A stretch of 64,000 nucleotides of DNA from assembly GCF_001542855.1 (NCBI RefSeq), contig NZ_LNBY01000017.1, positions 1 through 64,000 on the forward strand, in the 5' to 3' direction. The position numbers were made by a program, and so were the translations under genes. Shown one piece after another: positions 1-64,000 of this stretch; within the stretch, counting starts at the first letter, position 1, and each line of letters starts with the position of its first letter. This DNA comes from Erythrobacter sp. AP23 (GTDB lineage: Bacteria > Pseudomonadota > Alphaproteobacteria > Sphingomonadales > Sphingomonadaceae). The notes below the pieces were generated by a model. It had not been told where the DNA came from, did no database searches, and worked only from the letters and a program-made list of their open reading frames with translations.

Positions 1-51
1 CCCCCACCCGGCCACCCACGGCACGGTATTCTATGGGTGGCCGGGTGGGGG
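1..51. repeat. 18-bp perfect inverted repeat at window edge
   Basis: Positions 1-18 and 34-51 are exact reverse complements around a 15-nt loop. The arms are C/G-rich, and no T-run is visible on the plus side. It may be the remnant of a terminator or a REP-like element that continues to the left of the window. Confidence 0.6.
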
Positions 52-56
52 AGTGG

Positions 57-157
57 GCTGGTGCCGCAAGCCTTCGACGGAGGTCGAAGGCGCATCCCGC
101 AAAGACTCGGGCTGGTGCCGCAAGCCTTCGACGGAGGTCGAAGGCGCACCCCGCAAA
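57..157. repeat. Tandem pair of 47-bp direct repeats, each with an internal hairpin
   Basis: Copies at 57-103 and 111-157 (period 54) differ at one base (T95 versus C149). Each carries an 8-bp stem with a 4-nt loop, ccttcgac-ggag-gtcgaagg (71-90 and 125-144). There are only two copies and no spacer diversity, so this is not CRISPR. It looks like an intergenic palindromic repeat that was duplicated. Confidence 0.7.
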
Positions 158-190
158 AAAGGCCGCTCCCCTCGGTGGGTGGGAGCGGCC
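155..190 (-). terminator. Rho-independent terminator of the lipoprotein gene
   Basis: A 10-bp perfect stem (161-170 with 181-190) encloses a 10-nt loop. On the minus strand the stem is followed directly by six T (A155-A160 on the plus strand). It lies 43 nt past the stop of the minus-strand lipoprotein gene. Confidence 0.85.
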
Positions 191-232
191 TTCGTATTTC
201 ACCCGGCAGTGGGCCGGGTAAACCGTTCGGTC

Positions 233-484
233 TTAGTCGACCTTGATCTTGGCCTGGACGCCGTCTTCGCTGACGGTGGCATCGACATCGCCGCCGTCGA
301 TGGTCAGGCTCGAGCCTTCGGGAGTGTCGTCGTCCACGACGACCGTCTCGGTCTCGACCGGCTCGACCACGGTGGTCTCGGTCACTTCGGCGGTAGCGGT
401 CTCGTCGGTAGCGGGCGCTTCGGCTTCGCCGCAGGCGGCGAGGGCGAACGCGGCAGCGAGCGCGGGAAGTGCAAGGGCTTTCAT
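233..484 (-). CDS. Small acidic lipoprotein of unknown function
   Basis: An 83-aa protein. The N-terminus is a lipoprotein signal peptide: Met-Lys, a hydrophobic Ala/Leu stretch and a lipobox LAAC with Cys18. The mature part is short, Thr/Glu/Val/Asp-rich and low in complexity, so no enzymatic domain can be claimed. An upstream Met in frame (position 508) would add eight residues, but AAAGGAGA sits seven bases before the ATG at 484, which fixes the start there. A strong terminator follows, so the gene is probably a single transcription unit. Envelope localisation follows from the lipobox; the role is unknown. Confidence 0.75.
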   Translation of the reverse strand: MKALALPALAAAFALAACGEAEAPATDETATAEVTETTVVEPVETETVVVDDDTPEGSSLTIDGGDVDATVSEDGVQAKIKVD

Positions 485-550
485 GCCAAATCTCCTTTGT
501 GGCAACATTGTGGCGTCAATGCGCCGGAAATTAGGCGGTTCCCGTGAAGC

Positions 551-1066
551 TCATAAAAACTTGATCATCGCAATGCGGCGTTCGCGCGGGAGGCCGTGTT
601 CGACCTCCTGTTCGATATCCGCCGCGAGCCGGGGATACACCTCGAGGTCCGAGATCGTTTCGAAGCCGTGCCGGGCGTAGAAGGGTCCGTTCCAGGGGAC
701 ATCGCCGAATGTCGTCAGCGTAACGGCGCGAAATCCGCTATTGTGCGCATCTATGGCGACGGCGCGCAGCAGGACGCTCCCGATACCTCGGCCTTGAAAA
801 TCCGGATGGACCGAAAATTCGCGGATATGCAATTCGCGGCTGAAGGGTTCGGTCGAGAGGAAGCCGACGATCCTGCCCTCGCTCTCGGCCACCAGCGAGT
901 GGCCCTTGCCGATCATTCTGCGCTGCTCGTCGGCAGGGATCGCGTGCATTCCGGCGAGTCCCGCCAGCCCTTCGACGGTCTCGAACAGCTTTCCCGCGGC
1001 GCGTTCGATCGCGGGCAGATGTTCGGCATCCTCGGGCCTTGCGAGCCTTATCGAGAAATCGCTCAT
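551..1066 (-). CDS. GNAT-family N-acetyltransferase
   Basis: A 171-aa protein with the GNAT fold. Acetyl-CoA binding motif A is visible as SVHPDFQGRGIGSVLL (Q/R-x-x-G-x-G/A at about residues 91-97), preceded by the usual strand VAESEGRIVGFL. The C-terminal part, NGPFYARHGFE, matches the family's 'xxFYxxxGF' motif. The ATG overlaps the TGA of lptG (ATGA), so the two are translationally coupled. A longer in-frame reading through to 1744 is antisense or out-of-frame to lptG and is not used. The substrate cannot be told from sequence, and the link to LPS transport is only positional. Confidence 0.85.
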   Translation of the reverse strand: MSDFSIRLARPEDAEHLPAIERAAGKLFETVEGLAGLAGMHAIPADEQRRMIGKGHSLVAESEGRIVGFLSTEPFSRELHIREFSVHPDFQGRGIGSVLLRAVAIDAHNSGFRAVTLTTFGDVPWNGPFYARHGFETISDLEVYPRLAADIEQEVEHGLPRERRIAMIKFL

Positions 1067-2160
1067 TCCTCGGTTCGAATCAGCACCGTCTCGCCGATCA
1101 GCAGGAACAGCAGGAAGGGCGCCCATGCGGCGAGGAAAGGCGGGTAGCCGCCGAAGCTGCCCATGGCGAGCGCGGCGTTGTCGACCACGAAATAGGCGAA
1201 GCCGAGCGCCATGCCGATCACCGCGCGGAGAAACAACTGGCCGGACCGCGCGAGTCCGAAGGCGGCGACGGCGCCCAGCAGCGGCATCAGGAAAGCCGAC
1301 AGGGGTCCGGAGATCTTGTGCCACCATTTGGCGCGCAATTCGTCGGTCCGTCGCCCCGCACGCTCGAATTCGGCGATCGATTGGGTCAGCGTCCAGAACG
1401 GTTCGGCATCGGGATCGATCTTGGCGAGGTCGATCCGGTCGGGCGTCAGCCCTTCGCCGACCACCATGGTCTCGGGCGCGTCGGTGACCGCATTCTGCAC
1501 GCGGAACCGGGTGATCCCTTCGAGCCGCCAGCCGGGCCCCGCATAGCGAGCCGCGTCGGCTTCGACCTGCTCGACGATCATTCCCTCGTCGTTGCGGCTG
1601 TACCAGGTGACCTTTCGCATCGCGATCGCCTCGCCCTGGCCGGCGAGATAGCCGGCGGTGAGGATATTGCCGTCGTCGTTGAGATAGATGTTGGCCCGCA
1701 CCCCGCTTTCGGTCGGAATCGGCCCGAACTCGACCGCCTCCCATGCCTTGAGCGTCTCGGTCGCGCGGGTGACCACGCGTTCGTTGAAGGCGAAGGTGAG
1801 AAGCGAGACGATGCCCGCAGTCAGCAGCAGCGGCGCGAGCACCTGATGGGCGGACAGGCCCGCCGCCTTCATCGCGATCACTTCGCTGTTCTGGTTCAGC
1901 GCAACCAGCGTGATCAGCGTCGCCAGCAGCACCGAATAGGGGAGGAAGCGCGATATCAGCTGCGGTATCCGCAAGGCCGCATAGGTCAGCAATTCGCCCT
2001 GGCCATTACCCTCGACGGCGAGGATTTCGCCGCTGCTGGACAGCAGGTCGAGCATCAGCAGCACGAGCACCAGGACGAACAGCATCGCCGCGATCCGCAG
2101 CGCGAACATCTTCGCCAGATACACCGTCAGCGTGCGCGAGGGAAAAAAGTCGAGCTGCAT
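1063..2160 (-). CDS. lptG: LPS export ABC transporter permease LptG
   Basis: A 365-aa member of the LptF/LptG (YjgP/YjgQ) family. LptG with LptF forms the inner-membrane channel that, driven by LptB, extracts LPS and passes it to LptC. Three TM segments lie in the first about 120 residues, followed by a periplasmic beta-jellyroll region (about 130-270) and three C-terminal TM segments. The motif FLPYSVLLATLITLVALNQNSE is cut by TM2/TM3 as in homologues, with the family's 'N-x-x-SE-hh-A-h-k-A-x-G' (SEVIAMKAAG). It lies 12 nt after lptF and overlaps the GNAT gene by 4 nt, giving an lptF-lptG-GNAT operon. Confidence 0.95.
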   Translation of the reverse strand: MQLDFFPSRTLTVYLAKMFALRIAAMLFVLVLVLLMLDLLSSSGEILAVEGNGQGELLTYAALRIPQLISRFLPYSVLLATLITLVALNQNSEVIAMKAAGLSAHQVLAPLLLTAGIVSLLTFAFNERVVTRATETLKAWEAVEFGPIPTESGVRANIYLNDDGNILTAGYLAGQGEAIAMRKVTWYSRNDEGMIVEQVEADAARYAGPGWRLEGITRFRVQNAVTDAPETMVVGEGLTPDRIDLAKIDPDAEPFWTLTQSIAEFERAGRRTDELRAKWWHKISGPLSAFLMPLLGAVAAFGLARSGQLFLRAVIGMALGFAYFVVDNAALAMGSFGGYPPFLAAWAPFLLFLLIGETVLIRTEE

Positions 2161-2172
2161 GGGATTCCGTCG

Positions 2173-3408
2173 TTATTCCGCCGCTGCGAGGTCGATCTTC
2201 AGCCGTCTGCGACCGAACAGCCGGCCGAGGCGCTTGGTCATCTTGCCGAACCAGATTTCGAGCGCGCCGATGGCTTGCCCGCCGGGCACATAGGCGACGC
2301 GCCAATACATCCACACGATCAGGGCAGCGAACAGGAAGAACGGTCCCCACAATGCGACAATCGGATCGAGCCGGCCAAGCGCGGCGATGTCCTCCCCGTA
2401 TTGGTTCACCTTGTGATAGGCGACCACCATGATGATCGAAAGGAACACGCCCAGCGCGCTGGAAGATCGTTTGGGCGGCACGCCGAGCGCCACGGCCAGC
2501 AGCGGCATCAGCGCCATCATCACCACTTCGACCAATCTGAAATTGAAGCTCGCCTGGCTGGCATCGCGCTTGTCTTCAGGCTGTTCGTCGCTCCAACCGA
2601 TCCGCAGCAGTTCGGGCAGGATGTATTCGCGCTCGGCATCGCCGCGGGCGCGGAATTGCTCGACCGCGGGCAGGTCGATCGGCAAATCGTGGCGGGTGAA
2701 GGTCAGCACGCGCGGGGTCTGGCTGCCGGTATCCTGCACGATGGTGCCGTCGGTCAGCCGCAGGATGATGGTGTCCGGATTGTCGGTGGTGGCGAGGAAA
2801 GCGCCTTCCTTGGCCGAGATCGACAGCACCTGGCCCTTGTCGTTCGCGACGCGGGCGAAAATGCCCATCAGCCGGCGCCCGTCATCCTCGCTCTGTTCGA
2901 TCCGCAATGCCATGCGGTCGGCCAGCGTGGTGAACTCGCCGACCTTGATCGAGGCACCCAGCGCGCCCGAGCGCAGTTCGTATTCCATCTGTTCGTAATA
3001 ATAGCGGCTGACCGGCTGGATGAAGAACACCAGCGCGACGTTGATCGCCATCAGCACCGCAGTGATCGCGAAGGGCACGCGCAGCAGCCGTCCGTAGCCG
3101 AGCCCGACCGCGCGGAACACGTCGAGCTCGCTGGTCGTGCCAAGCTTGCGAAAGGCGAGCAGTATTCCAAGAAGCAGGCCGAGCGGGATGGCGAGGCTGG
3201 CATATTCTGGTACCAGTGCCACCAGCATCTTGAAGACCACGCCCACCGGACCGCCTTCGACCGCTACGAAATCGAACAGGCGCAGCATCTTGTCGAGCAC
3301 GAGCAGCGACGCAGCAATGGCGAATACGGAAAGCATCGGCACGATGACGAGCCGGAATATGTACCGATCGATGCTGGGCAGGAATGAAAGCACGGTGTCG
3401 CCGGTCAA
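2173..3408 (-). CDS. lptF: LPS export ABC transporter permease LptF
   Basis: A 411-aa LptF/LptG-family permease and partner of LptG in moving LPS from the inner membrane toward the periplasmic bridge. It has TM1 at about residues 18-42, TM2 and TM3 within 55-125, a periplasmic domain at about 140-300, and three C-terminal TM helices (about 300-385). The 'TSELDVFRAVGLGYGRLL' segment matches the family's cytosolic coupling region. The start shown is TTG with only a weak GGAAA upstream; an internal GTG five codons in is a possible alternative. The C-terminus is slightly longer than usual and basic (KRLGRLFGRRRLK). Confidence 0.95.
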   Translation of the reverse strand: MTGDTVLSFLPSIDRYIFRLVIVPMLSVFAIAASLLVLDKMLRLFDFVAVEGGPVGVVFKMLVALVPEYASLAIPLGLLLGILLAFRKLGTTSELDVFRAVGLGYGRLLRVPFAITAVLMAINVALVFFIQPVSRYYYEQMEYELRSGALGASIKVGEFTTLADRMALRIEQSEDDGRRLMGIFARVANDKGQVLSISAKEGAFLATTDNPDTIILRLTDGTIVQDTGSQTPRVLTFTRHDLPIDLPAVEQFRARGDAEREYILPELLRIGWSDEQPEDKRDASQASFNFRLVEVVMMALMPLLAVALGVPPKRSSSALGVFLSIIMVVAYHKVNQYGEDIAALGRLDPIVALWGPFFLFAALIVWMYWRVAYVPGGQAIGALEIWFGKMTKRLGRLFGRRRLKIDLAAAE

Positions 3409-3473
3409 TTGTTTCCGAGGGATGCCCTAGCGCGCTTTTGGCCGCAGGTCATGCCCCAATGCGAAAAGCGCCG

Positions 3474-3947
3474 TCACCAGAAGCGGCTTCCGGCGACACC
3501 CTTGAAGGGACCGGCTTCGCGAGAGGTGATCCAGCCGCCGTAAAAGCCGCCGGGCTGGGGTGCCGCCCGTTCCCCGTCGACCAGGCAGGTATCGAAAGGT
3601 TCGGGATAGAAGGCGATGTGTCCGGCAATGCCGCTAAAGCCGGGAGTGGGATCAGGGTAGTCCCAGCCGACCGCTTCGAGTGTCTCGCCGGCGATCCGCA
3701 CGTCCCAATAGCGCGCCTGCCCCTTCCATTCGCACAGCGAGCGCCGCGTATTGGTAGACAGCAGGTCCATCGCGATATCCGCCTGCGGCAGGTAATATGT
3801 CGGCGGATGGCTCGTTTCGAGCGTGCGCCAGGCCTTGCGCGTGTCGGCCAGCGTTACGTCCCGATGGCGGATGACGATGTGCCTGTCGGTCGGTTCTGCG
3901 ATCGCGGGGCGCGGATAATCCCAGACACTCTCCTGGCCCTCGGCCAC
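3474..3947 (-). CDS. DUF427 domain protein
   Basis: A 157-aa protein containing the DUF427 fold. Conserved segments seen are ESVWDYPRPA near the N-terminus, YYLPQADI, CEWKGQARYW and the 'AVGWDYPDPTPGF...IAFYP' block. The biochemical role of DUF427 is not established. The start at 3947 is GTG with no good Shine-Dalgarno. The frame stays open upstream with a plausible HPEPDPV extension, so the true start may be a rarer codon between here and clpS. It lies 37 nt after clpS on the same strand, so co-transcription is likely. Confidence 0.8.
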   Translation of the reverse strand: MAEGQESVWDYPRPAIAEPTDRHIVIRHRDVTLADTRKAWRTLETSHPPTYYLPQADIAMDLLSTNTRRSLCEWKGQARYWDVRIAGETLEAVGWDYPDPTPGFSGIAGHIAFYPEPFDTCLVDGERAAPQPGGFYGGWITSREAGPFKGVAGSRFW

Positions 3948-3984
3948 CGGATCGGGTTCGGGATGGTCAGAAAATGCGATCGGC

Positions 3985-4359
3985 TCAGGCCTTTTCCAGC
4001 GTGCACTGCAGCGGGTGCTGGTTCTGGCGCGCGAAATCCATCACCTGGTGGACCTTGGTCTCGGCGACTTCGTAGGGGAAGATGCCGCATACGCCGACAC
4101 CCTTTTGATGGACGTGCAGCATCACCCGTGTCGCCTCCTCCATATCCATCTTGAAGAAACGCTTCAGCACGATGACGACGAATTCCATCGGCGTGTAATC
4201 GTCGTTGAGCAGCAGCACCTTGTACTGGCTCGGCTTCTTCGGCTTGGCGCGCGTCTTGGTGGCGATTCCGACCTGGCCGTCGCCTTCGTTGGCGTCGTCA
4301 TCGCCATCGGCGGCGCGGATCGGGAAGGGGGGCAGGGCGTGGATCATTGTTGCAGCCAT
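3985..4359 (-). CDS. clpS: ATP-dependent Clp protease adaptor ClpS
   Basis: A 124-aa protein. ClpS binds N-degron substrates and delivers them to ClpA-ClpP. The core (about residues 42-120) has the expected [17 protein letters not shown] block, in which the Asn-Asp-Asp-Tyr-Thr-Pro-Met run lines the N-degron pocket, then [12 protein letters not shown] (written here MLHVHQKG) with the conserved His pair and the EVAETKV segment. The 35-residue N-terminal extension is acidic and then basic, which is normal for alphaproteobacterial ClpS. clpA is not in the window. An in-frame ATG four codons later is an alternative start. Confidence 0.95.
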
Positions 4360-4450
4360 TATCGTAACGCTTCGCCAAATCGCAAGGCGTCAGCGCCGAG
4401 CAATCGCATGCGCGCGTCCCGAAAGCGCAGTTTGCCTCGGGGTCAGAACG

Positions 4451-4484
4451 AAAAAAGGGCCGGATGGCAAAAACCATCCGGCCC
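4451..4484 (-). terminator. Rho-independent terminator of the phasin gene
   Basis: A perfect 11-bp stem (4457-4467 with 4474-4484) with a 6-nt loop. On the minus strand it is followed by six T (A4451-A4456). It sits 71 nt past the phasin stop and separates it from clpS. Confidence 0.9.
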
Positions 4485-4554
4485 ACGGTGTCCAATTCGC
4501 CGAGCGGGGGAGAGAGGAGAGAGTGCCCGGCGGATTGAAGCTCGTGCGTATCGC

Positions 4555-5367
4555 TTACGCGGCCTTGCCGACCTTCTCGGCGGCCAGGCTCATGCGGTTC
4601 GAAACCGGAGCGAAAGCGTCGTTGGCGAGCTTCAGCATGGCTTCGGTGTTCTTCGAAGTGGTCGAAACCAGCGCGTCGAAGTTGCGACGGGCGATTTCAC
4701 CCTGCAGCTGGAACAGTTCGGTCGGCGACTTGACGGCGGCGAACTTCTTGACGTCTTCCTGGACGGTCTCGGCAGCCGACTTGGCTTCCTCGACATAGGT
4801 GCGGCCCATGTCCTGCATGCCCGAGGCAAGAATCTTGCCCGATTCGACGAGGGCTTCGAGGTTGCCCTTCTGGAATTCGGCGGCGTCCTTGGTCATTTCG
4901 GTGCCCTTGTCATAAGCGGCCTTGGCGCGGGTCTGCACGTCGGCAGCCAGTTCTTTCGCCTTGGCGGTGTAATCGGTGGTGGCAGTCTTCTTGGCAGTGG
5001 CCATGATGGTGTCCTTCAACTGGGAAATCGGGGTGGTCTTGGCGGGTTTCGCCTTGGCAGCGGCCTTCTTGGGGGCAGCCTTGGTCTTCTTGGCGGCGAC
5101 GGGCTTCTTGGCCGGTGCAGCCTTCTTCTTGGCGACGGTTTTCTTCGGTGCGGCTTTCTTGGCCGACGCCTTCTTCTTCGGCGTTGCCTTCTTCGGTTCG
5201 GCCGCAACGGCCTTGGCGACAGCCTCGGCCTTTACCGGCGCCGTGGTGTCCGCGTCGACGGCCTGCTCGACCTTCTTGGCGTTCACCGCATCCGCGGTCT
5301 TCTTTTCCGCAGCCTCGGCAAAGGCCTTCTCGGCGGCGGCGTCTATTTTGCTCTGGCTCTCGGCCAT
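4555..5367 (-). CDS. phaP: Phasin with Lys/Ala-rich histone H1-like N-terminal region
   Basis: A 270-aa protein. The C-terminal part (about residues 140-265) is an amphipathic helical phasin domain (AKELAADVQTRAKAAYDKG... ELFQLQGEIARRNFDALV), which coats PHA granules. The preceding region (about 55-115) is made of AAPKK/AKKP-type repeats like histone H1 tails, which suggests nucleic-acid binding as known for Pseudomonas PhaF, where the tail is C-terminal. GAGG before the ATG at 5367 and the operator position argue against the upstream Met at 5394. It is transcribed toward its own terminator, with phaC just upstream on the same strand. The gene symbol is by family; more than one phasin may exist in the genome. 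Confidence 0.88.
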   Translation of the reverse strand: MAESQSKIDAAAEKAFAEAAEKKTADAVNAKKVEQAVDADTTAPVKAEAVAKAVAAEPKKATPKKKASAKKAAPKKTVAKKKAAPAKKPVAAKKTKAAPKKAAAKAKPAKTTPISQLKDTIMATAKKTATTDYTAKAKELAADVQTRAKAAYDKGTEMTKDAAEFQKGNLEALVESGKILASGMQDMGRTYVEEAKSAAETVQEDVKKFAAVKSPTELFQLQGEIARRNFDALVSTTSKNTEAMLKLANDAFAPVSNRMSLAAEKVGKAA

Positions 5368-5380
5368 GGGAAACCTCGCT

Positions 5381-5444
5381 TTGTTGCAGTGCACAAAATA
5401 GGCATTGCATGTGCGAAGTCAAGCATTTTTTGTGCAGTGCACAA
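5381..5444. promoter_or_regulatory. Two palindromic operator-like sites upstream of the phasin gene
   Basis: Site 2 (5430-5444) is a perfect 15-bp palindrome ttgtgca-g-tgcacaa. Site 1 (5381-5396) shares the core tgcagtgcacaa with an imperfect left arm. The centres are 48 bp apart, between phaC and the phasin start. TGC/GCA-type palindromes upstream of phasin genes are typical of PhaR autoregulation in alphaproteobacteria (R. sphaeroides site CTGC-N3-GCAG). Assignment to PhaR is an inference, and no phaR gene is in the window. Confidence 0.65.
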
Positions 5445-5474
5445 TCCGGCGCGATGGACCGTGTTTTCAGTGCG

Positions 5475-7340
5475 TTAGCGCGTGGCGACGTAGCGTCCGG
5501 GCGCGTCTTCGATCACTTTGTCGCCCTTTCCGCCGGGCTTGCGCTTGCCCTTTGCGGGGACGGTTTCCTCGTCCTGCTCGCGCAGCCAGTCGATCCAGTC
5601 GGGCCACCAGCTACCGGGATGCTCCTTGGCGCCCTCGCGGAATTCCGTCAGCGTGCGCGGCGTACCCTCGTTGGTCCAGTACTGGTACTTGCCCGCCTCG
5701 GGCGGATTAACGACGCCCGCGATGTGTCCCGAGCCGGCCAGCACGAATTTGAGCGGGCCCTTGAAGTGCTCGGTGATCTTCCAGACGCTTTCGGCCGGCG
5801 CGATATGATCTTCCTTGCCCGCCTGCACATAGGTCGGGGTCTCGACGATCCCGAGGTCGATCGGCGTGTTGTCGACGCTCAGCGCATCGGCCTCGACCAG
5901 CTTGTTGTCGCGGTAGAGGTCGCGCAGATATTGCTGGTGCCACTTGGCCGGCAGGTTGGTCACGTCGCCGTTCCAGTGGAGCAGGTCGAACGCCGGATAG
6001 TCCTCGCCCAGCAGGTAATTGTTGACGACGTAGTTCCAGATCAGGTCGGTGCCGCGCAGCAGGTTGAAGGTGGCGGCCATGTAACGCCCGTCGAGATAGC
6101 CGTCGGCGCTCATCGCCTTGACCATGCCCAGCTGCTGGTCGTCGACGAAATTGAGCAGCTCGCCCGCCTTCTCGAAATCGACCTGTGCAGTAAAGAATGT
6201 CGCGCTCTTGACCTTGCCCTGCTCGCCGCGGCGGTGGAGGAGGGCAAGCGTCGCCGCCAGCGTGGTGCCCGCGACGCAATAGCCGATCGTGTGGACGCTC
6301 GGCACGTCGAGCCGCTCGCGGATATGGTCGATCGCATCGATCTGTCCGCGCACGTAATCGTCCCAGATCACGTCCTTCATGCTGGCATCGGCCGATTTCC
6401 AGCTCACCATGAACACGGTCACGCCCTGTTCGACCGCCCAGCGCACGAAGCTCTTCTTCGCGTTGAGATCGAGGATGTAGAAGCGGTTGATCCACGGCGG
6501 GAAGATCACCAGCGGCACCTCCAGCACCTCTCCGGTCGAAGGCGAATACTGGATCAGCTGGTAGAGCGGGGTTTCGTGGACTACCTTGCCCGGCGTCACC
6601 GCGATATTTTCGCCGAGGGTGAAGGCGCTGGCGTCGGTGTGCGAGAGCTGCCCCCGGCGCAGGTCCGCCAGCAGATGCTCCATCCCCCTGACCAGATTGT
6701 CGCCGCGCGTCTCGAGCGTGCGCTCCATCACCACCGGGTTGAGCAGCGGGAAGTTCGACGGGCTCGCCGCTTCGGTGATCGCGCGGGTGGTGAAGCGCAA
6801 TTGCTCGCGCCTGTCGTCGGACAGGCCCTCCATCCGGTCGACCATCTCCGCGACGCGTTCGGCGAGGAAGAGATAGGTCTGGTGGATCAGCGCATAGGCG
6901 GGATGCGCACGCCAGCGCGGGTCGGAAAAGCGGCGATCCTTGCGTGGCAGGTCTGGATCGCCCTCGGCCTCGGGCTGTCCGTCCGCGCCCAGGCCGTACT
7001 GCCCCAGCACCTGCTGCCACAGCGCCATGCCTTCCTGCATCAGCGCCTGCTGCTGCGCGGGGTCGGCGATCGGCATCTGCCGGTACCAGTCCTCCGCCAT
7101 GCGCATCCAGCGCGAGGGATCGAAATAGGGCGCCAGCGCCTGCGGATTGGCCAGCTGTTCGGTCTGGTACTGCAGCCACAGCCCCTGCAGCTTGGTTCCC
7201 ACCTCGGTCCAGTGTTGCATATCCTCCGCGCTCAGCGGCGCGCCCGAGGACGCCTCGGCCAGCGGCGCGAACAACGCGCGCGCGAATTTCGCCGGGGCTT
7301 CGAACATATTGGTGAAGGGATCGGGGCCGTCGTCGGTCAT
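5475..7340 (-). CDS. phaC: Class I poly(3-hydroxyalkanoate) synthase PhaC
   Basis: A 621-aa protein. It polymerises (R)-3-hydroxyacyl-CoA into PHA at the granule surface. It has the N-terminal PhaC domain (about 80-250) and an alpha/beta-hydrolase fold. The modified lipase box GYCVAG (around residue 340) contains the catalytic Cys; Asp and His follow in the C-terminal half (VQAGKEDHIAP, GSGHIAGVVNPP). The length and the 'PPWINRFYILDL' and 'VSWKSAD' blocks are class I hallmarks. The ATG at 7340 is preceded by AGGAG at good spacing; an upstream in-frame Met at 7406 lacks this. It is divergent from the aminotransferase gene. A C-terminal basic tail (KGKRKPGGKGDK) is a small extension. Confidence 0.95.
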   Translation of the reverse strand: MTDDGPDPFTNMFEAPAKFARALFAPLAEASSGAPLSAEDMQHWTEVGTKLQGLWLQYQTEQLANPQALAPYFDPSRWMRMAEDWYRQMPIADPAQQQALMQEGMALWQQVLGQYGLGADGQPEAEGDPDLPRKDRRFSDPRWRAHPAYALIHQTYLFLAERVAEMVDRMEGLSDDRREQLRFTTRAITEAASPSNFPLLNPVVMERTLETRGDNLVRGMEHLLADLRRGQLSHTDASAFTLGENIAVTPGKVVHETPLYQLIQYSPSTGEVLEVPLVIFPPWINRFYILDLNAKKSFVRWAVEQGVTVFMVSWKSADASMKDVIWDDYVRGQIDAIDHIRERLDVPSVHTIGYCVAGTTLAATLALLHRRGEQGKVKSATFFTAQVDFEKAGELLNFVDDQQLGMVKAMSADGYLDGRYMAATFNLLRGTDLIWNYVVNNYLLGEDYPAFDLLHWNGDVTNLPAKWHQQYLRDLYRDNKLVEADALSVDNTPIDLGIVETPTYVQAGKEDHIAPAESVWKITEHFKGPLKFVLAGSGHIAGVVNPPEAGKYQYWTNEGTPRTLTEFREGAKEHPGSWWPDWIDWLREQDEETVPAKGKRKPGGKGDKVIEDAPGRYVATR

Positions 7341-7475
7341 TCTCGCTCCTGCCTGGTGCCAAGCGCCTGTTGGGTAGGCCATAGGATATTGCGTGGCTTC
7401 ATGCACCTAGGCCGATTGCACCTGCACCGTGAATAGGTAATCAGTGTGACTTAACCAATGCTCGAAAGAGGCCGA

Positions 7476-8663
7476 ATGTCCGACGAATTCTACCGCATCA
7501 AACGCATGCCCCCCTATGTCATCGCCGAAGTCAACGCGATGCGGCATGCCGCGCGGCAGGCCGGGCGCGACATCATCGACCTCGGCATGGGCAATCCCGA
7601 CCAGCCGCCGCCCCAGCATGTGATCGACAAATTGTGCGAGGTCGCGGCGAAACCCGATGCGCATGGCTATTCGCAGTCGAAGGGCATTCCCGGCCTCAGG
7701 CGCGCCCAGGCGAATTACTACCAGCGCCGCTTCGGGGTCGAGCTGAATCCGGAAACCGAGGTGGTCGTCACCATGGGCTCGAAAGAGGGCCTGTCGTCCA
7801 TGGCGACTGCGATCAGCGCGCCGGGCGACGTCATCCTCGCGCCCAGCCCGGCCTATCCGATCCACACCTACGGCTTCATCATTGCCGGCGCCACGATCCG
7901 CAGCGTGCCGACGACGCCCGACGAACAGTACTGGAAGGCGCTCGACAATGCGATGGCCTATACCGTCCCGCGCCCGACGGTGCTGGTGGTCAACTATCCC
8001 AGCAATCCGACGGCCGAGACGGTCGACCTCGCCTTCTACGAGCGGCTGGTCGAATGGGCGCGCAAGAACGAGGTCTGGGTGCTGTCCGACCTCGCCTATT
8101 CGGAACTCTATTACGACGGCAAGCCGACCCGTTCGATCCTCGAGGTGCCCGGCGCGAAGGATGTGGCGGTGGAATTCACTTCCATGTCGAAAACCTATTC
8201 CATGGCCGGCTGGCGGATCGGCTTCTGCGTCGGCAATACGCAGCTCGTCGCCGCGCTGACGCGGGTGAAGAGCTATCTCGACTACGGCGCCTTCACCCCG
8301 GTCCAGGCCGCTGCCTGCGCCGCGCTGAACGGGCCGCAGGACGTGGTCGAGCAAAACCGCCTGCGTTACCAGCAGCGGCGCGATGTGATGGTCGAGAGCT
8401 TCACGCGCGCAGGCTGGGAAATCCCCTCGCCGCCCGCCAGCATGTTCACCTGGGCGAAGCTTCCGCCCGGTTTCGAGGACATGGGCAGCCTCGAATTCTC
8501 CAAGCAATTGCTCCAGCATGCGGAAGTGGCCGTGGCGGCCGGGGTCGGTTTCGGCGAGGAGGGCGAGGGCTATGTCCGCATCGCCATGGTCGAGAACGAG
8601 CAGCGCATTCGTCAGGCGGCGCGCAATGTAAAGCGCTTCCTCGCCGAACACGCGCGCGGATAG
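7476..8663 (+). CDS. AlaC-type pyridoxal-phosphate aminotransferase
   Basis: A 395-aa fold-type I aminotransferase of the aspartate/LL-diaminopimelate/AlaC group. It contains the PLP-binding lysine in SMSKTYSMAGWRIGF, the NYPSNPTAE motif (Asn binding the PLP O3'), DLAYSELYYDG (the Asp that binds the pyridine nitrogen), and the carboxylate-binding Arg near the C-terminus (YVRIAMVENEQRIRQA). The closest match by eye is alanine transaminase AlaC (glutamate-pyruvate), but substrate specificity is not certain. GAGG precedes the ATG at 7476, preferred over the ATG at 7458. It is divergent from phaC with a 135-nt shared upstream region. Confidence 0.9.
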   Translation: MSDEFYRIKRMPPYVIAEVNAMRHAARQAGRDIIDLGMGNPDQPPPQHVIDKLCEVAAKPDAHGYSQSKGIPGLRRAQANYYQRRFGVELNPETEVVVTMGSKEGLSSMATAISAPGDVILAPSPAYPIHTYGFIIAGATIRSVPTTPDEQYWKALDNAMAYTVPRPTVLVVNYPSNPTAETVDLAFYERLVEWARKNEVWVLSDLAYSELYYDGKPTRSILEVPGAKDVAVEFTSMSKTYSMAGWRIGFCVGNTQLVAALTRVKSYLDYGAFTPVQAAACAALNGPQDVVEQNRLRYQQRRDVMVESFTRAGWEIPSPPASMFTWAKLPPGFEDMGSLEFSKQLLQHAEVAVAAGVGFGEEGEGYVRIAMVENEQRIRQAARNVKRFLAEHARG

Positions 8664-8766
8664 CGCCGAAGAAACATCCGAAACGGTAGTAGTTCTACGC
8701 TACCCCCGTTCCCAAATACATGCGTTGTCTTCACCTTCGGATTCATCCGGGGGCAAGGGGCGATTC

Positions 8767-9435
8767 GTGACTTTTCCGACACTCCAGTGGCTATCGCGCA
8801 GTCCTTCGGTGCCGGCGCGCTGGGACTTGCGGCTCGTGAACTGGACGATGGACCATGCAACGATCCGCGCGCGGGATTGCGAACGCCTGCTCGGCGTGCT
8901 CGACTGGCGGCCGGACAGCAGGCTGCCGCAATGGCGCGAGCTTGCCGGGCGTGCCTTCGTCGTCGCGGTCGGTGTCGACGATCCGGCCGAACGCGCCGGG
9001 CTGCTCGGCCAGGGATTCGGCGATGCGCTGGGAAACCGCATCGCCTTCGTCGAACTGGGCACGCGTCTGCTGGTACTCAAGGGCGCGAACGACGCCATGC
9101 CGCGGCGGCTGGCCGCAGGACCGGTCACGCTCGACCTGTTTCACCGCGACGGATGGGTCGGGGGGCGCTGGCTGGGGCTGCACCCGCGCGAATTCAAATT
9201 GCTCTGGCGGCTCGCCGAAACGCCCGGCACGCGGGTATCGAGCGCGCGCCTTCTGCGCGAAGTCTGGCGACTGGAACATTTGCCCGAAACCAATTCGCTC
9301 GCGGTTCATGTCTCGCGCCTGCGCGCCAAGCTCGCGATCGCGGGCTGCGACTGGCTGGTGCGAACGCATCCGGAGGGCGGATATCGCCTCGTGACCTCTC
9401 CCAAGGCGGAGGAAATGCGCGCGCATTGCGCCTGA
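8767..9435 (+). CDS. Orphan winged-helix (OmpR/PhoB-type) transcriptional regulator with degenerate receiver
   Basis: A 222-aa protein. The C-terminal about 95 residues are a Trans_reg_C winged helix: LHPREFKLLWRLAETPGTRVSSARLLREVW, the recognition-helix region NSLAVHVSRLRAKL, and the wing HPEGGYRLV. The N-terminal about 120 residues look like a collapsed receiver (VVAVGVDDPAERAGLLGQGFGDAL) without an acidic pocket or phospho-acceptor Asp. No kinase gene is adjacent. The start chosen is GTG at 8767 with AAGGGG upstream; a TTG at 8725 would add 14 residues. The targets are unknown. Confidence 0.8.
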   Translation: MTFPTLQWLSRSPSVPARWDLRLVNWTMDHATIRARDCERLLGVLDWRPDSRLPQWRELAGRAFVVAVGVDDPAERAGLLGQGFGDALGNRIAFVELGTRLLVLKGANDAMPRRLAAGPVTLDLFHRDGWVGGRWLGLHPREFKLLWRLAETPGTRVSSARLLREVWRLEHLPETNSLAVHVSRLRAKLAIAGCDWLVRTHPEGGYRLVTSPKAEEMRAHCA

Positions 9436-9455
9436 CTCGTGCCGTCCCGCTGGAC

Positions 9456-9472
9456 TTTACGCTTACGTAAGG
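9456..9472. promoter_or_regulatory. Palindromic site TTTACG-N-TTACGTAAG upstream of enoyl-CoA hydratase
   Basis: The sequence tttacgcttacgtaagg begins 58 nt before the enoyl-CoA hydratase ATG. The half-site ttacgtaagg recurs exactly at 13487-13496, upstream of the acyl-CoA thioesterase gene. Paired TTTACG/ACGTAA arms resemble sites of MerR-type LiuR and related acyl-CoA-catabolism regulators. The regulator identity is an inference. Confidence 0.5.
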
Positions 9473-9513
9473 TACCAAGGGACCAAACGACATTTCCGAC
9501 GAGAGGCAGAGCC

Positions 9514-10311
9514 ATGAATTTCAGCGACCGCGTATCCATCGATCTGGCCGACAACGGCGTGGCGCAGGTGCGCTTCACCCGCGGCGACAAGATGAATGCG
9601 CTCGACCCCACGCAGTTCGAGGCGATCACCGAGGCGGGTAATGCATTGCGCGAGATGGCGGGCCTGCGCGTGGCGGTGCTCTCGGGCGAGGGGCGCGCCT
9701 TTTGCGCCGGGCTCGATACCTCCAGCTTCGGCGGGGATCCGACGGGGTCGGGCACGCTCGCAGAACGGACGCACGGCAATGCCAATCGCTCGCAGGAAGC
9801 CGCGATGACCTGGCGCAAGTGCCCCGTGCCGGTAATCGCCGCAGTCCACGGCGTGTGTTTCGGCGGCGGTCTGCAGATCGCCAGCGGCGCCGATATCCGC
9901 GTGGTTCATCCGGCGACGCGTATGGCGGTGATGGAAATGAAGTGGGGCCTCGTGCCCGACATGGGCGGTTTTGCCCTGTGGCGCGGCCTGGTGCGCGACG
10001 ATGTGCTGCGCGAGCTGACCTATACCAACCGCGAATTTTCCGGTGCCGACGCGCTCGGCCTCGGCTTTGCCACCATGGTCGAGGACGATCCGCTCGCCCG
10101 CGCCACCGCCATCGCCGAAACCATCGCCAACAAGAACCCGCAGGCCATTCGCGGTGCCAAGCGCCTGTTCAAGGTGATGCAAGAGGAAGGGGAAGACGCG
10201 ATCCTGCTCGCCGAAAGCGAGGAACAGGATCAGATCATCCGCACACCCAACCAGGTCGAGGCGGTCATGGCCGAAATGCAGAAGCGCGCCCCGTCCTTCA
10301 CCGACGGGTGA
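9514..10311 (+). CDS. Crotonase-family enoyl-CoA hydratase
   Basis: A 265-aa protein. The crotonase fold shows the oxyanion-hole segments SGEGRAFCAGLD (first NH donor) and HGVCFGGGLQIASGADIRV (second), and the catalytic-region segment MEMKWGLVPDMGG. The position equivalent to the first hydratase glutamate lies in the TRMAVMEMKWGL stretch; the second acidic residue is replaced by Asp in VPDMGG, as in several enoyl-CoA hydratase/isomerase variants. It is probably in beta-oxidation or branched-chain CoA-ester breakdown. GAGAGG lies upstream of the ATG at 9514; an upstream start at 9439 would run across the palindromic site and is not used. Confidence 0.88.
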   Translation: MNFSDRVSIDLADNGVAQVRFTRGDKMNALDPTQFEAITEAGNALREMAGLRVAVLSGEGRAFCAGLDTSSFGGDPTGSGTLAERTHGNANRSQEAAMTWRKCPVPVIAAVHGVCFGGGLQIASGADIRVVHPATRMAVMEMKWGLVPDMGGFALWRGLVRDDVLRELTYTNREFSGADALGLGFATMVEDDPLARATAIAETIANKNPQAIRGAKRLFKVMQEEGEDAILLAESEEQDQIIRTPNQVEAVMAEMQKRAPSFTDG

Positions 10312-10387
10312 GTGCGCGCCGATCCACTCGAAATTGCGCCCCCAGGGAAATGGGCGCTCCAGACCGGGGTGACGGGGAGAGTAGCGC

Positions 10388-10498
10388 TTGGCCACGACAA
10401 AACCTGGAAATCGCAAGCTATCGCCGCTGAAGGCCGCGCTCGCCATCCTCGGGCTGTTTGCAGCGGTATCGCTGCTGGGCGGAACGGCGATCTGGTAG
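10388..10498 (+). other. Signal-anchor coding segment of the PQQ dehydrogenase, ended by an in-frame TAG
   Basis: Starting at TTG 10388 (GGGGAGAG upstream), the frame encodes a short basic leader and one strong hydrophobic helix, KAALAILGLFAAVSLLGG, then TAIW and a TAG at 10496-10498. The next codon is GTG (10499), which opens the quinoprotein frame without shift. In an intact gene the TAG codon would be expected to be a sense codon such as TAC/TAT (Tyr). This segment would supply the membrane anchor or export signal that the downstream ORF lacks. Confidence 0.75.
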
Positions 10499-12436
10499 GT
10501 GCTCGGGCTGGCGGACGATCTCGATATCGACGGACGCGCCGCACAGGTCCGCACGGTCGAGCCCGGCTTCGGCGCAGGCTGGGGCGCCTATGGCGGCGAT
10601 GCGCTGGGATCGCGCTATTCGAACGCGGCGCAGATCACGCCCGAGAACGTCGGCGATCTGGAGATCGCCTGGCAGGTCTCCACCGGCGCGCTCGAGGGAC
10701 GCGATTCGGCCCGGTCGCGCACTGCCTTCCAGACCACGCCGATCCTCGCGGAAGACCGGCTGGTCCTGTGCACCCAGTTCAACGAGGTAATCGCGCTCGC
10801 CCCCGATACGGGCGAAGAAATCTGGCGCCATGATCCGCAGATCCCGATCGACGGCCGGCCCGCCAACCAGTTCACCTGCCGCGGCGTCAGCTACTGGCAG
10901 GGCGAGGGGCCCGACGATGCGCCCTGTTCCTCGCGCATATTCACCGGCACGGTCGATGCGCGGCTGATCGCGCTCGATACGCGCACCGGCGAGCCCTGCG
11001 CCGAATTCGGCGTCGGTGGGTCTGTGCGGATCGAGCCGAGCATGTCGCTGCGCTGGCCCGGCGAGTTCCAGATCACCTCGGCCCCGGCGATCGTGGGCGA
11101 CGTCGTCATCACCGGCTCGGCCATCGGCGACAATCTGCGGACCGATGCACCGGTCGGGATCGTCCACGCGTTCGACGTGCGCAGCGGCGAGCCTTTGTGG
11201 ACCTTCAACCCGGTGCCACGCGATCCGGACGATCCGGCGCGGGAAAGCTGGGCGGGCAATTCGGCCGACACGACCGGTCATGCCAATGTCTGGTCGACGA
11301 TTTCGGTGGATGCGCAGCGCGGCCTCGTCTTCCTCCCCACCTCCAGCCCCAGCCCCGATTATTTCGGCGGCAACCGCGTGGGCGATAATCGCTATGCCAA
11401 TTCGGTCGTCGCACTCGATGGCCGGACGGGCGAGGTGGCATGGCATTTCCAGACAGTGCACCACGATCTGTGGGATTACGACGTGCCCGCGCAACCCGGG
11501 CTCTACCAGGTCTGGAAAGACGGCCGCGCGCATGATGTCGTCGCGCAGGTTACCAAGACGGGTCATGTCTTCGTGCTCGACCGCGAGACGGGCGAGCCCT
11601 TCCTCCCGGTCGTGGAGCGGCCGGTCCCGCAGGGCGGCGTGGAAGGCGAAGTGCTGTCACCCACCCAGCCGTTTCCCGTCCGCACACCGCCGCTGGTCCG
11701 CAACACGCTCGATCCCTGGGATGCCTTCGGGGTGACGCTGTGGGACCGCTGGGCCTGTGCCAATGCCATCTCCGACCTGCGCCGCGAAGGCCTCTACACG
11801 CCGCCGAGCGAGCGGGGCACGCTGGCCTATCCCTTCACCGGGGGCGGGGCGAACTGGGGCAGCGCTGCCTTCGATCCGGGCCGCAACCTGCTGGTGGTCA
11901 ACATGAACAACGTCGCCGCCTTCGTGCGCCTGACCAGGCGTCCGGACGAAGGCGAGGAGGTCGATGCGATCGAGGATGGCGCCGAATTCGCCCCGATGGA
12001 GGGCTCGCCCTATGTCATGCACCGTGCACCGCTGCTCTCGCCGCTCGGCCTGCCGTGCTCGCCGCCGCCCTGGGGCGTGCTCGCGGCGGTGGACCTCGCA
12101 AGCGGCGAGATCGTCTGGCGGCGGACTCTCGGCACGACCGAGGACCTCGCGCCGGGTGGTATTGCGCTCGACATCGGGACGCCCAGCCTCGGCGGGCCGG
12201 TCGTGACTGCCTCCGGTCTCGTGTTCATCGGTGCGACGATGGACGATTACCTGCGCGCCTTCGACGTCGAGACGGGGCGCGAATTGTGGAAGGGCAGGCT
12301 GCCTGCGGGCGGGCAGGCGACGCCGATGACCTACCGATATGGCGGCAGGCAATATGTCGTCATCGCCGCGGGCGGGCACAGCACTGCCGGGACCCGCATC
12401 GGCGACAGCCTGGCCGCCTTCGCCTTGCCCGAATAG
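10499..12436 (+). CDS. PQQ-dependent dehydrogenase (glucose/quinate/alcohol type), N-terminus interrupted
   Basis: A 645-aa quinoprotein beta-propeller. Repeated propeller blades carry tryptophan-docking segments (GDLEIAWQV, TGEEIWRHD, TGEVAWHFQTVHHDLWDYD, SGEIVWRRTL, TGRELWKGRL). HHDLWDYD and the final GGRQYVVIAAGGH block are typical of membrane-bound PQQ dehydrogenases that feed electrons to ubiquinone in the periplasm. The ORF starts with GTG immediately after an in-frame TAG and by itself has no signal peptide, so it would stay cytoplasmic unless TAG is read through or is an assembly error. It could be a recent pseudogene. The substrate is not deducible. Confidence 0.85.
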   Translation: MLGLADDLDIDGRAAQVRTVEPGFGAGWGAYGGDALGSRYSNAAQITPENVGDLEIAWQVSTGALEGRDSARSRTAFQTTPILAEDRLVLCTQFNEVIALAPDTGEEIWRHDPQIPIDGRPANQFTCRGVSYWQGEGPDDAPCSSRIFTGTVDARLIALDTRTGEPCAEFGVGGSVRIEPSMSLRWPGEFQITSAPAIVGDVVITGSAIGDNLRTDAPVGIVHAFDVRSGEPLWTFNPVPRDPDDPARESWAGNSADTTGHANVWSTISVDAQRGLVFLPTSSPSPDYFGGNRVGDNRYANSVVALDGRTGEVAWHFQTVHHDLWDYDVPAQPGLYQVWKDGRAHDVVAQVTKTGHVFVLDRETGEPFLPVVERPVPQGGVEGEVLSPTQPFPVRTPPLVRNTLDPWDAFGVTLWDRWACANAISDLRREGLYTPPSERGTLAYPFTGGGANWGSAAFDPGRNLLVVNMNNVAAFVRLTRRPDEGEEVDAIEDGAEFAPMEGSPYVMHRAPLLSPLGLPCSPPPWGVLAAVDLASGEIVWRRTLGTTEDLAPGGIALDIGTPSLGGPVVTASGLVFIGATMDDYLRAFDVETGRELWKGRLPAGGQATPMTYRYGGRQYVVIAAGGHSTAGTRIGDSLAAFALPE

Positions 12437-12662
12437 GCCGGCGTTCGGTCCGCCCGCTGGGTTTGGGCACTTTCCTACAGACTGCCATCCGCCCTAACAT
12501 CGGGACGTTCTTTGAAGATCGTCTATCCGGCGTGTATCGCCGACCTCGCCCGCCCGCCGGAAAAGGTCACAGGTGCTGCAGAGCGTTTCGGCGCATATGT
12601 CTGTAATCGCAGCCGAATTGCGGAAGGTCACGGTTTCCGAAAGCCGCGTCGGCGGTCCAGGT

Positions 12663-13454
12663 TCAGCCGAACACCGCCACGCATTGCATCCCGTCGAGCA
12701 CCTGCCGGCCGTCGGCGTTCCACAACCTCAGCCGTTCGCTGGAATAGCCGTGCGCGGCATGCTGGCTGGCATTCTCGCTCATCCACCAGCCGTCGCGCGT
12801 CTGCGGTGCCGGCTCGAGCAGGTTGAACGACCAGTTGATCGAGCTGATCGGCCCCTGCCGCTGCATCGCGCGCATTGCGCCGGGCGGGAGGACATCGCCG
12901 AGCAGGATCAGCTCGCTTATGGGGTCGAGCCCTTCGCGATCCGTCAGCCGTGCCCAGCGGCGCACCACGGGCTCGCCAGGGCCCTGCAGCTCCTGTGCAC
13001 GGCGGATCTCGAAATTGTTCTGGATGAAGGCCGGGCCCTGGCCCTTCATCGCGATCTCCGCTTCCTCGGGCGGTCCGGGCCAGTCGGCAACCGGTGCGGC
13101 ATCGTGCACTGCGTTCGCCTCGCGCTCGGTGCCGAACAGCCAGAAGGCGGTGAGCGTGCATTTGCCTTCCGACCACAGCTCGCTGCGCACCTGCGCGACA
13201 TTGCGCCCCTGCCGCACGATTGCGCGCTTCAGCTCGACCTCCGGCCCGGTCGGCGCGACGAAGGCCACCTGCGCGGCGCGTAGCGGCGGCAGGTCGGGAA
13301 AGGCGCGGGTCGCCGCGGTGTAGGCGATCAGGGCCGAGGCACCGCCGTATAGCGTCCTCCCCTGCATCCAGTTGTCGAGGCCGGAAAAGCGGGTTTCCCC
13401 GCCCTTGGCGGTGATCGGATCGAGAAGGCTGGCAATGCTCATGAAGGCGGTCAT
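12663..13454 (-). CDS. Acyl-CoA thioesterase family protein (double hotdog)
   Basis: A 263-aa protein. It has the double-hotdog TesB/4HBT_3-type pattern: NWMQGRTLYGGASALIAYTAATRAFPDLPPLRAAQVAFVAPTGPE is split here by the usual 'GR-hh-GG' turn, and the second hotdog ends in SSERLRLWNADGRQVLDGMQCVAVF, matching 'd..G.l.a...Q'. It is predicted to hydrolyse acyl-CoA to a free acid plus CoA. The start is placed at ATG 13454 (AGAGG just upstream, short spacing); an in-frame ATG at 13442 is an alternative, while the ATG at 13499 would swallow the palindromic site. It shares the ttacgtaagg element with the hydratase gene 4 kb away. Confidence 0.82.
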   Translation of the reverse strand: MTAFMSIASLLDPITAKGGETRFSGLDNWMQGRTLYGGASALIAYTAATRAFPDLPPLRAAQVAFVAPTGPEVELKRAIVRQGRNVAQVRSELWSEGKCTLTAFWLFGTEREANAVHDAAPVADWPGPPEEAEIAMKGQGPAFIQNNFEIRRAQELQGPGEPVVRRWARLTDREGLDPISELILLGDVLPPGAMRAMQRQGPISSINWSFNLLEPAPQTRDGWWMSENASQHAAHGYSSERLRLWNADGRQVLDGMQCVAVFG

Positions 13455-13482
13455 TGCCTCTGTCGTGCCGTGCGTCCAGACT

Positions 13483-13496
13483 GACGTTACGTAAGG
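13483..13496. promoter_or_regulatory. Second copy of the TTACGTAAGG element, upstream of the thioesterase
   Basis: The sequence gacgttacgtaagg (13483-13496) lies about 30 nt ahead of the minus-strand thioesterase start. Its core, acgttacgtaa, is partly self-complementary and matches ten bases of the site at 9463-9472. It is a candidate operator of the same acyl-CoA regulon. Confidence 0.45.
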
Positions 13497-13566
13497 CATG
13501 AAGTGACGATTGCCTTTAGGGCAGAGAATCGCTAGTGCGCCGCTTCCTTCCCGAGAGGGTGGGCGA

Positions 13567-13640
13567 GGCCCGATGGCGGAGTGGTTACGCAGAGGACTGC
13601 AAATCCTTGCACGCCGGTTCGATTCCGGCTCGGGCCTCCA
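13567..13640 (+). tRNA. tRNA-Cys (GCA)
   Basis: A 74-nt cloverleaf. The acceptor stem ggcccga/tcgggcc (13567-13573 with 13630-13636) pairs perfectly, the discriminator is U, and CCA is encoded (13638-13640). The anticodon loop has GCA at 13599-13601, and the T arm carries ggttcgattcc. Confidence 0.95.
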
Positions 13641-13663
13641 CTTCTCGCTGGTCGGCGAAGAGT

Positions 13664-13739
13664 GCCGCTTTAGCTCAGTTGGTAGAGCACATCATTCGTA
13701 ATGATGGGGTCACGTGTTCGAGTCACGTAAGCGGCACCA
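13664..13739 (+). tRNA. tRNA-Thr (CGT)
   Basis: A 76-nt cloverleaf. The acceptor stem gccgctt/aagcggc (13664-13670 with 13729-13735), discriminator A and encoded CCA (13737-13739) are visible. The D arm is tagctcagttggtagagc, and the anticodon CGT is at 13697-13699 (reads ACG). It lies 23 nt after tRNA-Cys, so the two are probably co-transcribed. Confidence 0.95.
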
Positions 13740-13895
13740 TTTTCCCAAGTGTCCGGAATTTACATGACATTTCCGTCGCGGAAGTGTTACGCAGACCCCC
13801 TGCCATAGAGAAGAGGCCCGATTCCAAGGGTCCGTCGGATCGCTGAGAATTTCGGCTAGCGCGCCCCGCAGGCGCGCGGTTGGGGGGCGATCCAG

Positions 13896-15716
13896 ATGGG
13901 CATTTGCCAGCACGACAACGACGAGATTGCGCGCGGTCCGAGGGCCGCCTTCCTTGGCATACAGGCCATGCTGCTGGCGGGGGGTGCGGCAGTTGCTGTA
14001 CCATCGGTTGCATACGCGCAAGCGGTGCCGAGCCGGACCGAGCTGACCCCGCCGCAGGCACGCGAGCCGGTCCGACCGCCGACCACGCTGACGATCGATG
14101 GCGGCATGGAACGCTCTCCCTGCGCGCTCGACGCGCCCGATCTTGCGGACATCAAGGTCACGCTCAACTCGGTGCGCTTCGTCGGTGCGGAAAAGGCGCC
14201 CGATGTCGCGCTGGATGGGGCCTATCAGAGCTACCTTGGGCGCGAGCTGCCGATCTCCGTGCTGTGCGACGTGCGCGCGGCGGCCAACCAGCGATTGCAG
14301 CGGGCAGGCTATCTCGCGACGGTCGAGATTCCGGCGCAGCGCCTGTCGAATGGCGATGCCGAGATGCGCATCGTGTTCGGCCGCGTGACCGCGCTGCGCG
14401 TGCGCGGCGATGCCGGGCCGTCGGAACGGCTGGTCGCCGGCTATCTCGAGCCGATCACGCAGGATGCCGTGTTCAACACGAGGCGGGCCGAGCGCTACCT
14501 GCTGCTGGCCGACGACTTGCCCGGCGTCGACGTTCGCCTTTCGCTGCGTCCGGCGGCGGACGGTGCACCCGGCGACCTGGTGGGTGACATCGCGGTGATC
14601 CGGCGTCGCGGCACGCTCGACTTCAATGTGCAGAACTATGGCGCCAAATCGCTGGGGCGGTTCGGCGGGCTTCTGCGCGGCGAGGTTTACGACATCACCG
14701 GCCTCGGCGATCGCACCAGCGTCGCGCTGTTCTCGACCGCGGACTTCGAAGAACAGCAGACCGTCCAGCTCGGGCACGATTTCGCGATCGGCGGCGAAGG
14801 GCTGCGGATGTTCGGCCAGTTCACCTACAGCTGGACCGATCCCGATCTCGACCTGCCGGGCCTGGACGTCGAGTCCGAAACGCTCTTCGCCACGCTCGGT
14901 CTGGCCTATCCGCTCCAGCGCAGCCGCAGCGCCTCGCACGTGCTCAGTGGCGGGTTCGATTTCGTCGACCAGGACCTGACGGTGAACGATTTGCGCCTAA
15001 CTCGCGACCGGGTGCGGACCGTCTTCCTGCGGCTCGACTCGTCCTATGTCGACGCCGACAGCATTTCGGGCACTAACGGGTACACGGCCTTCGAGCCCCG
15101 CCTCGGCGCTTTCGGTGCCGTGGAAGTGCGCCAGGGCATCGACGTGTTCGATGCCAGCCCCGACTGTCGCCCCAATCCCGGAGGCTGCATTGCGGCAGGC
15201 ATCGCACCCAACCGGATCGAGGCCGACCCCACCCCGCTGATGGTGCGGGTCGAAGGCCAGGCCGACTATCGCCCGCTGCCGGCATTGCGCTTCTCGCTCG
15301 GAATGAGCGCGCAATTCACCGGCGACCCACTCCCGGCGTTCGAAGAATTTGCCGGTGGAACCTATTCGATCGGACGCGGCTATGACCCGGGCAGCATCCT
15401 GGGCGACAATGGCTACGCGCTCTCCTTCGAGATCGGCTACGGCTCGTTGGCACCGGCCGGTCCGCGCGCAGTGGCGTGGGAGGGCTATCTCTTCACCGAC
15501 ATGGCCTGGGTGTGGAACGAGGATCCGAGCCGCGCCCCGCTCAATCCCGACCGGCTGTGGTCCGCAGGGGCGGGCGTCCGCTTTGCCTATGGCAGCGCGA
15601 TGCAGGCCGATGTGACGCTGGCCGTGCCGCTCGAAAAGCCGGACTTCGCCGCCGATCGCGGAGACGTTCGGCTGCTCTTCTCGCTCACCACCCGCCTGCT
15701 ACCCTGGAGGTTCTGA
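13896..15716 (+). CDS. Two-partner secretion outer-membrane transporter (FhaC/ShlB/TpsB family)
   Basis: A 606-aa protein. TpsB proteins are Omp85-superfamily beta-barrels that secrete one TpsA partner across the outer membrane. The signal peptide is at residues about 1-41 (cleavage AYA-QA), with a Pro-rich linker to about 65. Two POTRA-like domains follow (about 87-163 and 166-235), then a barrel to the C-terminal Phe (LLPWRF, a typical OMP end). The conserved loop-6 motif appears as GRGYDPG with Arg494 (canonical VRGY). It ends one base before the ATG of the giant gene, which is its evident substrate. It starts 156 nt after tRNA-Thr. Confidence 0.9.
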   Translation: MGICQHDNDEIARGPRAAFLGIQAMLLAGGAAVAVPSVAYAQAVPSRTELTPPQAREPVRPPTTLTIDGGMERSPCALDAPDLADIKVTLNSVRFVGAEKAPDVALDGAYQSYLGRELPISVLCDVRAAANQRLQRAGYLATVEIPAQRLSNGDAEMRIVFGRVTALRVRGDAGPSERLVAGYLEPITQDAVFNTRRAERYLLLADDLPGVDVRLSLRPAADGAPGDLVGDIAVIRRRGTLDFNVQNYGAKSLGRFGGLLRGEVYDITGLGDRTSVALFSTADFEEQQTVQLGHDFAIGGEGLRMFGQFTYSWTDPDLDLPGLDVESETLFATLGLAYPLQRSRSASHVLSGGFDFVDQDLTVNDLRLTRDRVRTVFLRLDSSYVDADSISGTNGYTAFEPRLGAFGAVEVRQGIDVFDASPDCRPNPGGCIAAGIAPNRIEADPTPLMVRVEGQADYRPLPALRFSLGMSAQFTGDPLPAFEEFAGGTYSIGRGYDPGSILGDNGYALSFEIGYGSLAPAGPRAVAWEGYLFTDMAWVWNEDPSRAPLNPDRLWSAGAGVRFAYGSAMQADVTLAVPLEKPDFAADRGDVRLLFSLTTRLLPWRF

Positions 15717-15717
15717 C

Positions 15718-18700
15718 ATGGCCCGCTCTCCCCTTTGCCGCACTCCCCTGCTGCTTGGCGGGGCGGCGCTCGCCATGGCCACCGTGCTGGCCCTCCCGGC
15801 ACCCGCCGGGGCCGATGCGTTCAACGCCTCGCCCGTCTTCGTGCGCGGCAGCGGCAATGTCGACCGTTCGGTCGCGAACACCGACACGATCACGATCACC
15901 TCTTCGACTGCCGTCCTCGACTGGACGCCCTTCGAGGACAATTCCGGCAATGCGCTGACCTTCCTGCCGAACGGGAACACGGCCTATTTCCAGGACGCGC
16001 CGGGGCAGGGCGGCTTTGCGTTGCTCAACCGGATCCTGCCGTCGACCAACGGCAATATCGTGGTGTTCGAAGGATCGGTGATCTCGCGCCTGCAGGATGC
16101 CAGCGGCGGATTCTCGAGCGGCGGGACGGTGGCATTCTACTCGCCGACCGGGATCCTCGTCGGGAGCACGGCGGTGTTCGATGTCGGGCAACTGCTCCTG
16201 ACCACGCTCGACCCCGACCTCGACAGTTTCGAGAGCTATGTGGCTGGCGGTACGCTGAGACTGGCTGGCCCATCTGGCTCCACCGCCGCCGTCGACATTG
16301 CCGCGGGCGCTCAGTTTTCGGCGAGCGCCGAGGGCAGCTATCTAGCCGTCGCGGCACCGCAGATCATCATGCGGGGCACGGCCTATATCAACGGGTCGAC
16401 AGCCTATGCGGCGGGCGAACAGGTTAATCTCACCTATAACAACGGGCTGTTCGACATCCAGATTCCCGTCGGTACGAGTGTCGGAACGCCGATCGATCAC
16501 AGCGGAACCACCGGCGGGCCTTCGAGCATGGGCTCGGGCGACAATCACATGATCTACGCGGTCGCCAAGGCGCAGACCGATCCGATCTCCATGCTGCTGC
16601 GCGGTAATCTGGGGTTCGATGCCGCGACCACGGCCGGCATCGACAATGGCGATATCATCCTGTCGGCCGGCTATGACGTCTTCGGACGCAACGTCTTCAC
16701 CGGGCCGGTGGCCAGCGCTGCGACCGCGGAGTCGATCTCTATCCTCGGTGGATCGAACCTGAGTTCCAGCGTGTTTGCAGGCGCCACGGGCGGCTTCAAC
16801 GCGGATACGGGGGCAGGCACTATCGGTTTCGCCGACGATCTGACGATCCGCGCGGCCCGCTCCATTTCCCTCACGGCGCGAAACGGAAACGATCTTACCG
16901 TCGCCGGAAACTCAAGCTTTCAGGCCAAGGGTACAATCGCTCCTTCGGGCGATGTGACGGGGGGAGAGATCACGCTTACCGGGCGCGATGCGGCTACCCT
17001 TGCTTTCGCTGGCAATCTTTCGGCCTTCGCCACTCCGGACCAACGCGATGGGACATCGACCGGTGGCACGATCGCGCTGATCGCCGATGGCGGGACCGTC
17101 TCGGTCGGTGGAGATGTCGACCTGTTCGCACAGGCCAACAACCACTTCCCCAGCGGGACGCTTGGCGACGGGTTCGGCGGCACGACCCGTCTGCTTGCCC
17201 AAAACGATGGCCTGATCGACCTGCGTGGCGGCTTGCAGATGAATACCAACGCCTTCGGCAATGGCCTCGCTGGGCGAACCGCCACGGCGGGAACCAGCGA
17301 AATTTTGGCACGCAGCGGCGGTCGGATCGATGTGGCGGGTGATGCGCTGATGCAGGCATCGGGATTTGGCGGCGATGCGGACGGTTCGCTCGGTGTGATC
17401 GATGGCGGCGCCGGGATTGGTGGGCTGGTGCAGGTTCGGGCCGATGGAGGCAGCATCGCCTTTGGCGGCACTGTGTCCATGCAGGCAGAAGGATACGGCG
17501 GCGACGGCGCGAGTTTCTTTGGCGCGGGACCGGGCGATGGTGGCGGGATCGGCCGCGGAGGCCTGGTGCTGATCAACTCCATCGATGGGTCCATTACGAT
17601 TGCGGACACGACCACGCTTCTCGCAAGTGGTCGCGGTGGCCGTGGCGGTTCCGGAGGCGCGGGCTTCGGGGGGCGCGCGCAGGTCCTTGCTAATGGCACC
17701 GGAAGGGTGAACCTGGTCGATCTCTCCGCCTCCGCGCATGGATTGGGCGGTGACGGTTCTGCGGAGGATGGTCGCGGGGGCGACGGCGAGGGTGGCCAGT
17801 CCGTAATCTTCACTGAGGGCGCGGGCGACATCCGCCTGAGCGGAAGTGCGAACCTTCAGGCCAACAGCTTCGGTGGCGATGGCCATGCAGGGGGAAATGC
17901 GACGGGCGGCAATGCAGGTCTCTACGCCGTAGCCGGCTCGATCGCCGTCGATGGCAATGCGTACGTTTCCACGCAGGCGTTCGGCGGCGACGCGACTATC
18001 GGTTTTGGTGGCAATGGCGGGGATGCGCTCGGAGGCACCTCCTACCTTCTGGCAGATGGATCACCGACGGAAAGTGCAAGCGTGACGATCGGCGGGAATG
18101 CCGACGTCTACGCTAGCGGTTACGGCGGCGATGGGGGAGCAGGCGATGGTTCGACGATAGCCGCAGGTAATGGCGGGACCGGAACCGGCGGTACTTATCA
18201 GGGGGCGCCGGGCACCGGCGGAGCCTTCGCTCTTGCCGGGCGTGACGGGGGCATCCTGAGCGTCGCGGGTACGACCTTTCTCCAGTCGTCCGGATACGGC
18301 GGTCGTGGCGGAGCGGGCGGGACCGGCCAGATGGGTGGTGCAGGTGGTTCGGGAATTGCCGGCACAACTCAGGCGGGCACCTATAGGGCATTTGGCGATG
18401 GCTCGCTCGGCGACGGGCAGGCCATTTTCGATGCACTCACCCTGACTGCCAGCGGTTTCGGTGGGCAAGGTGGAACAGGCGGATCAGGGCAGGGCATCGG
18501 CGGTATCGGCCGAGGCGGGTTCGCCGGCGTCTTTGCCGTGGATTCGTGGGTCGATGCCGCGCGCATCTCGACGACGGCAAGCGGATTCGGTGGCTTCGGC
18601 TCGACCGGCGGCGACGGCTTCGGTGGCAATGCCGGCGTGGCAGTAACCTCGGGCATGATGACCGCCGCCAGCCTTTTCGCCTCGGCCGGCGGCAGCGGTG

Positions 18701-21700
18701 GTGGAGCCACGACGGGACAGGGAGGTACCGGTACCGGTGGGGAAACCTCGATCGATACCGATGTGGACACGAATTCGATCCTGAATGTGACCGGCGACAT
18801 CGATTACTCCGCATTCGGCTCGGGAGGATCCTCCGAATTGGGCAATGGCGGGATCGGGCGAGGCGGAACGGCCCGCCTTGCCAATGCCCGCACCGGAAGC
18901 CTTACGGTCGGCGGTCGCATCGCCTTGTCGGCGGGGAGTAGCGGTGGATCGGGGGTTGTCGGCGGCGATGCCTTTGCCGGAAATGCGCTGTTCGAGGTCG
19001 AGGAGAATTCCACGACAGATATCGGTTCGCTTGATCTGTTCGCAAACGCTTCCGGCGGTTCGGGCACCGTTACGGCTGGAATGGCCGTTGCGGGCGATGC
19101 ACGCCTGTTTGTGAACGGCGGCGCGTTCACCGCGCAAGGCAATGTGGATATCTTCGCCGACGCCTTCGGCGGAACGGGCCTCGACGGGGCGAATGGCGGG
19201 GCTGCCTATGGCGGGATCGCGAGCATCCAGATCGATGGCGGCGATGCGACCATCGGCGATGGGCTGATCGTCTTTGCCGGAGGCTTCGGCGGCTCGGCGC
19301 AAGGGCCGGGCGGCGATGGAGGCGACGGCTTCGGCGGAGCGGCCCTGGTGTCCGTGGGGGGCAACGCCAACCAGTTGGGCAGTCTCACGGTCGATGGCAC
19401 GCTCAGCATGCTCAGCGATGGCTATGGCGGTCGCGGGGGCGATGGCGACGGCACCATTGCGGCGGGCAAGGGCGGGCTTGGCCAGGGCGGTCGCGATGCC
19501 GTCGCCAGCCTGGTCGACGGCGAGCAGGGAACGGGTGCCTATGTCTTCGTCAGCTCCGACTATGGGCGCCTGTCCATCCCGGGCGGGGCGAACATAACCG
19601 CGCTCGGTCAAGGTGGAGAGGGTGGCAATGCGCCCGAAGGAAGCACCGGGGGGCGCGGCGGCGACGCGATCGGCGGCGACGTATTGGTCGGTCTCGTCGG
19701 ACCAATGGCGGGCGGACCGCGACTTGGCTCTGCGGTATTCGGCACGCTGAATGTTGCCAGTCGGGCAGATGCCGGTTCGGGCGGAACGGACGACACGGGG
19801 CGCTACACCGGCGTGGGCGGCAATGCCTTTGGCGGCAACATCCTGGTCGCCAGCCGCGGATCGGGCCTGTCTGCCGGTTCGATCGGCATTTTCGACACCA
19901 GCGTAGGCGGAGCTGGAAGCACCGGCGGGAATGCTACCGGCGGCCAGGCCGGCATGGCGACGAGCGATGGCGGGACGATCGATGTGGGCGACTATCACGC
20001 CGCGTCGGTTGCCTATGGCGGTCTCGGACAATCCGGCCCGGGCGGCAATGCGATAGGCGGGATCGCCTTTCTCGGCTTCCAGGGTGGCACGACCAGTATC
20101 TCGGGATCGGCCACTGTCGACGCCAGCGGTTATGGCGGCGAGTCGATCGAGGGCGATGGCGGCGATGGGACGGGCGGCACGGCCGATATCGCCATCTTCA
20201 GTGCGAGTGTGGGCAGTGGCAGCGTGACCGGACCGGTCAACATTTCCGCCAACGGACTTGGTGGCAGCACGCAATCGACGAGCGGCGAAGGCGGGACAGG
20301 AACGGGTGGGCTCGCCTATGTGCGCAGCCAGGCAGGAGGAAGCATCAGCTTCGGCAGCGTCTCGCTTTCCGCCAACGGGACGGCCGGTGTCGATGCGGAT
20401 GGTGCGCCCTCGGGCGATGCCATCGGCGGTCTGGTTCAGGTGCTCGCAGATGGCGGAGGTCTGTTCACCGCCGACTTCCTGCAGATCGATGCCAGCGGTA
20501 CGGGCACCGCAGGATCGTTCCAGATTATCGCCAATGGCGGCACGATCGAGCTCGACGAAGTCGATGCCAGTGCCGTCGGCGCACAGGCCGGCGATGCTTC
20601 ACTGATCCGCGCCGCTGGCGGGACGATCCCGATAAGCGGGTCGGCCCGGTTCACGCTGACGGGCGATTTCGACATCGTCACGGCAAACGGCGGATTGATC
20701 GGCGGCCCGAGCCTCGCTGCGCCTTCTGCCCGGATCGACATTTCCACCGAAGGTACCGTCACGATCGATGGCGACGATGACGACCGGATCAGCTTCGGCG
20801 GTGAGACGCTGGCCATCCGATCGCGCGAGCTCGATATCCTGTCGGGCGCGCGGATCGGGGCGCAATTGCTGCAATTGAACGTCGTCGGGAACGACCATCG
20901 GACGGTGATCGGGGGCAGCGGCGACACGGCGGGATACACGCTGACCCAGGACGAGCTCGGCCGCATCGATGCTGGCGCAACCACATTCGCAACATCCCTC
21001 GATGGCTCGGCATCCGATGACCTCCTGTTCCGCGACACGACGATTTCCGGTTCCCTCGACGAGGGGGTTTCCGAACTCGAGATCAGTGCCAGGGTGGTGC
21101 GCGTGGAAGGGATGGTGACCTATCGGGACGCCGCCGACACCGACTATCTCGGTATTTTCGCCGACCGGCTTGAAATCGTGACACCGGGCGGAATCCAGAT
21201 CCTCGGTCCGAACGATCGATATACCGGCACGTTCGAATTCGAAGGCGGCAATTTCTGGATGGCCGACGCCGACACTATCGCGCTGCTGCAGGGAGATGTC
21301 GCCTTCGAGGGACGCAACGACCTGCTCGCGACATCGGCACCGGGCAGCGACGATCCGCTTGGCTATCTGAGGGCCGGTGACGTCGAGATCGATATCTGGG
21401 AATCCTTCCTCGTGCGCAACACCGGCTCCGCCGCAGAGCCCGGCGGCATCACCGTGACGGGATCGCTGACCGTCGATGGTGATGGCGACGAGTCCGAAGT
21501 CCCGCTCGATGTGTTTGCCTATGGACGTCGGCAGAATGAAGACGGGTCCTTCACGACCGGCGCCGACTTCTTTGCACTGGTCGATTTTGAAGGTGGGGAA
21601 GATGAGGAAGGCGAGATCAACTACTCCGATGATGCGCAATTCAACAATTGCGGCATCAATTCCGGAGAGTGCACGGTGGTCGAAGAGCCGGACGAGCGCG

Positions 21701-21981
21701 AGGAAGTGCTCGAAGAGGTCGAAGAAGAAGCGCCGGCTGCCGCCGTGACCACGACAGAGCCGGTCGCCTCCGCGCCGATCGAGCAAAGTGAGCAGGACAG
21801 CAATGTCGAGTTCGGTGCCGACTTCCCGGGTCTGCTCAGCGCGTCGTTCATCGCCGAACAGGATACGATCGACGACCCGGTGGCGAGTGGCGGAGACATC
21901 GCGCTCTACGGTTCCGGCGATGGGGGCGACGACGATGCCGAAGAAGACGGTGCTGCCGAGGAGGATACCGATGCGCAATAA
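15718..21981 (+). CDS. TpsA-like giant secreted Gly-rich filament protein
   Basis: A 2087-aa protein. The signal peptide is at about 1-32 (cleavage AGA-DA). Residues about 33-290 resemble the TPS/haemagglutination N-terminal domain recognised by TpsB POTRAs: NGNIVVFEG and the strand block FYSPTGILVGS...FDVGQLLLTT correspond to the usual 'NPNGI' block, with SPTG at 142-145 replacing NPNG. Residues about 400-1640 are degenerate Gly/Ala/Asp repeats predicted to form a right-handed beta-helix. About 1660-1960 is a non-repetitive beta-rich part, then a Cys pair (Cys1978, Cys1985) and a very acidic tail. GGAGG lies inside the tpsB end. The function could be adhesin, biofilm matrix or effector; nothing in the sequence decides. 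Confidence 0.85.
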   Translation: MARSPLCRTPLLLGGAALAMATVLALPAPAGADAFNASPVFVRGSGNVDRSVANTDTITITSSTAVLDWTPFEDNSGNALTFLPNGNTAYFQDAPGQGGFALLNRILPSTNGNIVVFEGSVISRLQDASGGFSSGGTVAFYSPTGILVGSTAVFDVGQLLLTTLDPDLDSFESYVAGGTLRLAGPSGSTAAVDIAAGAQFSASAEGSYLAVAAPQIIMRGTAYINGSTAYAAGEQVNLTYNNGLFDIQIPVGTSVGTPIDHSGTTGGPSSMGSGDNHMIYAVAKAQTDPISMLLRGNLGFDAATTAGIDNGDIILSAGYDVFGRNVFTGPVASAATAESISILGGSNLSSSVFAGATGGFNADTGAGTIGFADDLTIRAARSISLTARNGNDLTVAGNSSFQAKGTIAPSGDVTGGEITLTGRDAATLAFAGNLSAFATPDQRDGTSTGGTIALIADGGTVSVGGDVDLFAQANNHFPSGTLGDGFGGTTRLLAQNDGLIDLRGGLQMNTNAFGNGLAGRTATAGTSEILARSGGRIDVAGDALMQASGFGGDADGSLGVIDGGAGIGGLVQVRADGGSIAFGGTVSMQAEGYGGDGASFFGAGPGDGGGIGRGGLVLINSIDGSITIADTTTLLASGRGGRGGSGGAGFGGRAQVLANGTGRVNLVDLSASAHGLGGDGSAEDGRGGDGEGGQSVIFTEGAGDIRLSGSANLQANSFGGDGHAGGNATGGNAGLYAVAGSIAVDGNAYVSTQAFGGDATIGFGGNGGDALGGTSYLLADGSPTESASVTIGGNADVYASGYGGDGGAGDGSTIAAGNGGTGTGGTYQGAPGTGGAFALAGRDGGILSVAGTTFLQSSGYGGRGGAGGTGQMGGAGGSGIAGTTQAGTYRAFGDGSLGDGQAIFDALTLTASGFGGQGGTGGSGQGIGGIGRGGFAGVFAVDSWVDAARISTTASGFGGFGSTGGDGFGGNAGVAVTSGMMTAASLFASAGGSGGGATTGQGGTGTGGETSIDTDVDTNSILNVTGDIDYSAFGSGGSSELGNGGIGRGGTARLANARTGSLTVGGRIALSAGSSGGSGVVGGDAFAGNALFEVEENSTTDIGSLDLFANASGGSGTVTAGMAVAGDARLFVNGGAFTAQGNVDIFADAFGGTGLDGANGGAAYGGIASIQIDGGDATIGDGLIVFAGGFGGSAQGPGGDGGDGFGGAALVSVGGNANQLGSLTVDGTLSMLSDGYGGRGGDGDGTIAAGKGGLGQGGRDAVASLVDGEQGTGAYVFVSSDYGRLSIPGGANITALGQGGEGGNAPEGSTGGRGGDAIGGDVLVGLVGPMAGGPRLGSAVFGTLNVASRADAGSGGTDDTGRYTGVGGNAFGGNILVASRGSGLSAGSIGIFDTSVGGAGSTGGNATGGQAGMATSDGGTIDVGDYHAASVAYGGLGQSGPGGNAIGGIAFLGFQGGTTSISGSATVDASGYGGESIEGDGGDGTGGTADIAIFSASVGSGSVTGPVNISANGLGGSTQSTSGEGGTGTGGLAYVRSQAGGSISFGSVSLSANGTAGVDADGAPSGDAIGGLVQVLADGGGLFTADFLQIDASGTGTAGSFQIIANGGTIELDEVDASAVGAQAGDASLIRAAGGTIPISGSARFTLTGDFDIVTANGGLIGGPSLAAPSARIDISTEGTVTIDGDDDDRISFGGETLAIRSRELDILSGARIGAQLLQLNVVGNDHRTVIGGSGDTAGYTLTQDELGRIDAGATTFATSLDGSASDDLLFRDTTISGSLDEGVSELEISARVVRVEGMVTYRDAADTDYLGIFADRLEIVTPGGIQILGPNDRYTGTFEFEGGNFWMADADTIALLQGDVAFEGRNDLLATSAPGSDDPLGYLRAGDVEIDIWESFLVRNTGSAAEPGGITVTGSLTVDGDGDESEVPLDVFAYGRRQNEDGSFTTGADFFALVDFEGGEDEEGEINYSDDAQFNNCGINSGECTVVEEPDEREEVLEEVEEEAPAAAVTTTEPVASAPIEQSEQDSNVEFGADFPGLLSASFIAEQDTIDDPVASGGDIALYGSGDGGDDDAEEDGAAEEDTDAQ
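17280..20560 (+). repeat. Degenerate Gly-rich tandem repeats inside the TpsA-like gene
   Basis: About 1,090 codons repeat a loose unit of about 45-65 residues: a hydrophobic strand (SIAFGGTVSMQAEGYGG type), a G-G-D-G-x-G-x-G-G-x-G-G loop, then 'GG-x-x-x-h-h-A-D/N-G'. The units are diverged in DNA, so this is an old expansion and not a recent slippage tract. They are translated throughout with no stop. Confidence 0.75.
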
Positions 21982-24900
21982 GACCCGCTGCGCCCTCTGT
22001 GCCTTTGTAGCCGCCTCACTGGCCCTGTTCGATCCGGCCCATCCGGTATCGGGTCAGGAGAGGGAACGTGCGATCAGCTATAGCGATACCTTCCCGATCG
22101 GGGCCAACGGGCTGTGCGAGGCGCAGATCATGCCGCCGCAGGCCGATTCCGGCCTGTTCGACCGCAGCTATGCGATCGTCTGCCGCGACGCTGCGGCGCC
22201 GGTGGGTACGCTGTGGGTGATCCGCGATGCTGAGGGAAGCGATGTCGGGGCGCGCTTTCTCCCGTCGGCCGAATGCCTCGTGGGGGACGTCACGGCCGTG
22301 CCCGAGATACTCGCCGCAAGCGCAAGCTACGCCTGTACCGATAGCGATCTCGGAACCCGGCGGGTTCTCGTGGCCGGTGAGGCCGGCGGTAGGCTTTATG
22401 CGGGCGAGGCAATCGCGGCATATGCGGACGCGGTAAGGCTGGGGATCGCCACGCTGGTCAACGACCGGCCGGTGCAGGGGGATGTCGAGATTCCGCTCAC
22501 CGAGACCGGCGATGCAGCAGCCTTTGCCCGGGCGCAGGCCCGCGCGCTCGCCTCGGATGCCGTCATCGTCGAGGCCTATCGCCGCAGCAACAGCGGCGAT
22601 TTTGCCGAAGCGGCGGAGTTCTTCGCGCAAACCGCCGCCACCACTGAGGGGAGCGATGCGGCCGAAGCCCGCCTCAACGCGGCCCTGCTCCAGTCGAACC
22701 TCGGCAATTTCGCCGAAGCGGCGCGGGGATTTTCAATTGCGAGGGGGCAGGTCGCAGGCGATCCGGTGCTGTCGCGACTGCTGCGCAATTACGAGGCTAT
22801 CGATGCGCTCAATGCTGGCGCGCCGCAGGTCGCGCTCGATATTCTCGAACGGCCCTTGCAGTCGGGTGCGACCTCTCGCGACGCGCTTGAATCGCTGGAG
22901 ATCACCGACGCACTGGCGGCGCGCCTGTCGGCCGAGCAGGCGAGCGCGCTCGATTCCGTCGGTGGATTGACGGGGCTCGAACGGGCCGATCTGCTCGATG
23001 GTCAGACGGCCTATCTCAAAGCCACCGCGCTGCGGTTGATGGGACGCAGGGCCGAGGCGGAAAGCCATCTGACCGACGCCGACACGAGGCTCGCACGCGT
23101 GCGCAACGGGACGGTGCGTTCGATCCTCTGGTTGAGGGCGCAGGTCATGGGCGAATTGGCCGATCTGGCAGAGGAGAGAGGCGATAGCGCCGCTGCCGAG
23201 GCCTATCACGCAGAAGCGATCGGCGTGCTCGCGGCCAACTATCCCAATTCACGGGCCCTCCTCAGCAGCAAGGCGCAGTTCGCCGGATTTCTCGCCCGCA
23301 GCGGTCGGACCGGCGACGCGCTGGCGACTTATCGCGAGCTGGTCGACAAGGCGGAAGGCAAGCCCGCGCCCTCGTTGCGGCGCCTGCTCGTCCCCTATTT
23401 CAACCTGCTGACCGATGGCGGCGTGGCCGGCAGCGACGCGGCGGCCGACATCTTCCTCGCCAGCCAGCTGCTGCAACGCCCGGGCCTCGCCCAGACGCAG
23501 GCCGTACTCGCCCGTGAACTGTCGGGCGGGAGCGACGAGGCCTCGCAATTGTTCCGCAAGGCGGTCAATGTCGGGCGGTCGGTCGAACAGGCGCGCAATC
23601 GTGTCGCACTGCTCGAAGGCCGCGCCGCGAGCGATCCACTGGCTGCCGAACGCCTGGCCACCCAGCGCGCAACGCTCGAAAAGCTCGAGGCGCAGCAGCT
23701 GGCGATTCAGGACAGGCTGGGTGAATATCCCCGCTTTCGTGCGGTCTCGGATGGGCGCGTTACGTTGGACGAACTGCAGCAGACGCTCCAGCCCGGCGAA
23801 GCCTATCTCAAGCTGGCCACGCTGAACGGTGCGACCTTCGTCATCTACGCCACGCCCGACATGGCCCGCGCCTACCGTGCCGGGATCGATCCCGAAGCGC
23901 TGGAGGCCGAAGTCGACGAACTGCGCGCGACCATCGCCTATGTCGAGAATGGCCAGACGCTCACCTTCCCCTTCGACATCGAGAAATCGCGCGCGCTTTA
24001 CGAGGCATTGCTCGAACCCATCGACGGAGAGCTAGGTTCGGTCGAGCATCTGATCTTCGAACCCGATGGTGCGATGCTGCGCCTGCCGGTCAATCTACTC
24101 GTGGCCGACGACCAAAGCGTCGAGCGTTACGCCGAGCGGATCGCGCGGGGCGGCGACGAATATGATTTCACCGGCACCAACTGGCTCGGCCGCAAGGTGC
24201 GGATCACCACCACCGTTTCGCCAAGCGCGTTTCGCGATGTGCGGCAGGCGCCGCGGTCATCGGCCTCGCGCGAATACATCGGCTTCGGCGAGAATACGCC
24301 CTTGGGCGAGGAGCGCGGCACGCTGGGGACGCGCTCGGCGCTGGCGGGCGGGTCGGACTGCCTCTGGGCTCCGGCAATCTGGGATTATCCGATCAAGGCC
24401 GACGAGCTCTACACCGCCTCGCGCAGCCTGGGCGCGAGCGCTGCCGAAGAGCGGATCGTCACCGGCGATACCTTTACTGATAGCGCAGTGTTGGGAATGG
24501 ACGATCTGGACGAGTACCGGATCCTTCATTTCGCGACGCACGGCCTCGTCACGGCACCGCAGCCCGAATGTCCGCCCCGGCCCGCCCTGCTCACCTCCTT
24601 CGGGGGCGACCAGTCCGATGGGCTGCTGTCCTTCGCGGAGATTTTCGACCTCAGGATCGATGCCGATCTGGTGATCCTCTCCGCCTGCGACACGGCGGGC
24701 GCGGCCACACGCGGCGCATCGCGCGAGGCGGGCGTTTCGGGGGGAGGCTTCGCGCTCGATGGTCTGGTCCGCGCCTTCGTCGGCGCCGGCGGACGCACGG
24801 TGGTCGCCAGCCACTGGCCCGTGCCTGACGATTACGATGCCACCAATCGACTGATCGATGGGTTCTTCGCCGCCCCTGGGGGAACCCCGCTGGCCGAGGC

Positions 24901-25009
24901 CATGCGCCGCTCGCAGGGCGCCCTGATGGATCAGGCGGAAACCTCGCACCCGTTCTACTGGTCGGCCTTCGCGATCGTCGGCGATGGCGGCGCGCAGCTG
25001 CGCAACTAG
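21971..25009 (+). CDS. Secreted CHAT-domain peptidase with TPR-like N-terminal half
   Basis: A 1012-aa protein. It has a probable signal peptide (about 1-29: basic start, CALCAFVAASLALF core), then about 150-560 of helical Ala-rich TPR-like repeats (RRSNSGDFAEAAEFFAQTA, LLQSNLGNFAEAARGF), a short coiled segment (about 570-620), and a C-terminal CHAT domain (about 690-1012). CHAT is a caspase-like cysteine peptidase fold; the His of FATHG (His857) and the Cys of LSACDTAG (Cys906) form the expected dyad, both intact. The ATG overlaps the tpsA stop by 11 nt with GAGGAGG ahead, so it is coupled to tpsA. It is a candidate processing or effector protease of the TPS product. Confidence 0.88.
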   Translation: MRNKTRCALCAFVAASLALFDPAHPVSGQERERAISYSDTFPIGANGLCEAQIMPPQADSGLFDRSYAIVCRDAAAPVGTLWVIRDAEGSDVGARFLPSAECLVGDVTAVPEILAASASYACTDSDLGTRRVLVAGEAGGRLYAGEAIAAYADAVRLGIATLVNDRPVQGDVEIPLTETGDAAAFARAQARALASDAVIVEAYRRSNSGDFAEAAEFFAQTAATTEGSDAAEARLNAALLQSNLGNFAEAARGFSIARGQVAGDPVLSRLLRNYEAIDALNAGAPQVALDILERPLQSGATSRDALESLEITDALAARLSAEQASALDSVGGLTGLERADLLDGQTAYLKATALRLMGRRAEAESHLTDADTRLARVRNGTVRSILWLRAQVMGELADLAEERGDSAAAEAYHAEAIGVLAANYPNSRALLSSKAQFAGFLARSGRTGDALATYRELVDKAEGKPAPSLRRLLVPYFNLLTDGGVAGSDAAADIFLASQLLQRPGLAQTQAVLARELSGGSDEASQLFRKAVNVGRSVEQARNRVALLEGRAASDPLAAERLATQRATLEKLEAQQLAIQDRLGEYPRFRAVSDGRVTLDELQQTLQPGEAYLKLATLNGATFVIYATPDMARAYRAGIDPEALEAEVDELRATIAYVENGQTLTFPFDIEKSRALYEALLEPIDGELGSVEHLIFEPDGAMLRLPVNLLVADDQSVERYAERIARGGDEYDFTGTNWLGRKVRITTTVSPSAFRDVRQAPRSSASREYIGFGENTPLGEERGTLGTRSALAGGSDCLWAPAIWDYPIKADELYTASRSLGASAAEERIVTGDTFTDSAVLGMDDLDEYRILHFATHGLVTAPQPECPPRPALLTSFGGDQSDGLLSFAEIFDLRIDADLVILSACDTAGAATRGASREAGVSGGGFALDGLVRAFVGAGGRTVVASHWPVPDDYDATNRLIDGFFAAPGGTPLAEAMRRSQGALMDQAETSHPFYWSAFAIVGDGGAQLRN

Positions 25010-25039
25010 GCCGGGATATCCGGCGCGCGCCGCCGACGC

Positions 25040-26959
25040 CTATTTGAGCGGGAGGATCTTACCGATGATGTATTCGGCGGCCTCCTCTGCGGTCATCTCG
25101 ACCGTGTTGACGCGGATTTCGGGGTCCTCGGGCGCTTCATAGGGGCTGTCGATTCCGGTGAAGTTCTGCAGCTTGCCCTCGCGCGCCTTCTTGTAGAGGC
25201 CCTTGACGTCGCGCGCCTCGGCAACTTCCAGCGGCGTGTCGACGTGGATCTCGATGAACTCGCCACCATCGATCATGTCGCGCACCAGCTGGCGATCGGC
25301 GCGGAACGGGCTGATGAAGGCGGTCAGCACGATCAGCCCGGCATCGGTCATCAGCTTGGCGACCTCCCCGATCCGGCGGATATTCTCGATCCGGTCGCTT
25401 TCGGTGAAGCCCAGATCCTTGTTGAGCCCGTGGCGGACGTTGTCGCCGTCGAGCAGGAAGGTGTGCCGGTTCATCAGCGCCAGCTTCTTTTCGACCTCGT
25501 TGGCGATGGTCGATTTGCCCGAGCCCGACAGGCCGGTGAACCACAGCACGCGCGGCGTCTGGTTCTTCATCTCGGCATGGTGTTTGCGCGAGATATCGGT
25601 CGGCTGCCAGTGGACGTTCTGGCTGCGACGCAGGCTGAAATGCAGCATCCCCGCGCCAACCGTGTGATGGGTGATCTTGTCGATCAGGATGAACCCGCCG
25701 AGCACGCGATTGTCCTCATAGGGATCGAACACGATGCGCTTGTCGGTGGTAATCTCGCACACGCCGATCTGGTTGAGATGGAGCGTCTTGCAGGCGAGAT
25801 GCGACCCCGAGCCCGCCGGATTGTTGACGTCGATCTCGTACTTGGGATGCGCCACGGTCACGCTGACGGTCTGCGTGCCGAGCTTGAGCCAGTAGGCGCG
25901 GCCCACGACCAGCGGCTCGTCGTCCATCCATACGATGGTGCTCTCGAACTGGTCGGCGACTTCGGGCGGGCTGTCGGCGGAGGCCAGCACGTCGCCGCGC
26001 GAGCAGTCGATCTCGTCCTCGAGCGTGATCGTCACCGACTGGCCGGCGACCGCTTCATCGAGGTCGCCATCCATCGTGACGACGGACCTGACTTTGCTGG
26101 TCTTGCCCGACGGCAGCGAGCGCAGCATGTCGCCCGGCTTGACGGTGCCGGTGGCGATCTGGCCCGCAAATCCGCGGAAGTCGAGATTAGGACGATTGAC
26201 CCATTGCACCGGCATCCGGAAGGGCTTCGCCTGGTTGGCGGTGTTGTTGACCTCAATCGCTTCGAGATGGTCGATCAGCACCGGGCCGTCATACCAGCCG
26301 GTGTTGTCCGAACGCGTGGTGATGTTGTCGCCGGCAAGGCCCGACATCGGGATGGCGGTAAAGCTTTCGATGCCGATGCTCTTCGCGAAGGCCTCGTAAT
26401 CGGCGACGATCGCGTCATATTTTTCCTGGTCGTAGTCGATCAGGTCCATCTTGTTCACGGCAAGCACCAGATTCGTGATGCCGAGCTGGTGGCACAGGAA
26501 ACTGTGGCGCTTGGTCTGCACCAGCACGCCCTTGCGCGCATCGATCAGGATTACGGCGGCGTCCGCGGTCGAGGCACCGGTCACCATGTTGCGCGTATAC
26601 TGCTCATGCCCTGGGCAGTCGGCGACGATGAACTTGCGCTTCTCGGTCGCGAAAAAGCGATAGGCGACGTCGATCGTTATGCCCTGTTCGCGCTCGGCGG
26701 CAAGGCCATCGACGAGGAGGGCGAAGTCGATTTCCTGCCCCTGCGTGCCAATCTTCTTGCTGTCGTTCTCGAGCGCAGCCAGCTGGTCCTCGAAGATCAT
26801 CTTCGAATCGTAGAGCAGGCGGCCGATCAGCGTCGATTTGCCATCATCCACGCTGCCGCAGGTGATGAAGCGCAGCATCGACTTGTTCTGGTGCTGCTCG
26901 AGATAAGCCTCGATATCCTCGGCGATCAGGGCGTCGGTCTTGTAGATCGGGTCGGTCAT
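25040..26959 (-). CDS. cysN: Bifunctional sulfate adenylyltransferase subunit 1 / APS kinase (CysNC)
   Basis: A 639-aa fusion. The N-terminal EF-Tu-like GTPase has [10 protein letters not shown] (P-loop), [11 protein letters not shown] (G3) and NKMDL (G4), and with CysD makes APS from ATP and sulfate. The C-terminal about 180 residues are APS kinase with P-loop GLSGSGKST and the [15 protein letters not shown] motif, making PAPS. The ATG shares one base with the TGA of cysD (TGATG), so translation is coupled. It converges on the CHAT peptidase gene with 30 nt between. Confidence 0.96.
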
Positions 26960-27879
26960 CAGAAGTAGCCCTCCTGCTTCTTCTTCTCCATCGACGCGTC
27001 GCCCGCGTCCTTGTCGATCACGCGGCCCTGGCGCTCGCTGGTGGTGGTGAGTAGCATTTCCTGCACCACTTCCTGCAAGGTGGACGCCTCGCTTTCCACG
27101 GCGCCGGTCAGCGGGAAGCAGCCCAGCGTGCGGAAGCGGATCGAGCGGGTGGTGATCTCCGGGCGATAGCCCATGGCCTTCTCGAGCCGGTCGATATCGT
27201 CGGCCATGAAAAGGCCGCCATCGTGCTCGTAGGTCGGGCGCTTGGCGCTGAAATAGAGCGGCACGATCTCGATGTTCTCGGCCATGATGTACTGCCAGAT
27301 GTCGAGCTCGGTCCAGTTGGACAGCGGGAAGACGCGGATGCTCTCACGCTTCTTCTTGCGCGCGTTGTAGAGGTTCCACAGCTCGGGACGCTGGTTCTTC
27401 GGGTCCCAGCCATGCGTGGCGGTGCGGAAGGAAAAGATGCGCTCCTTCGCGCGGCTCTTCTCCTCGTCGCGGCGTGCACCGCCGAAGGCCGCGTCGAACC
27501 CGTGCTTGTCGAGCGCCTGCTTGAGCCCCTCGGTCTTCCACATGTCGGTGTGCAGCGGGCCGTGGTCGAACGGGTTGATCCCGCGCTCGGCGGCTTCCGG
27601 GTTCTGATGGACGATCAGTTCCATCCCCGCATCTTCTGCGGCCTTGGCGCGCAGCTTGTACATTTCCTGGAACTTCCACGTCGTATCGACATGCATCAGC
27701 GGGAACGGCGGGGGCGAGGGGTAGAAGGCCTTTTTGGCAAGGTGCAGCATCACGGCGCTGTCCTTGCCGATCGAATAGAGCATCACCGGCTTGTCCGCCT
27801 CGGCGGCGACTTCGCGCATGATGTGGATGCTTTCGGCCTCGAGCCGCTGCAGATGGGTCAGGGTCCTGGCGTCGGTCAT
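26959..27879 (-). CDS. cysD: Sulfate adenylyltransferase subunit 2 CysD
   Basis: A 306-aa protein. It is the ATP pyrophosphatase-type subunit of ATP sulfurylase. The PP-loop [13 protein letters not shown] (about residues 36-48) is intact, as are the [21 protein letters not shown] segment and the C-terminal GRVIDKD...[10 protein letters not shown] signature. It is the first gene of cysD-cysNC. The upstream region shared with the divergent LuxR gene holds an 18-bp palindrome. Confidence 0.96.
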
Positions 27880-27931
27880 TGGGTGGCTCCGCTATTCTTC
27901 GCAATGAAATAGGTCGGCGTGGCGCATATGG

Positions 27932-27949
27932 ACCTCCCAAATGGGAGGT
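27932..27949. promoter_or_regulatory. 18-bp palindrome between cysD and the LuxR-type gene
   Basis: The sequence acctcccaaatgggaggt is a perfect inverted repeat (7-bp arms, 4-nt AAAT centre). It lies 52 nt upstream of cysD and 15 nt upstream of the divergent regulator's ATG (27965), which suits an operator shared by both promoters. It also contains GGGAGG, which may be mistaken for a Shine-Dalgarno. Confidence 0.6.
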
Positions 27950-27964
27950 GATAGAAAAAGTTGC

Positions 27965-28963
27965 ATGCGTATTCCCAATCTCGGCGAGACCGATCTGCTG
28001 GTGCCGCTGCATTCGGGCGTGTTCGAACAACCCATGTGGCAGACCTTCCTGCGCCAGCTGAGGCGGGTGTGCGAGGCGCAAGGCGTGTCGATCCGGCTCG
28101 AAAGTGCGGGCGAAGGCGGCGACGTCACGCTGGCGGAGGGAAACACGTTCGCTCTTGCCAAGGCCGATATGCGCGAAGGGAGGGTCTATTCGGGCGAGGA
28201 ATTGGGCACCGGGCATGTATCGCTGCGCGCCGTTCGGCTCGGGAACGAGGGCCTTGCGCTCACGCTGGTGGTCCTGTCTCCCGGCGCGCCCGGGGCCGAG
28301 ATTGCCAGCCTGATTTCGGCGCTCGTGCCGCATCTGCGTGTCGCGTTGCAGGTGCTTGCCTCGCTCGAGCGCGAGCGCAGCCGCGCCTCGGTCAGCGCAG
28401 AGGCCTTTCGCCGAATGAATTTCGGCTGGATCGCACTCGACGAACGCTGCCGCATCGTCGATCTCGATGCGCAGGCCGAGCGGCTCCTCGCGCGCTCGGG
28501 CGCCTTGCGCCGCGGACCTTACGACCGGCTGGTCCCGGCCCTGCCCGCGATCGACCGCCAGCTGACCGCGCTCGTCAAGGCCATGGCGGGGGACCGGCGC
28601 CATCGCCCCCGCGCGATCAATCTCAGCCAGGATCCGTGGACCGACATCCTCGTTGCGCCCGTGCGGATCGAGGCGCTCGCCGGAAAGGATAAGGCGGTGG
28701 CAGTGGTCTATCTGCGTGGCGACCGCTCCTCTAGTGCCGACCGGCACGAACAATTGGTCGATGTCTTCGACCTGACGCCCGCCGAAGCGCGGCTCGCCTG
28801 GTCGCTCGCGCAGGGGCTCTCGATTGCGCAGGCGGCGAAAGCGCATGGGCTGACCGTGGAGACCGCGCGCTATTATTCGAAGAAAATCTACGCCAAGACT
28901 GGCGCGCGGGGACAGGTGGACCTGGTGCGCAATATCCTTACCGGGGTGCTGGCGCTGGCCTGA
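27965..28963 (+). CDS. LuxR-type helix-turn-helix regulator
   Basis: A 332-aa protein. The C-terminal about 65 residues are a LuxR HTH: FDLTPAEARLAWSLAQGLSIAQAAKAHGLTVETARYYSKKIYAKTGARGQVDLVRNI is visible in blocks, with the family's 'LTPxExxh' start and 'V-x-T-x-R-x-x-h-x-K-h-x-x-K-x-G-x' recognition helix (Thr-Val-Glu-Thr-Ala-Arg). The N-terminal region has no clear receiver; about residues 140-250 look PAS-like (FGWIALDERCRIVDLDAQAERLL). It is divergent from cysD, but control of sulfur genes is only positional evidence. The ATG at 27965 is chosen; an in-frame ATG at 27941 lies within the palindrome. Confidence 0.82.
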   Translation: MRIPNLGETDLLVPLHSGVFEQPMWQTFLRQLRRVCEAQGVSIRLESAGEGGDVTLAEGNTFALAKADMREGRVYSGEELGTGHVSLRAVRLGNEGLALTLVVLSPGAPGAEIASLISALVPHLRVALQVLASLERERSRASVSAEAFRRMNFGWIALDERCRIVDLDAQAERLLARSGALRRGPYDRLVPALPAIDRQLTALVKAMAGDRRHRPRAINLSQDPWTDILVAPVRIEALAGKDKAVAVVYLRGDRSSSADRHEQLVDVFDLTPAEARLAWSLAQGLSIAQAAKAHGLTVETARYYSKKIYAKTGARGQVDLVRNILTGVLALA

Positions 28964-28974
28964 CAATTATCAGG

Positions 28975-29070
28975 CATTGCGAGGAGCCGCAGGCGACGCG
29001 GCAATCTATGGCGCCGGGCGGGCTGCGGGCTCCGGTGATGGATTGCTTCGCGGCTTCGCCGCTCGCAATG
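28975..29070. repeat. Palindromic intergenic repeat (CATTGCGAG type)
   Basis: The left arm 28975-29008 (cattgcgag...gcaatcta) is matched in inverted orientation by 29039-29070 (tggattgc...cgcaatg), with about 30 nt between. It fills the gap between two convergent genes. Arms beginning CATTGCGAG and ending GCAATC are a widespread bacterial REP-like form. No second copy was seen in the window. Confidence 0.65.
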
Positions 29071-29078
29071 ACTTCGAT

Positions 29079-29816
29079 CTAGTCGGTGCGGGCGGTCAAA
29101 TCGGGCCAGAAATTGTCGGCGCCGCGTGCGATGACTCTGCTGCCGAGTTTCGCGCTCCAATAGGCGTCGTTGCCGTGTTCGGAGCGCCATTGCCACAGGC
29201 GGCGGGTGAGGTGTTGCAGGCTGTATTCCTGCGTGAAGCCGATGGCCCCGTGGACCTGGTGCGCGATCGCCGTGCCGACTTCGACCGCCCGGTTCGCGCG
29301 CAGCTTGGCGGCCGCAATCTCGAAATCGGCGGCTCCGCGATCGAGCGCCTGCGCGGCTCCCATCGCCGCACAATTGGCGGCAGCCGCCTCGCAGGCGAAA
29401 GTGGCAAGGCTCTGCTGCACCGCCTGGAACCTGCCCAACGGCCGACCGAACTGCTGGCGCTCGTTGACGTAACCGACCGACAGCGCGAGCGCCGCGTCGA
29501 GCGCTCCGGCTATCTGGCAAGAGCGTGCGAAAGCCATCGCAAGTTCGCGGTCAACGCCCTCGGCCCGCTGGATCACCAGCGCTGGGAGGTCGATGCCGAG
29601 CGCGTGATATCCGGAAAGCCGGAAGACGGTCAGTGCATCGAGCCAGTCGCCGCCGAAGCCGCCCTCGGCCTCGGACACCAGCAGCAGCGGCAGGCCGAGT
29701 TCCTCGAGGCGTGAAAGGTCGCGCTCCTCGCTTGCGTTCGGGCCGAGTTCTGCGAACAGCGGATCGGCCATTTCCGCCAGCATGCGGCGGGTGTCGCTCA
29801 TCCCAAGGTCCGTCAT
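29079..29816 (-). CDS. Short acyl-CoA dehydrogenase-like protein lacking the middle domain
   Basis: A 245-aa protein; normal family length is about 380. Residues 1-90 match the N-terminal helical domain (LEELGLPLLLVSEAEGGFGGD), and from about residue 98 the sequence goes straight to the C-terminal helical domain: YVNERQQFGRPLGRFQAVQQSLA, then HQVHGAIGFTQEYSLQHLTRRLW (FAD/dimer contacts). The roughly 110-residue beta domain is absent. The ATG overlaps the TGA of the full-length partner by four bases (ATGA). Adjacent unequal ACADs that form heteromers are known (for example the mycobacterial ChsE pairs), so a mixed complex is likely. Confidence 0.82.
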   Translation of the reverse strand: MTDLGMSDTRRMLAEMADPLFAELGPNASEERDLSRLEELGLPLLLVSEAEGGFGGDWLDALTVFRLSGYHALGIDLPALVIQRAEGVDRELAMAFARSCQIAGALDAALALSVGYVNERQQFGRPLGRFQAVQQSLATFACEAAAANCAAMGAAQALDRGAADFEIAAAKLRANRAVEVGTAIAHQVHGAIGFTQEYSLQHLTRRLWQWRSEHGNDAYWSAKLGSRVIARGADNFWPDLTARTD

Positions 29817-30949
29817 CGAAGCCCCAGCCCCCTTGCGATGATGCCCTTGATGATCTCGCGCGTTCCCCCGCGCAGCGAAAAACTGGGGCTGACCTGGAGC
29901 AGGTAGAAGCAGACCGCGTGCAGAACCTCGGCTTCGGCATCGCCGAAATCGACCGCCGCCTGCACCAGCTGCGGGATCGCCTGCTCGTAGGAATTGCCGA
30001 GGTCCTTGACGATGGTCGCCTCCAGCGCCGGATCCTCTCCGCGCGCCAGCTTGGCCGCGACCGAGGCGCTCATCAGGCGCAGGGTCCATGCCTCCGCCGC
30101 CAGCCGCCCGACCAATTGCGCCAGTGCCGGATCGTCCTTCGCGCCGGCATAGCGCACCAGTTCGAGGAACAGCACCATGGAGGACAGGTATCGTTCCGGC
30201 CCCGAGCGTTCGAGCGAGAGTTCGGCCGTTGCCTGTTTCCATCCTTCGCTCTCCACGCCGAGCAGGGCGCTAGCCGGCAGGCGCACGTCCTCGAAGAACA
30301 CCTCGTTGAATTCATGCGCGCCGGTAAGGTCGACGATCGGCTGCACGCTGACGCCGGGCGCATCCATAGGGATGACGAATTGCGAGAGGCCCGCCTGCCG
30401 CTCGCTTCCCTCTTCGCTGCGGACCAGCGCGATCATGAAATGGCTGACATGCGCGCCGGTGGTCCAGACCTTCTGACCATCGATGACCCACTCGTCCCCG
30501 TCGCGCCGCGCGGAGGTGCGCACCGAGGCGAGATCGGAGCCCGAGCCCGGTTCGCTGAGTCCGATGCAGGCATAGGCCTCGCCGCGCGCGATCGCGGGCA
30601 CCCAGCGGCGCTTCAATTCCTCGTTGCCGAGCCGCAGCAACAAAGGCGCGCTCTGCCGGTCGGCGATCCAGTGCGCGCCGACCGGGGCACCCGCCGCCAG
30701 CAGTTCCTCGATCACCACGTAACGTTCCAGCTGGCTGCGTTGGTGCCCGCCGTACTCCTTGGGCCAGGTCATGCCGAGCAGTCCCGCTTCGCCCAGTTTA
30801 CGGCTGAAAGCGGGGTCGGCCTTGGTCCAGCTGTTGGCGCGGCGGACGGGATCGCTCTCCCCGTGCTCCGCTACCAGCGTACGCACCTGCTCGCGCAGGG
30901 CAGGCGCAGTATCGGGCCAGTCGACCGTTTCGGTGACGAAGGTCTGCAA
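29813..30949 (-). CDS. Acyl-CoA dehydrogenase, full length
   Basis: A 378-aa flavoprotein. It catalyses FAD-dependent alpha,beta-dehydrogenation of an acyl-CoA and passes electrons to ETF. It has an N-terminal helical domain (GLLGMTWPKEYGG), a beta domain with GLSEPGSGSDLASVRTSARRDGDEWVIDGQKVWTTGAH (shown in parts), and a C-terminal helical domain ending SLRGGTREIIKGIIARGLGL. The usual catalytic Glu/Asp region is hard to place by eye. The start is TTG at 30949, with GAGAGGAG seven bases ahead; an upstream in-frame ATG (31012) lies beyond that RBS. It is the first gene of a two-ACAD operon. Confidence 0.9.
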   Translation of the reverse strand: MQTFVTETVDWPDTAPALREQVRTLVAEHGESDPVRRANSWTKADPAFSRKLGEAGLLGMTWPKEYGGHQRSQLERYVVIEELLAAGAPVGAHWIADRQSAPLLLRLGNEELKRRWVPAIARGEAYACIGLSEPGSGSDLASVRTSARRDGDEWVIDGQKVWTTGAHVSHFMIALVRSEEGSERQAGLSQFVIPMDAPGVSVQPIVDLTGAHEFNEVFFEDVRLPASALLGVESEGWKQATAELSLERSGPERYLSSMVLFLELVRYAGAKDDPALAQLVGRLAAEAWTLRLMSASVAAKLARGEDPALEATIVKDLGNSYEQAIPQLVQAAVDFGDAEAEVLHAVCFYLLQVSPSFSLRGGTREIIKGIIARGLGLR

Positions 30950-31080
30950 GGGCTCTCCTCTCTCGCGCACTGCTCTCGCCAATCTCACGCCGCAGCGCAA
31001 GACCCGTTGCATCGAGCAACGAATCCCGACAGTGTATGAGGCAAGAGACGAATCCCCAGATTTGCGCGAGGAGAGAGCAG

Positions 31081-32502
31081 ATGACCGACTACAAGAACCT
31101 GATCGACGGCGAGATGGTCGATAATGGCGAATGGCTCGAGGTCCTGAACCCGGCCAACGAGCAGGTCGTCGGCCGCGTGCCCGCTTGCGGCAAGGACGAG
31201 CTCGACCGCGCAGTCGCCGCCGCCCGCCGCGCCTTCAAGGAGTGGAAGAAAACGAGCGCAGAGAAACGCCAGAAGGTCGTTCAGGGCATCGCCGCCGCGA
31301 TCAAGGAGAACGCCGACGAGCTCTATCGCCTGCTCACCACCGAGCAGGGCAAGCCGCATGCACAGGCGCAGCAGGAGATTTACGGCGCTGCGGGCCTCGC
31401 CGCCGCGCAGTCGACGCTGACGCTCGACGATGTAGTCAATCAGGATGACGACACGCGCCTCTCGCGCACCCGCCGCGTGCCGGTGGGCGTGGTCGGCGGT
31501 ATCGTGCCGTGGAACTTCCCGGTCATGATGGCGATCCAGAAGATCGTCCCTGCGCTGGTCGCGGGCTGCACCATCGTGCTCAAGCCCTCGCCCTTCACCC
31601 CGCTCACCACGCTGCGGATTGCAGAGTTGATCAAGGACGTCGTACCCGCCGGGACAGTCAATATCATTACCGGCGAGGACAGTCTCGGCCCGATGATTAC
31701 CGAGCATCCGGATATCGACAAGATCACCTTCACCGGCTCGACCGCTACGGGGAAGAAGATCATGGAAGGCGCGAGCGGGGACCTGAAGCGCATCACGCTG
31801 GAACTCGGCGGTAATGATGCCTCGATCGTGCTGCCCGATGCCGATGTCGAGAAAGTGGCCGAACAGCTCTTCTGGTCGAGCTTCTCCAACGCCGGCCAGG
31901 TCTGCATCGCGGCCAAGCGCGTCTACATCCACAAGGACATTTACGACGATCTGTCGAAGGCGATCGCCGAATATGCCAAGACCGTGGTCGTGGGCGACGG
32001 TTCGCAGCAGGGCACGGGCGTCGGTCCGATCCAGAACAAGAAGCAATACGAGCGCGTGCTCGAGCTGATCCAGGACGCCAAGGACAATGGCTACAAGTTC
32101 CTGACCGGCGGGGACAAGGACCCCTCGGGCACGGGCTATTATGTGCCGATCACCATTCTCGACAATCCGCCCGAGGATGCGCGGATCGTGGCCGAGGAAC
32201 AGTTCGGCCCGGTCATGCCGCTGCTCAAGTTCGACAGCGTTGATGAAGTCATAGAACGGGCGAACAATTCGGAATACGGCCTCGCGGGCGCGGTCTGGAC
32301 CAAGGACACCGACAGGGGCGTCGAGATTGCCGAACAGCTCGAAACCGGAACGGTATGGATCAACGAATTCATGCATTTGTCGCCCTTTGCGCCCTTCGGC
32401 GGGCACAAGCAGTCGGGCTTCGGCGCCGAATACGGCTTGGATGGGTTGAAGGAATTCACCTATCCGCAGGTCATCACGGTCAAGCGCGACGCGGCCGTCT
32501 GA
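31081..32502 (+). CDS. NAD(P)-dependent aldehyde dehydrogenase
   Basis: A 473-aa ALDH-superfamily enzyme oxidising an aldehyde to the acid. Seen are the cofactor segments GIVPWNFPVMMAIQK (Asn) and FTGSTATGKKIM, the general-base Glu in ITLELGGND, and the nucleophile Cys in FSNAGQVCIAAKRV. The GFGAEYGLDGLKEFTYPQVI end is standard for the class. GAGGAGAGAG lies before the ATG at 31081; 45 nt of extra frame upstream is not needed. It is divergent from the acyl-CoA dehydrogenase pair, with which it may share CoA-ester or aldehyde breakdown. Confidence 0.92.
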   Translation: MTDYKNLIDGEMVDNGEWLEVLNPANEQVVGRVPACGKDELDRAVAAARRAFKEWKKTSAEKRQKVVQGIAAAIKENADELYRLLTTEQGKPHAQAQQEIYGAAGLAAAQSTLTLDDVVNQDDDTRLSRTRRVPVGVVGGIVPWNFPVMMAIQKIVPALVAGCTIVLKPSPFTPLTTLRIAELIKDVVPAGTVNIITGEDSLGPMITEHPDIDKITFTGSTATGKKIMEGASGDLKRITLELGGNDASIVLPDADVEKVAEQLFWSSFSNAGQVCIAAKRVYIHKDIYDDLSKAIAEYAKTVVVGDGSQQGTGVGPIQNKKQYERVLELIQDAKDNGYKFLTGGDKDPSGTGYYVPITILDNPPEDARIVAEEQFGPVMPLLKFDSVDEVIERANNSEYGLAGAVWTKDTDRGVEIAEQLETGTVWINEFMHLSPFAPFGGHKQSGFGAEYGLDGLKEFTYPQVITVKRDAAV

Positions 32503-35500
32503 TCACGCGTCCTGATCCGGGCGGGGCGGGCCGAAGCCCCCTCCGCCCGGGGTCAGGATCACGAAGGCATCGCCGGGCTGCATTTCGGCCGACCCTGTCG
32601 CGCTGATTTCCTCGCGCGTGCCATCTGCGCGTTCGACCCAGTTGCGACCAGGAGAGGCGTCCTCGCCTCCGCAGATACCGCGCGGTGCCACTTCACGCCG
32701 GTTGGCGAGCATGTTGGCGCGCATCGGCTCGAGGAAGGTGATCCGCCGCTCCACTCCGTCGCCGCCCGTGAAGGTGCCTTCGCCGCCAGAGCCGTGGCGA
32801 ATGGCGAAGCGGTCGAGCCTGACGGGCAGCCGCGTTTCGAGGATTTCCGGATCGGTCAGCCGCGAATTGGTCATGTGCGTCTGCACCGCGCTGGTGCCGG
32901 GATGGTCGATCCCTGCGCCCGAACCGCCGCAGATCGTCTCGTAATACTGGTGCGCCGCGTTGCCGAAGGTGAAGTTGTTCATCGTCCCCTGCGCTGGCGC
33001 GAGGCGGCCGGTCGCTGCGAAGAGCGCGTCGGTCACCACCTGGCTGGTCTCGACATTGCCCGCGACCACCGCCGCGCCCGGGTAGGGATTGAGCATGGAG
33101 CCTTCGGGCACGACCAGCTCGACCGGGCGCAGGCAGCCGTCGTTCATCGGGATCGCATCGTCGATCAGCGTGCGCACGACATAGAGCGCGGCGGCGCGGG
33201 TGATCGATTTGGGCGCGTTGAAATTGCCGGGAAGCTGGTCGCTGGTGCCGGTAAAGTCGAACACTGCGGAGCGCGCCTCGCGGTCGATGCGGATGGCGAC
33301 TTTCACAGTTGCGCCATTGTCCATCGGATAGGCGAAGCTGCCGTCGTCTAGCTTGCCGAGCAGCCGACGTACGCTTTCCTCCGCATTGGCGAGAACGTGG
33401 TCCATATATGCGCTGACGACCGCGGCCCCTTGGTCGCGCGCGGCGGCATGAAGCAATTCCTGCCCACGCGTGCAGGCTGCAAGCTGGGCGCGCAGGTCGG
33501 AGATATTGCGGTCGGGATTGCGCGCCGGGTAGGTGGCCGAGGCGAGAAGTTCGCGCATTTCTGCCTCGCGGAAGTGCCCCTCGTCCACTAGCAGCACATT
33601 ATCGATGAGGACGCCTTCCTCCTCGATTGTGCGGCTTTCGGGCGGCATGGATCCGGGCGCAATCCCGCCGATGTCGGAATGGTGCCCGCGCGCGGCGACG
33701 AAGGCATCGGGCTCGCTAGCATTGTCGCCGAAGAACACAGGCACGATGACCGTGATGTCGGGGAGGTGCGTGCCGCCCCGGAAGGGATCGTTGAGGACAT
33801 AGGCGTCGCCTCGCCGGAACCCGCGCCCGCCGCGCTGGTCGCCCCGCGCCTCGATCACTCGCGCGATGCTGTCGCCCATGCTGCCGAGGTGCACCGGGAT
33901 ATGCGGCGCATTGGCGATCAACGCGCCGCTCGCATCGAACAGCGCGCAGGAAAAATCGAGCCGCTCCTTGATGTTGACCGAGGTCGCGGTCGACTGGAGG
34001 ACGACGCCCATCTCCTCGGCGATGGCCATGAAGAGATTGTTGAAGATCTCTAGCCTGACGGGATCGACTTCCGTCCCCGCCGCTCGTTCGCGGGTAAGCG
34101 GAACCGCTCGGGTGAGGACGAGGCCGCCGTCCTCGGCGAGCCGTCCCTGCCAGCCCTCCTCGACCACGGTGGTAGAGGAGGGGTCGATGATCAGCAGCGG
34201 TCCGTCGCGGGTTTCGCCTTGGGCCATCGCGGCACGTTCGAGCGTGGGCCAGTGGCCCGATGCTGTGCCGCTGGCGGCGATGGGTTCGGCCTCGAGCGCT
34301 CCTAGTCCGCCCGAAGTGCCGCTCGCCTCGACGCTCAGCGCCTCGACGATGATCGGTGCCTCGGCGTCGGAATAGCCGTAACGCTGGCGGTGGAGCGTCC
34401 GGAACTGGCGGTCCATTTCGGCCATGTCAGTGCAATGGATGGCAAGCAGGCTGTCGCTGCCCTCGAACCTTAGCCGGGCGCGGGCTTCGAGCGTGATGGC
34501 GTGTTGATCGATGCCCTGTTCGAGCAATGCTTCCCGCGCTTCGCTTTCGAGCGCGCCAAGCTCTTCCGAGAACCCGGCTTCGAGCCCCCGCACAATGCTC
34601 ACCTCGCGGATCGCCTTCACCGGAGCGAGGCCGATCCCGTAGGCCGAGAGGATGCCCGCGAGCGGGTGGACGAGCACGGTCTCCATCCCCAGCGCATCGG
34701 CCACGCGGCAAGCGTGCTGACCTCCCGCGCCCCCGAAGCAGGCAAGCGCGTAGCTTGTAACATCGTGCCCGCGCGCAACGCTGATTTTGCGGATAGCGTT
34801 GGCCATGGAATCGACCGCGATTTCGAGAAAGCCCTCGGCGATTTCTTCGAGCGATTTGGACGCGTTCAGCGCTGCCGCGACCTCTTCCAGCCGCTTTCGT
34901 GAGCGGCCCGGGTCGAGCGGCTGGTCGCCGCTTGCCCCGAAGACGCTCGGGAAGAAGGCCGGGTCGATGCGGCCGAGGAACAGGTTGCAGTCGGTCACCG
35001 TCAGCGGGCCGCCCTTGCGGTAGCAGGCAGGTCCCGGATCGGCGCCTGCGCTTTCCGGCCCGACGCGGAAGCGTCCACCGTCATATTGGCAGATCGATCC
35101 GCCACCCGCCGCCACTGTGTGAATCTGCATCATCGGCGCCGCGACTCGCACGCCCGCCACCACGCTGTCGCCGGTCAGCTCGTATTCGCCCGCATAATGC
35201 GCGACGTCGGTGCTGGTCCCGCCCATATCAAAGCCGATCAGCTTGCGATGGCCCAGTGGCTCGCTCGCCGCGACCATCCCGACCACGCCGCCCGCCGGTC
35301 CGGACAGGATCGCATCTTTCCCTCGAAACGCGCCGACCTCGGCCAGCCCGCCGTTCGACTGCATGAAGCGCAGCGTGCCGACCTCGGGAAGACCCGCCTG
35401 CAGCCCGTCGGTGTAGCGCCGCAGCACGGGCGAGAGATAGGCATCGACCACCGTTGTATCGCCTCTCGGAACGAGGCGGATCAGCGGGGAGACTTCGTGG

Positions 35501-36078
35501 CTCACGCTGACCTGCGCGAAACCAAGCTCGCGGGCGATCGCGGCGAGCCGTTCTTCGTGCTCGCGGTATTTCCAGCCGTGCATGAGCACGATGGCGAGTG
35601 TGTCGAAGCCTTCGTCGCGCAGAGTGGAGAATGCCACGCGTGCCGCATCCTCGTCGAGCCGGAGCAGGACCTTTCCATCGGCGGAGACCCGCTCTTCGAT
35701 CTCGATAACTCGCGAAGGGAGCTGCTCGGGCAGGACGATATGGCGCGCGAAAATCTCGGGCCGCGCCTGATTGCCGATCCGCAGCGCATCGCCGAAGCCA
35801 CGGGTGATGGCGAGTGCCACGCGTTCGCCTTTGCGCTCTAGCAGCGCATTGGTGGCGACCGTGGTACCGATACGCATCTCGGCGATCGGTCCATCGCCAT
35901 GGCTAGTCATCAGGCGCCGCACGGCCTCGCTTGCGGCGTCCCGGTAGTGGCCTGGATTTTCGGACAGCAGCTTGTCGGTCACGAGGCGACCCTCGGGTGT
36001 CACCGCGACGACGTCGGTGAATGTTCCGCCCCGATCGACGGCAAAGCGCCAAGCGCCCGTTCCAGCCCCATTATCCAT
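32503..36078 (-). CDS. Hydantoinase/5-oxoprolinase family protein, HyuA-HyuB fusion
   Basis: A 1191-aa protein. It has the architecture of ATP-dependent 5-oxoprolinase. The HyuA-type ASKHA half (about 1-690) starts [15 protein letters not shown] and has [15 protein letters not shown] and [14 protein letters not shown]; the HyuB half (about 700-1191) has [28 protein letters not shown] and [17 protein letters not shown] (metal-binding His/Asp). The gene ends GGGGFGPP as in homologues. The substrate may be 5-oxo-L-proline or a hydantoin; homology does not decide. The start is taken at ATG 36078, where family similarity begins; an upstream ATG (36123) is possible, and the remaining open frame to 37425 is antisense to the next gene. 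Confidence 0.92.
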
Positions 36079-36255
36079 GCCGACGCGCTTCGCACGCGCG
36101 GCGGGCAAGATCAAACCGATCATGAGGCTGGAGCGGCAATGCGCCCATCCGTTCTTGCTCCGACCAATTGCCAAATCGGCTGTTAACCATTTTTCGCTAG
36201 CCCCTTGGAGCGCGGCGGGAGGGGGTCTCGTCGCTGAACGGAATTGGGGTCGCTT

Positions 36256-37506
36256 ATGCACCAACCGAACCGTCGGCCGCTCGAACAAGCTTCGAACCTG
36301 GCCAGTACTTCCGATTGGACGCGAGGCTATGTAGCGCCCGGTTTCGAGCCCGTGGCCCATGCTTTTGCCGCCGCCATCGAGGCTCAGGCCGCACTCGGGG
36401 CAGCCTGCTCCATCATCTATCGCGGTGACTGCGTGGTGGACCTGCAGGGTGGCTGGCGCTCGAAGAGCCGGACGCAAGAATGGCAGGGCGACGATATCGC
36501 GCTTGTCTATTCGCTCACCAAGGGGCTTACGGGAATGGCCTGCGCCGTCGCCGTGTCGCGCGGCCTGTTCGGCTACGAAGAGCGGGTGGTCGACATCTGG
36601 CCCGAATTCGGCACGCACGGGAAAAATGCGGTGACCGTCGGCGAGTCGTTGTCCGAACAGGCGGGCCTTGCCGCGATCGACTTCAAGCTCACACGCGGCA
36701 ACATCGGCGACGAAGAGGCCATCTGCGCCGCAATCGCCGCGCAGAAGCCCAATTGGGCGCCCGGCACGCATAGCGGCAATCATGCCTATACGCTGGGCTG
36801 GATCGCGAGCGAGCTGATCCACCGGCGCGACCCGCGCGGCCGCCGCCTGCCGCAATTCTTCGCCGAAGAGATCGCTCGGCCGCTGGGAGCGGATGTCTAT
36901 CTGGGTCTGCCGGAGGATTTCGATCGCAGCCGGATCGCCCGGATCAAAGGGTTCGGCATGGCGGATCTCTTCATTCACCACACCACCATGCCCTGGCCGC
37001 TGACGATCAAGATGTGCCTGCCGGGGACGTTGGCCTTCCGCACGCTCAACAACCCGCTGATCCTCGAAGGGCCGGGCGCGCTCGACTGCGAGGACTTCTG
37101 GCGTGTGGGTCAGGGTGCGGCAGGCGGGATGGCTTCCGCGCGGGGCTTGGCGACCCTGTACCAGGCCTTTGCCGAGGGTGGCGAAAAGCTCGGGATTTTG
37201 CCGCAGGTGATGGACGCCCTGCGGCAGGGCCATGCCTATCCTTCGAAGGGCCTGAAAGACCAGGTCCTGACCGCCGACATGTATTATTCGCACGGTTTCG
37301 AAAAGCCTTTCGCCGAGTGGGAATACGCCCGCACCCGCAGCGCTTTCGGCAGCTTCGCGGTGGGCGGCTCGCTCGCGTTCGCCGACCCTGAAGACGGCGT
37401 CGCCTACGCTTGGATCACCAACCAACTCGGCACCGGGAAATGGGACGATCCGCGCGAAAAGATCGTGCGCGACGCCTTCTACGCCTGCCTGGAGACAATC
37501 GCATGA
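36256..37506 (+). CDS. Class C beta-lactamase-fold serine hydrolase/esterase
   Basis: A 416-aa serine beta-lactamase-like (EstB/PBP4*-type) hydrolase. The SxxK nucleophile motif is in [11 protein letters not shown], the Tyr of the YxN-like element is in the HAYTLGW region, and a late HG/GG motif ([26 protein letters not shown]) completes the site. No signal peptide is visible, so a cytoplasmic esterase is more likely than an antibiotic-resistance enzyme. Its TGA overlaps the ATG of the metallophosphoesterase (ATGA), starting a three-gene coupled operon. The in-frame TTG at 36244 is an alternative start. Confidence 0.85.
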
Positions 37507-38939
37507 GTATTGCCCAGATCGTCCTCTCGGACCTGCACCTCGGCGCGCGCGACAGCCTGCTGACGCATGTGAACGCCAGCGGCGAGATTGCCGAAGGTCC
37601 TTCGGAAGTACTGTCTGCCTTTGCCAATGGCCTGCGCGAAACCCTTGGCGATGGCGAGAAGCCGCAGCTGGTCCTGCTCGGCGATGCGCTCGACCTTGGC
37701 CTTTCGCCCTTCGGCGACGTCTCGCAGAGCTTCCTCCAGCTGGTCGACGCCTTTTTTCCCGAAGACGGGCGTGAGCTGTTCCGTCGCGACATCGTCTACA
37801 TCGCGGGCAATCACGATCACCATTTGTGGCGCATGGCGCAGGATCATCAGTTCGTGATGGCTCTGCAATCGGGCCGCATTCCGCGCGATATCGAACAGAT
37901 CACGCCGATCATGGGACAACCGACCATCGGCTGCCGCTTGATGGAATCACTTCTCGCGCATCGGCCTCATATGGCAGGCGCGACTGTCCGGATCGCCTAT
38001 CCCAACTGGGGTCTCGCCGACGCCGCCACGGGCCGCGCGGTGATCATGCATCACGGGCACTATCTCGACGGCATGTATCGCGCGCTGTCGACGCTGCGCG
38101 GCTTTCTCGAGGATAGCGAGGCGCGTCCCGCGACCATGGAACAGCTCGAGGCGGAAAACGGGCCGTGGATCGACTTTCTCTGGTCCGATCTGGGCAGCGC
38201 AGGAGACATGGGCGACGAGGCCGGGTCGCTTTACGCGACGATGCTGAGCGCCGGAGCGAGTCACGATTTCGCCGAGAGCATCGCCCGGCGAGCCACCGGA
38301 GGGCTTAATTCGAAGCTGGGCATCAATCCGAAGATGCAGCTCAAATACGGCATCACGCTCGACAATCTGATCCGCGCCGGGGTCGATCTGTCCGCAGGCC
38401 GGGCCGCGGAACGGCAGCGCGATGGCTACGGCCATGTGCTCGGCGAGGAGGAGGTCGAAGACATCGGCTGGTATCTCTCCACCCCTGTGGCGTCGCAATT
38501 GCACGACGAACTGGGAGAACTGCCGCGCGAACTGAATTTCGTGTTCGGCCATACGCACAAGCCGTTTCAGGATGAGCTGACCGTCGATGGGTTCGAATTG
38601 CCCGTCGGCGTTTTCAATACCGGCGGGTGGGTGCTCGACGAGCCCACGCTGATGCCGGTGCAGGGCTGCGCCGCGATGCTCGTATCCGACGATCTGGAAG
38701 TCGCATCCCTGCGGCTTTTCAACGATCCGACCGACGGCACGATGGCGCCCGTGCGGGTCGAGGGCAGCGGGCGCGTCTCGCGCCTGGCCGAGGAAGCCGG
38801 CGCGGCGGTCGACAATGCGGCCAGCCACTGGGGCGATTTCTCGCGCACGGTTCATGCGCGCATCGTCGAGGAAGCGGATAAACGCGTGCGCCGCATGCTC
38901 GACCGATCCAACGAAGGCCATCGGGAGGCGGCGGAATGA
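37503..38939 (+). CDS. Calcineurin-like metallophosphoesterase
   Basis: A 478-aa protein with all five metal-binding motifs in order: DLHLG (first Asp/His), LGDALD, GNHDHH, HHGHY and GHTH. The C-terminal about 120 residues have no recognised domain and contain a basic helical segment. The substrate is unknown. It is translationally coupled to both neighbours (ATGA at each junction), which places a phosphoesterase between an esterase and a sterol/alcohol oxidase-hydrolase. A membrane-lipid or steroid ester substrate would fit, but that is inference. Confidence 0.88.
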
Positions 38940-41900
38940 CCATGCAAAAGCGCATTGCGAAGGGACTCGACAAGGCCAAATCCCACTACACCGTGCTCGT
39001 CATCGGGTCGGGCTATGGCGCGGGCGTCGCCGCTTCGCGGCTGGCGCGCGCCGGGCAGGATGTCGCGGTTCTCGAGCGCGGTAAGGAGCTGTTGCCGGGC
39101 GAGTATCCAAACAAGATCTCCGAGGCTCAAGGAGCAATGCAGATCAACGCCGAGGGCGGCCGCATAGGCGAACCCGACGCGCTGTTCGAAGTGCATGTCA
39201 ACGATGGTCAATATGCGCTCGTCGGCTGCGGGCTCGGCGGCACATCGCTGATCAATGCCAATGTCTCGCTGGAACTCGACAAGCGTCTACTCGATCAGGC
39301 GCACTGGCCTGCCGCCTTCCGGGGCAACCCGCCGGAAATCGACGCCTATTACGAGCGCGCGCGCGAAATGCTCGCACCCAATCCCTATCCCGACGGCCAT
39401 CCCAAGCTGGGCAAGCTCGAGGCGCTGGAACATTCGGCCAAGGCGATGGGGCAACGCTTCTACAAGACGCCGATCAACGTCACCTTCGAAGACAAGACCA
39501 ACCGGTTCGGCGTTCCGCAGCCCGCCTGTACCAATTGCGGCGACTGCGTTTCAGGGTGCAACGTGGGCGCCAAGAACACCACGCTGATGAATTATCTGCC
39601 CGACGCGGCGAACCACGGAGCGGACATTTTCACCCAGGCTAAAGTGCTGTGGGTCGAACGCGCTGGCGACAAATGGCGTGTCCATCTCGAACCCAATGGC
39701 AAGCACGCTGCCAAGGGGCCTGCCAGCATCACGGCAGACCATGTCATCCTGGGTGCGGGCGCGATCGGGTCGACCGAAATCCTGCTGCGCTCGCGCGAGA
39801 AGGGGCTCGATCTGTCCGACCGGTTGGGCGCGAATTTCTCGGGTAATGGCGATGCGCTGGGCTTTGCCTATGACAGCTATCTGAAGGCGGAAAAGCAGGG
39901 CGACGAGCTCACCGCCAAACCGCTCTACGCCATTGGGGTCGGCGCGTCCGATGTCGCGCAGGAGGCCTATCCCGGCCCCTGCATCACCGGCGTGATCGAC
40001 ATGCGTTCGAGCGACGATCCGACCGAGGGACTGGTGATCGAGGAAGGCGTCGCCCCCGGCATCATCGCCAGCGCCCTCGCGCCGGCCTTTTTCTTCGGCG
40101 AGGCGCTCGCCGATGGCTTCACGCGCTTCGGCATGGATCAGGTCAAGCCGCGCCTGATGGATGCCAAGGCGATCGGCGAAGCCGTGCAGACCGACCCCGG
40201 GAGCATTGCCGAATGGGCTTACAAGGGACCGATGGCGCGGACGCAGACCTACCTCGTGATGAGCGTCGACGATTCCGGGGGACGGCTGGCGCTCGACGAT
40301 GACCGGATCGCGATTCACTGGAAGAGTGCGGGCGAACAGCGCACCTTCCGCCGCGACGACGATCGTATGCGCGAGGCGGCCCAGACGATCGATGCGCAGT
40401 ATTTCTCCGACCCGCTGTGGGGTGATCCCTTCGGCAAGAAGCTCATCACCGTGCACCCGATCGGCGGCTGCGGCATGGGCAACGATGCCGTGAGCGGTGT
40501 GGTCGACGACAGTTGCCGCGTGTTCGCGGGGGCTGCCGGCAGCGATGTGCACGAGGGGCTCTATGTCTGCGACGGTGCGGCGCTGCCGGGTGCGGTGGGC
40601 GTCAATCCCCTGCTGACCATCACCGCTGTCGCTGAGCGCGCGATCGAAAAGCTGGCCGCAAGGCAGGGCTGGAGCATCGACTATACTCTGGGCGCGGAAG
40701 GTCCGCTGCCGGAACCGGTCGCCGAGGAAAAACCCGATGCCGAGCCTGCGCAGGTCCTCGCGCAGCGGGGCGATGCGCTCAAGCTGGGTGTCGCCAAATG
40801 GGTTGCGGGCCATGCCCTCGCACCCGTCGCGAACGGGATAGAGGAGGTTGCGGACCATTTCGAGAACGGAGCGATCGACAAGGCCAAGGCGGCCATACGC
40901 AAGCTGATCCGCGATCATCCCGAAGCGATGAGCCCGGGGCTGTCCTTCACCGAAACCATGGCCGGACATATCAGTGCGACCGGTTGCCATCACCGCCCGT
41001 GCGACCATGCCGAGCGTATTCGCGACGACTATGCCAATGGCGAGGCCTGGGGGCGCGTCGAGGATAGTGCCTGCAGTTTCCTGCTGACGGTGACGACCGA
41101 CAACCTTCATCGCATGATCGAGGACAAGCAGCATCGTTCGCGCATCACCGGCGAGGTGACCCTGAGCGCCGTATCACCCGATCCGCTGCCGGTGCGCGAG
41201 GGCACCTTCCGCCTGCTGGTGGCCGATCCGGATGCCGCCGAAAGCTGGAAGATGCTTTACGACATGGTGCTCGACGGGTCCGACGGGCCGATCCACTTCC
41301 ATGGGTTCAAGACGCTCGAGCAGCGCGGCAAATCCGATCCCTGGACCGACCTCACCACGCTTTTCGTCACCCTGCGCCACGGCGAGGACGAGAACGGGAC
41401 GCTGATCGGTCGCGGCGTGCTCAAGCTCGGCATCGACGAATTCATGCGTCAGCTGACGACTATCGAAGTCCACGACAGCAATACGTTGATCGGCCACATC
41501 GTGAACCTGATTCCGCAGGCGAGGAAAGCGATCGAGACCTATTTCGTCGCCAAATATGCCGGATTCTTCGCAATGACGGTGTTCCGTGCCTATGGCGGAA
41601 TGCTGGCGACGCTCAACGATTTCCCGGCCAAGGATGCCGATGACCTCGTCCCGCGCGAGATGCGTCTGCCGCCTGCGGAGCGGCATATCGTCCCGACCGC
41701 GGATGGCGCGAAGATCGGTCTCACCCGCTATCGCGGGGGACCGCGCGGGCCGCTGGTTCTCGCGCCCGGTTTTTCGGTTCGCGCGTCGAGCTTCGCTACC
41801 CCGACAGTGGAGGAAAACCTCGCCGAAAGCCTGGTCGCGCAAGGTTACGATGTGTGGCTGTTCGACTATCGCGCGAGCGCGGATTCGGGCAACGACACCC

Positions 41901-42757
41901 AGAATCCGCCGGCCTTCACCATCGACGATATCGCGCGGCACGACTGGCCCGCGGCCATCGCCAAGATCCGCGCCGTTTCGGGTGCCGAGAGCGTGCAGGC
42001 GATCGCGCATTGCGTCGGGTCGATGAGCCTTCTGATGGGTATCGGTGCGGGCTGGGTGTCGAGCGTGCGCTCGATGGTATCCTCGCAACTGACGCTGCAT
42101 CCGGTGACCGACTGGCTCAACTACATGAAGGCCGATCTTGGCGTCGCAGGTGTGCTCGGGCAAGTATCGCTGCTCGACGGCCACCTCGATTTCGCCAGCC
42201 AGGGGACCGAGGCGGACTACGAGATCGATGCGATCGCGTATCAGATTCCCGTCCCCGAAGGGCAGGCCTGCAAGAACCCGACCTGCCGCCGCGTGTTCGG
42301 CGTGTTCGGACCAAGCTGGGACCACGCCCAGCTCGGCCACGAAACGCATGTCGCACTCGGCAGCATGTTCAGCCGCGTGCCTCTCAAACCGTTCGAGCAA
42401 TTGCAGGAGATCATGCGCCGCGGGCTTGCCGTCGACACTGGCGGTCGGCCGATCTACACATCGGACGAAGCCGCGAAACGTCTAGCATTGCCGATCAGCT
42501 TCCTGTCGGGGGCGACCAATAAGATATTCTACCCTGAAAGCGGTCAGCGCACCCGCGTTTGGCTGCAGGACCGGAACGGCCGCGATCTTTACCGGCAGCA
42601 CATCATCCCGGGCTACGGACACATGGACCTGTTCATCGGTCGCAATGCCCATCGCGACATATCTCCACTGATTCTGAAACAACTGGCATGGCTCGACGGC
42701 GCGGCGCTATCTGGCTCCGGCAATGAGTCGTCAGTCATTCGCCATGGAAGGATTTAG
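38936..42757 (+). CDS. GMC oxidoreductase (cholesterol-oxidase-like) fused to alpha/beta hydrolase
   Basis: A 1273-aa protein. Residues about 15-570 are a GMC flavoenzyme: the dinucleotide motif VIGSGYGAGVAASRLARAG, VGCGLGGTSLINANV (FAD contact), and GAGAIGSTEILLRS; HPIGGCGMGND and GVNPLLTITAVAERA close the domain. Cys198, 201, 204 and 208 form CxxCxxCxxxC followed by GAKNT, as in the cholesterol-oxidase-like branch. A middle part (about 640-900) has no clear domain. From about 920 an alpha/beta hydrolase begins (HIVPTADGAKIGLTRY) with Cys1026 at the nucleophile elbow (AHCVGS) and His1229 in GYGHMD. Likely substrates are sterols or long-chain alcohol/ester compounds. Confidence 0.88.
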   Translation: MTMQKRIAKGLDKAKSHYTVLVIGSGYGAGVAASRLARAGQDVAVLERGKELLPGEYPNKISEAQGAMQINAEGGRIGEPDALFEVHVNDGQYALVGCGLGGTSLINANVSLELDKRLLDQAHWPAAFRGNPPEIDAYYERAREMLAPNPYPDGHPKLGKLEALEHSAKAMGQRFYKTPINVTFEDKTNRFGVPQPACTNCGDCVSGCNVGAKNTTLMNYLPDAANHGADIFTQAKVLWVERAGDKWRVHLEPNGKHAAKGPASITADHVILGAGAIGSTEILLRSREKGLDLSDRLGANFSGNGDALGFAYDSYLKAEKQGDELTAKPLYAIGVGASDVAQEAYPGPCITGVIDMRSSDDPTEGLVIEEGVAPGIIASALAPAFFFGEALADGFTRFGMDQVKPRLMDAKAIGEAVQTDPGSIAEWAYKGPMARTQTYLVMSVDDSGGRLALDDDRIAIHWKSAGEQRTFRRDDDRMREAAQTIDAQYFSDPLWGDPFGKKLITVHPIGGCGMGNDAVSGVVDDSCRVFAGAAGSDVHEGLYVCDGAALPGAVGVNPLLTITAVAERAIEKLAARQGWSIDYTLGAEGPLPEPVAEEKPDAEPAQVLAQRGDALKLGVAKWVAGHALAPVANGIEEVADHFENGAIDKAKAAIRKLIRDHPEAMSPGLSFTETMAGHISATGCHHRPCDHAERIRDDYANGEAWGRVEDSACSFLLTVTTDNLHRMIEDKQHRSRITGEVTLSAVSPDPLPVREGTFRLLVADPDAAESWKMLYDMVLDGSDGPIHFHGFKTLEQRGKSDPWTDLTTLFVTLRHGEDENGTLIGRGVLKLGIDEFMRQLTTIEVHDSNTLIGHIVNLIPQARKAIETYFVAKYAGFFAMTVFRAYGGMLATLNDFPAKDADDLVPREMRLPPAERHIVPTADGAKIGLTRYRGGPRGPLVLAPGFSVRASSFATPTVEENLAESLVAQGYDVWLFDYRASADSGNDTQNPPAFTIDDIARHDWPAAIAKIRAVSGAESVQAIAHCVGSMSLLMGIGAGWVSSVRSMVSSQLTLHPVTDWLNYMKADLGVAGVLGQVSLLDGHLDFASQGTEADYEIDAIAYQIPVPEGQACKNPTCRRVFGVFGPSWDHAQLGHETHVALGSMFSRVPLKPFEQLQEIMRRGLAVDTGGRPIYTSDEAAKRLALPISFLSGATNKIFYPESGQRTRVWLQDRNGRDLYRQHIIPGYGHMDLFIGRNAHRDISPLILKQLAWLDGAALSGSGNESSVIRHGRI

Positions 42758-43048
42758 CAGGGCGGTGGCTATGGACGAGCGCGATGCGAATTTCCCGACA
42801 CTCCATTGCGCGACAGGCCAAGTCATTCGGACGTCAGCAAGCGGCTTAAATGGGTATGAAGCGAATTGTCCCAGAGCTTCATGCCGACCTTTGCCGGTAA
42901 AGCGGGAAAGAACCGCTCTCATGCAAACTCAGGGTGACAGGGAGCGGCTCGATGTGTGTGCTCCACCATTAGATCACCAGATCCTTATTGCAGTAAGTAG
43001 TGTTTTGCATACTTATTGTGTCAGAGTTGTCGGTTTCTTGGGGGAATT
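42758..43048. other. 291-nt intergenic region ahead of the LOV kinase
   Basis: This region is less GC-rich than the surrounding genes, especially 42961-43040. No coding frame with recognisable content was found; an open frame at 42723-43064 has no RBS and no similarity. The AT-richer last 80 nt probably holds the kinase promoter, but no confident -35/-10 pair can be named. Confidence 0.4.
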
Positions 43049-45718
43049 ATGGAAGCCCACTTAGATCAGCACGTCATCGATTCCATCGGGCATGGAGTGA
43101 TATTTGCTGATACGACGGAGACGATCACATACGCCAACAGATATTTCCGTGAAATCACAGGATATTCGAACTCCGAGATAGTCGGAAGGAATTGCCGCTT
43201 CCTTCAGGGAGAGGACACCTGCCCCGAGGCCAAGAAGCGCATCAAGCAAGCCATTGAGAACGGCCAACAGTTCGATGGCCAGATACTCAATTACCGAAAG
43301 AATGGCGAAGCCTTCTGGAACGACTTGTCGATTACCCCGCAGTTCGATGCCGATCGCGAGTTGACCGGCTTCGTGGGAATAATGCGCGACGTTACCGAAC
43401 GCCAGATGCACCGACAGCGCATAGAAAAACTAGAACAACACTTGCGACTGATTTTCGAGAAGATTCCGGCGGGAATGGTGGTCCACCGGGCGGACGGCAC
43501 GATCGAAAGCGTCAATCCGGAAGGTCGCAGATTGCTCGACCTTCCGTCCTCCGGCGACATCGACGGGCTGAGGTTCGAGGATCTGAACCTCTTCGCAGAG
43601 GACGGGTCACGTCTCGGCGTTGACGATTGCCTCGCCAGCATGGTGGCAGCGACGGGTCAGGAGATGCGCGATCTGATCGCAAGCATCGTCCATAAGGCTT
43701 CAGGTCAAAAGATCTGGCTCAAGTGCAGCGTGTTTCCGACACATGAAGAATCTGGCGAGCTATCGGCCGTTGTGCTGAGCTTTAGCGATATCACGCATGA
43801 GTACGAATCCGAGCGCGAGCGCCAACGCTTCGAACTCGCAGCGCAGGTGACCAAGAGCATCGTTTTCGACTGGGATCTCCTTACCGGGGAATATTGGGCC
43901 AACCGTAACTTCAAAACCATTTTCGGGTTCGAGCCTCCAAAGGAAAGAAATCCGTCGGATCCGCCGCACTACGTGTTCGAGGAGGATAGGAACGACTATC
44001 AGCTAGCTTTGTCTCTCGCGTTGGAGCAGCAACGGTCTAGATTGGACCGGGAATTTCGTTTCGTGAAGCCGGACGGATCCTTGGGCGTCGTGCGCTCCGA
44101 ATTGATGGTACATTATGACGACGATGGGCAAGCAGTCCGGATTATCGGATTGAAACGAGACCTGACCGAACTGCGACGGCAAGAGGAAAGGCTGGCCGAG
44201 TCCGAAGAGCGCATGCGCATCGTGGCCGAGTTGTCCAGCGACCTGCTGTGGGAACTCGATCCAGAAACAGATGTCGTCTGGAGGGCAAGGGACGGGGTGG
44301 AACGGCTCGGGCTCGATCCGGCGCTGGCGCCGTGTTCGGGGGGCGCGTGGTACGATCTCATTCTTCCCGAAGATCGCGAGCGTGTGGTGGCGAGCTTTCG
44401 CCAAGCGATCGAGAATGGCGCGGGCCGCTGGAGAGAGGAATACCGGATCGAAAGGGCGGATAAATCGGCCCTGCAGGTTGCGGACACCGCTGCCATCATC
44501 CGCGAGGAAGGCGGCAAGCCAACGAAAGTGGTCGGAGCCGTTCGCGACATCACCGAAAGCCGCCGCCTGGACGAGTTCCTCCGCGAGAAACAATCGCTTG
44601 AGTCGCTGGGCAAGCTGACGGGAGGGGTCGCGCACGATTTCAACAATATGCTCATGATAATCATGGGCAATACCGAGATCCTGATGGATAATGTCGAAGA
44701 TCCAGAGACCCGTGAGCTTCTCGATCTCATTCAATCGGCCGCTCGCAGCGGGGCCGAACTAACCAGCCATCTCCTGGCCTTCGCCCGTCAACAGCCCCTG
44801 GCACCGCAGCATGTGGACATCGCCGATCAGATGGATCAGGTCGCCAAGTTGATTCGATACGGCCTGCCGGAGGACATCAGCCTCAAGATCGATCTGACCG
44901 AAGACAATCTCTATGTCGAAGCCGACCCCCATCAGCTCGATAATGCCCTCGTCAATTTGGCTGTAAATGCGCGCGATGCAATGCCCGATGGTGGAAGGCT
45001 GACCGTTGAAGTGTCCTCCCGTAGCGTCGACGCGGGCCCGCTCCATGCCGTTTTGGCACCGGGCGAATACGTCCGGATCACGATGAGCGATACGGGGCCG
45101 GGCATGACACCCGAAATCGCCTCACGCGTTTTCGAACCCTTCTTCACCACCAAGGAAAGGGGCGAGGGAACGGGTCTCGGACTGAGCATGGTCTATGGAT
45201 TCGCCAAACAATCGGGGGGGCATGCGTTCATCGAAAGCTCACCCGGCGAAGGGACCTCGGCGAGTATCTTTCTGCCGCGGATATCCAAGGTCCGGTTCGA
45301 TGCGGAAAGCGACCAGGACGACACCTCATTCCCGCTACCAGAGGGGAAAATCCTGATCGTCGAAGATGAAGAACAGGTCCGCCATTACGTGGAGCGAATC
45401 TTCGAGAGCGAGGGGCTAACCGTTCTCAGCGCATCCAACGCCATCGAGGCTCTTGAATTGCTGGAAGATCACCACGACGTGGACTTGCTCGTCACCGATA
45501 TTGTCATGCCCGGCGGAATGAACGGGCTGCAACTGGCGGAAACGGCACGTCGGCGGCTACCGGGGCTCAAGGTGCTGCTGACTTCGGGGAATGCCAGCAT
45601 GGGCACGCTTCGGGAAGGCTTCGATCGACTGAAGGATACTCTGTTGCCCAAGCCTTATACGCGCGAGGCGCTTGCCCGGGCGGTTTCCCGAGTAATGAGC
45701 AAGCCAGAGGCCCGCTGA
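43049..45718 (+). CDS. LOV-PAS hybrid histidine kinase (blue-light sensor)
   Basis: An 889-aa protein. The N-terminal LOV domain (about 5-115) has GRNCRFLQG with the photoactive Cys49, and NYRKNGEAFWN. Three PAS-like domains follow (about 130-255, 265-385, 400-515). HisKA has the phospho-acceptor His529 (GGVAHDFNN), and HATPase_c shows an N box (NLAVNARDAMPDGG), DTGPGM and GTGLGLSM. A C-terminal receiver has phospho-acceptor Asp817 (LVTDIVMPGG). No TM segments, so it is cytosolic. GGGGGA lies before the ATG at 43049. It is convergent with a REC-EAL-REC-LuxR gene, whose 3' end overlaps this gene by 152 nt; that protein is the probable signalling partner. Confidence 0.93.
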   Translation: MEAHLDQHVIDSIGHGVIFADTTETITYANRYFREITGYSNSEIVGRNCRFLQGEDTCPEAKKRIKQAIENGQQFDGQILNYRKNGEAFWNDLSITPQFDADRELTGFVGIMRDVTERQMHRQRIEKLEQHLRLIFEKIPAGMVVHRADGTIESVNPEGRRLLDLPSSGDIDGLRFEDLNLFAEDGSRLGVDDCLASMVAATGQEMRDLIASIVHKASGQKIWLKCSVFPTHEESGELSAVVLSFSDITHEYESERERQRFELAAQVTKSIVFDWDLLTGEYWANRNFKTIFGFEPPKERNPSDPPHYVFEEDRNDYQLALSLALEQQRSRLDREFRFVKPDGSLGVVRSELMVHYDDDGQAVRIIGLKRDLTELRRQEERLAESEERMRIVAELSSDLLWELDPETDVVWRARDGVERLGLDPALAPCSGGAWYDLILPEDRERVVASFRQAIENGAGRWREEYRIERADKSALQVADTAAIIREEGGKPTKVVGAVRDITESRRLDEFLREKQSLESLGKLTGGVAHDFNNMLMIIMGNTEILMDNVEDPETRELLDLIQSAARSGAELTSHLLAFARQQPLAPQHVDIADQMDQVAKLIRYGLPEDISLKIDLTEDNLYVEADPHQLDNALVNLAVNARDAMPDGGRLTVEVSSRSVDAGPLHAVLAPGEYVRITMSDTGPGMTPEIASRVFEPFFTTKERGEGTGLGLSMVYGFAKQSGGHAFIESSPGEGTSASIFLPRISKVRFDAESDQDDTSFPLPEGKILIVEDEEQVRHYVERIFESEGLTVLSASNAIEALELLEDHHDVDLLVTDIVMPGGMNGLQLAETARRRLPGLKVLLTSGNASMGTLREGFDRLKDTLLPKPYTREALARAVSRVMSKPEAR

Positions 45719-47570
45719 GCACTTGAGCACAGCTACTGCGCCGGCTGGCTTTCTCGAATAGCAACGCAAACTCGACCGCGTTCCGCACGCCGAGCTTCTT
45801 GAAGATACTCGCTCTATGTGTCTCAACGGTGCGCGGGCTGATGTCCAGAATGCGCGCAATCTCCTTATTGCTATGACCATCGGCGATCTGGGCCGCGATA
45901 TCCCTCTCTCGCGAAGTCAACGAGGCAATCTGCGATCTGATATGTTCGACTTCGTCGATCCTGCGGCGAAGCTCGGCGGATCGAGCGATATGTTCGCCGA
46001 TCTTCCGAGCGAACCGCTTGATCGAGACCGGTTTCTCGACGAAATCGACGGCCCCGGCATTCATGGCGTCGACCGCAAGGCTGATTTCGCCGTGAGACGT
46101 CAAAATCACGACGGGAATTGCTTGCGCCGCGGGAGGAATCCTGTCGAGAACGCTCAGGCCATCCATCTCGGGCATGCGCATATCGAGGATGACGCAATCC
46201 GGCAGCTCGAACTCCAGACTTTCGAGGAAATCCGCACCGCTGCGAAATGGGCGGCAGGTAAACCCATGGCGTTCCAGACCCCGAACCAGAGTCTGCCTTA
46301 CTCCCGATTCGTCATCGACGATCGCCACGCGAGGCTTGGATTGTGGCTCCTCGGAGGGGAGTTCCGGTTCTGAGGACGATCTTTCCTCCACCTGAGTGTC
46401 GCCGTCCTGTAAGGAAGAGGCAATCAATGCGGCCGCTTCGTCGGCAGGCATGGGGCGTCCGGTCCAGTACCCCTGCAATTGGTCGCATCCTGCCTCCTGC
46501 AAAATCTGGGCGACGGTTTCCGTTTCCACCCGTTCCGCGGTGCACACGATGTCCGTCCGTTTAGCCAACTTGACGACGGCGCGCACGATTTCGGCCGCCC
46601 GCGCCTCGTGCTCCATTCGCGCGACGAAGCTCCCGTCGATCTTGATTTCCGAGAACGGGTAATCGGACAGCTGTTTGAGTGAAGAGAAACCGATTCCGAA
46701 GTCGTCGATAGCGATACCATATCCTGCGACACGCAGTTTGGTGAAGGACTTCAAAACGGCCTCATCTTCGGGCAGGCCCGACCGTTCGGTAACTTCGAAA
46801 ACGACCTGGGACGCCTCCAGGCCGTGCGCCTGGCGAAGTTGCTCGATCTTTTCGATCATGCCCGCCTGCTGGAAGAACTCCGGTTCGATATTGATCGAGA
46901 TGATCTGATTGCCAGGCAGTTCCATCGATGCCCAGGCGAAGCCCAGCTCAATCACGGTCGCCGTGAATTCGTTGATTCTTCCGAGACTTTGCAGCCTGGC
47001 GATGCAGTGTTCGGTTGGCAGGATGTCTCCTGCCGCATTGCGGAATCGTGCGAGCACCTCGAACCCGGCCAAATCCCGCGATTGCGACCAGACTTTCGGC
47101 TGAAAGTAAGGTTCCAGTGTCGCTTCGATCTGGGCGAATTCTTCGCGCGAACAGGTCAATGCTTCGGACGGTTCCGAAATCGGATCGCCGTCCTTGGTAA
47201 ATGCATCTGCCTTGAGCAGGCGTTCGAAATCGGCGTAGCTGAAGGGCTTCGGGAGGAGGCCGCCAATCCTGGCCCCGCTGTTGCCGAGCAACTTCCCCGC
47301 CGCTTCGAGGACCGGCGCATCGGCGCCGCTGGTGAGAAAAACGCGACCGTCGAACCGCAGGCTCTGCAATTCCTCGACGATGTCGATACCCCCGATGTCG
47401 GGCATGTGCAGATCGAGCAGAACGTCGGGAGACGACGCCATGTCCTTCAGTTCGGAAAAGAAGGCGCGGGGCTCGGCGAAGCCGTGAGCTTGAAATCCAG
47501 CCCTCACTGCGAACCGCTCGAACAGCGCAACCGCCTGAGGATTGTCGTCTAGAATGAATAATTGACGCAC
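45567..47570 (-). CDS. REC-EAL-REC-LuxR multidomain response regulator
   Basis: A 667-aa protein. It has REC1 (1-120; Asp53 in LLDLHMP), EAL phosphodiesterase (about 150-390), REC2 (about 412-530; Asp463 in LDMRMPEMDG) and a FixJ-type LuxR HTH (about 550-610). The EAL catalytic set looks intact: EVLARF (for EAL), Asn in SINIEPEF, Glu in FEVTERSG, IAIDDFGIGFSSL, Lys in EIKIDG, and the Glu in AERVET (usually AEGVET). It should hydrolyse c-di-GMP and bind DNA. About 50 residues past the HTH are encoded antisense to the kinase gene. GTG at 47570 with GGAAGG is chosen because REC1 begins there; an ATG at 47651 is longer. Confidence 0.88.
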   Translation of the reverse strand: MRQLFILDDNPQAVALFERFAVRAGFQAHGFAEPRAFFSELKDMASSPDVLLDLHMPDIGGIDIVEELQSLRFDGRVFLTSGADAPVLEAAGKLLGNSGARIGGLLPKPFSYADFERLLKADAFTKDGDPISEPSEALTCSREEFAQIEATLEPYFQPKVWSQSRDLAGFEVLARFRNAAGDILPTEHCIARLQSLGRINEFTATVIELGFAWASMELPGNQIISINIEPEFFQQAGMIEKIEQLRQAHGLEASQVVFEVTERSGLPEDEAVLKSFTKLRVAGYGIAIDDFGIGFSSLKQLSDYPFSEIKIDGSFVARMEHEARAAEIVRAVVKLAKRTDIVCTAERVETETVAQILQEAGCDQLQGYWTGRPMPADEAAALIASSLQDGDTQVEERSSSEPELPSEEPQSKPRVAIVDDESGVRQTLVRGLERHGFTCRPFRSGADFLESLEFELPDCVILDMRMPEMDGLSVLDRIPPAAQAIPVVILTSHGEISLAVDAMNAGAVDFVEKPVSIKRFARKIGEHIARSAELRRRIDEVEHIRSQIASLTSRERDIAAQIADGHSNKEIARILDISPRTVETHRASIFKKLGVRNAVEFALLFEKASRRSSCAQVLSGPLACSLLGKPPGQAPRAYKAWATEYPSVDRSLPEACPCWHSPKSAAP

Positions 47571-47752
47571 ATCACCTTCCGCAAGGGTGACCGCGCCGCT
47601 ATCACTCTTGCAGCTATAACGCAATCGCCGCTTGGCCGCCTGAGCGTGCATAACCTCATGGGAATTGGGACACCTTTTGCAGGGACCGGTGTCGTCGCTT
47701 ACCTAGATCGTAGTTATTTGCGGCGTGTTCCAGTCGAGGCCGCCGGCGAACT

Positions 47753-48328
47753 TCAGGTACTATTCGTCAGCGATGCGAGAGTGGGAATGGACATCGGCTT
47801 GTCGAGGGCGAAGCCCGCCTGATCGCCGTCCGTCCAGCGAACGGTTGCGTTTTCGAAAACCGCTCCGCCAATTTCGAGTGTCGAGAGGCAGCCCGTGGGG
47901 ACGGGTTCGGGCGTGGTGATGCAGAACCCCTTTTGCGCAATGTTTCTGGCGCTTCCGACGATACACCGCCCGCCGAAGTATACGGCTGCGGTTTCTTCGA
48001 ACGGAATGCGAACCGAACGATACGGGAAAGCGTCGGACGGGGCGATCTCGCAGGGCAATTCATTCTCCAGACCAAAGCGCGTCCCATCGACCCAGACGAC
48101 GTTTGCCGTGACAAACGGACGGCTGCCCCAGCGATATCGAACGGTCTCGCCTTTCGTAATCGGAATTTCGCCATCGAAGCCGCACCCGTAATCCGAGCAG
48201 TCCTTCATCGTCGCAGCGTAGGCCTTCCCCGCGATCTCGATGCAGGCGGGCCTGAAAGTTCGGATACTACGCTCGATCCGCCGCCGATCATGCTGCGGAT
48301 AGCATTGCAATTGCGATTGGTCCTGCAT
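47753..48328 (-). CDS. PilZ-domain c-di-GMP-binding protein (tandem PilZ-like)
   Basis: A 191-aa protein. The first PilZ unit shows an Arg-rich start (RRRIERSIR) and DCSDYGCGF, matching 'RxxxR...D/NxSxxG'. A second, less complete unit (RSVRIPF ... ARNIAQKGFCI) follows. It is probably a c-di-GMP effector. AAGGGGAG precedes the ATG at 48328, preferred over the ATG at 48391. It lies upstream of, and on the same strand as, the EAL-containing regulator (183-nt gap), which supports a light/c-di-GMP module with the LOV kinase. Confidence 0.85.
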   Translation of the reverse strand: MQDQSQLQCYPQHDRRRIERSIRTFRPACIEIAGKAYAATMKDCSDYGCGFDGEIPITKGETVRYRWGSRPFVTANVVWVDGTRFGLENELPCEIAPSDAFPYRSVRIPFEETAAVYFGGRCIVGSARNIAQKGFCITTPEPVPTGCLSTLEIGGAVFENATVRWTDGDQAGFALDKPMSIPTLASLTNST

Positions 48329-48533
48329 GTGTGAACTCCCCTTACTGCCCAGCACAATGGTCAGCCTGATTACTGTGGGGGGATTAAGCAAAACCCAAAT
48401 TGGTCGGTGGATTAACTCTATCGGTAGAGAAGGGAAACATTAACCATGACCAGACGACAAAGGGGCGGCCGCATCGCGCAGGCCGGGTAAGCCTAGCAAG
48501 GCAACCCGCCGGTCGGCTCGGACCGGACACCCC

Positions 48534-49433
48534 TCAATTGCTCGCTCGAAAATGCGTGACCAGCAGATCCGCGATCTTCGGCAGAAGCTGCTTCGGCAGC
48601 GCATGTCCGAGTTCGCCGATCTCCACGTGACGCGCTGTCGGGATCAGGTCGGCTATGTGCTGCCCATGCGGTGGCGGATTGAGCGGGTCCTGCCCGCCCT
48701 GGATCACGAGCGTCGGAACGTCGACCTGCGACAATTCGGCACCGCGGTGAAGCGGAACCGGCTCTGCGCGTGCGTGGGCAGTCGCGGGGGCCACCGTATC
48801 CGCATGGCGGATGGCTGCGCGTTCGCGGCGAGCGAAATCATCGGCATCGAAGCCTGCGATCTCCCCGTTCAGGGTGCGCCAGACCTCGACCCGCCGGGCG
48901 ACCTCTTCCGCCTCGGTCTCGCCCGGCGTGAACATGGCAGCCAGCTGCCGGACGACGTCCGGTGCCGGCCCGGGTAGCGGGCCTGGCGACGTCTCCCCGT
49001 TCATGGCCCGCATGTAAGCGTCGGCGAAATCGACATCGAGTGCTGCCGTCAGCATCAGCGTGAGCGAGCGCAGCCGCTCGGGCGCTTCGATCGCGAGAAG
49101 CTGGCCGATCGTGCCGCCCAACGACAGCCCGACCACATGCGCCCGGTCGATGCCATGCGCATCGAGGACGGTAAGCGCGTCGTCGGCAAGGTCCGCAATG
49201 GCATAAGGCGCCTCATCGAAGTCGCGAGTGGTCGAGCGCCCGGTGTCACGATGATCGTAGCGAATGACCCCAAAGCCGCCTTGGACAAGGCGCGAGACTA
49301 GTGCGTCCGGCCACATGGATCCGGGCGCATTGGCCCCGGCCACCAGCAGAACGGCATGATCGCCGATCTCGCCGAATGCTTCGCTCCACAGTTCGATGTT
49401 GCCATTTTGCGCAGTCTTGGTGCTGGGTTTCAT
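48534..49433 (-). CDS. Alpha/beta-fold hydrolase
   Basis: A 299-aa protein. The nucleophile elbow is GLSLGG (Ser), the oxyanion segment is LLVAGANAPGSMW, the acid position is in QGGQDPLNP, and the His in ELGHALP ends the triad. RYDHRDTGRS is typical of the aclacinomycin methylesterase/haloperoxidase-like group. GAGG lies before the ATG at 49433, and the frame upstream to 49625 is not needed. It follows the MarR gene on the same strand (73-nt gap) and is probably the last gene of that operon. The substrate is unknown. Confidence 0.87.
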   Translation of the reverse strand: MKPSTKTAQNGNIELWSEAFGEIGDHAVLLVAGANAPGSMWPDALVSRLVQGGFGVIRYDHRDTGRSTTRDFDEAPYAIADLADDALTVLDAHGIDRAHVVGLSLGGTIGQLLAIEAPERLRSLTLMLTAALDVDFADAYMRAMNGETSPGPLPGPAPDVVRQLAAMFTPGETEAEEVARRVEVWRTLNGEIAGFDADDFARRERAAIRHADTVAPATAHARAEPVPLHRGAELSQVDVPTLVIQGGQDPLNPPPHGQHIADLIPTARHVEIGELGHALPKQLLPKIADLLVTHFRASN

Positions 49434-49506
49434 GGGTCCCTCGTCCTCTCGCTTCTCTGGATTGGGGCGTATCTTCTCGAGGCCTTGCCGATGAGGCGAA
49501 TGGCCA

Positions 49507-49947
49507 TCAGCCGGTCTGCATTTCCCGTCCTGCGCGGCTGGTGATCGAGAAGTATTCGGGCAACAATTCGGCGAGTTTGGCCCTGCCAGCATCGAGCAGA
49601 ACCGCCTCGAGCGCGCGCGCATCATCTTCCACTGCGCCGATCCCGATGTACCCTTCGCGTTTCAGGCCCTTCAGCGTCGTCGTCAATACCGGGCGCGATA
49701 TGTCGATCCTTTCGCGGATTTCGGGGCCGGTCAATCGTCCACCTTCGCGCTCCAGCACGATGAGGATGAGAAACCGGGTCTGCGACAGGCCGTGCCGCGA
49801 GAAGAGCTGTTCCAGATCGCGCAGCAGAAAGCTGGCGTGTTGCAGCGTTTCAAGCGCGCGCCGCGTGGCCGGCTTGTCCATTTCGGGATAGCGGCTGGCA
49901 TAGGCCGACATGATCGCATCGCTGGGCAATTCTTTCAGAAGGAACAT
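49507..49947 (-). CDS. MarR-family transcriptional regulator
   Basis: A 146-aa protein. The winged helix is recognisable: LSQTRFLILIVLEREGGRLTGPEIRERIDISRPVLTTTLKGLKREGYI appears in blocks, followed by a beta-wing (DDARALEAVLLDAGRAKL). It lies nine nt after the isochorismatase-like gene and before an alpha/beta hydrolase gene. The 14-bp palindrome at 50693-50706, ahead of the operon, is the likely target (autoregulation). Confidence 0.85.
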   Translation of the reverse strand: MFLLKELPSDAIMSAYASRYPEMDKPATRRALETLQHASFLLRDLEQLFSRHGLSQTRFLILIVLEREGGRLTGPEIRERIDISRPVLTTTLKGLKREGYIGIGAVEDDARALEAVLLDAGRAKLAELLPEYFSITSRAGREMQTG

Positions 49948-49956
49948 CGCCAGCGC

Positions 49957-50676
49957 TCACCCTTGAGTCCCCGCCATCATGGCGATGAGGGTATCGCTGC
50001 TGATGCCCGCGCCGAAATGGTGCAGCACATGCTCCTCGAAATAGGCGTTCTGGTGGTCCTCGAAGGCGCCCACCCCATCGGTCACGACATAGGCGTTGTA
50101 GCCGAGATCATGCGCTTGGCGCAGCGAGGATTCGACGCAGACATGCGTCGCGAAGCCAAGGAAAACGACCGTGTTGATGTCGTTATTGCGCAGAAAGGCA
50201 TCGAGCGTGGAATTGGTGAGCACGCTCGCCCCGCTGCGGCCGACGGTCACGAATTCGTCGGTTCGGGGCGTGAAGGCGACCGGGAAATTCGAACCGTCGC
50301 CGGTCCAGGTGCCGGCATTCTGGATCGCCCGACGCAGGCCGAGGGCATCTTCGACCGGGCCGAAGATCCGGTAGGCGCGATCACCGCGCAGATCGAGGGG
50401 GGCGTGAGCAACCGTCCAGCGCGCCTCGCGTGCGGCCTGGAGCACGCGCGCGCCATTTTCGATTGCCGATTGAAACTGCGCTTCGTCCCTGACCAGCAAT
50501 TCCCTCAGCGTACCGTCGGGTGCGACCCACTCGTTCTGGAATTCGATGAAGACGAGCGCTGTCCGCTCCTTGTCTAGCGATGGCGGATTTGCGGGCGCTT
50601 CGGCAACTGCGGACACGGCGAAACCTCCAAGAGAGATGATAAACAGGAACGAGCGAACGGAACGAAGAAGGGTCAT
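49957..50676 (-). CDS. Exported isochorismatase-like hydrolase with altered catalytic positions
   Basis: A 239-aa protein. It has a signal peptide at about 1-25 (SFLFIISLGGFAVSAVA). The isochorismatase fold has the Cys nucleophile in THVCVESS. The expected catalytic Asp of the 'hIDhQND' motif is Glu here (FIEFQNEW), and the region of the catalytic Lys reads TVGRSG, so two of three triad positions differ from the canonical form; a subgroup with these features may exist. AAGGGAG lies before the ATG at 50676. It is the first gene of the operon with marR. Periplasmic location is unusual for the family. Confidence 0.8.
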   Translation of the reverse strand: MTLLRSVRSFLFIISLGGFAVSAVAEAPANPPSLDKERTALVFIEFQNEWVAPDGTLRELLVRDEAQFQSAIENGARVLQAAREARWTVAHAPLDLRGDRAYRIFGPVEDALGLRRAIQNAGTWTGDGSNFPVAFTPRTDEFVTVGRSGASVLTNSTLDAFLRNNDINTVVFLGFATHVCVESSLRQAHDLGYNAYVVTDGVGAFEDHQNAYFEEHVLHHFGAGISSDTLIAMMAGTQG

Positions 50677-50692
50677 CGGTTGCTCCCTTTAT

Positions 50693-50706
50693 GTTAGCTA
50701 CCTAAC
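50693..50706. promoter_or_regulatory. MarR-type palindromic operator
   Basis: The sequence gttagctacctaac (5-bp arms gttag/ctaac around ctac) lies 16 nt upstream of the isochorismatase-like ATG, so it covers the likely promoter or leader. Its size and AT-rich arms fit MarR sites. The assignment is by proximity to the MarR gene in the same operon. Confidence 0.55.
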
Positions 50707-50820
50707 GATAAATTCAGGGGTGGGTTCCTGTCAACCGCGCTTTGAGACCATAGGGAAAGGATCGCTAAATCAGGGGGGAAGGCGGTCCGTGGTGTCAATG
50801 CGACGCTAGAAGGATCGCCA

Positions 50821-51741
50821 TCAATCGACATTCGCACCAGGCGGTCCGGCCTTCCATCGCTCTACCAGAAAATCGATGAACGCCCGCGTCTTGCGCGCAA
50901 GGATCGGCCGGTCGGGGAAGACGATCCAAACGTGCGCAGGCTGGGGTCTAAACGCCGGCAAGACCTCGACCAGCCGTTCGCTCCTCAAATCCTCGTCGAC
51001 CAGAAACCCGGCGAGCAGCGCGATCCCGGCACCATCCAGCGCGGCTTGGCGCAGCATCACGGCGTTGTCGGCGGCGAGCTTGGGGCGGACGGGAATCTCG
51101 ACCTCGCGGGACGATTCCGACAATTTCCAGACCGGACCCGCCGCCAGGGGACTGAAATGCAGGAGGTCGTGCTTTGCCAAGTCCGACGGGACATTCACTT
51201 CAGGGGCGCGGGCCAGATATTCGGGAGCCGCACACAAGTACCTTGGGATCTCGGCCAGGCGACGCGCTTTCAGGCCAGCCCCGCTCGCGAACACACCGAT
51301 GCGGATCGCGGCATCGAACCGGTCTTCGACCAGGTCGATGTAATCGTCCGATACGCTCAATTCCAATTCGATACCCGGATGCGCGCGCCTGAAATCGGCC
51401 AGCAACGGTCCGATCGCGATCTGACCGAACGAAGTCGGCAGGGCCAGGCGCAAGACGCCCGTGGGCTCGGCCGAAAATCGCGCGACCATGGCCTCCGCGT
51501 CGGCCAGGCGCGACAGCAGATCCTGCGCATGCGGCAAGAGCGCGGCGCCCGCCTCGGTGAGCGTCACCGATCTGGTGTGCCTGTGAAACAGGGGAGTGCC
51601 AAGCGAGGCCTCGAGCGCCTTTATCCGTCGACTGAGGACCGAGGGGTGCAATTGCAGCGCCTCCGCGGCGCGCGCGAAGCTCAGGTTCGCCGCAACGGCA
51701 CAAAACTCCGTCAGGGCTTGGGTGGAAAGCGAGGAGGGCAT
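50821..51741 (-). CDS. LysR-family transcriptional regulator
   Basis: A 306-aa protein. The N-terminal winged HTH (FCAVAANLSFARAAEALQLHPSVLSRRIKALEASLGTPLFHR in blocks) and the effector domain from about residue 90 (LRLALPTSFGQIAIGPLLADFRRAHPGIELELSVSD) are complete. It is divergent from the SMP-30-like gene with 98 nt between, the usual LysR arrangement, and so it probably controls that gene. The inducer is unknown. Confidence 0.92.
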   Translation of the reverse strand: MPSSLSTQALTEFCAVAANLSFARAAEALQLHPSVLSRRIKALEASLGTPLFHRHTRSVTLTEAGAALLPHAQDLLSRLADAEAMVARFSAEPTGVLRLALPTSFGQIAIGPLLADFRRAHPGIELELSVSDDYIDLVEDRFDAAIRIGVFASGAGLKARRLAEIPRYLCAAPEYLARAPEVNVPSDLAKHDLLHFSPLAAGPVWKLSESSREVEIPVRPKLAADNAVMLRQAALDGAGIALLAGFLVDEDLRSERLVEVLPAFRPQPAHVWIVFPDRPILARKTRAFIDFLVERWKAGPPGANVD

Positions 51742-51762
51742 TGATGCCTCTTATGCAATTAT

Positions 51763-51778
51763 TGGTGCCCAAACACCA
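51763..51778. promoter_or_regulatory. LysR-type inverted repeat in divergent promoter region
   Basis: The sequence tggtgcccaaacacca has perfect 5-bp arms tggtg/cacca around six bases, and T51763 to A51775 fits the T-N11-A LysR box. It lies 22 nt from the lysR start and 62 nt from the SMP-30 start. Confidence 0.55.
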
Positions 51779-51839
51779 CTTTATTTCCACAATGGCACCC
51801 ATCCATATTGGAGGCAGCCATTCACGCAAGGACCGAAGC

Positions 51840-52937
51840 ATGCGCAATTCAGCTCCGATGGATCGTCCCGCCAAGCGACTCGACCCGTCCGCCCGACGTG
51901 CTCTCACAGCTTGTCTTCCCGCAGCGCTGTTCATGCTGGCGGCGCCACCAAGTGCTCATGCACGCGATGGTTCCTCGCCTGATTACGGCGCAAATACCGG
52001 CACGGCTTTCGCCGCCATGGAGCATTCCCTGCGTGCCGCGATCGACACAAAACATACCATCACGCTCCCGCCCCGGGTCGAATGGCCCAATGGCATCGCT
52101 TTCGATGGCGAGGGTCGCTTGCTCGTCGGCGCAATCACCGCGCCGGTCATCGCCCGGTTCGAGAGCGGCGCCTGGACGGAGATAGACGTGGCGGCTCCCG
52201 GCATCTTCTCGGTGACGAGCCTGACCCATGATCCCCGACGCAATCTCGTCTGGGGCACTTCGCCGGCATTTCTCGACGAAGATTCCGACCAGCAGCACGG
52301 CCTATATGCGCTTGAGGGCGAGGAGCTCGGGCTGGTCAGGTTTCTGCGACTGCCCGACGACGGTTTCGCCAATGACACCGAAATGGCCTTCGATGGCCGG
52401 TTGCTCGTGACCGACAGCGTGAACGGCCGAATTCTGGCCTATGATTGGGAGCGCGATGCCTTCGAGGTCCTGGTGGAGGACGAGCGTCTGAAGCCGCTCA
52501 ACCGTGTTGGCGCGGCGGGGGTCGCCGTGGATCCGCAAGGGCGCGTCTATGTGGCCAATTTCGAGACGGGAGCATTGCTCATTCTGGCCGACGGTGCGCT
52601 GCGCCCGATCGCACTGGCCCGCCCACTCGAGAACCCGGACGGGCTTGCGCTGACAGAGGACGGCGCCCTGCTGGTGGCGGAAGGCGCAGTGCAAAGCGGC
52701 AATGGGCGACTACTGCGCATTCCCGAGCCATCCGCGCCGGGGCCCCGCCCGGTCGAAACGGCAAGCGAGCGTATCGAATCGCCGGTGAATCTGGCGGTTG
52801 GCCCGGACGGTGTGGCCTATGTCACCGAATCCCGCATCCGGCGGAAGATCGGACCCGATCCGACCGAGGCAAGGCCGTATGATTTTCGCGTCATCGTGAG
52901 CGAGCTGGCGGCGGACGCCGGGCAAAGCTCCGAGTGA
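51840..52937 (+). CDS. Exported SMP-30/gluconolactonase-like beta-propeller protein
   Basis: A 365-aa protein. It has a signal peptide (about 1-42: RRALTACLPAALFMLAAPPSAHA). Six-bladed propeller segments follow: WPNGIAFDGEGRLLVGAI, DTEMAFDGRLLVTDSVNGRI, GVAVDPQGRVYVANFETG, NPDGLALTEDGALLVAEGA and VNLAVGPDGVAYVTES. These match SMP-30/strictosidine-synthase-like lactonases, which need a Ca2+ site. The substrate is unknown. AAGGA lies before the ATG at 51840; the frame open to 51741 crosses the divergent promoter. Confidence 0.85.
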   Translation: MRNSAPMDRPAKRLDPSARRALTACLPAALFMLAAPPSAHARDGSSPDYGANTGTAFAAMEHSLRAAIDTKHTITLPPRVEWPNGIAFDGEGRLLVGAITAPVIARFESGAWTEIDVAAPGIFSVTSLTHDPRRNLVWGTSPAFLDEDSDQQHGLYALEGEELGLVRFLRLPDDGFANDTEMAFDGRLLVTDSVNGRILAYDWERDAFEVLVEDERLKPLNRVGAAGVAVDPQGRVYVANFETGALLILADGALRPIALARPLENPDGLALTEDGALLVAEGAVQSGNGRLLRIPEPSAPGPRPVETASERIESPVNLAVGPDGVAYVTESRIRRKIGPDPTEARPYDFRVIVSELAADAGQSSE

Positions 52938-52953
52938 TCGCTCGAACGAGCGA
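52938..52953. repeat. Perfect palindrome between convergent genes
   Basis: The sequence tcgctcg-aa-cgagcga has 7-bp arms and sits in the 25-nt gap between the SMP-30 and nitronate monooxygenase stop codons. It could be a bidirectional terminator hairpin, but the 2-nt loop and lack of a T-run make that weak. Confidence 0.35.
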
Positions 52954-52962
52954 AGCCTGCTC

Positions 52963-54054
52963 TTATCGCCGGGACCGAGCCGCCGACAAATGCTCCCTCG
53001 CCGCCTGCCATAGATTTTCGACCAGGTCGCCGGCCGGACCTTCGCCCGCCAATCCGCCCGACTGGCCTGACCATGCCTGCATACGATCGATATCGTCATC
53101 GTCGCGTGCTGCGGCGGTCATGGGCTGGGTCAGGAGGCGTTGCCAGGGATAGGCTGCCGGTTGCGGCGCATCGGGCCGAGCGGCAGTGCGGGCGAAGGCC
53201 GTATCGATGGCGCGCCCGGCCCGGCCCGTAAAGGCTCGCGTGAGGATCGTTTCCTCGGGCAATGCCCGGCCGATCGCATCCTTCCAGGAAGAAGGGATGG
53301 CGCTTTCGGTGCAGCGCAGAAAGCCGGTGCCGATCTGGACGGCGGACGCGCCGAGCATGAAGGCGGCGGCAATTCCGCGACCATCGGCAATGCCGCCGGT
53401 TGCCACGACCGGCACGTCCACAGCATCGACGATACTGGGCAGGAGCGACGACAGGCCCACCTGGGTCGCCTCTGCCGCGCTTTGATCGAAAGTGCCGCGA
53501 TGGCCACCGGCCTCCATCCCTTGCGCCACTATGACGTCGGCGCCCGCCTGCGCCGCTTCTTTCGCTTCGGCGACCGTCGTCACGCTTGCCATCCAGGGAA
53601 TGCCGGCCGCCTTCAACTTCGCTACGAATTCGGCAGGAAAGACGCCCATGATCGAAGAGATTGCCGCGGGCCGTCCCGCGAGCATGGCTTCGCATTGCGC
53701 AGCGAAGTCTGGCAGCGGTGACGGCAGAGGGTCCGGTGCAGGCGTATCGCACCAGCGCGACAGAAAATGGCGCCATTCCGCTTCGCGATCCGGTTCCGGG
53801 CGCGGCGCCGTTTCCGGGATCCAGACATTGAGCTGGAAGGCGCTGCCAGCCGCCGAGCGCACTTCATCGGCCCATGCCGCGATCTGCTCGGGCTGCATCA
53901 TGAGGCATCCGGCTGCGCCCCATCCGCCCGCCTTCATGATCGCGATCGACAAGGCGGGCGGACATGCGCCGGCCATCGGGGCCAGCATTACCGGGAACTG
54001 GCCACCGAAACGTTCGCAAAAGCGATTGCCGCGTGTGATGGGATCGACATCCAT
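52963..54054 (-). CDS. Nitronate monooxygenase / NPD-type flavoprotein
   Basis: A 363-aa protein. The FMN TIM-barrel shows FPVMLAPMAGACPPALSIAIMKAGGWGAAG (start of barrel), the AGADVIVAQGMEAGGHRG phosphate-binding region with the conserved catalytic-type His, VPVVATGGIADGRGIAAAFMLGASAVQIGTGFL, and the late TRAFTGRAGRAI motif. It is predicted to oxidise nitronates (for example propionate 3-nitronate) to aldehyde and nitrite; some homologues are enoyl reductases. The ATG at 54054 is chosen where similarity starts; the RBS is weak. It lies 31 nt after the SDR gene on the same strand. Confidence 0.87.
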   Translation of the reverse strand: MDVDPITRGNRFCERFGGQFPVMLAPMAGACPPALSIAIMKAGGWGAAGCLMMQPEQIAAWADEVRSAAGSAFQLNVWIPETAPRPEPDREAEWRHFLSRWCDTPAPDPLPSPLPDFAAQCEAMLAGRPAAISSIMGVFPAEFVAKLKAAGIPWMASVTTVAEAKEAAQAGADVIVAQGMEAGGHRGTFDQSAAEATQVGLSSLLPSIVDAVDVPVVATGGIADGRGIAAAFMLGASAVQIGTGFLRCTESAIPSSWKDAIGRALPEETILTRAFTGRAGRAIDTAFARTAARPDAPQPAAYPWQRLLTQPMTAAARDDDDIDRMQAWSGQSGGLAGEGPAGDLVENLWQAAREHLSAARSRR

Positions 54055-54085
54055 GAGGGCAGATGCGCGGATCGTCGGCCCGTCG

Positions 54086-54856
54086 TCAACCGCGCTGCCC
54101 GGGAATGGTGTACCCGCCGTCGACCAGGATCGCCTGACCGGTGATATTCGACGCTCGGTCGGAAAGCAGGAAGGCGGCCAATTGCGCGGCTTCCTCCGGC
54201 GTTCCCATCCGGCCGATGGGGTGGGCCTTGCCGAAGGCGTCCAGCACCGCCTCGTCATGGTCGAAGGCAATGCGCGTCATCTCGGTATCGATGCCGCCGG
54301 GATTGATGTTGTTTATCCGGATCCCGAGCGGTGCGAGCTCCAGTGCGGCGGCGCGCAGCAACCCGTCCATGCCGGCTTTGCTCGCGGAGTATACGGTAGA
54401 TCCGGGCAGCGCGCCGAAGGCGAGCCATGACGAGGTGTTGACGATCGCGCCGCCGCCCTGGTCTTTCATTGTCCGAGCCTGCGCGCGCATCGACATCCAG
54501 ATGGATTTCAGGTTGGTGTCGAGCGTGGAGTCCCAGTCCGCTTCGGACTGCTCCAGCATCGGTGAAAAATTGCCGATCGTCCCCGCATTATTGAAGGCGA
54601 AATCGAAGCGCCCGAAAGCGTTCGCAGTTTCCGTCACGATCCGCTCGTGATCTTCGGATCGTGTCACATCGGCGATCACGGCGATGGCTTCGCCGCCCGC
54701 GTCCTCGATACTCTCGACCAATTCCTCGAGCCGGTCCCTGCGCCGCGCAACCAGTGCCACCTTCGCGCCTTCGCGGGCGAACAGCTTGCCTGCTGCCGCA
54801 CCGATGCCGGAGCTGGCACCGATGATTGCCCCGCACTTGTTCTCTAGTAACGCCAT
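54086..54856 (-). CDS. Short-chain dehydrogenase/reductase
   Basis: A 256-aa classical SDR. The cofactor motif GASSGIG is at about 13-19, the NNAG motif at about 89-92, and the catalytic Ser-Tyr-x-x-x-Lys runs in NTSSWLAF...VYSASKAG. The C-terminal NITGQAILVDGGYTIPG is typical. ARRRD after strand beta-2 favours NADP(H). The substrate is unknown. It is co-directional with, and just upstream of, the nitronate monooxygenase gene. Confidence 0.9.
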   Translation of the reverse strand: MALLENKCGAIIGASSGIGAAAGKLFAREGAKVALVARRRDRLEELVESIEDAGGEAIAVIADVTRSEDHERIVTETANAFGRFDFAFNNAGTIGNFSPMLEQSEADWDSTLDTNLKSIWMSMRAQARTMKDQGGGAIVNTSSWLAFGALPGSTVYSASKAGMDGLLRAAALELAPLGIRINNINPGGIDTEMTRIAFDHDEAVLDAFGKAHPIGRMGTPEEAAQLAAFLLSDRASNITGQAILVDGGYTIPGQRG

Positions 54857-55118
54857 CGCTCTATCGTCCCTTTGCTGATGATGGCTTGGACATATTGCGC
54901 AATGGAGGCTTGATTAGGGGCCGAGACTGCATTGCCTGTTTCCGGCATGGCAATATTGCGATCCACGCTCGCTTCTGGACGGACCAGCGAGGTCTCGAGA
55001 AACCGGGCGGGCCCCGATTGTCCCGACAGACTTGCGACCGGCTCAGCGGCCCGGATTCGCGCGAGCCAAGCGAGGCGCTCTACACTGGCTTGGAAGGCCG
55101 CGAACGGGGCTTATTGGC

Positions 55119-56018
55119 TCACTCGGCTACGTTCGAACCGGCGGCGCATTCGGGAAGCACTTCCGGGGACCGCCTATCCAGTTGGGCGATAACCTCCTCA
55201 TATCCGTATCGGGGCGACCAGTTCAGCTCTCGCCGGGCCTTGCCGGACGAGTAGACCCGGTCGATGGATCGGGGCAGAGGCCAGTTGCGGGCCTCGAACT
55301 CCGCATGGAGCGTTGGCATGCGCTGCCTGATGACTTCCTGTGCGTCGCGTTTCAGTGCGTCGCAGTCGTCCTTGTGAAAAGGCGTATCGCCCGAGACGTT
55401 GAACACCTCGAAATTTCGGCCTCGATGGTTCGCCGCCGTGACATGGGCCGATGCTACGTCTCGCGCGTCCACCCCGCGGTGCAGCCGGTATGCGGCCATG
55501 ACCGGGGCCGGTTCCGGAAAGCACCGTGACATCCTGATCACGCGGACATCGAAGTTCTTGCCGGCCTGCGATCTCGCGACCCCCTCGGCCTGGAGCTTCG
55601 TACGATGATAGATCGTGCGGGGCAGGGGGTCTGTTTCCTCCGTCACCCAGACCGCGCTTTGGTCGTCTTGCGAGGCATGGCCGTACAAGGCAGTGGTGCT
55701 GGTGAGAATGAAGGTCCGCACCCCGGATGATCTCGCGATGTCGAGCGCCATGAGCGTTCCTTCGACGTTGATCCGCTCGAATTCACGGTCCGCAACTAGG
55801 CCGACATGGGGCGCGTGAAGCGCCGCGACATGGAACACCGCCGCGGCCCCGTCGAAGCCTTTCTTCAGGGCATCCTCGTCCAGCAGATCCGCCACGATCG
55901 TCGTCGCGGAACTGGGGCTGCGATCGATACTTGCGACGTCGTCGCCCGTTTCGCAAACCAGCCTATGAATGGCCCGGCCGATGCGCCCGCTGCTTCCGGT
56001 GATGGCAAATTTCGGCAT
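55119..56018 (-). CDS. NAD-dependent epimerase/dehydratase family protein
   Basis: A 299-aa extended SDR. It has an N-terminal glycine motif GSSGRIG, then VFHVAALHAPHVG, the LTSTTALYG strand and YHRTK (Tyr-x-x-x-Lys catalytic pair), with a substrate-domain HRGVDARDVASAHVTA segment typical of nucleotide-sugar epimerases. The actual substrate cannot be set. A weak GGGAA lies before the ATG at 56018; upstream frame to 56267 is antisense or overlapping and is not used. It is last in a minus-strand group of five genes. Confidence 0.85.
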   Translation of the reverse strand: MPKFAITGSSGRIGRAIHRLVCETGDDVASIDRSPSSATTIVADLLDEDALKKGFDGAAAVFHVAALHAPHVGLVADREFERINVEGTLMALDIARSSGVRTFILTSTTALYGHASQDDQSAVWVTEETDPLPRTIYHRTKLQAEGVARSQAGKNFDVRVIRMSRCFPEPAPVMAAYRLHRGVDARDVASAHVTAANHRGRNFEVFNVSGDTPFHKDDCDALKRDAQEVIRQRMPTLHAEFEARNWPLPRSIDRVYSSGKARRELNWSPRYGYEEVIAQLDRRSPEVLPECAAGSNVAE

Positions 56019-56196
56019 CTGGAGGGTTCCCAATTTGCATCGAAGTCCAATCCGCCAAGCGGATAAGCGAATGCCGACGATTGCAAAACCTTGATGATCG
56101 ACGCCCTTGCCCAAGAGAGGGTTCTGTTGCGCGAGGCGCTTTCTTCCTTCGGCCCGGCCTTGTCTGCCATGCGCACGGATCACCCCTGCACGCCGA

Positions 56197-56616
56197 TCAA
56201 TCGGGCCATAGCGGGCGCAGCGCCTCCGGAATGGCCGCTCGTATGCGCGCCGCCCGTTCGGGCCCAAGCTTACTTTCCCAGAGCCAGAATACGTCCGAGA
56301 CGAGAGACGGAACCCGGAAATGATGCGCCTTTACACGTTGGTAAACGCGTTCCTGAAAGATCTCGGCATCGACCACGTCCTTCGGCTCTGCGGCAAGCGA
56401 CCACCCTTCGAGGAAGATGCCTCGCTCGAGCGCCGGGAACTGGTTGGCGATCTCCACCACATCTTCTGCGGGCAGGCATTTGCGCAGTTCATGCATTACC
56501 GCTTTCATCTGCGGCCCGGATTGATGCGTGGTGCGCACTCCCATGCGTTCGGCCAGATCGCGGCACCATTCGACATGAAGGTCGCTGGCGCGTTCGACAT
56601 CGTAGGGGTGGGCCAA
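56197..56616 (-). CDS. DUF2267 domain protein
   Basis: A 139-aa protein. The middle part, VMHELRKCLPAEDVVEIANQFPALERGIFLEGW, matches the DUF2267 pattern 'vLh.Lr.rLp.eea..l.aqLP.l.RG.yyeGW'. The function of DUF2267 is not known. The C-terminal half is helical and Trp-containing, with no motif recognised. It is in a row with the epimerase (179 nt downstream) and the unknown gene (142 nt upstream), possibly one transcript. Confidence 0.7.
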   Translation of the reverse strand: MAHPYDVERASDLHVEWCRDLAERMGVRTTHQSGPQMKAVMHELRKCLPAEDVVEIANQFPALERGIFLEGWSLAAEPKDVVDAEIFQERVYQRVKAHHFRVPSLVSDVFWLWESKLGPERAARIRAAIPEALRPLWPD

Positions 56617-56757
56617 GACTTTTCCTCTTCCCGATAGTTGCAGCCAGTCCAGGCGAGGGCCGGGTCAGCGCATGCGCTCGGTCGCGGTCTGTGGGCGACA
56701 CAATCGCGGCCCGCCGCCACGCATGCGCGGGCGAAGAGCCGGTCGCAATACGCGCTT

Positions 56758-57330
56758 TCACGTCCGATCCCCAGCCCATTCGCGCATGCCTTCGAACCGG
56801 CGCGCAAGCGCCCGCAACGCTTCCACGTGGGCCAGGGGATTCTCGTCGGGTGCGAACGACACGGAAAGGTGGCCGCGCGGAAGATCGACGATCAGCCGGT
56901 TGGAATGTTCGTATCCGACCAGCACGAAGCGCGTCCCGCCTTGGTCCGGATTGGCGCGCGATCCGGCCAGCGTCAGCAGCGACGGATTGACGAAAAGCTC
57001 TTCGTATCGATCGCTGCTCGCACAGGATGCATTGCCCGGTTCTTTTCGCTCGAGCGAGTGCAAATCCTCATCCTCGAGAATGGCGACACACCTAATACCG
57101 GGACTGACATCGAAAAATTCGGAGAACACCTTCGCGGATAGGGCATGGGAGGGCGAGGCGGAGCGATCTTGCCGCAACGGCTTCGGCTCCGGCGAACCGG
57201 TCGGCACGACACGGCACGGATAGTGGCGGAGATAATGATCGCCGACATAGAGCGTGGCAAGATAGTGTAACGCCGATCGCGCGCCATTGCGGATAGTCTG
57301 CAGCAGGCCTTTCGGGGATTCCCAGCTCAT
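56758..57330 (-). CDS. Hypothetical protein, coupled to SnoaL-like gene
   Basis: A 190-aa protein with no recognised family. The sequence looks globular, with mixed charge and several Cys, a basic start and no signal or TM. The middle, VRCVAILEDEDLHSLER-like stretch and RFVLVGYEHSNRLIVDLPRGHLSVSF suggest a beta-sheet core. Its ATG overlaps the TGA of the SnoaL-like gene by four bases, which supports it as a real gene. No function is proposed. Confidence 0.6.
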   Translation of the reverse strand: MSWESPKGLLQTIRNGARSALHYLATLYVGDHYLRHYPCRVVPTGSPEPKPLRQDRSASPSHALSAKVFSEFFDVSPGIRCVAILEDEDLHSLERKEPGNASCASSDRYEELFVNPSLLTLAGSRANPDQGGTRFVLVGYEHSNRLIVDLPRGHLSVSFAPDENPLAHVEALRALARRFEGMREWAGDRT

Positions 57331-57722
57331 GAGCGATCGGTGATCGTTGCGATCACTCCGTCCCGGAAGGAGAAATCCGTGGTCCCGCCGAGGGCGATCT
57401 TTTCCCCGGCCCGAGGGCCTCCGGGCAGGTCGCGCGCGAGGGTGCCGCGATAGGAAATCGTCGCCCGCAGGCCTGTCGTTTCGTCGTCCCTGAATTCGCT
57501 CAGGCTCCGCAGCGTCTGGTGACGCTCCGCGAACATGGCTGCACCGGCCTCCGCGAGTTTGCGAAACGCCTCCAACCCGGTCGCGCGATGCGTGGTCTGC
57601 CCTCCGGCGATGTTCCTGAATTCTACGTCGACATGCAGTGGCTTCAGCATCGCCCCGACGTCGAACGCGTTGTATGCCGTGATATAGGCTTCGATCAGTT
57701 TCCTCTGCTGGCTATCGTCCAT
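57327..57722 (-). CDS. SnoaL/NTF2-like protein
   Basis: A 131-aa protein. The NTF2-like fold pattern is visible: YITAYNAFDVGAMLKPLHVDVEFRNIAG at the N-terminus, then LRSLSEFRDDETTGLRATISYRGTLA and a C-terminal strand pair ending FSFRDGVIATITDRS. Such proteins are small enzymes (isomerases, hydrolases) or binding subunits. AAGGGAGG lies before the ATG at 57722. It overlaps the alpha/beta hydrolase upstream by 11 nt and the unknown gene downstream by 4 nt, so it is in the middle of a coupled operon. Confidence 0.8.
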   Translation of the reverse strand: MDDSQQRKLIEAYITAYNAFDVGAMLKPLHVDVEFRNIAGGQTTHRATGLEAFRKLAEAGAAMFAERHQTLRSLSEFRDDETTGLRATISYRGTLARDLPGGPRAGEKIALGGTTDFSFRDGVIATITDRS

Positions 57723-58575
57723 TCGCCCTCCCTTCGTCTGCGTCAGGTTCATCGTCGAGGAAGGCGAGCACCTGCCGGACCACCTTGTGCGGAGCTTCCA
57801 GCTGCGGCAGATGCCCCGCACCCTCGATCACGGCCAATTCGGCATCGAGGAGAGACGCAAGTCTCCTGCCTCTATCCAGGGGTATCCAGGGATCGCGCTC
57901 TCCCCAGAGCACTTTGACGGGAGATTTCACCTCGGACAGGCGATCTTCGAACTCGGCTGTATATCGCTCGTCGGCTTGCGCGAACTGGTTGTAGAAGCTC
58001 TTCCGGCCTTCATCTGTCAGCCATGGCGCGCAAAGCCGTTCGAAATCTCCTTGCGGGACGTCCCCAGACAAAGCGCCCTGAATATAGGCGGCGACTACCG
58101 CTTTATGGATCGGCGGCGGGAGCCCCTCGAACGCTTCGACATGGCGGCCGACGTGGTCGAAGAATTCGGAACCCCACGGCCGCAGGGCTACGACGTTCAT
58201 GAGGACGTAGCGGCGATATTCGCATCCGTGGAGAAGGTGCGCCCGCAAAGAAACCGCCCCGCCGAAATCATGCGCCAGCACATGCGGGCGATCCAGCTTA
58301 AGCGTGTCGAGCATGTAGGCGAAGACTTCGCCCTGCACATCGAGCGAAGTCGGCCGGGTGCCCGACATTTCCGACTGTCCATAGCCGGGCATATCGTACC
58401 AGTGGACGCGGAATCTTCGCGCCAGCGGTTCGACGATCCTGTGCCAGCAGAAGGATGACCATGGCCAGCCGTGGGCCAGGATCAGGTCCTCGCCCTCGCC
58501 GCAGGCACCGAAGGCCACCACGCCGGCCGGGGTCTCTACCGTCTGGTCGACATTCCAGGCGAGTTCTGTTCCCAC
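57712..58575 (-). CDS. Alpha/beta hydrolase with Asp nucleophile (dehalogenase/epoxide-hydrolase type)
   Basis: A 287-aa protein. The nucleophile elbow reads AHDFGG, so Asp replaces Ser, as in haloalkane dehalogenases and epoxide hydrolases; HGWPWSSFCW is the HGxP oxyanion element, and the His in GAGHLPQLEAP closes the triad. The cap region (about 140-210) is present. A halide-binding second Trp directly after the Asp is absent (Phe there), so epoxide or ester hydrolysis is more likely than dehalogenation. It is the first gene of the operon, divergent from tetR, with an 18-bp operator between. Confidence 0.85.
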   Translation of the reverse strand: MGTELAWNVDQTVETPAGVVAFGACGEGEDLILAHGWPWSSFCWHRIVEPLARRFRVHWYDMPGYGQSEMSGTRPTSLDVQGEVFAYMLDTLKLDRPHVLAHDFGGAVSLRAHLLHGCEYRRYVLMNVVALRPWGSEFFDHVGRHVEAFEGLPPPIHKAVVAAYIQGALSGDVPQGDFERLCAPWLTDEGRKSFYNQFAQADERYTAEFEDRLSEVKSPVKVLWGERDPWIPLDRGRRLASLLDAELAVIEGAGHLPQLEAPHKVVRQVLAFLDDEPDADEGRANGR

Positions 58576-58642
58576 GGATCACACCTTCATTCGCGATGCC
58601 ATCGTGCAAAGCCTTGCCTCGCACGCGAATCGGTTCTAGCAA

Positions 58643-58660
58643 AGTAGACAGACCAGTCTA
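58643..58660. promoter_or_regulatory. TetR-type operator between hydrolase and tetR
   Basis: The sequence gtagacagaccagtctac has perfect outer arms gtagac/gtctac around six bases. It is 12 nt upstream of the tetR ATG and 67 nt upstream of the divergent hydrolase. Size, symmetry and position are typical for TetR autorepression and control of the neighbour. Confidence 0.65.
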
Positions 58661-58672
58661 CCTAGAGAATCT

Positions 58673-59227
58673 ATGAGCAGTCGAGCCTCACAACGCCTTA
58701 CCGAAGCCGCCTCGCGCCTATTCCAGGCGAAGGGGCTTTCCTCGGTCGGGATCAACGAAGTGGTCAGGGAGGCGGGCGTCGCGAAAATGTCGCTCTACAA
58801 CAACTTCCCTTCCAAGTCCGATCTCGCCAAGGCCGCATACGCGCAGCTTTCAAAGGAACGGCAGCAAGCCATCGAGGCGCTCGTGAAGAAGGTGGCCGAT
58901 CCGGAGACTGCCATACTCGAGATGTTCGACCTCGCCGGTCGCCTCGCGGCGCGGCCGGGGTTTCGAGGGTGCGCCTTCATAGACCTCGCCGCCCATTCGG
59001 CGCAGGATATCGGGCTGCGAGATCTTGTCCGGGACCACAAGCGCGCGATCCATCGGCACTTCGAGGAATCGGCCCGACGCCACGGCGCGGTGCGCCCGCG
59101 GCAGCTTGCGACCCAGCTTCTCGCCCTCTGGGACGGCGCCCTGACCGATGCTGCCATCGAAGGGAGCCTCGAGCCGATACATGCCGCGCGCGAGGCGGCG
59201 CACGTCTTGCTCGCCGCCTCGAAATGA
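58673..59227 (+). CDS. TetR-family transcriptional regulator
   Basis: A 184-aa protein. The N-terminal TetR HTH is complete: LTEAASRLFQAKGLSSVGINEVVREAGVAKMSLYNNFPSKSDL in blocks (recognition helix around KMSLYNNF). The ligand domain has the form of TetR_C regulators such as the AcrR/NemR branch (GCAFIDLAAHSAQD). It probably represses the divergent hydrolase operon. The gene's ATG is 12 nt from the palindrome, so the protein would sit on its own leader. Confidence 0.9.
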   Translation: MSSRASQRLTEAASRLFQAKGLSSVGINEVVREAGVAKMSLYNNFPSKSDLAKAAYAQLSKERQQAIEALVKKVADPETAILEMFDLAGRLAARPGFRGCAFIDLAAHSAQDIGLRDLVRDHKRAIHRHFEESARRHGAVRPRQLATQLLALWDGALTDAAIEGSLEPIHAAREAAHVLLAASK

Positions 59228-59301
59228 CCATGCTCCTCGTGCGCGCTCGCCTTTGCTGACCGGCCGCCTCTCCACACATACTCCCGGAGAAATCGAAACA
59301 T

Positions 59302-59646
59302 ATGTTGATGGCCTCGTTCATGTTCCGGCCCGGTACGCCGGATGCCGATTTCACTGCCCTGAACCGGGAAATCAGCTCCCGGGCGAATAGTCTCGAGGGT
59401 TTCCTGGGAGAGGAGAACTGGATTTCCGACGACGGCTCGTTGCGCGTCGCCAATTACTGGTGGGCGGATCGCGCCAGCCTCGATCTTTTCATACGCGACA
59501 AGGTCCATCGTTACGCGAAAAGTCGCCAGTCACGATGGTACGATGGGTATCACGTCGTCATAGTCGAAGTGCTCGCCGCCTATGGAGACGGGCGACTGCC
59601 TCACGTGACCGGGGATACGCGACGGCAGGCCGGAGGCAAGCGGTGA
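59302..59646 (+). CDS. Antibiotic-biosynthesis-monooxygenase-like (dimeric alpha+beta barrel) protein
   Basis: A 114-aa protein of ferredoxin-like alpha+beta barrel type. ASFMFRPGTPDADFTALNREI, the segment about Glu/Trp (GFLGEENWISDDGSLRVANYWWADRASLDLF) and HYVVIVEV-like end strands (HVVIVEVLAAYG) match ABM-type proteins. No cofactor is bound in this family. GGAG lies 13 nt before the ATG. Its TGA overlaps the GTG of the first LysE gene (GTGA), so it is translated with the exporter pair. Confidence 0.72.
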   Translation: MLMASFMFRPGTPDADFTALNREISSRANSLEGFLGEENWISDDGSLRVANYWWADRASLDLFIRDKVHRYAKSRQSRWYDGYHVVIVEVLAAYGDGRLPHVTGDTRRQAGGKR

Positions 59647-60245
59647 GCGCCGAAGTCTGGGCGGCCTTCCTCCTGTTTGCAGTGGTCGCGGTCGCCACGC
59701 CGGGCCCAAACAACCTGCTCTTGCTCAACGCTGGCCTGCGTCAGGGGCTCCAAAAGACGCTTCCCTTCGTAATCGGGATAAACATCGGCTTTTCGATGTT
59801 GATGCTGGCGATCGGCTTCGGGCTGGGTCGGCTCTTCGAGGAGAGTCCCGCAATTCAGATGGCCCTCAAGATCCTCGGCACTGCCTACTTCCTATATCTT
59901 GCATTCCGGTTGTTCCGGCCTGCGGAGGCAAGGGAGCAGGAAGAGAAGCCATGGAGGCTGGGGTTTTGGTCCGGGATCGCCATTCAGGCGGTCAATCCCA
60001 AAGCCTGGGTAATGTGCATTACGACGATTTCCCTCTTTCTACCCCGCGATTGGGATATCGGGACGCTGGGATCGATGGTTGGCGCGTTCGTGGTCCTGGG
60101 CGCACCGGCGAATATTGCCTGGGCAGGATTGGGACGTTCGCTGAGGTCCATTCTGTCCGACGCCAAGCGGCTCCGGCTCTTCAACATGTCGATGGCAGCG
60201 CTACTCATCCTCTCGATTGCACCAGTGTGGATTTCCAGATTCTGA
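59643..60245 (+). CDS. LysE-family amino-acid exporter (1)
   Basis: A 200-aa inner-membrane protein with six hydrophobic helices. The LysE signature ATPGPNNLLLLNAG near the first helix and VNPKAWVM in the middle are intact. It exports an amino acid or small metabolite; the substrate is unknown. The start is GTG, overlapping the ABM-like stop by four bases. Its TGA shares a base with the next ATG (TGATG). Confidence 0.88.
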   Translation: MSAEVWAAFLLFAVVAVATPGPNNLLLLNAGLRQGLQKTLPFVIGINIGFSMLMLAIGFGLGRLFEESPAIQMALKILGTAYFLYLAFRLFRPAEAREQEEKPWRLGFWSGIAIQAVNPKAWVMCITTISLFLPRDWDIGTLGSMVGAFVVLGAPANIAWAGLGRSLRSILSDAKRLRLFNMSMAALLILSIAPVWISRF

Positions 60246-60898
60246 TGGAGGTCCAGCCACCTCTGTTGCTTTCCGTTCTCGGTGCGGCATTCATCGCGCA
60301 GGTTAGCCCCGGGCCTGCAACGGCCGCGATCGCGCGCGAGGCAATGGTGAAGGGGCGATCCGCGGCGATCCGACTGGCCCTGGGCGTGACGACCGGTTCG
60401 TGGGCGTGGTCGGTCCTGGCCGCGGGCGGATTGGGCGCGATCATCCTCGCTCAGGAATATCTCCTCATCCTCGTTCGGATCGCGGCTGCCGTCTATCTCG
60501 GCTGGCTCGCCTGGAGGTCGGCCCGCGCGACCTTTGCGTCGAATCGGAATGACCTGCGGGCTTGCGCCCGGCCATCAGGAAACAGCTATGCCAGGGGCCT
60601 GTTCATCCATTTGACCAACCCCAAGGCTATCCTGTTCTTCGGCGCGCTATACTCTTTGGCGCTCCCGCGAGGCGCATCGATTGGTGCGATCGCCCTTATC
60701 GTCGTGAGCATCGCGATTCAGAGTCTCGCGACCTTTCTCGGACTCGCCATCCTGTTTTCCCATGAGAGGGTGGTTGCCGGGTATCGACAATTTGGGCGAA
60801 TGCTCGAGTGCCTGTTCGCTGCCGTCTTCGGATCGGCCGCCGTCCTGCTCACCTTCGATCTTGTTCGTGCCGTGAAGGGCGCATCCAAGGCTTCATGA
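60245..60898 (+). CDS. LysE-family amino-acid exporter (2)
   Basis: A 217-aa LysE/RhtB-type exporter, six TM helices. The signature is SPGPATAAIAREAM in the first helix, and NPKAILFF follows in the middle. It diverges clearly from exporter 1, so this is not a recent duplication, though two exporters in immediate overlap suggest a heteromeric or dual-substrate pair. It is the last gene of the ABM-LysE-LysE operon. Confidence 0.88.
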   Translation: MEVQPPLLLSVLGAAFIAQVSPGPATAAIAREAMVKGRSAAIRLALGVTTGSWAWSVLAAGGLGAIILAQEYLLILVRIAAAVYLGWLAWRSARATFASNRNDLRACARPSGNSYARGLFIHLTNPKAILFFGALYSLALPRGASIGAIALIVVSIAIQSLATFLGLAILFSHERVVAGYRQFGRMLECLFAAVFGSAAVLLTFDLVRAVKGASKAS

Positions 60899-61061
60899 TT
60901 CGAAGCGTCCCATTCGCGTCGAAAATTCGCAGTCCCAGGCACAGGCGCTGCGCTGTTATGGCAACTTTCCGCCATCAATACCGATTAGGATGAAGAGGTC
61001 TTGCACCTCCGGCGGTTGGAAATGCCACTCGCCGCCGAGATGAGACATTCGATAAAACCAA

Positions 61062-61076
61062 TATAATACAGGTATT
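61062..61076 (+). promoter_or_regulatory. murQ promoter -10 with overlapping GntR-type operator
   Basis: TATAAT at 61062-61067 is followed by aatacaggtatt (61065-61076), a palindrome with 5-bp arms and AG centre. The TATAAT lies about 40 nt from the murQ start. The overlap of palindrome and -10 fits repression by the GntR regulator encoded two genes downstream. No strong -35 is seen. Confidence 0.5.
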
Positions 61077-61108
61077 GCCTCTCGTTCGGATTGCGCTAAG
61101 GTGGCGCT

Positions 61109-62011
61109 GTGACAAATAACACCGGCATTCGTGACGCTTTGCAACGCGACGCAGCTGCCAGCGTCTCCGCTATGCTCGAAGGGCAAGTCGAAGCGGCGAG
61201 AACGACGCTGGCCTTGGCGCCGCTCATCGAACGCGCTGGCGCCGAATCGGCGGAGCGTTTGCGAGGTGGAGGTCGTATTGTATTGGTAGGCGCGGGCACG
61301 TCGGGACGGATCGCCGTCCAGGATGGGGTCGAACTGGCGCCCACCTATGGCTGGCCCATCGACCGCATGGTCTTCCTGCTGGCAGGCGGACGGGGAGCTC
61401 TCATGGAAAGCGCAGAAGCCGCCGAGGACGATGCCGGTCTCGCCGAGGAAGAAATCGCACGCCATGCCATCGCGCCGAACGATGTTGTAATCGGCGTGGC
61501 GGCCAGCGGGAGCACGCCTTACACCTGCGCAGCGATCAAACGAGCACGGGCAGCCGGTGCGCTGACCATCGGCATTGCCAATCGGGCGGGCACGCCGCTG
61601 CTCGAACTGGCCGAAATCGCTTTGTGCGCGGAGACGGGTGCGGAATTCGTCGCGGGCTCGACGCGGATGAAGGCCGGAACGGCGCAGAAGATCGTCCTCA
61701 ATACGCTTTCTACCGCGATCATGATCGCACTGGGTCGAACGCATGACGGGTTGATGACGCATATGTCCGTCTCGAACGAGAAGCTCCGCCGGCGCGCAGT
61801 CGATATCATCTCGGCCATATCGGGCGCTCCGGCCGACCGCAGCCGGAAAGCGCTGGAGGCGGCGTGCAACGAACTGCCGGTCGCAATCCTGGTGGCTGCG
61901 GGGTATGATCGCGAAGAAGCGAAGCGGCGGTTGCTCGAAGCGGATAACAGCGTCGGTCGGGCGCTTTCGCGACGTCCGTCGCATATGGCAGGAGTGCCCG
62001 ATGACGCTTGA
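61109..62011 (+). CDS. murQ: N-acetylmuramic acid 6-phosphate etherase MurQ
   Basis: A 300-aa SIS-domain enzyme. It cleaves the D-lactyl ether of MurNAc-6-phosphate to GlcNAc-6-phosphate and D-lactate (cell-wall recycling). Conserved blocks: GAGTSGRIAVQDGVELAPTYGWP with catalytic-region Glu, MESAEAAEDD with the second Glu, ASGSTPYTCAAI, and the MurQ signature GSTRMKAGTAQK. GTG start with AAGGTGG ahead. It overlaps the GntR start by 11 nt and so heads a three-gene operon. Confidence 0.93.
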   Translation: MTNNTGIRDALQRDAAASVSAMLEGQVEAARTTLALAPLIERAGAESAERLRGGGRIVLVGAGTSGRIAVQDGVELAPTYGWPIDRMVFLLAGGRGALMESAEAAEDDAGLAEEEIARHAIAPNDVVIGVAASGSTPYTCAAIKRARAAGALTIGIANRAGTPLLELAEIALCAETGAEFVAGSTRMKAGTAQKIVLNTLSTAIMIALGRTHDGLMTHMSVSNEKLRRRAVDIISAISGAPADRSRKALEAACNELPVAILVAAGYDREEAKRRLLEADNSVGRALSRRPSHMAGVPDDA

Positions 62012-62726
62012 CCTGGCCCCGGGCCGGACCCGTTCCACCCCGCTCTATCTGCAGATCGCGGCGAATCTCAAGCAGCACATCATCGCGGGCGAGTGGGGGG
62101 TCGGCGAGGCTCTCCCGTCCGAACGCGAACTTTGTGCGCTGACCGATGCGTCGCGAGTCACGGTTCGCAAAGCGATCGAGGAGTTGATCTCCGAAGGATT
62201 GCTCGTTCGCCGGCAGGGGTCGGGGACTTTCGTCAACCGCTTGATCGAGGCCAAGAACGACGCCCTGGGCAGCTTCAGCGACGAAGCGGTCGCCCGCGGC
62301 GGTACTGCCGGCACGATCTGGATCATGCGGACGATCGCTCGCCCGACTGAAGACGAGGCGGGGATACTGAAGGTCGGCGCGGACAGCGAAGTGGTCCGCT
62401 TGGGCCGCGTGCGGCTGCTCGACGGCGAACCGCTGGCGATCGAGCATGCGGTAGTGCCTAAACCTTTCCTGCCGCCGATCGACGACCTTGGGGAATCGCT
62501 CTACAAGGCTTTGGAAACGGTTGGAAACCGTCCGGTCGGCGGGACTCAGTCCATTCATGCGTCGCTGGCGACCCCGACCGAGGCGGGATTGCTGTCGATC
62601 GAAGAGCAGAGCGCGGTGCTGCGCATCGAACGGGTGACGCGCAATGCAAAGGAAGAGGTCGTCGAGCTGACCCGTTCGGTCTATCGCGGGGACCGCTACA
62701 AATTCGTGTCGGACCTGCACCGGTGA
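62001..62726 (+). CDS. GntR-family (HutC/UTRA) regulator
   Basis: A 241-aa protein. N-terminal GntR winged HTH: LYLQIAANLKQHIIAGEWGVGEALPSERELCALTDASRVTVRKAIEELISEGLLVRRQGSGTFV in blocks. The UTRA effector domain follows from about 85 (WIMRTIARPTEDEAGIL, VVRLGRVRLLDGEPLAIEHAVV, YKALETVGNRPVGG). HutC/NagR-type members sense phospho-sugars, which suits control of murQ by MurNAc-6-P or GlcNAc-6-P. GGAG lies before the ATG at 62001, within the murQ end. Confidence 0.88.
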   Translation: MTLDLAPGRTRSTPLYLQIAANLKQHIIAGEWGVGEALPSERELCALTDASRVTVRKAIEELISEGLLVRRQGSGTFVNRLIEAKNDALGSFSDEAVARGGTAGTIWIMRTIARPTEDEAGILKVGADSEVVRLGRVRLLDGEPLAIEHAVVPKPFLPPIDDLGESLYKALETVGNRPVGGTQSIHASLATPTEAGLLSIEEQSAVLRIERVTRNAKEEVVELTRSVYRGDRYKFVSDLHR

Positions 62727-64000
62727 CCGGCTTTTCGGCCAGTGCGGCAGGTGCCGGAAAGCTTCCCGAAGCGCTGCCGGACATCGACTGGCTCGATACG
62801 GACGAGATCCGCCTGCGCCAGACCAGCTACTGGGATGCCTCCTCGCTCACCGCACGGGCGCTAGCCAGGCCCACCACGACGGAGGAAGTCGCCGACGTCC
62901 TGCGCATTGCATCGTCGACAGGGCAGCCCGTCTTCACGCATGGTGGCCGGACGACATGCGTGGATGCCGTCAGGACAGGCGCAGGCGACATAATCCTGTC
63001 GCTCGAACGGATGAACCGCATCCTCGAGATCGATCCGGTCGAGGGCATTGCGGTCGTCGAGGCGGGGGTGGTGCTCCAGACGCTGCAGGAGGCGGTCGCA
63101 CAAGCGGGCATGTTTCTGCCGCTCGATCTCGGTGCGCGCGGAACGTGTACCATCGGCGGCAACGTTGCGACCAATGCGGGCGGCGTGAATGTGCTGCGGT
63201 ACGGCATGATGCGCAATCTCGTCCTCGGGATGGAGGCCGTCCTGCCGACAGGCGAGGTGATCTCGTCGATGAACCGCATGCTCAAGAACAATTCGGGCTT
63301 CGACCTGAAGCAGCTGTTCATCGGCACGGAAGGGCTTCTTGGTGTGGTGACAAAGATCGTCCTTCGCCTCGAACCGGATGTCGGCGCTCGCGACGTAGCC
63401 ATGCTCGCCCTCGAAGATTTCGATGCCGTTCTCAAGCTGCAGGCCGATGCCAAACGGACTCTGGCTGCACGGCTACTGTCGTTCGAGGTGATGTGGGGTG
63501 CATATTACGATGCGGTCACGGCGGATGGCGGCCACCGCCCGCCCTTGCCGCGCGAAGCGCCCTTCTACGTCCTCGTCGAAACCGTCGCGGCTGAGGCGGG
63601 CGGCGGCGAGACATTGCTGTCCCTGCTCGAACGCAACCTCGAAGGTGGCATCATTGCCGATGGCGTCGTGGCCGGATCCGAGCGCGAACGGTCGGACTTC
63701 TGGAGAGTGCGCGACGACTTCGAGCGCATCCTCGCCGAACCGCCTGTCTATCTTTACGACGTCAGCCTCCCGCTCCGGTCGATGGAAGCCTATGTCGGCG
63801 AAGTGGAGAAGGCGTTTCGGGATGCTTTCCCCGATGGGGCGCTCCACGTCTTCGGTCACATCTGCGACGGCAACCTTCACCTGTTCCTTGCGCCAGGCAC
63901 GGCTGGAAGCGACACGCCCGGCACGCGCCGAACTGCGGACGAGGCGGTCTATACCGCTCTGTCGCGCTTCGAAGGTGCGATTTCGGCCGAACACGGGATT
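62723..64000 (+). CDS. FAD-binding oxidase, D-lactate/D-2-hydroxyacid dehydrogenase type (partial)
   Basis: The first 426 aa are within the window; the frame is still open at 64000. The FAD_binding_4 (PCMH) domain has VFTHGGRTTCVDA, RILEIDPVEGIAVVEAGV, GTCTIGGNVATNAGGVNVLRYGMMRN and FIGTEGLLGVVTKIVL. The C-terminal FAD-oxidase_C domain has GHICDGNLHL (usual GHxGDGNLH, so one Gly is Cys) and ends EHGI, meaning about 30-50 residues are missing. GTG start overlaps the GntR stop (GTGA). Beside murQ, D-lactate is a sensible substrate; D-2-hydroxyglutarate or glycolate enzymes are the alternatives. Confidence 0.88.
   Translation, partial: MTGFSASAAGAGKLPEALPDIDWLDTDEIRLRQTSYWDASSLTARALARPTTTEEVADVLRIASSTGQPVFTHGGRTTCVDAVRTGAGDIILSLERMNRILEIDPVEGIAVVEAGVVLQTLQEAVAQAGMFLPLDLGARGTCTIGGNVATNAGGVNVLRYGMMRNLVLGMEAVLPTGEVISSMNRMLKNNSGFDLKQLFIGTEGLLGVVTKIVLRLEPDVGARDVAMLALEDFDAVLKLQADAKRTLAARLLSFEVMWGAYYDAVTADGGHRPPLPREAPFYVLVETVAAEAGGGETLLSLLERNLEGGIIADGVVAGSERERSDFWRVRDDFERILAEPPVYLYDVSLPLRSMEAYVGEVEKAFRDAFPDGALHVFGHICDGNLHLFLAPGTAGSDTPGTRRTADEAVYTALSRFEGAISAEHGI

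Follow-up and report, generated by a model that had tools for sequence, protein, structure and literature searches.

The question raised by this locus is what a CHAT peptidase does in an operon for two-partner secretion (TPS). CHAT peptidases have mostly been studied as cytoplasmic effectors and scaffolds, and TPR-CHAT (Csx29) of type III-E CRISPR systems and HetF are both cytoplasmic. In the window, by which we mean the whole analyzed stretch of 64,000 nucleotides from Erythrobacter sp. AP23, three ORFs on the forward strand, to which all coordinates below refer, form a tight operon with the packing given in the original prediction: a gap of 1 nt separates the gene for the outer-membrane transporter TpsB (606 aa, 13896..15716) from that for the filament protein TpsA (2087 aa, 15718..21981), which overlaps by 11 nt (21971-21981) with the gene for an exported TPR-CHAT protein (1012 aa, ATG start, 21971..25009). 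Read by eye, a purine-rich, ribosome-binding-like stretch lies upstream of each of the three starts, in agreement with the ribosome-binding site proposed for each gene, and a scan of the locus for promoters and terminators gave no excess over shuffled sequences. As had also been predicted, no CRISPR or gasdermin families were found among the Pfam matches of nine neighbouring ORFs (9439-30242); the same nine contained no gRAMP/Cas7-11 beside the CHAT gene, and neither PADLOC nor PHROGs returned a match for TpsB, TpsA, or CHAT.

TpsB was assigned from Pfam and from a tree of its relatives. Its proposed role as an Omp85-type secretion pore agrees with matches to ShlB (53.9 bits, 14613-15584), POTRA_2 (29.7 bits, 14160-14375), and Omp85 (30.2 bits), all above cut-off. 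TpsA, which is rich in Gly, Thr, and Ala, had no Pfam match; the TPS-domain model PF05860 matched neither the full-length protein nor its first 400 aa, and the 15 bits scored against the NCBIfam model adhes_NPXG are below its cut-off of 29.1. Applied to the N-termini of eight relatives, PF05860 matched four (L159, L164, L168, and L066) and missed four (L044, L048, L058, and L123). An AlphaFold2 model of TpsA residues 1-380 (pLDDT about 60-90 over residues 31-250, mean 57), however, matched the solved TPS domains of EtpA (3.4e-9) and of HxuA and HMW1 (about 1e-6 to 1e-5), and more weakly HpmA and FHA (1e-3 to 7e-3), with TM-scores by query length of only about 0.4-0.5; at E<=0.001 the matches are EtpA, HxuA, and HMW1 (0.41-0.48). 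By this modelled fold, though not by sequence profile, TpsA has a predicted TPS secretion domain at approximately residues 35-255 (15820..16482). In its ShlB and POTRA_2 matches and in the fold of the TPS domain the pair is like FhaB/FhaC, HMW1, and EtpA; it departs from classical two-partner secretion in that the Pfam TPS model misses TpsA, and in the addition of CHAT, a cyclase, and a tail motif.

The third protein matches the peptidase family PF12770 at 177.6 bits (cut-off 24; 23984..24985), and its membership of this family comes with a predicted catalytic dyad, His857 (24539..24541) and Cys906 (24686..24688). Both residues were correctly numbered in the original prediction, and both are invariant in the 34 TPS-linked CHATs aligned. 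Upstream of the peptidase domain are a putative Sec-type signal peptide without lipobox (approximately residues 1-28, 21971..22054, limits from a crude scan), an N-terminal domain with four cysteines (Cys49, 71, 102, and 122; 22070..22498) that is typical of TPS-linked CHATs, and a helical TPR-like region (approximately residues 182-583, 22514..23719), which was placed from weak, sub-cut-off Pfam TPR matches and from helices in a low-confidence model. The full-length AlphaFold2 model was poor (mean pLDDT 52), and phmmer against PDB sequences gave no match up to E=10. With Csx29 and HetF, the protein shares a layout in which TPR-like helices precede a CHAT domain bearing a His/Cys dyad; it differs from them in its predicted export, in its four-cysteine domain, and in having no CRISPR genes among its nine neighbours.

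Signal-like N-termini were found in 33/35 TPS-linked CHATs, against 46 of 111 control ORFs, real and spurious, by a crude scan whose cut-off was set afterwards. The predicted periplasmic or surface location of CHAT is supported to this extent; the idea that export would set it apart is not, as signal-like N-termini are likewise present in 24 of 26 CHATs that lack nearby TPS genes in the order (26 of 31 matches were fetched). Judged from these N-termini, export by itself is nothing unusual for a CHAT of this order. Outside Sphingomonadaceae, a lipobox was seen by eye at 11 of 16 CHAT places, CHAT there being often predicted to be a lipoprotein. Among linked CHATs of the family, 31 of 32 carry exactly 7 Cys beyond residue 25, the catalytic cysteine and six others, and a profile of the four-cysteine domain matched no unlinked CHAT tested, while missing the linked types L067-L070 and L127. 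For the suggestion that CHAT is armed by the filament, the analysis yielded no support.

The gene unit itself recurs, as had been anticipated for many Sphingomonadales. A CHAT gene lies on the same strand within 30 kb of 25/30 TpsB relatives scoring at least 200 bits, compared with 4/40 weaker rows, some of which are pieces of one gene. Next to a 26th relative, in genome G112, the CHAT gene is broken by a run of N, and a real CHAT loss there was set aside. The same parts occur in three main gene orders (TpsB-TpsA-CHAT, CHAT-TpsB-TpsA, and CHAT-cyclase-TpsB-TpsA), and the genes are found together in other alphaproteobacterial orders too. Outside Sphingomonadaceae, a clear TPS gene was missing at 3 of the 16 CHAT places (L155, L162, and L163). 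Among the rows used, L154 and L127 seem to stem from one organism, L158 and L159 belong to a single genome, and L154/L156, L157/L160, L161/L164, and L168/L169 are same-genus pairs. In a TpsB tree that omits L130, L067, and L068 on length, four CHAT-less rows, belonging to three genomes, branch among rows with CHAT, where CHAT-less means that no CHAT stands beside that TpsB, some of these genomes having one elsewhere; the CHAT tree was built without L040 and L045, which were excluded by choice, and without L071 and L102, excluded on length. On gene neighbourhoods, TpsB-TpsA-CHAT is a conserved system and not a chance neighbourhood, and both the module and the predicted export are well supported.

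Near its C-terminus, the window TpsA carries the motif IDDPVASGGDIALYG (21868..21912), a conserved signature of CHAT-linked TpsAs with a consensus of about [DN]-[DE]-P-V-x-[GS]-x-G-[ND]-x-x-[LI], found on TpsA ORFs of roughly 1,700 to 7,550 aa. Among the matches listed, a 20-column profile of the motif hit 95 of 298 Sphingomonadaceae genomes at E<=1e-3, a cut-off picked after viewing the list, and 94 of these 95 encode the four-cysteine CHAT domain, which has a base rate of 116/298; at E<=1 the profile matches 214/298 genomes, mostly by chance. Counted by locus, 101 of 136 CHAT-domain matches have the motif nearby, a loose figure built from 108 listed rows at E<=1e-3 and 12 hand-picked weaker rows; the other 35 lack a listed same-strand motif within 30 kb, with some on other contigs and some divergent. 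The motif is absent from all four TpsAs of the CHAT-less TpsB relatives and retained as a variant in their CHAT-bearing tree neighbours L066 and L125, a co-loss of motif and CHAT that amounts to four rows of three genomes. In one genome (L190), a complete TpsA carries the motif with no TpsB or CHAT in the 18-kb stretch around it, the CHAT of that genome being on another contig.

A direct count of the motif pattern in TpsA tails is the weaker test, since the pattern was written after the tails had been seen and is also present in 11.6% of random interior pieces of 60 residues (268 of 2320), and we give more weight to the genome survey. That count omits L056, L069, and L179, where the stretch ends within TpsA, places L070 (a divergent linked CHAT type) among the 15 controls, and has L066 in both sets; in the 20 control regions, a composition rule found TpsA-like ORFs in 10, of which 9 were complete. 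Outside the family, the strict pattern was present in only 7 of 12 TpsA tails, and the Niveispirillum-type tails (L154 and L156) diverge from it. The correlation between motif and CHAT may only reflect an operon inherited as a block. Upstream of the motif lies a cysteine pair, Cys1978/Cys1985 (C-x6-C, 21649..21672), a candidate disulfide hook. Many relatives share it; L041, L042, and L057 lack it despite a retained motif, and the CHAT-less TpsAs L072-L074 have cysteine pairs at their ends as well.

A further partner is a subfamily of CHASE2 nucleotidyl cyclases, present in 111/116 genomes with CHAT and 5/182 other Sphingomonadaceae genomes (of 298 genomes, 111 with both, 5 with the cyclase alone, 5 with CHAT alone, and 177 with neither). 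When genomes with CHAT and cyclase within 10 kb of each other are removed, the counts become 52, 5, 5, and 177. Half of the cyclase copies, including that of the window genome, do not lie within 10 kb of the CHAT gene: 36 of the 59 matches not within 10 kb sit on other contigs, so that linkage may be concealed by a break in the assembly, and 23 are on the contig of the CHAT gene yet 27 kb to 3.3 Mb distant. Fisher values for these counts ignore kinship, which is answered in part by a comparison within 20 mixed genera, with a genus label for 121 of the 182 CHAT-negative genomes: the cyclase was commoner with CHAT in 17, rarer in none, and tied in 3. A small secreted protein adjoins the cyclase in 20 loci, that of the window genome included. 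On a Calothrix plasmid, genes for CHAT, DUF928, and CHASE2 stand side by side, with no TpsB or TpsA annotated in that stretch, as distinct from the present system; kinship of the small secreted protein with DUF928 was considered and set aside, as no likeness was recognisable by eye alone.

From comparative genomics, then, come the gene unit, the predicted export signals and catalytic dyad, the tie between motif and CHAT, and the co-occurrence of the cyclase. The mechanism that we favour, and to which we give an even chance, is that a periplasmic CHAT cleaves the C-terminal tail of TpsA for release or maturation, coupled to the inner-membrane CHASE2 cyclase. For the disulfides, the cleavage and its site, the outcome for the filament, the direction of signalling, and the role of the cyclase, we infer the following scheme. 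TpsB would export the TpsA filament, while CHAT would be exported to the periplasm, its N-terminal domain held by disulfides and only its active-site cysteine unpaired. The part of TpsA beyond the cysteine pair, which may serve as a hook in the pore, would remain periplasmic and present the conserved motif. CHAT would recognise this tail and cut at or near it, thereby releasing or maturing the filament, and the CHASE2 cyclase with its small secreted partner, encoded elsewhere in the genome, would sense or control the cleavage step. In a tentative extension, which we regard as possible but on balance improbable, CHAT would be a dedicated C-terminal processor that reads the tail tag of whichever TpsA the cell makes, including those encoded at a distance, and the state of the tail would be relayed through the small secreted protein to the cyclase, giving a cyclic-nucleotide signal of filament status.

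A similar layout is described for Pseudomonas aeruginosa, in which the anchoring of the two-partner-secreted adhesin CdrA is attributed to a C-terminal cysteine hook and its periplasmic C-terminal tail is cut by LapG, an exported, transglutaminase-like cysteine protease controlled by the inner-membrane c-di-GMP receptor LapD. As in CdrA/CdrB-LapG-LapD, a TpsA would be combined with an exported cysteine peptidase and an inner-membrane nucleotide-signalling protein. The proteins are unrelated, however: the peptidase here is a caspase-like TPR-CHAT and its likely partner a CHASE2 cyclase instead of a LapD-type receptor, and Peptidase_C93/LapG had no match in the window genome.

Other readings of CHAT have to be weighed against cleavage of TpsA. 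CHAT could be a sensor or chaperone whose TPR part binds the tail and reports secretion status to the cyclase, any proteolysis being aimed elsewhere, for instance at the small secreted partner. TPR parts commonly bind peptide tails, and both the strong co-occurrence of CHAT and cyclase and the small secreted protein beside the cyclase in those 20 loci would fit; the invariance of His and Cys, however, favours catalysis by CHAT, and we consider this reading unlikely, if still a serious contender. Catalysis might also serve sorting, with CHAT cutting the tail and transferring the filament to a surface anchor by transpeptidation, without release. In type IX secretion, C-terminal signals of exported proteins are acted on by PorU, which like CHAT is a cysteine peptidase of clan CD, although the window CHAT belongs to another family and another secretion system. 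Among the gene sets compared for the three gene orders, none for making an anchor was noticed in passing. A short near-terminal motif kept on TpsAs of such different lengths, also on the TpsA of L190 far from any TPS gene seen, agrees with sorting, which we nevertheless think quite improbable.

We give very little credence to CHAT as a toxin or defence effector of a competition or anti-phage system, delivered or triggered by the TPS proteins. The CHAT domain does figure in PMC10907252 among the effector domains of bacterial conflict systems. Against this stand the predicted export of CHAT, the lack of PADLOC matches for the three proteins, and two differences from contact-dependent inhibition: the TpsA tails are conserved and not variable, and the 11-nt overlap of TpsA and CHAT precludes an immunity gene between them. 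Scarcely credible, finally, is ordinary linkage, in which CHAT, TPS, and cyclase genes were co-inherited without joint function. The parts are widespread in the lineage and often adjacent, but gene order varies, the cyclase tracks CHAT in the 52 genomes where the two are not within 10 kb, and the association holds within genera.

Returning to the proposed processing of TpsA by CHAT, it is the partner cyclase and the tail motif that give the function its shape. Searches of an open-licence library turned up no publication that connects CHAT to two-partner secretion, and the system suggests a so far undescribed way to process or release surface filaments. With its specific set of partners, its likely substrate, and the short conserved tag, this large exported branch of CHAT proteins makes substrate, cleavage, and control directly testable in environmental bacteria. 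If the proposal is true, the problem handled by LapG and LapD would have been solved a second time by unrelated proteins, a subfamily of CHASE2 cyclases would gain a function, and the release or retention of giant TPS filaments in Sphingomonadales would be accounted for.

All three genes of the original prediction were found again with the same boundaries on the forward strand: an ORF for TpsB at 13896-15716, with Pfam matches to ShlB, POTRA_2 and Omp85 above the cut-off, a giant filament protein (TpsA) at 15718-21981, and an ORF with a strong CHAT domain match at 21971-25009. The full-length window TpsA and its N-terminus both lacked a Pfam match. The predicted model of this N-terminus resembles the secretion domains of EtpA, HxuA and HMW1 in a PDB search, and more weakly those of HpmA and FHA. 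A profile built from the N-termini of the window TpsA family also matched more distant TpsAs, two of which, at the loci L164 and L168 of relatives, bear a Pfam TPS domain.

The operon lies directly downstream of genes for tRNA-Cys and tRNA-Thr (13567-13739 of the window) and is followed by sulfate-assimilation genes on the opposite strand. As two genomes of the same genus (G050 and G124) have no CHAT domain, genes may have been gained or lost at this tRNA-side site. The closest named relatives of the window CHAT are from Qipengyuania citrea and Q. mesophila.

Linkage between the 3 genes extends well beyond the window. Among 147 genomes of the order Sphingomonadales, 60 CHAT matches of at least 90 bits were found in 40 genomes, and 29 of these 60 had a same-strand TpsB within 30 kb. 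Conversely, 25 of the 30 TpsB relatives scoring at least 200 bits had a same-strand CHAT within 30 kb, vs. 4 of 40 weaker TpsB matches; in one of the five that had no CHAT call, the CHAT gene is broken by a run of N. Three main gene orders occur, namely TpsB-TpsA-CHAT as in the window, CHAT-TpsB-TpsA, and CHAT-cyclase-TpsB-TpsA, and carriers include Sphingobium herbicidovorans (on a plasmid), Sphingomonas parapaucimobilis and, in another order, Niveispirillum cyanobacteriorum. In S. parapaucimobilis (L125), the unit sits amid type VI secretion genes, and a gene for a CPBP intramembrane protease comes after it. A tree of 58 CHAT domains placed 29 TPS-linked ones in a single group (100/99); the linked pairs L067/L068 and L069/L070, two minor types, fell outside it. 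At L067 and L068, both in genome G065 and additional to its main unit, the gene order is CHAT-TpsA-TpsB and the CHAT is shorter and divergent.

Linked CHATs typically carry an N-terminal domain with four cysteines, which were invariant in 15 of 15 hand-chosen sequences from two orders. A profile of this domain matched six more linked CHATs and zero unlinked ones, and missed the linked types L067-L070 and L127. Outside the family Sphingomonadaceae, a class-wide sample of 337 genomes yielded the domain in 15 genomes, at 16 places. At 12 of these, CHAT has a same-strand neighbour that is either a TpsB or a TpsA-like ORF, giant or cut by the contig end; at one, TpsB lies on the opposite strand, and in the stretches fetched for the remaining three (L155, L162 and L163) no clear TPS gene was seen. 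One CHAT lacking this domain (L191:12246-15302) is found some 4 kb past a TpsA that bears the tail motif described below and is truncated at the contig end.

The active-site histidine and cysteine were conserved in all 34 aligned linked CHATs. By a crude scan, signal-like N-termini were seen in 33 of 35 linked CHATs; among 111 control ORFs, a pool of real and spurious ones, the scan flagged 46. The unlinked CHATs of the order also look exported by the same scan (24 of 26), and export in itself is thus a common trait among CHATs of the order. A lipobox, judged by eye, was present in 11 of the 16 CHATs outside the family. Exactly seven cysteines past residue 25 were counted in 31 of 32 linked family CHATs, and nine in the remaining one; the count of seven is compatible with three disulfides and one free active-site thiol.

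TpsA ORFs at linked loci range from about 1,700 to 7,550 aa, yet they share a motif, approximately [DN]-[DE]-P-V-x-[GS]-x-G-[ND]-x-x-[LI], located about 10 to 40 residues from their end; in most cases a cysteine pair and a linker, either acidic or rich in proline, come before it. Of 29 family tails, 28 fit this pattern, as did 7 of 12 from outside the family and 1 of 15 controls. Across the 298 family genomes surveyed, a profile of the motif gave 108 matches in 95 genomes (E<=1e-3), of which 94 contained the CHAT N-terminal domain, compared with a base rate of 116/298; 92 of the 108 matches lay within 30 kb of such a domain on the same strand. Six of the other 16 were fetched: four TpsAs were cut by a contig end, one left the stretch, and one was complete. 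The last, of 2622 aa (L190:4702-12570), carries the motif with no TpsB or CHAT in its 18-kb stretch, and the CHAT domain of that genome is on another contig.

A tree of 64 TpsBs contained four from CHAT-less loci of three genomes (L072-L075), nested at two places inside a group of 39 (98/95). The motif was absent from all four corresponding TpsAs, and no CHAT match was obtained for the three genomes in the search of 147 genomes of the order. L066 and L125, which bear CHAT and group with two of these CHAT-less loci, retained a variant motif. In seven loci (L048, L053, L059, L062, L066, L071 and L123), a second cysteine pair follows the motif at the extreme end of TpsA and resembles the terminal pairs in the TpsAs of L072-L074, which lack CHAT; a predicted cut at the motif would take this second pair away.

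The gene separating CHAT from TpsB in one of the gene orders encodes a CHASE2-nucleotidyl cyclase, which in Niveispirillum lies behind CHAT, and which fell within the fetched stretch at 7 of the 16 places outside the family. Scored by profile at a threshold of 700 bits, this subfamily was present in 116 of the 298 family genomes, 111 with CHAT and 5 without; a further 5 had CHAT only and 177 had neither. Half of the matches (59/118) were within 10 kb of CHAT; of the other 59, 23 were on the same contig at distances of 27 kb to 3.3 Mb, and 36 on different contigs, some perhaps through assembly breaks. With all genomes showing linkage within 10 kb removed, the counts for both, cyclase only, CHAT only and neither were 52, 5, 5 and 177. 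Within the 20 genera mixed for CHAT, the cyclase was commoner with CHAT in 17, tied in 3 and rarer in 0, and it was present in all 95 motif genomes. Two metal-binding aspartates were conserved in 8 of 8 aligned cyclases.

In the window genome, the cyclase is encoded outside the operon (G000:C16:154861-156951), immediately followed by a gene for a small secreted protein (L128:7927-8667, on C16). The latter, about 240-260 aa in size, was found in 20 loci including the window genome, beside the cyclase in every one. Ten aligned members share two invariant cysteines, and four members tested had no Pfam match above the cut-off; the protein is possibly a fifth component of the module. On a Calothrix plasmid (L131), genes for CHAT, DUF928 and CHASE2 adjoin in a stretch with no annotated TPS genes.

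Single parts of the unit are already named in existing genome annotation; what is new is the complete system, along with its four-cysteine domain, the motif in the tail of TpsA and the link to the cyclase. Our search covered the open-licence literature only and hence is not proof of novelty; in it we found no paper pairing the CHAT domain with two-partner secretion, filamentous hemagglutinin or CHASE2, nor any report of this system among work on periplasmic or caspase-like bacterial CHAT proteins or on CHASE2 with hemagglutinin. A term search for “CHAT” gave no match in a TpsB superfamily survey (PMC4104836) or in a TPS review (PMC5422565).

A possible function is suggested by CdrA, a TpsA adhesin of Pseudomonas aeruginosa: it is thought to be anchored through a cysteine hook at its C-terminus, and LapG, a periplasmic cysteine protease that the inner-membrane receptor LapD controls, frees it by cutting its C-terminal tail, which lies in the periplasm (PMC5422565, PMC4694147, PMC11898600, PMC13090378). 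The module described here has a candidate for each of these roles, with CHAT in the place of LapG and the CHASE2 cyclase in that of LapD, although the proteins are unrelated and the module is not a member of the LapG system. Given these candidates, and given that no LapG-family member was matched in the window genome, we propose the tail of TpsA as the target of CHAT in the periplasm. The module may work like the LapG system, and the putative cleavage of the tail by CHAT might lead to release, maturation or anchoring of the filament.
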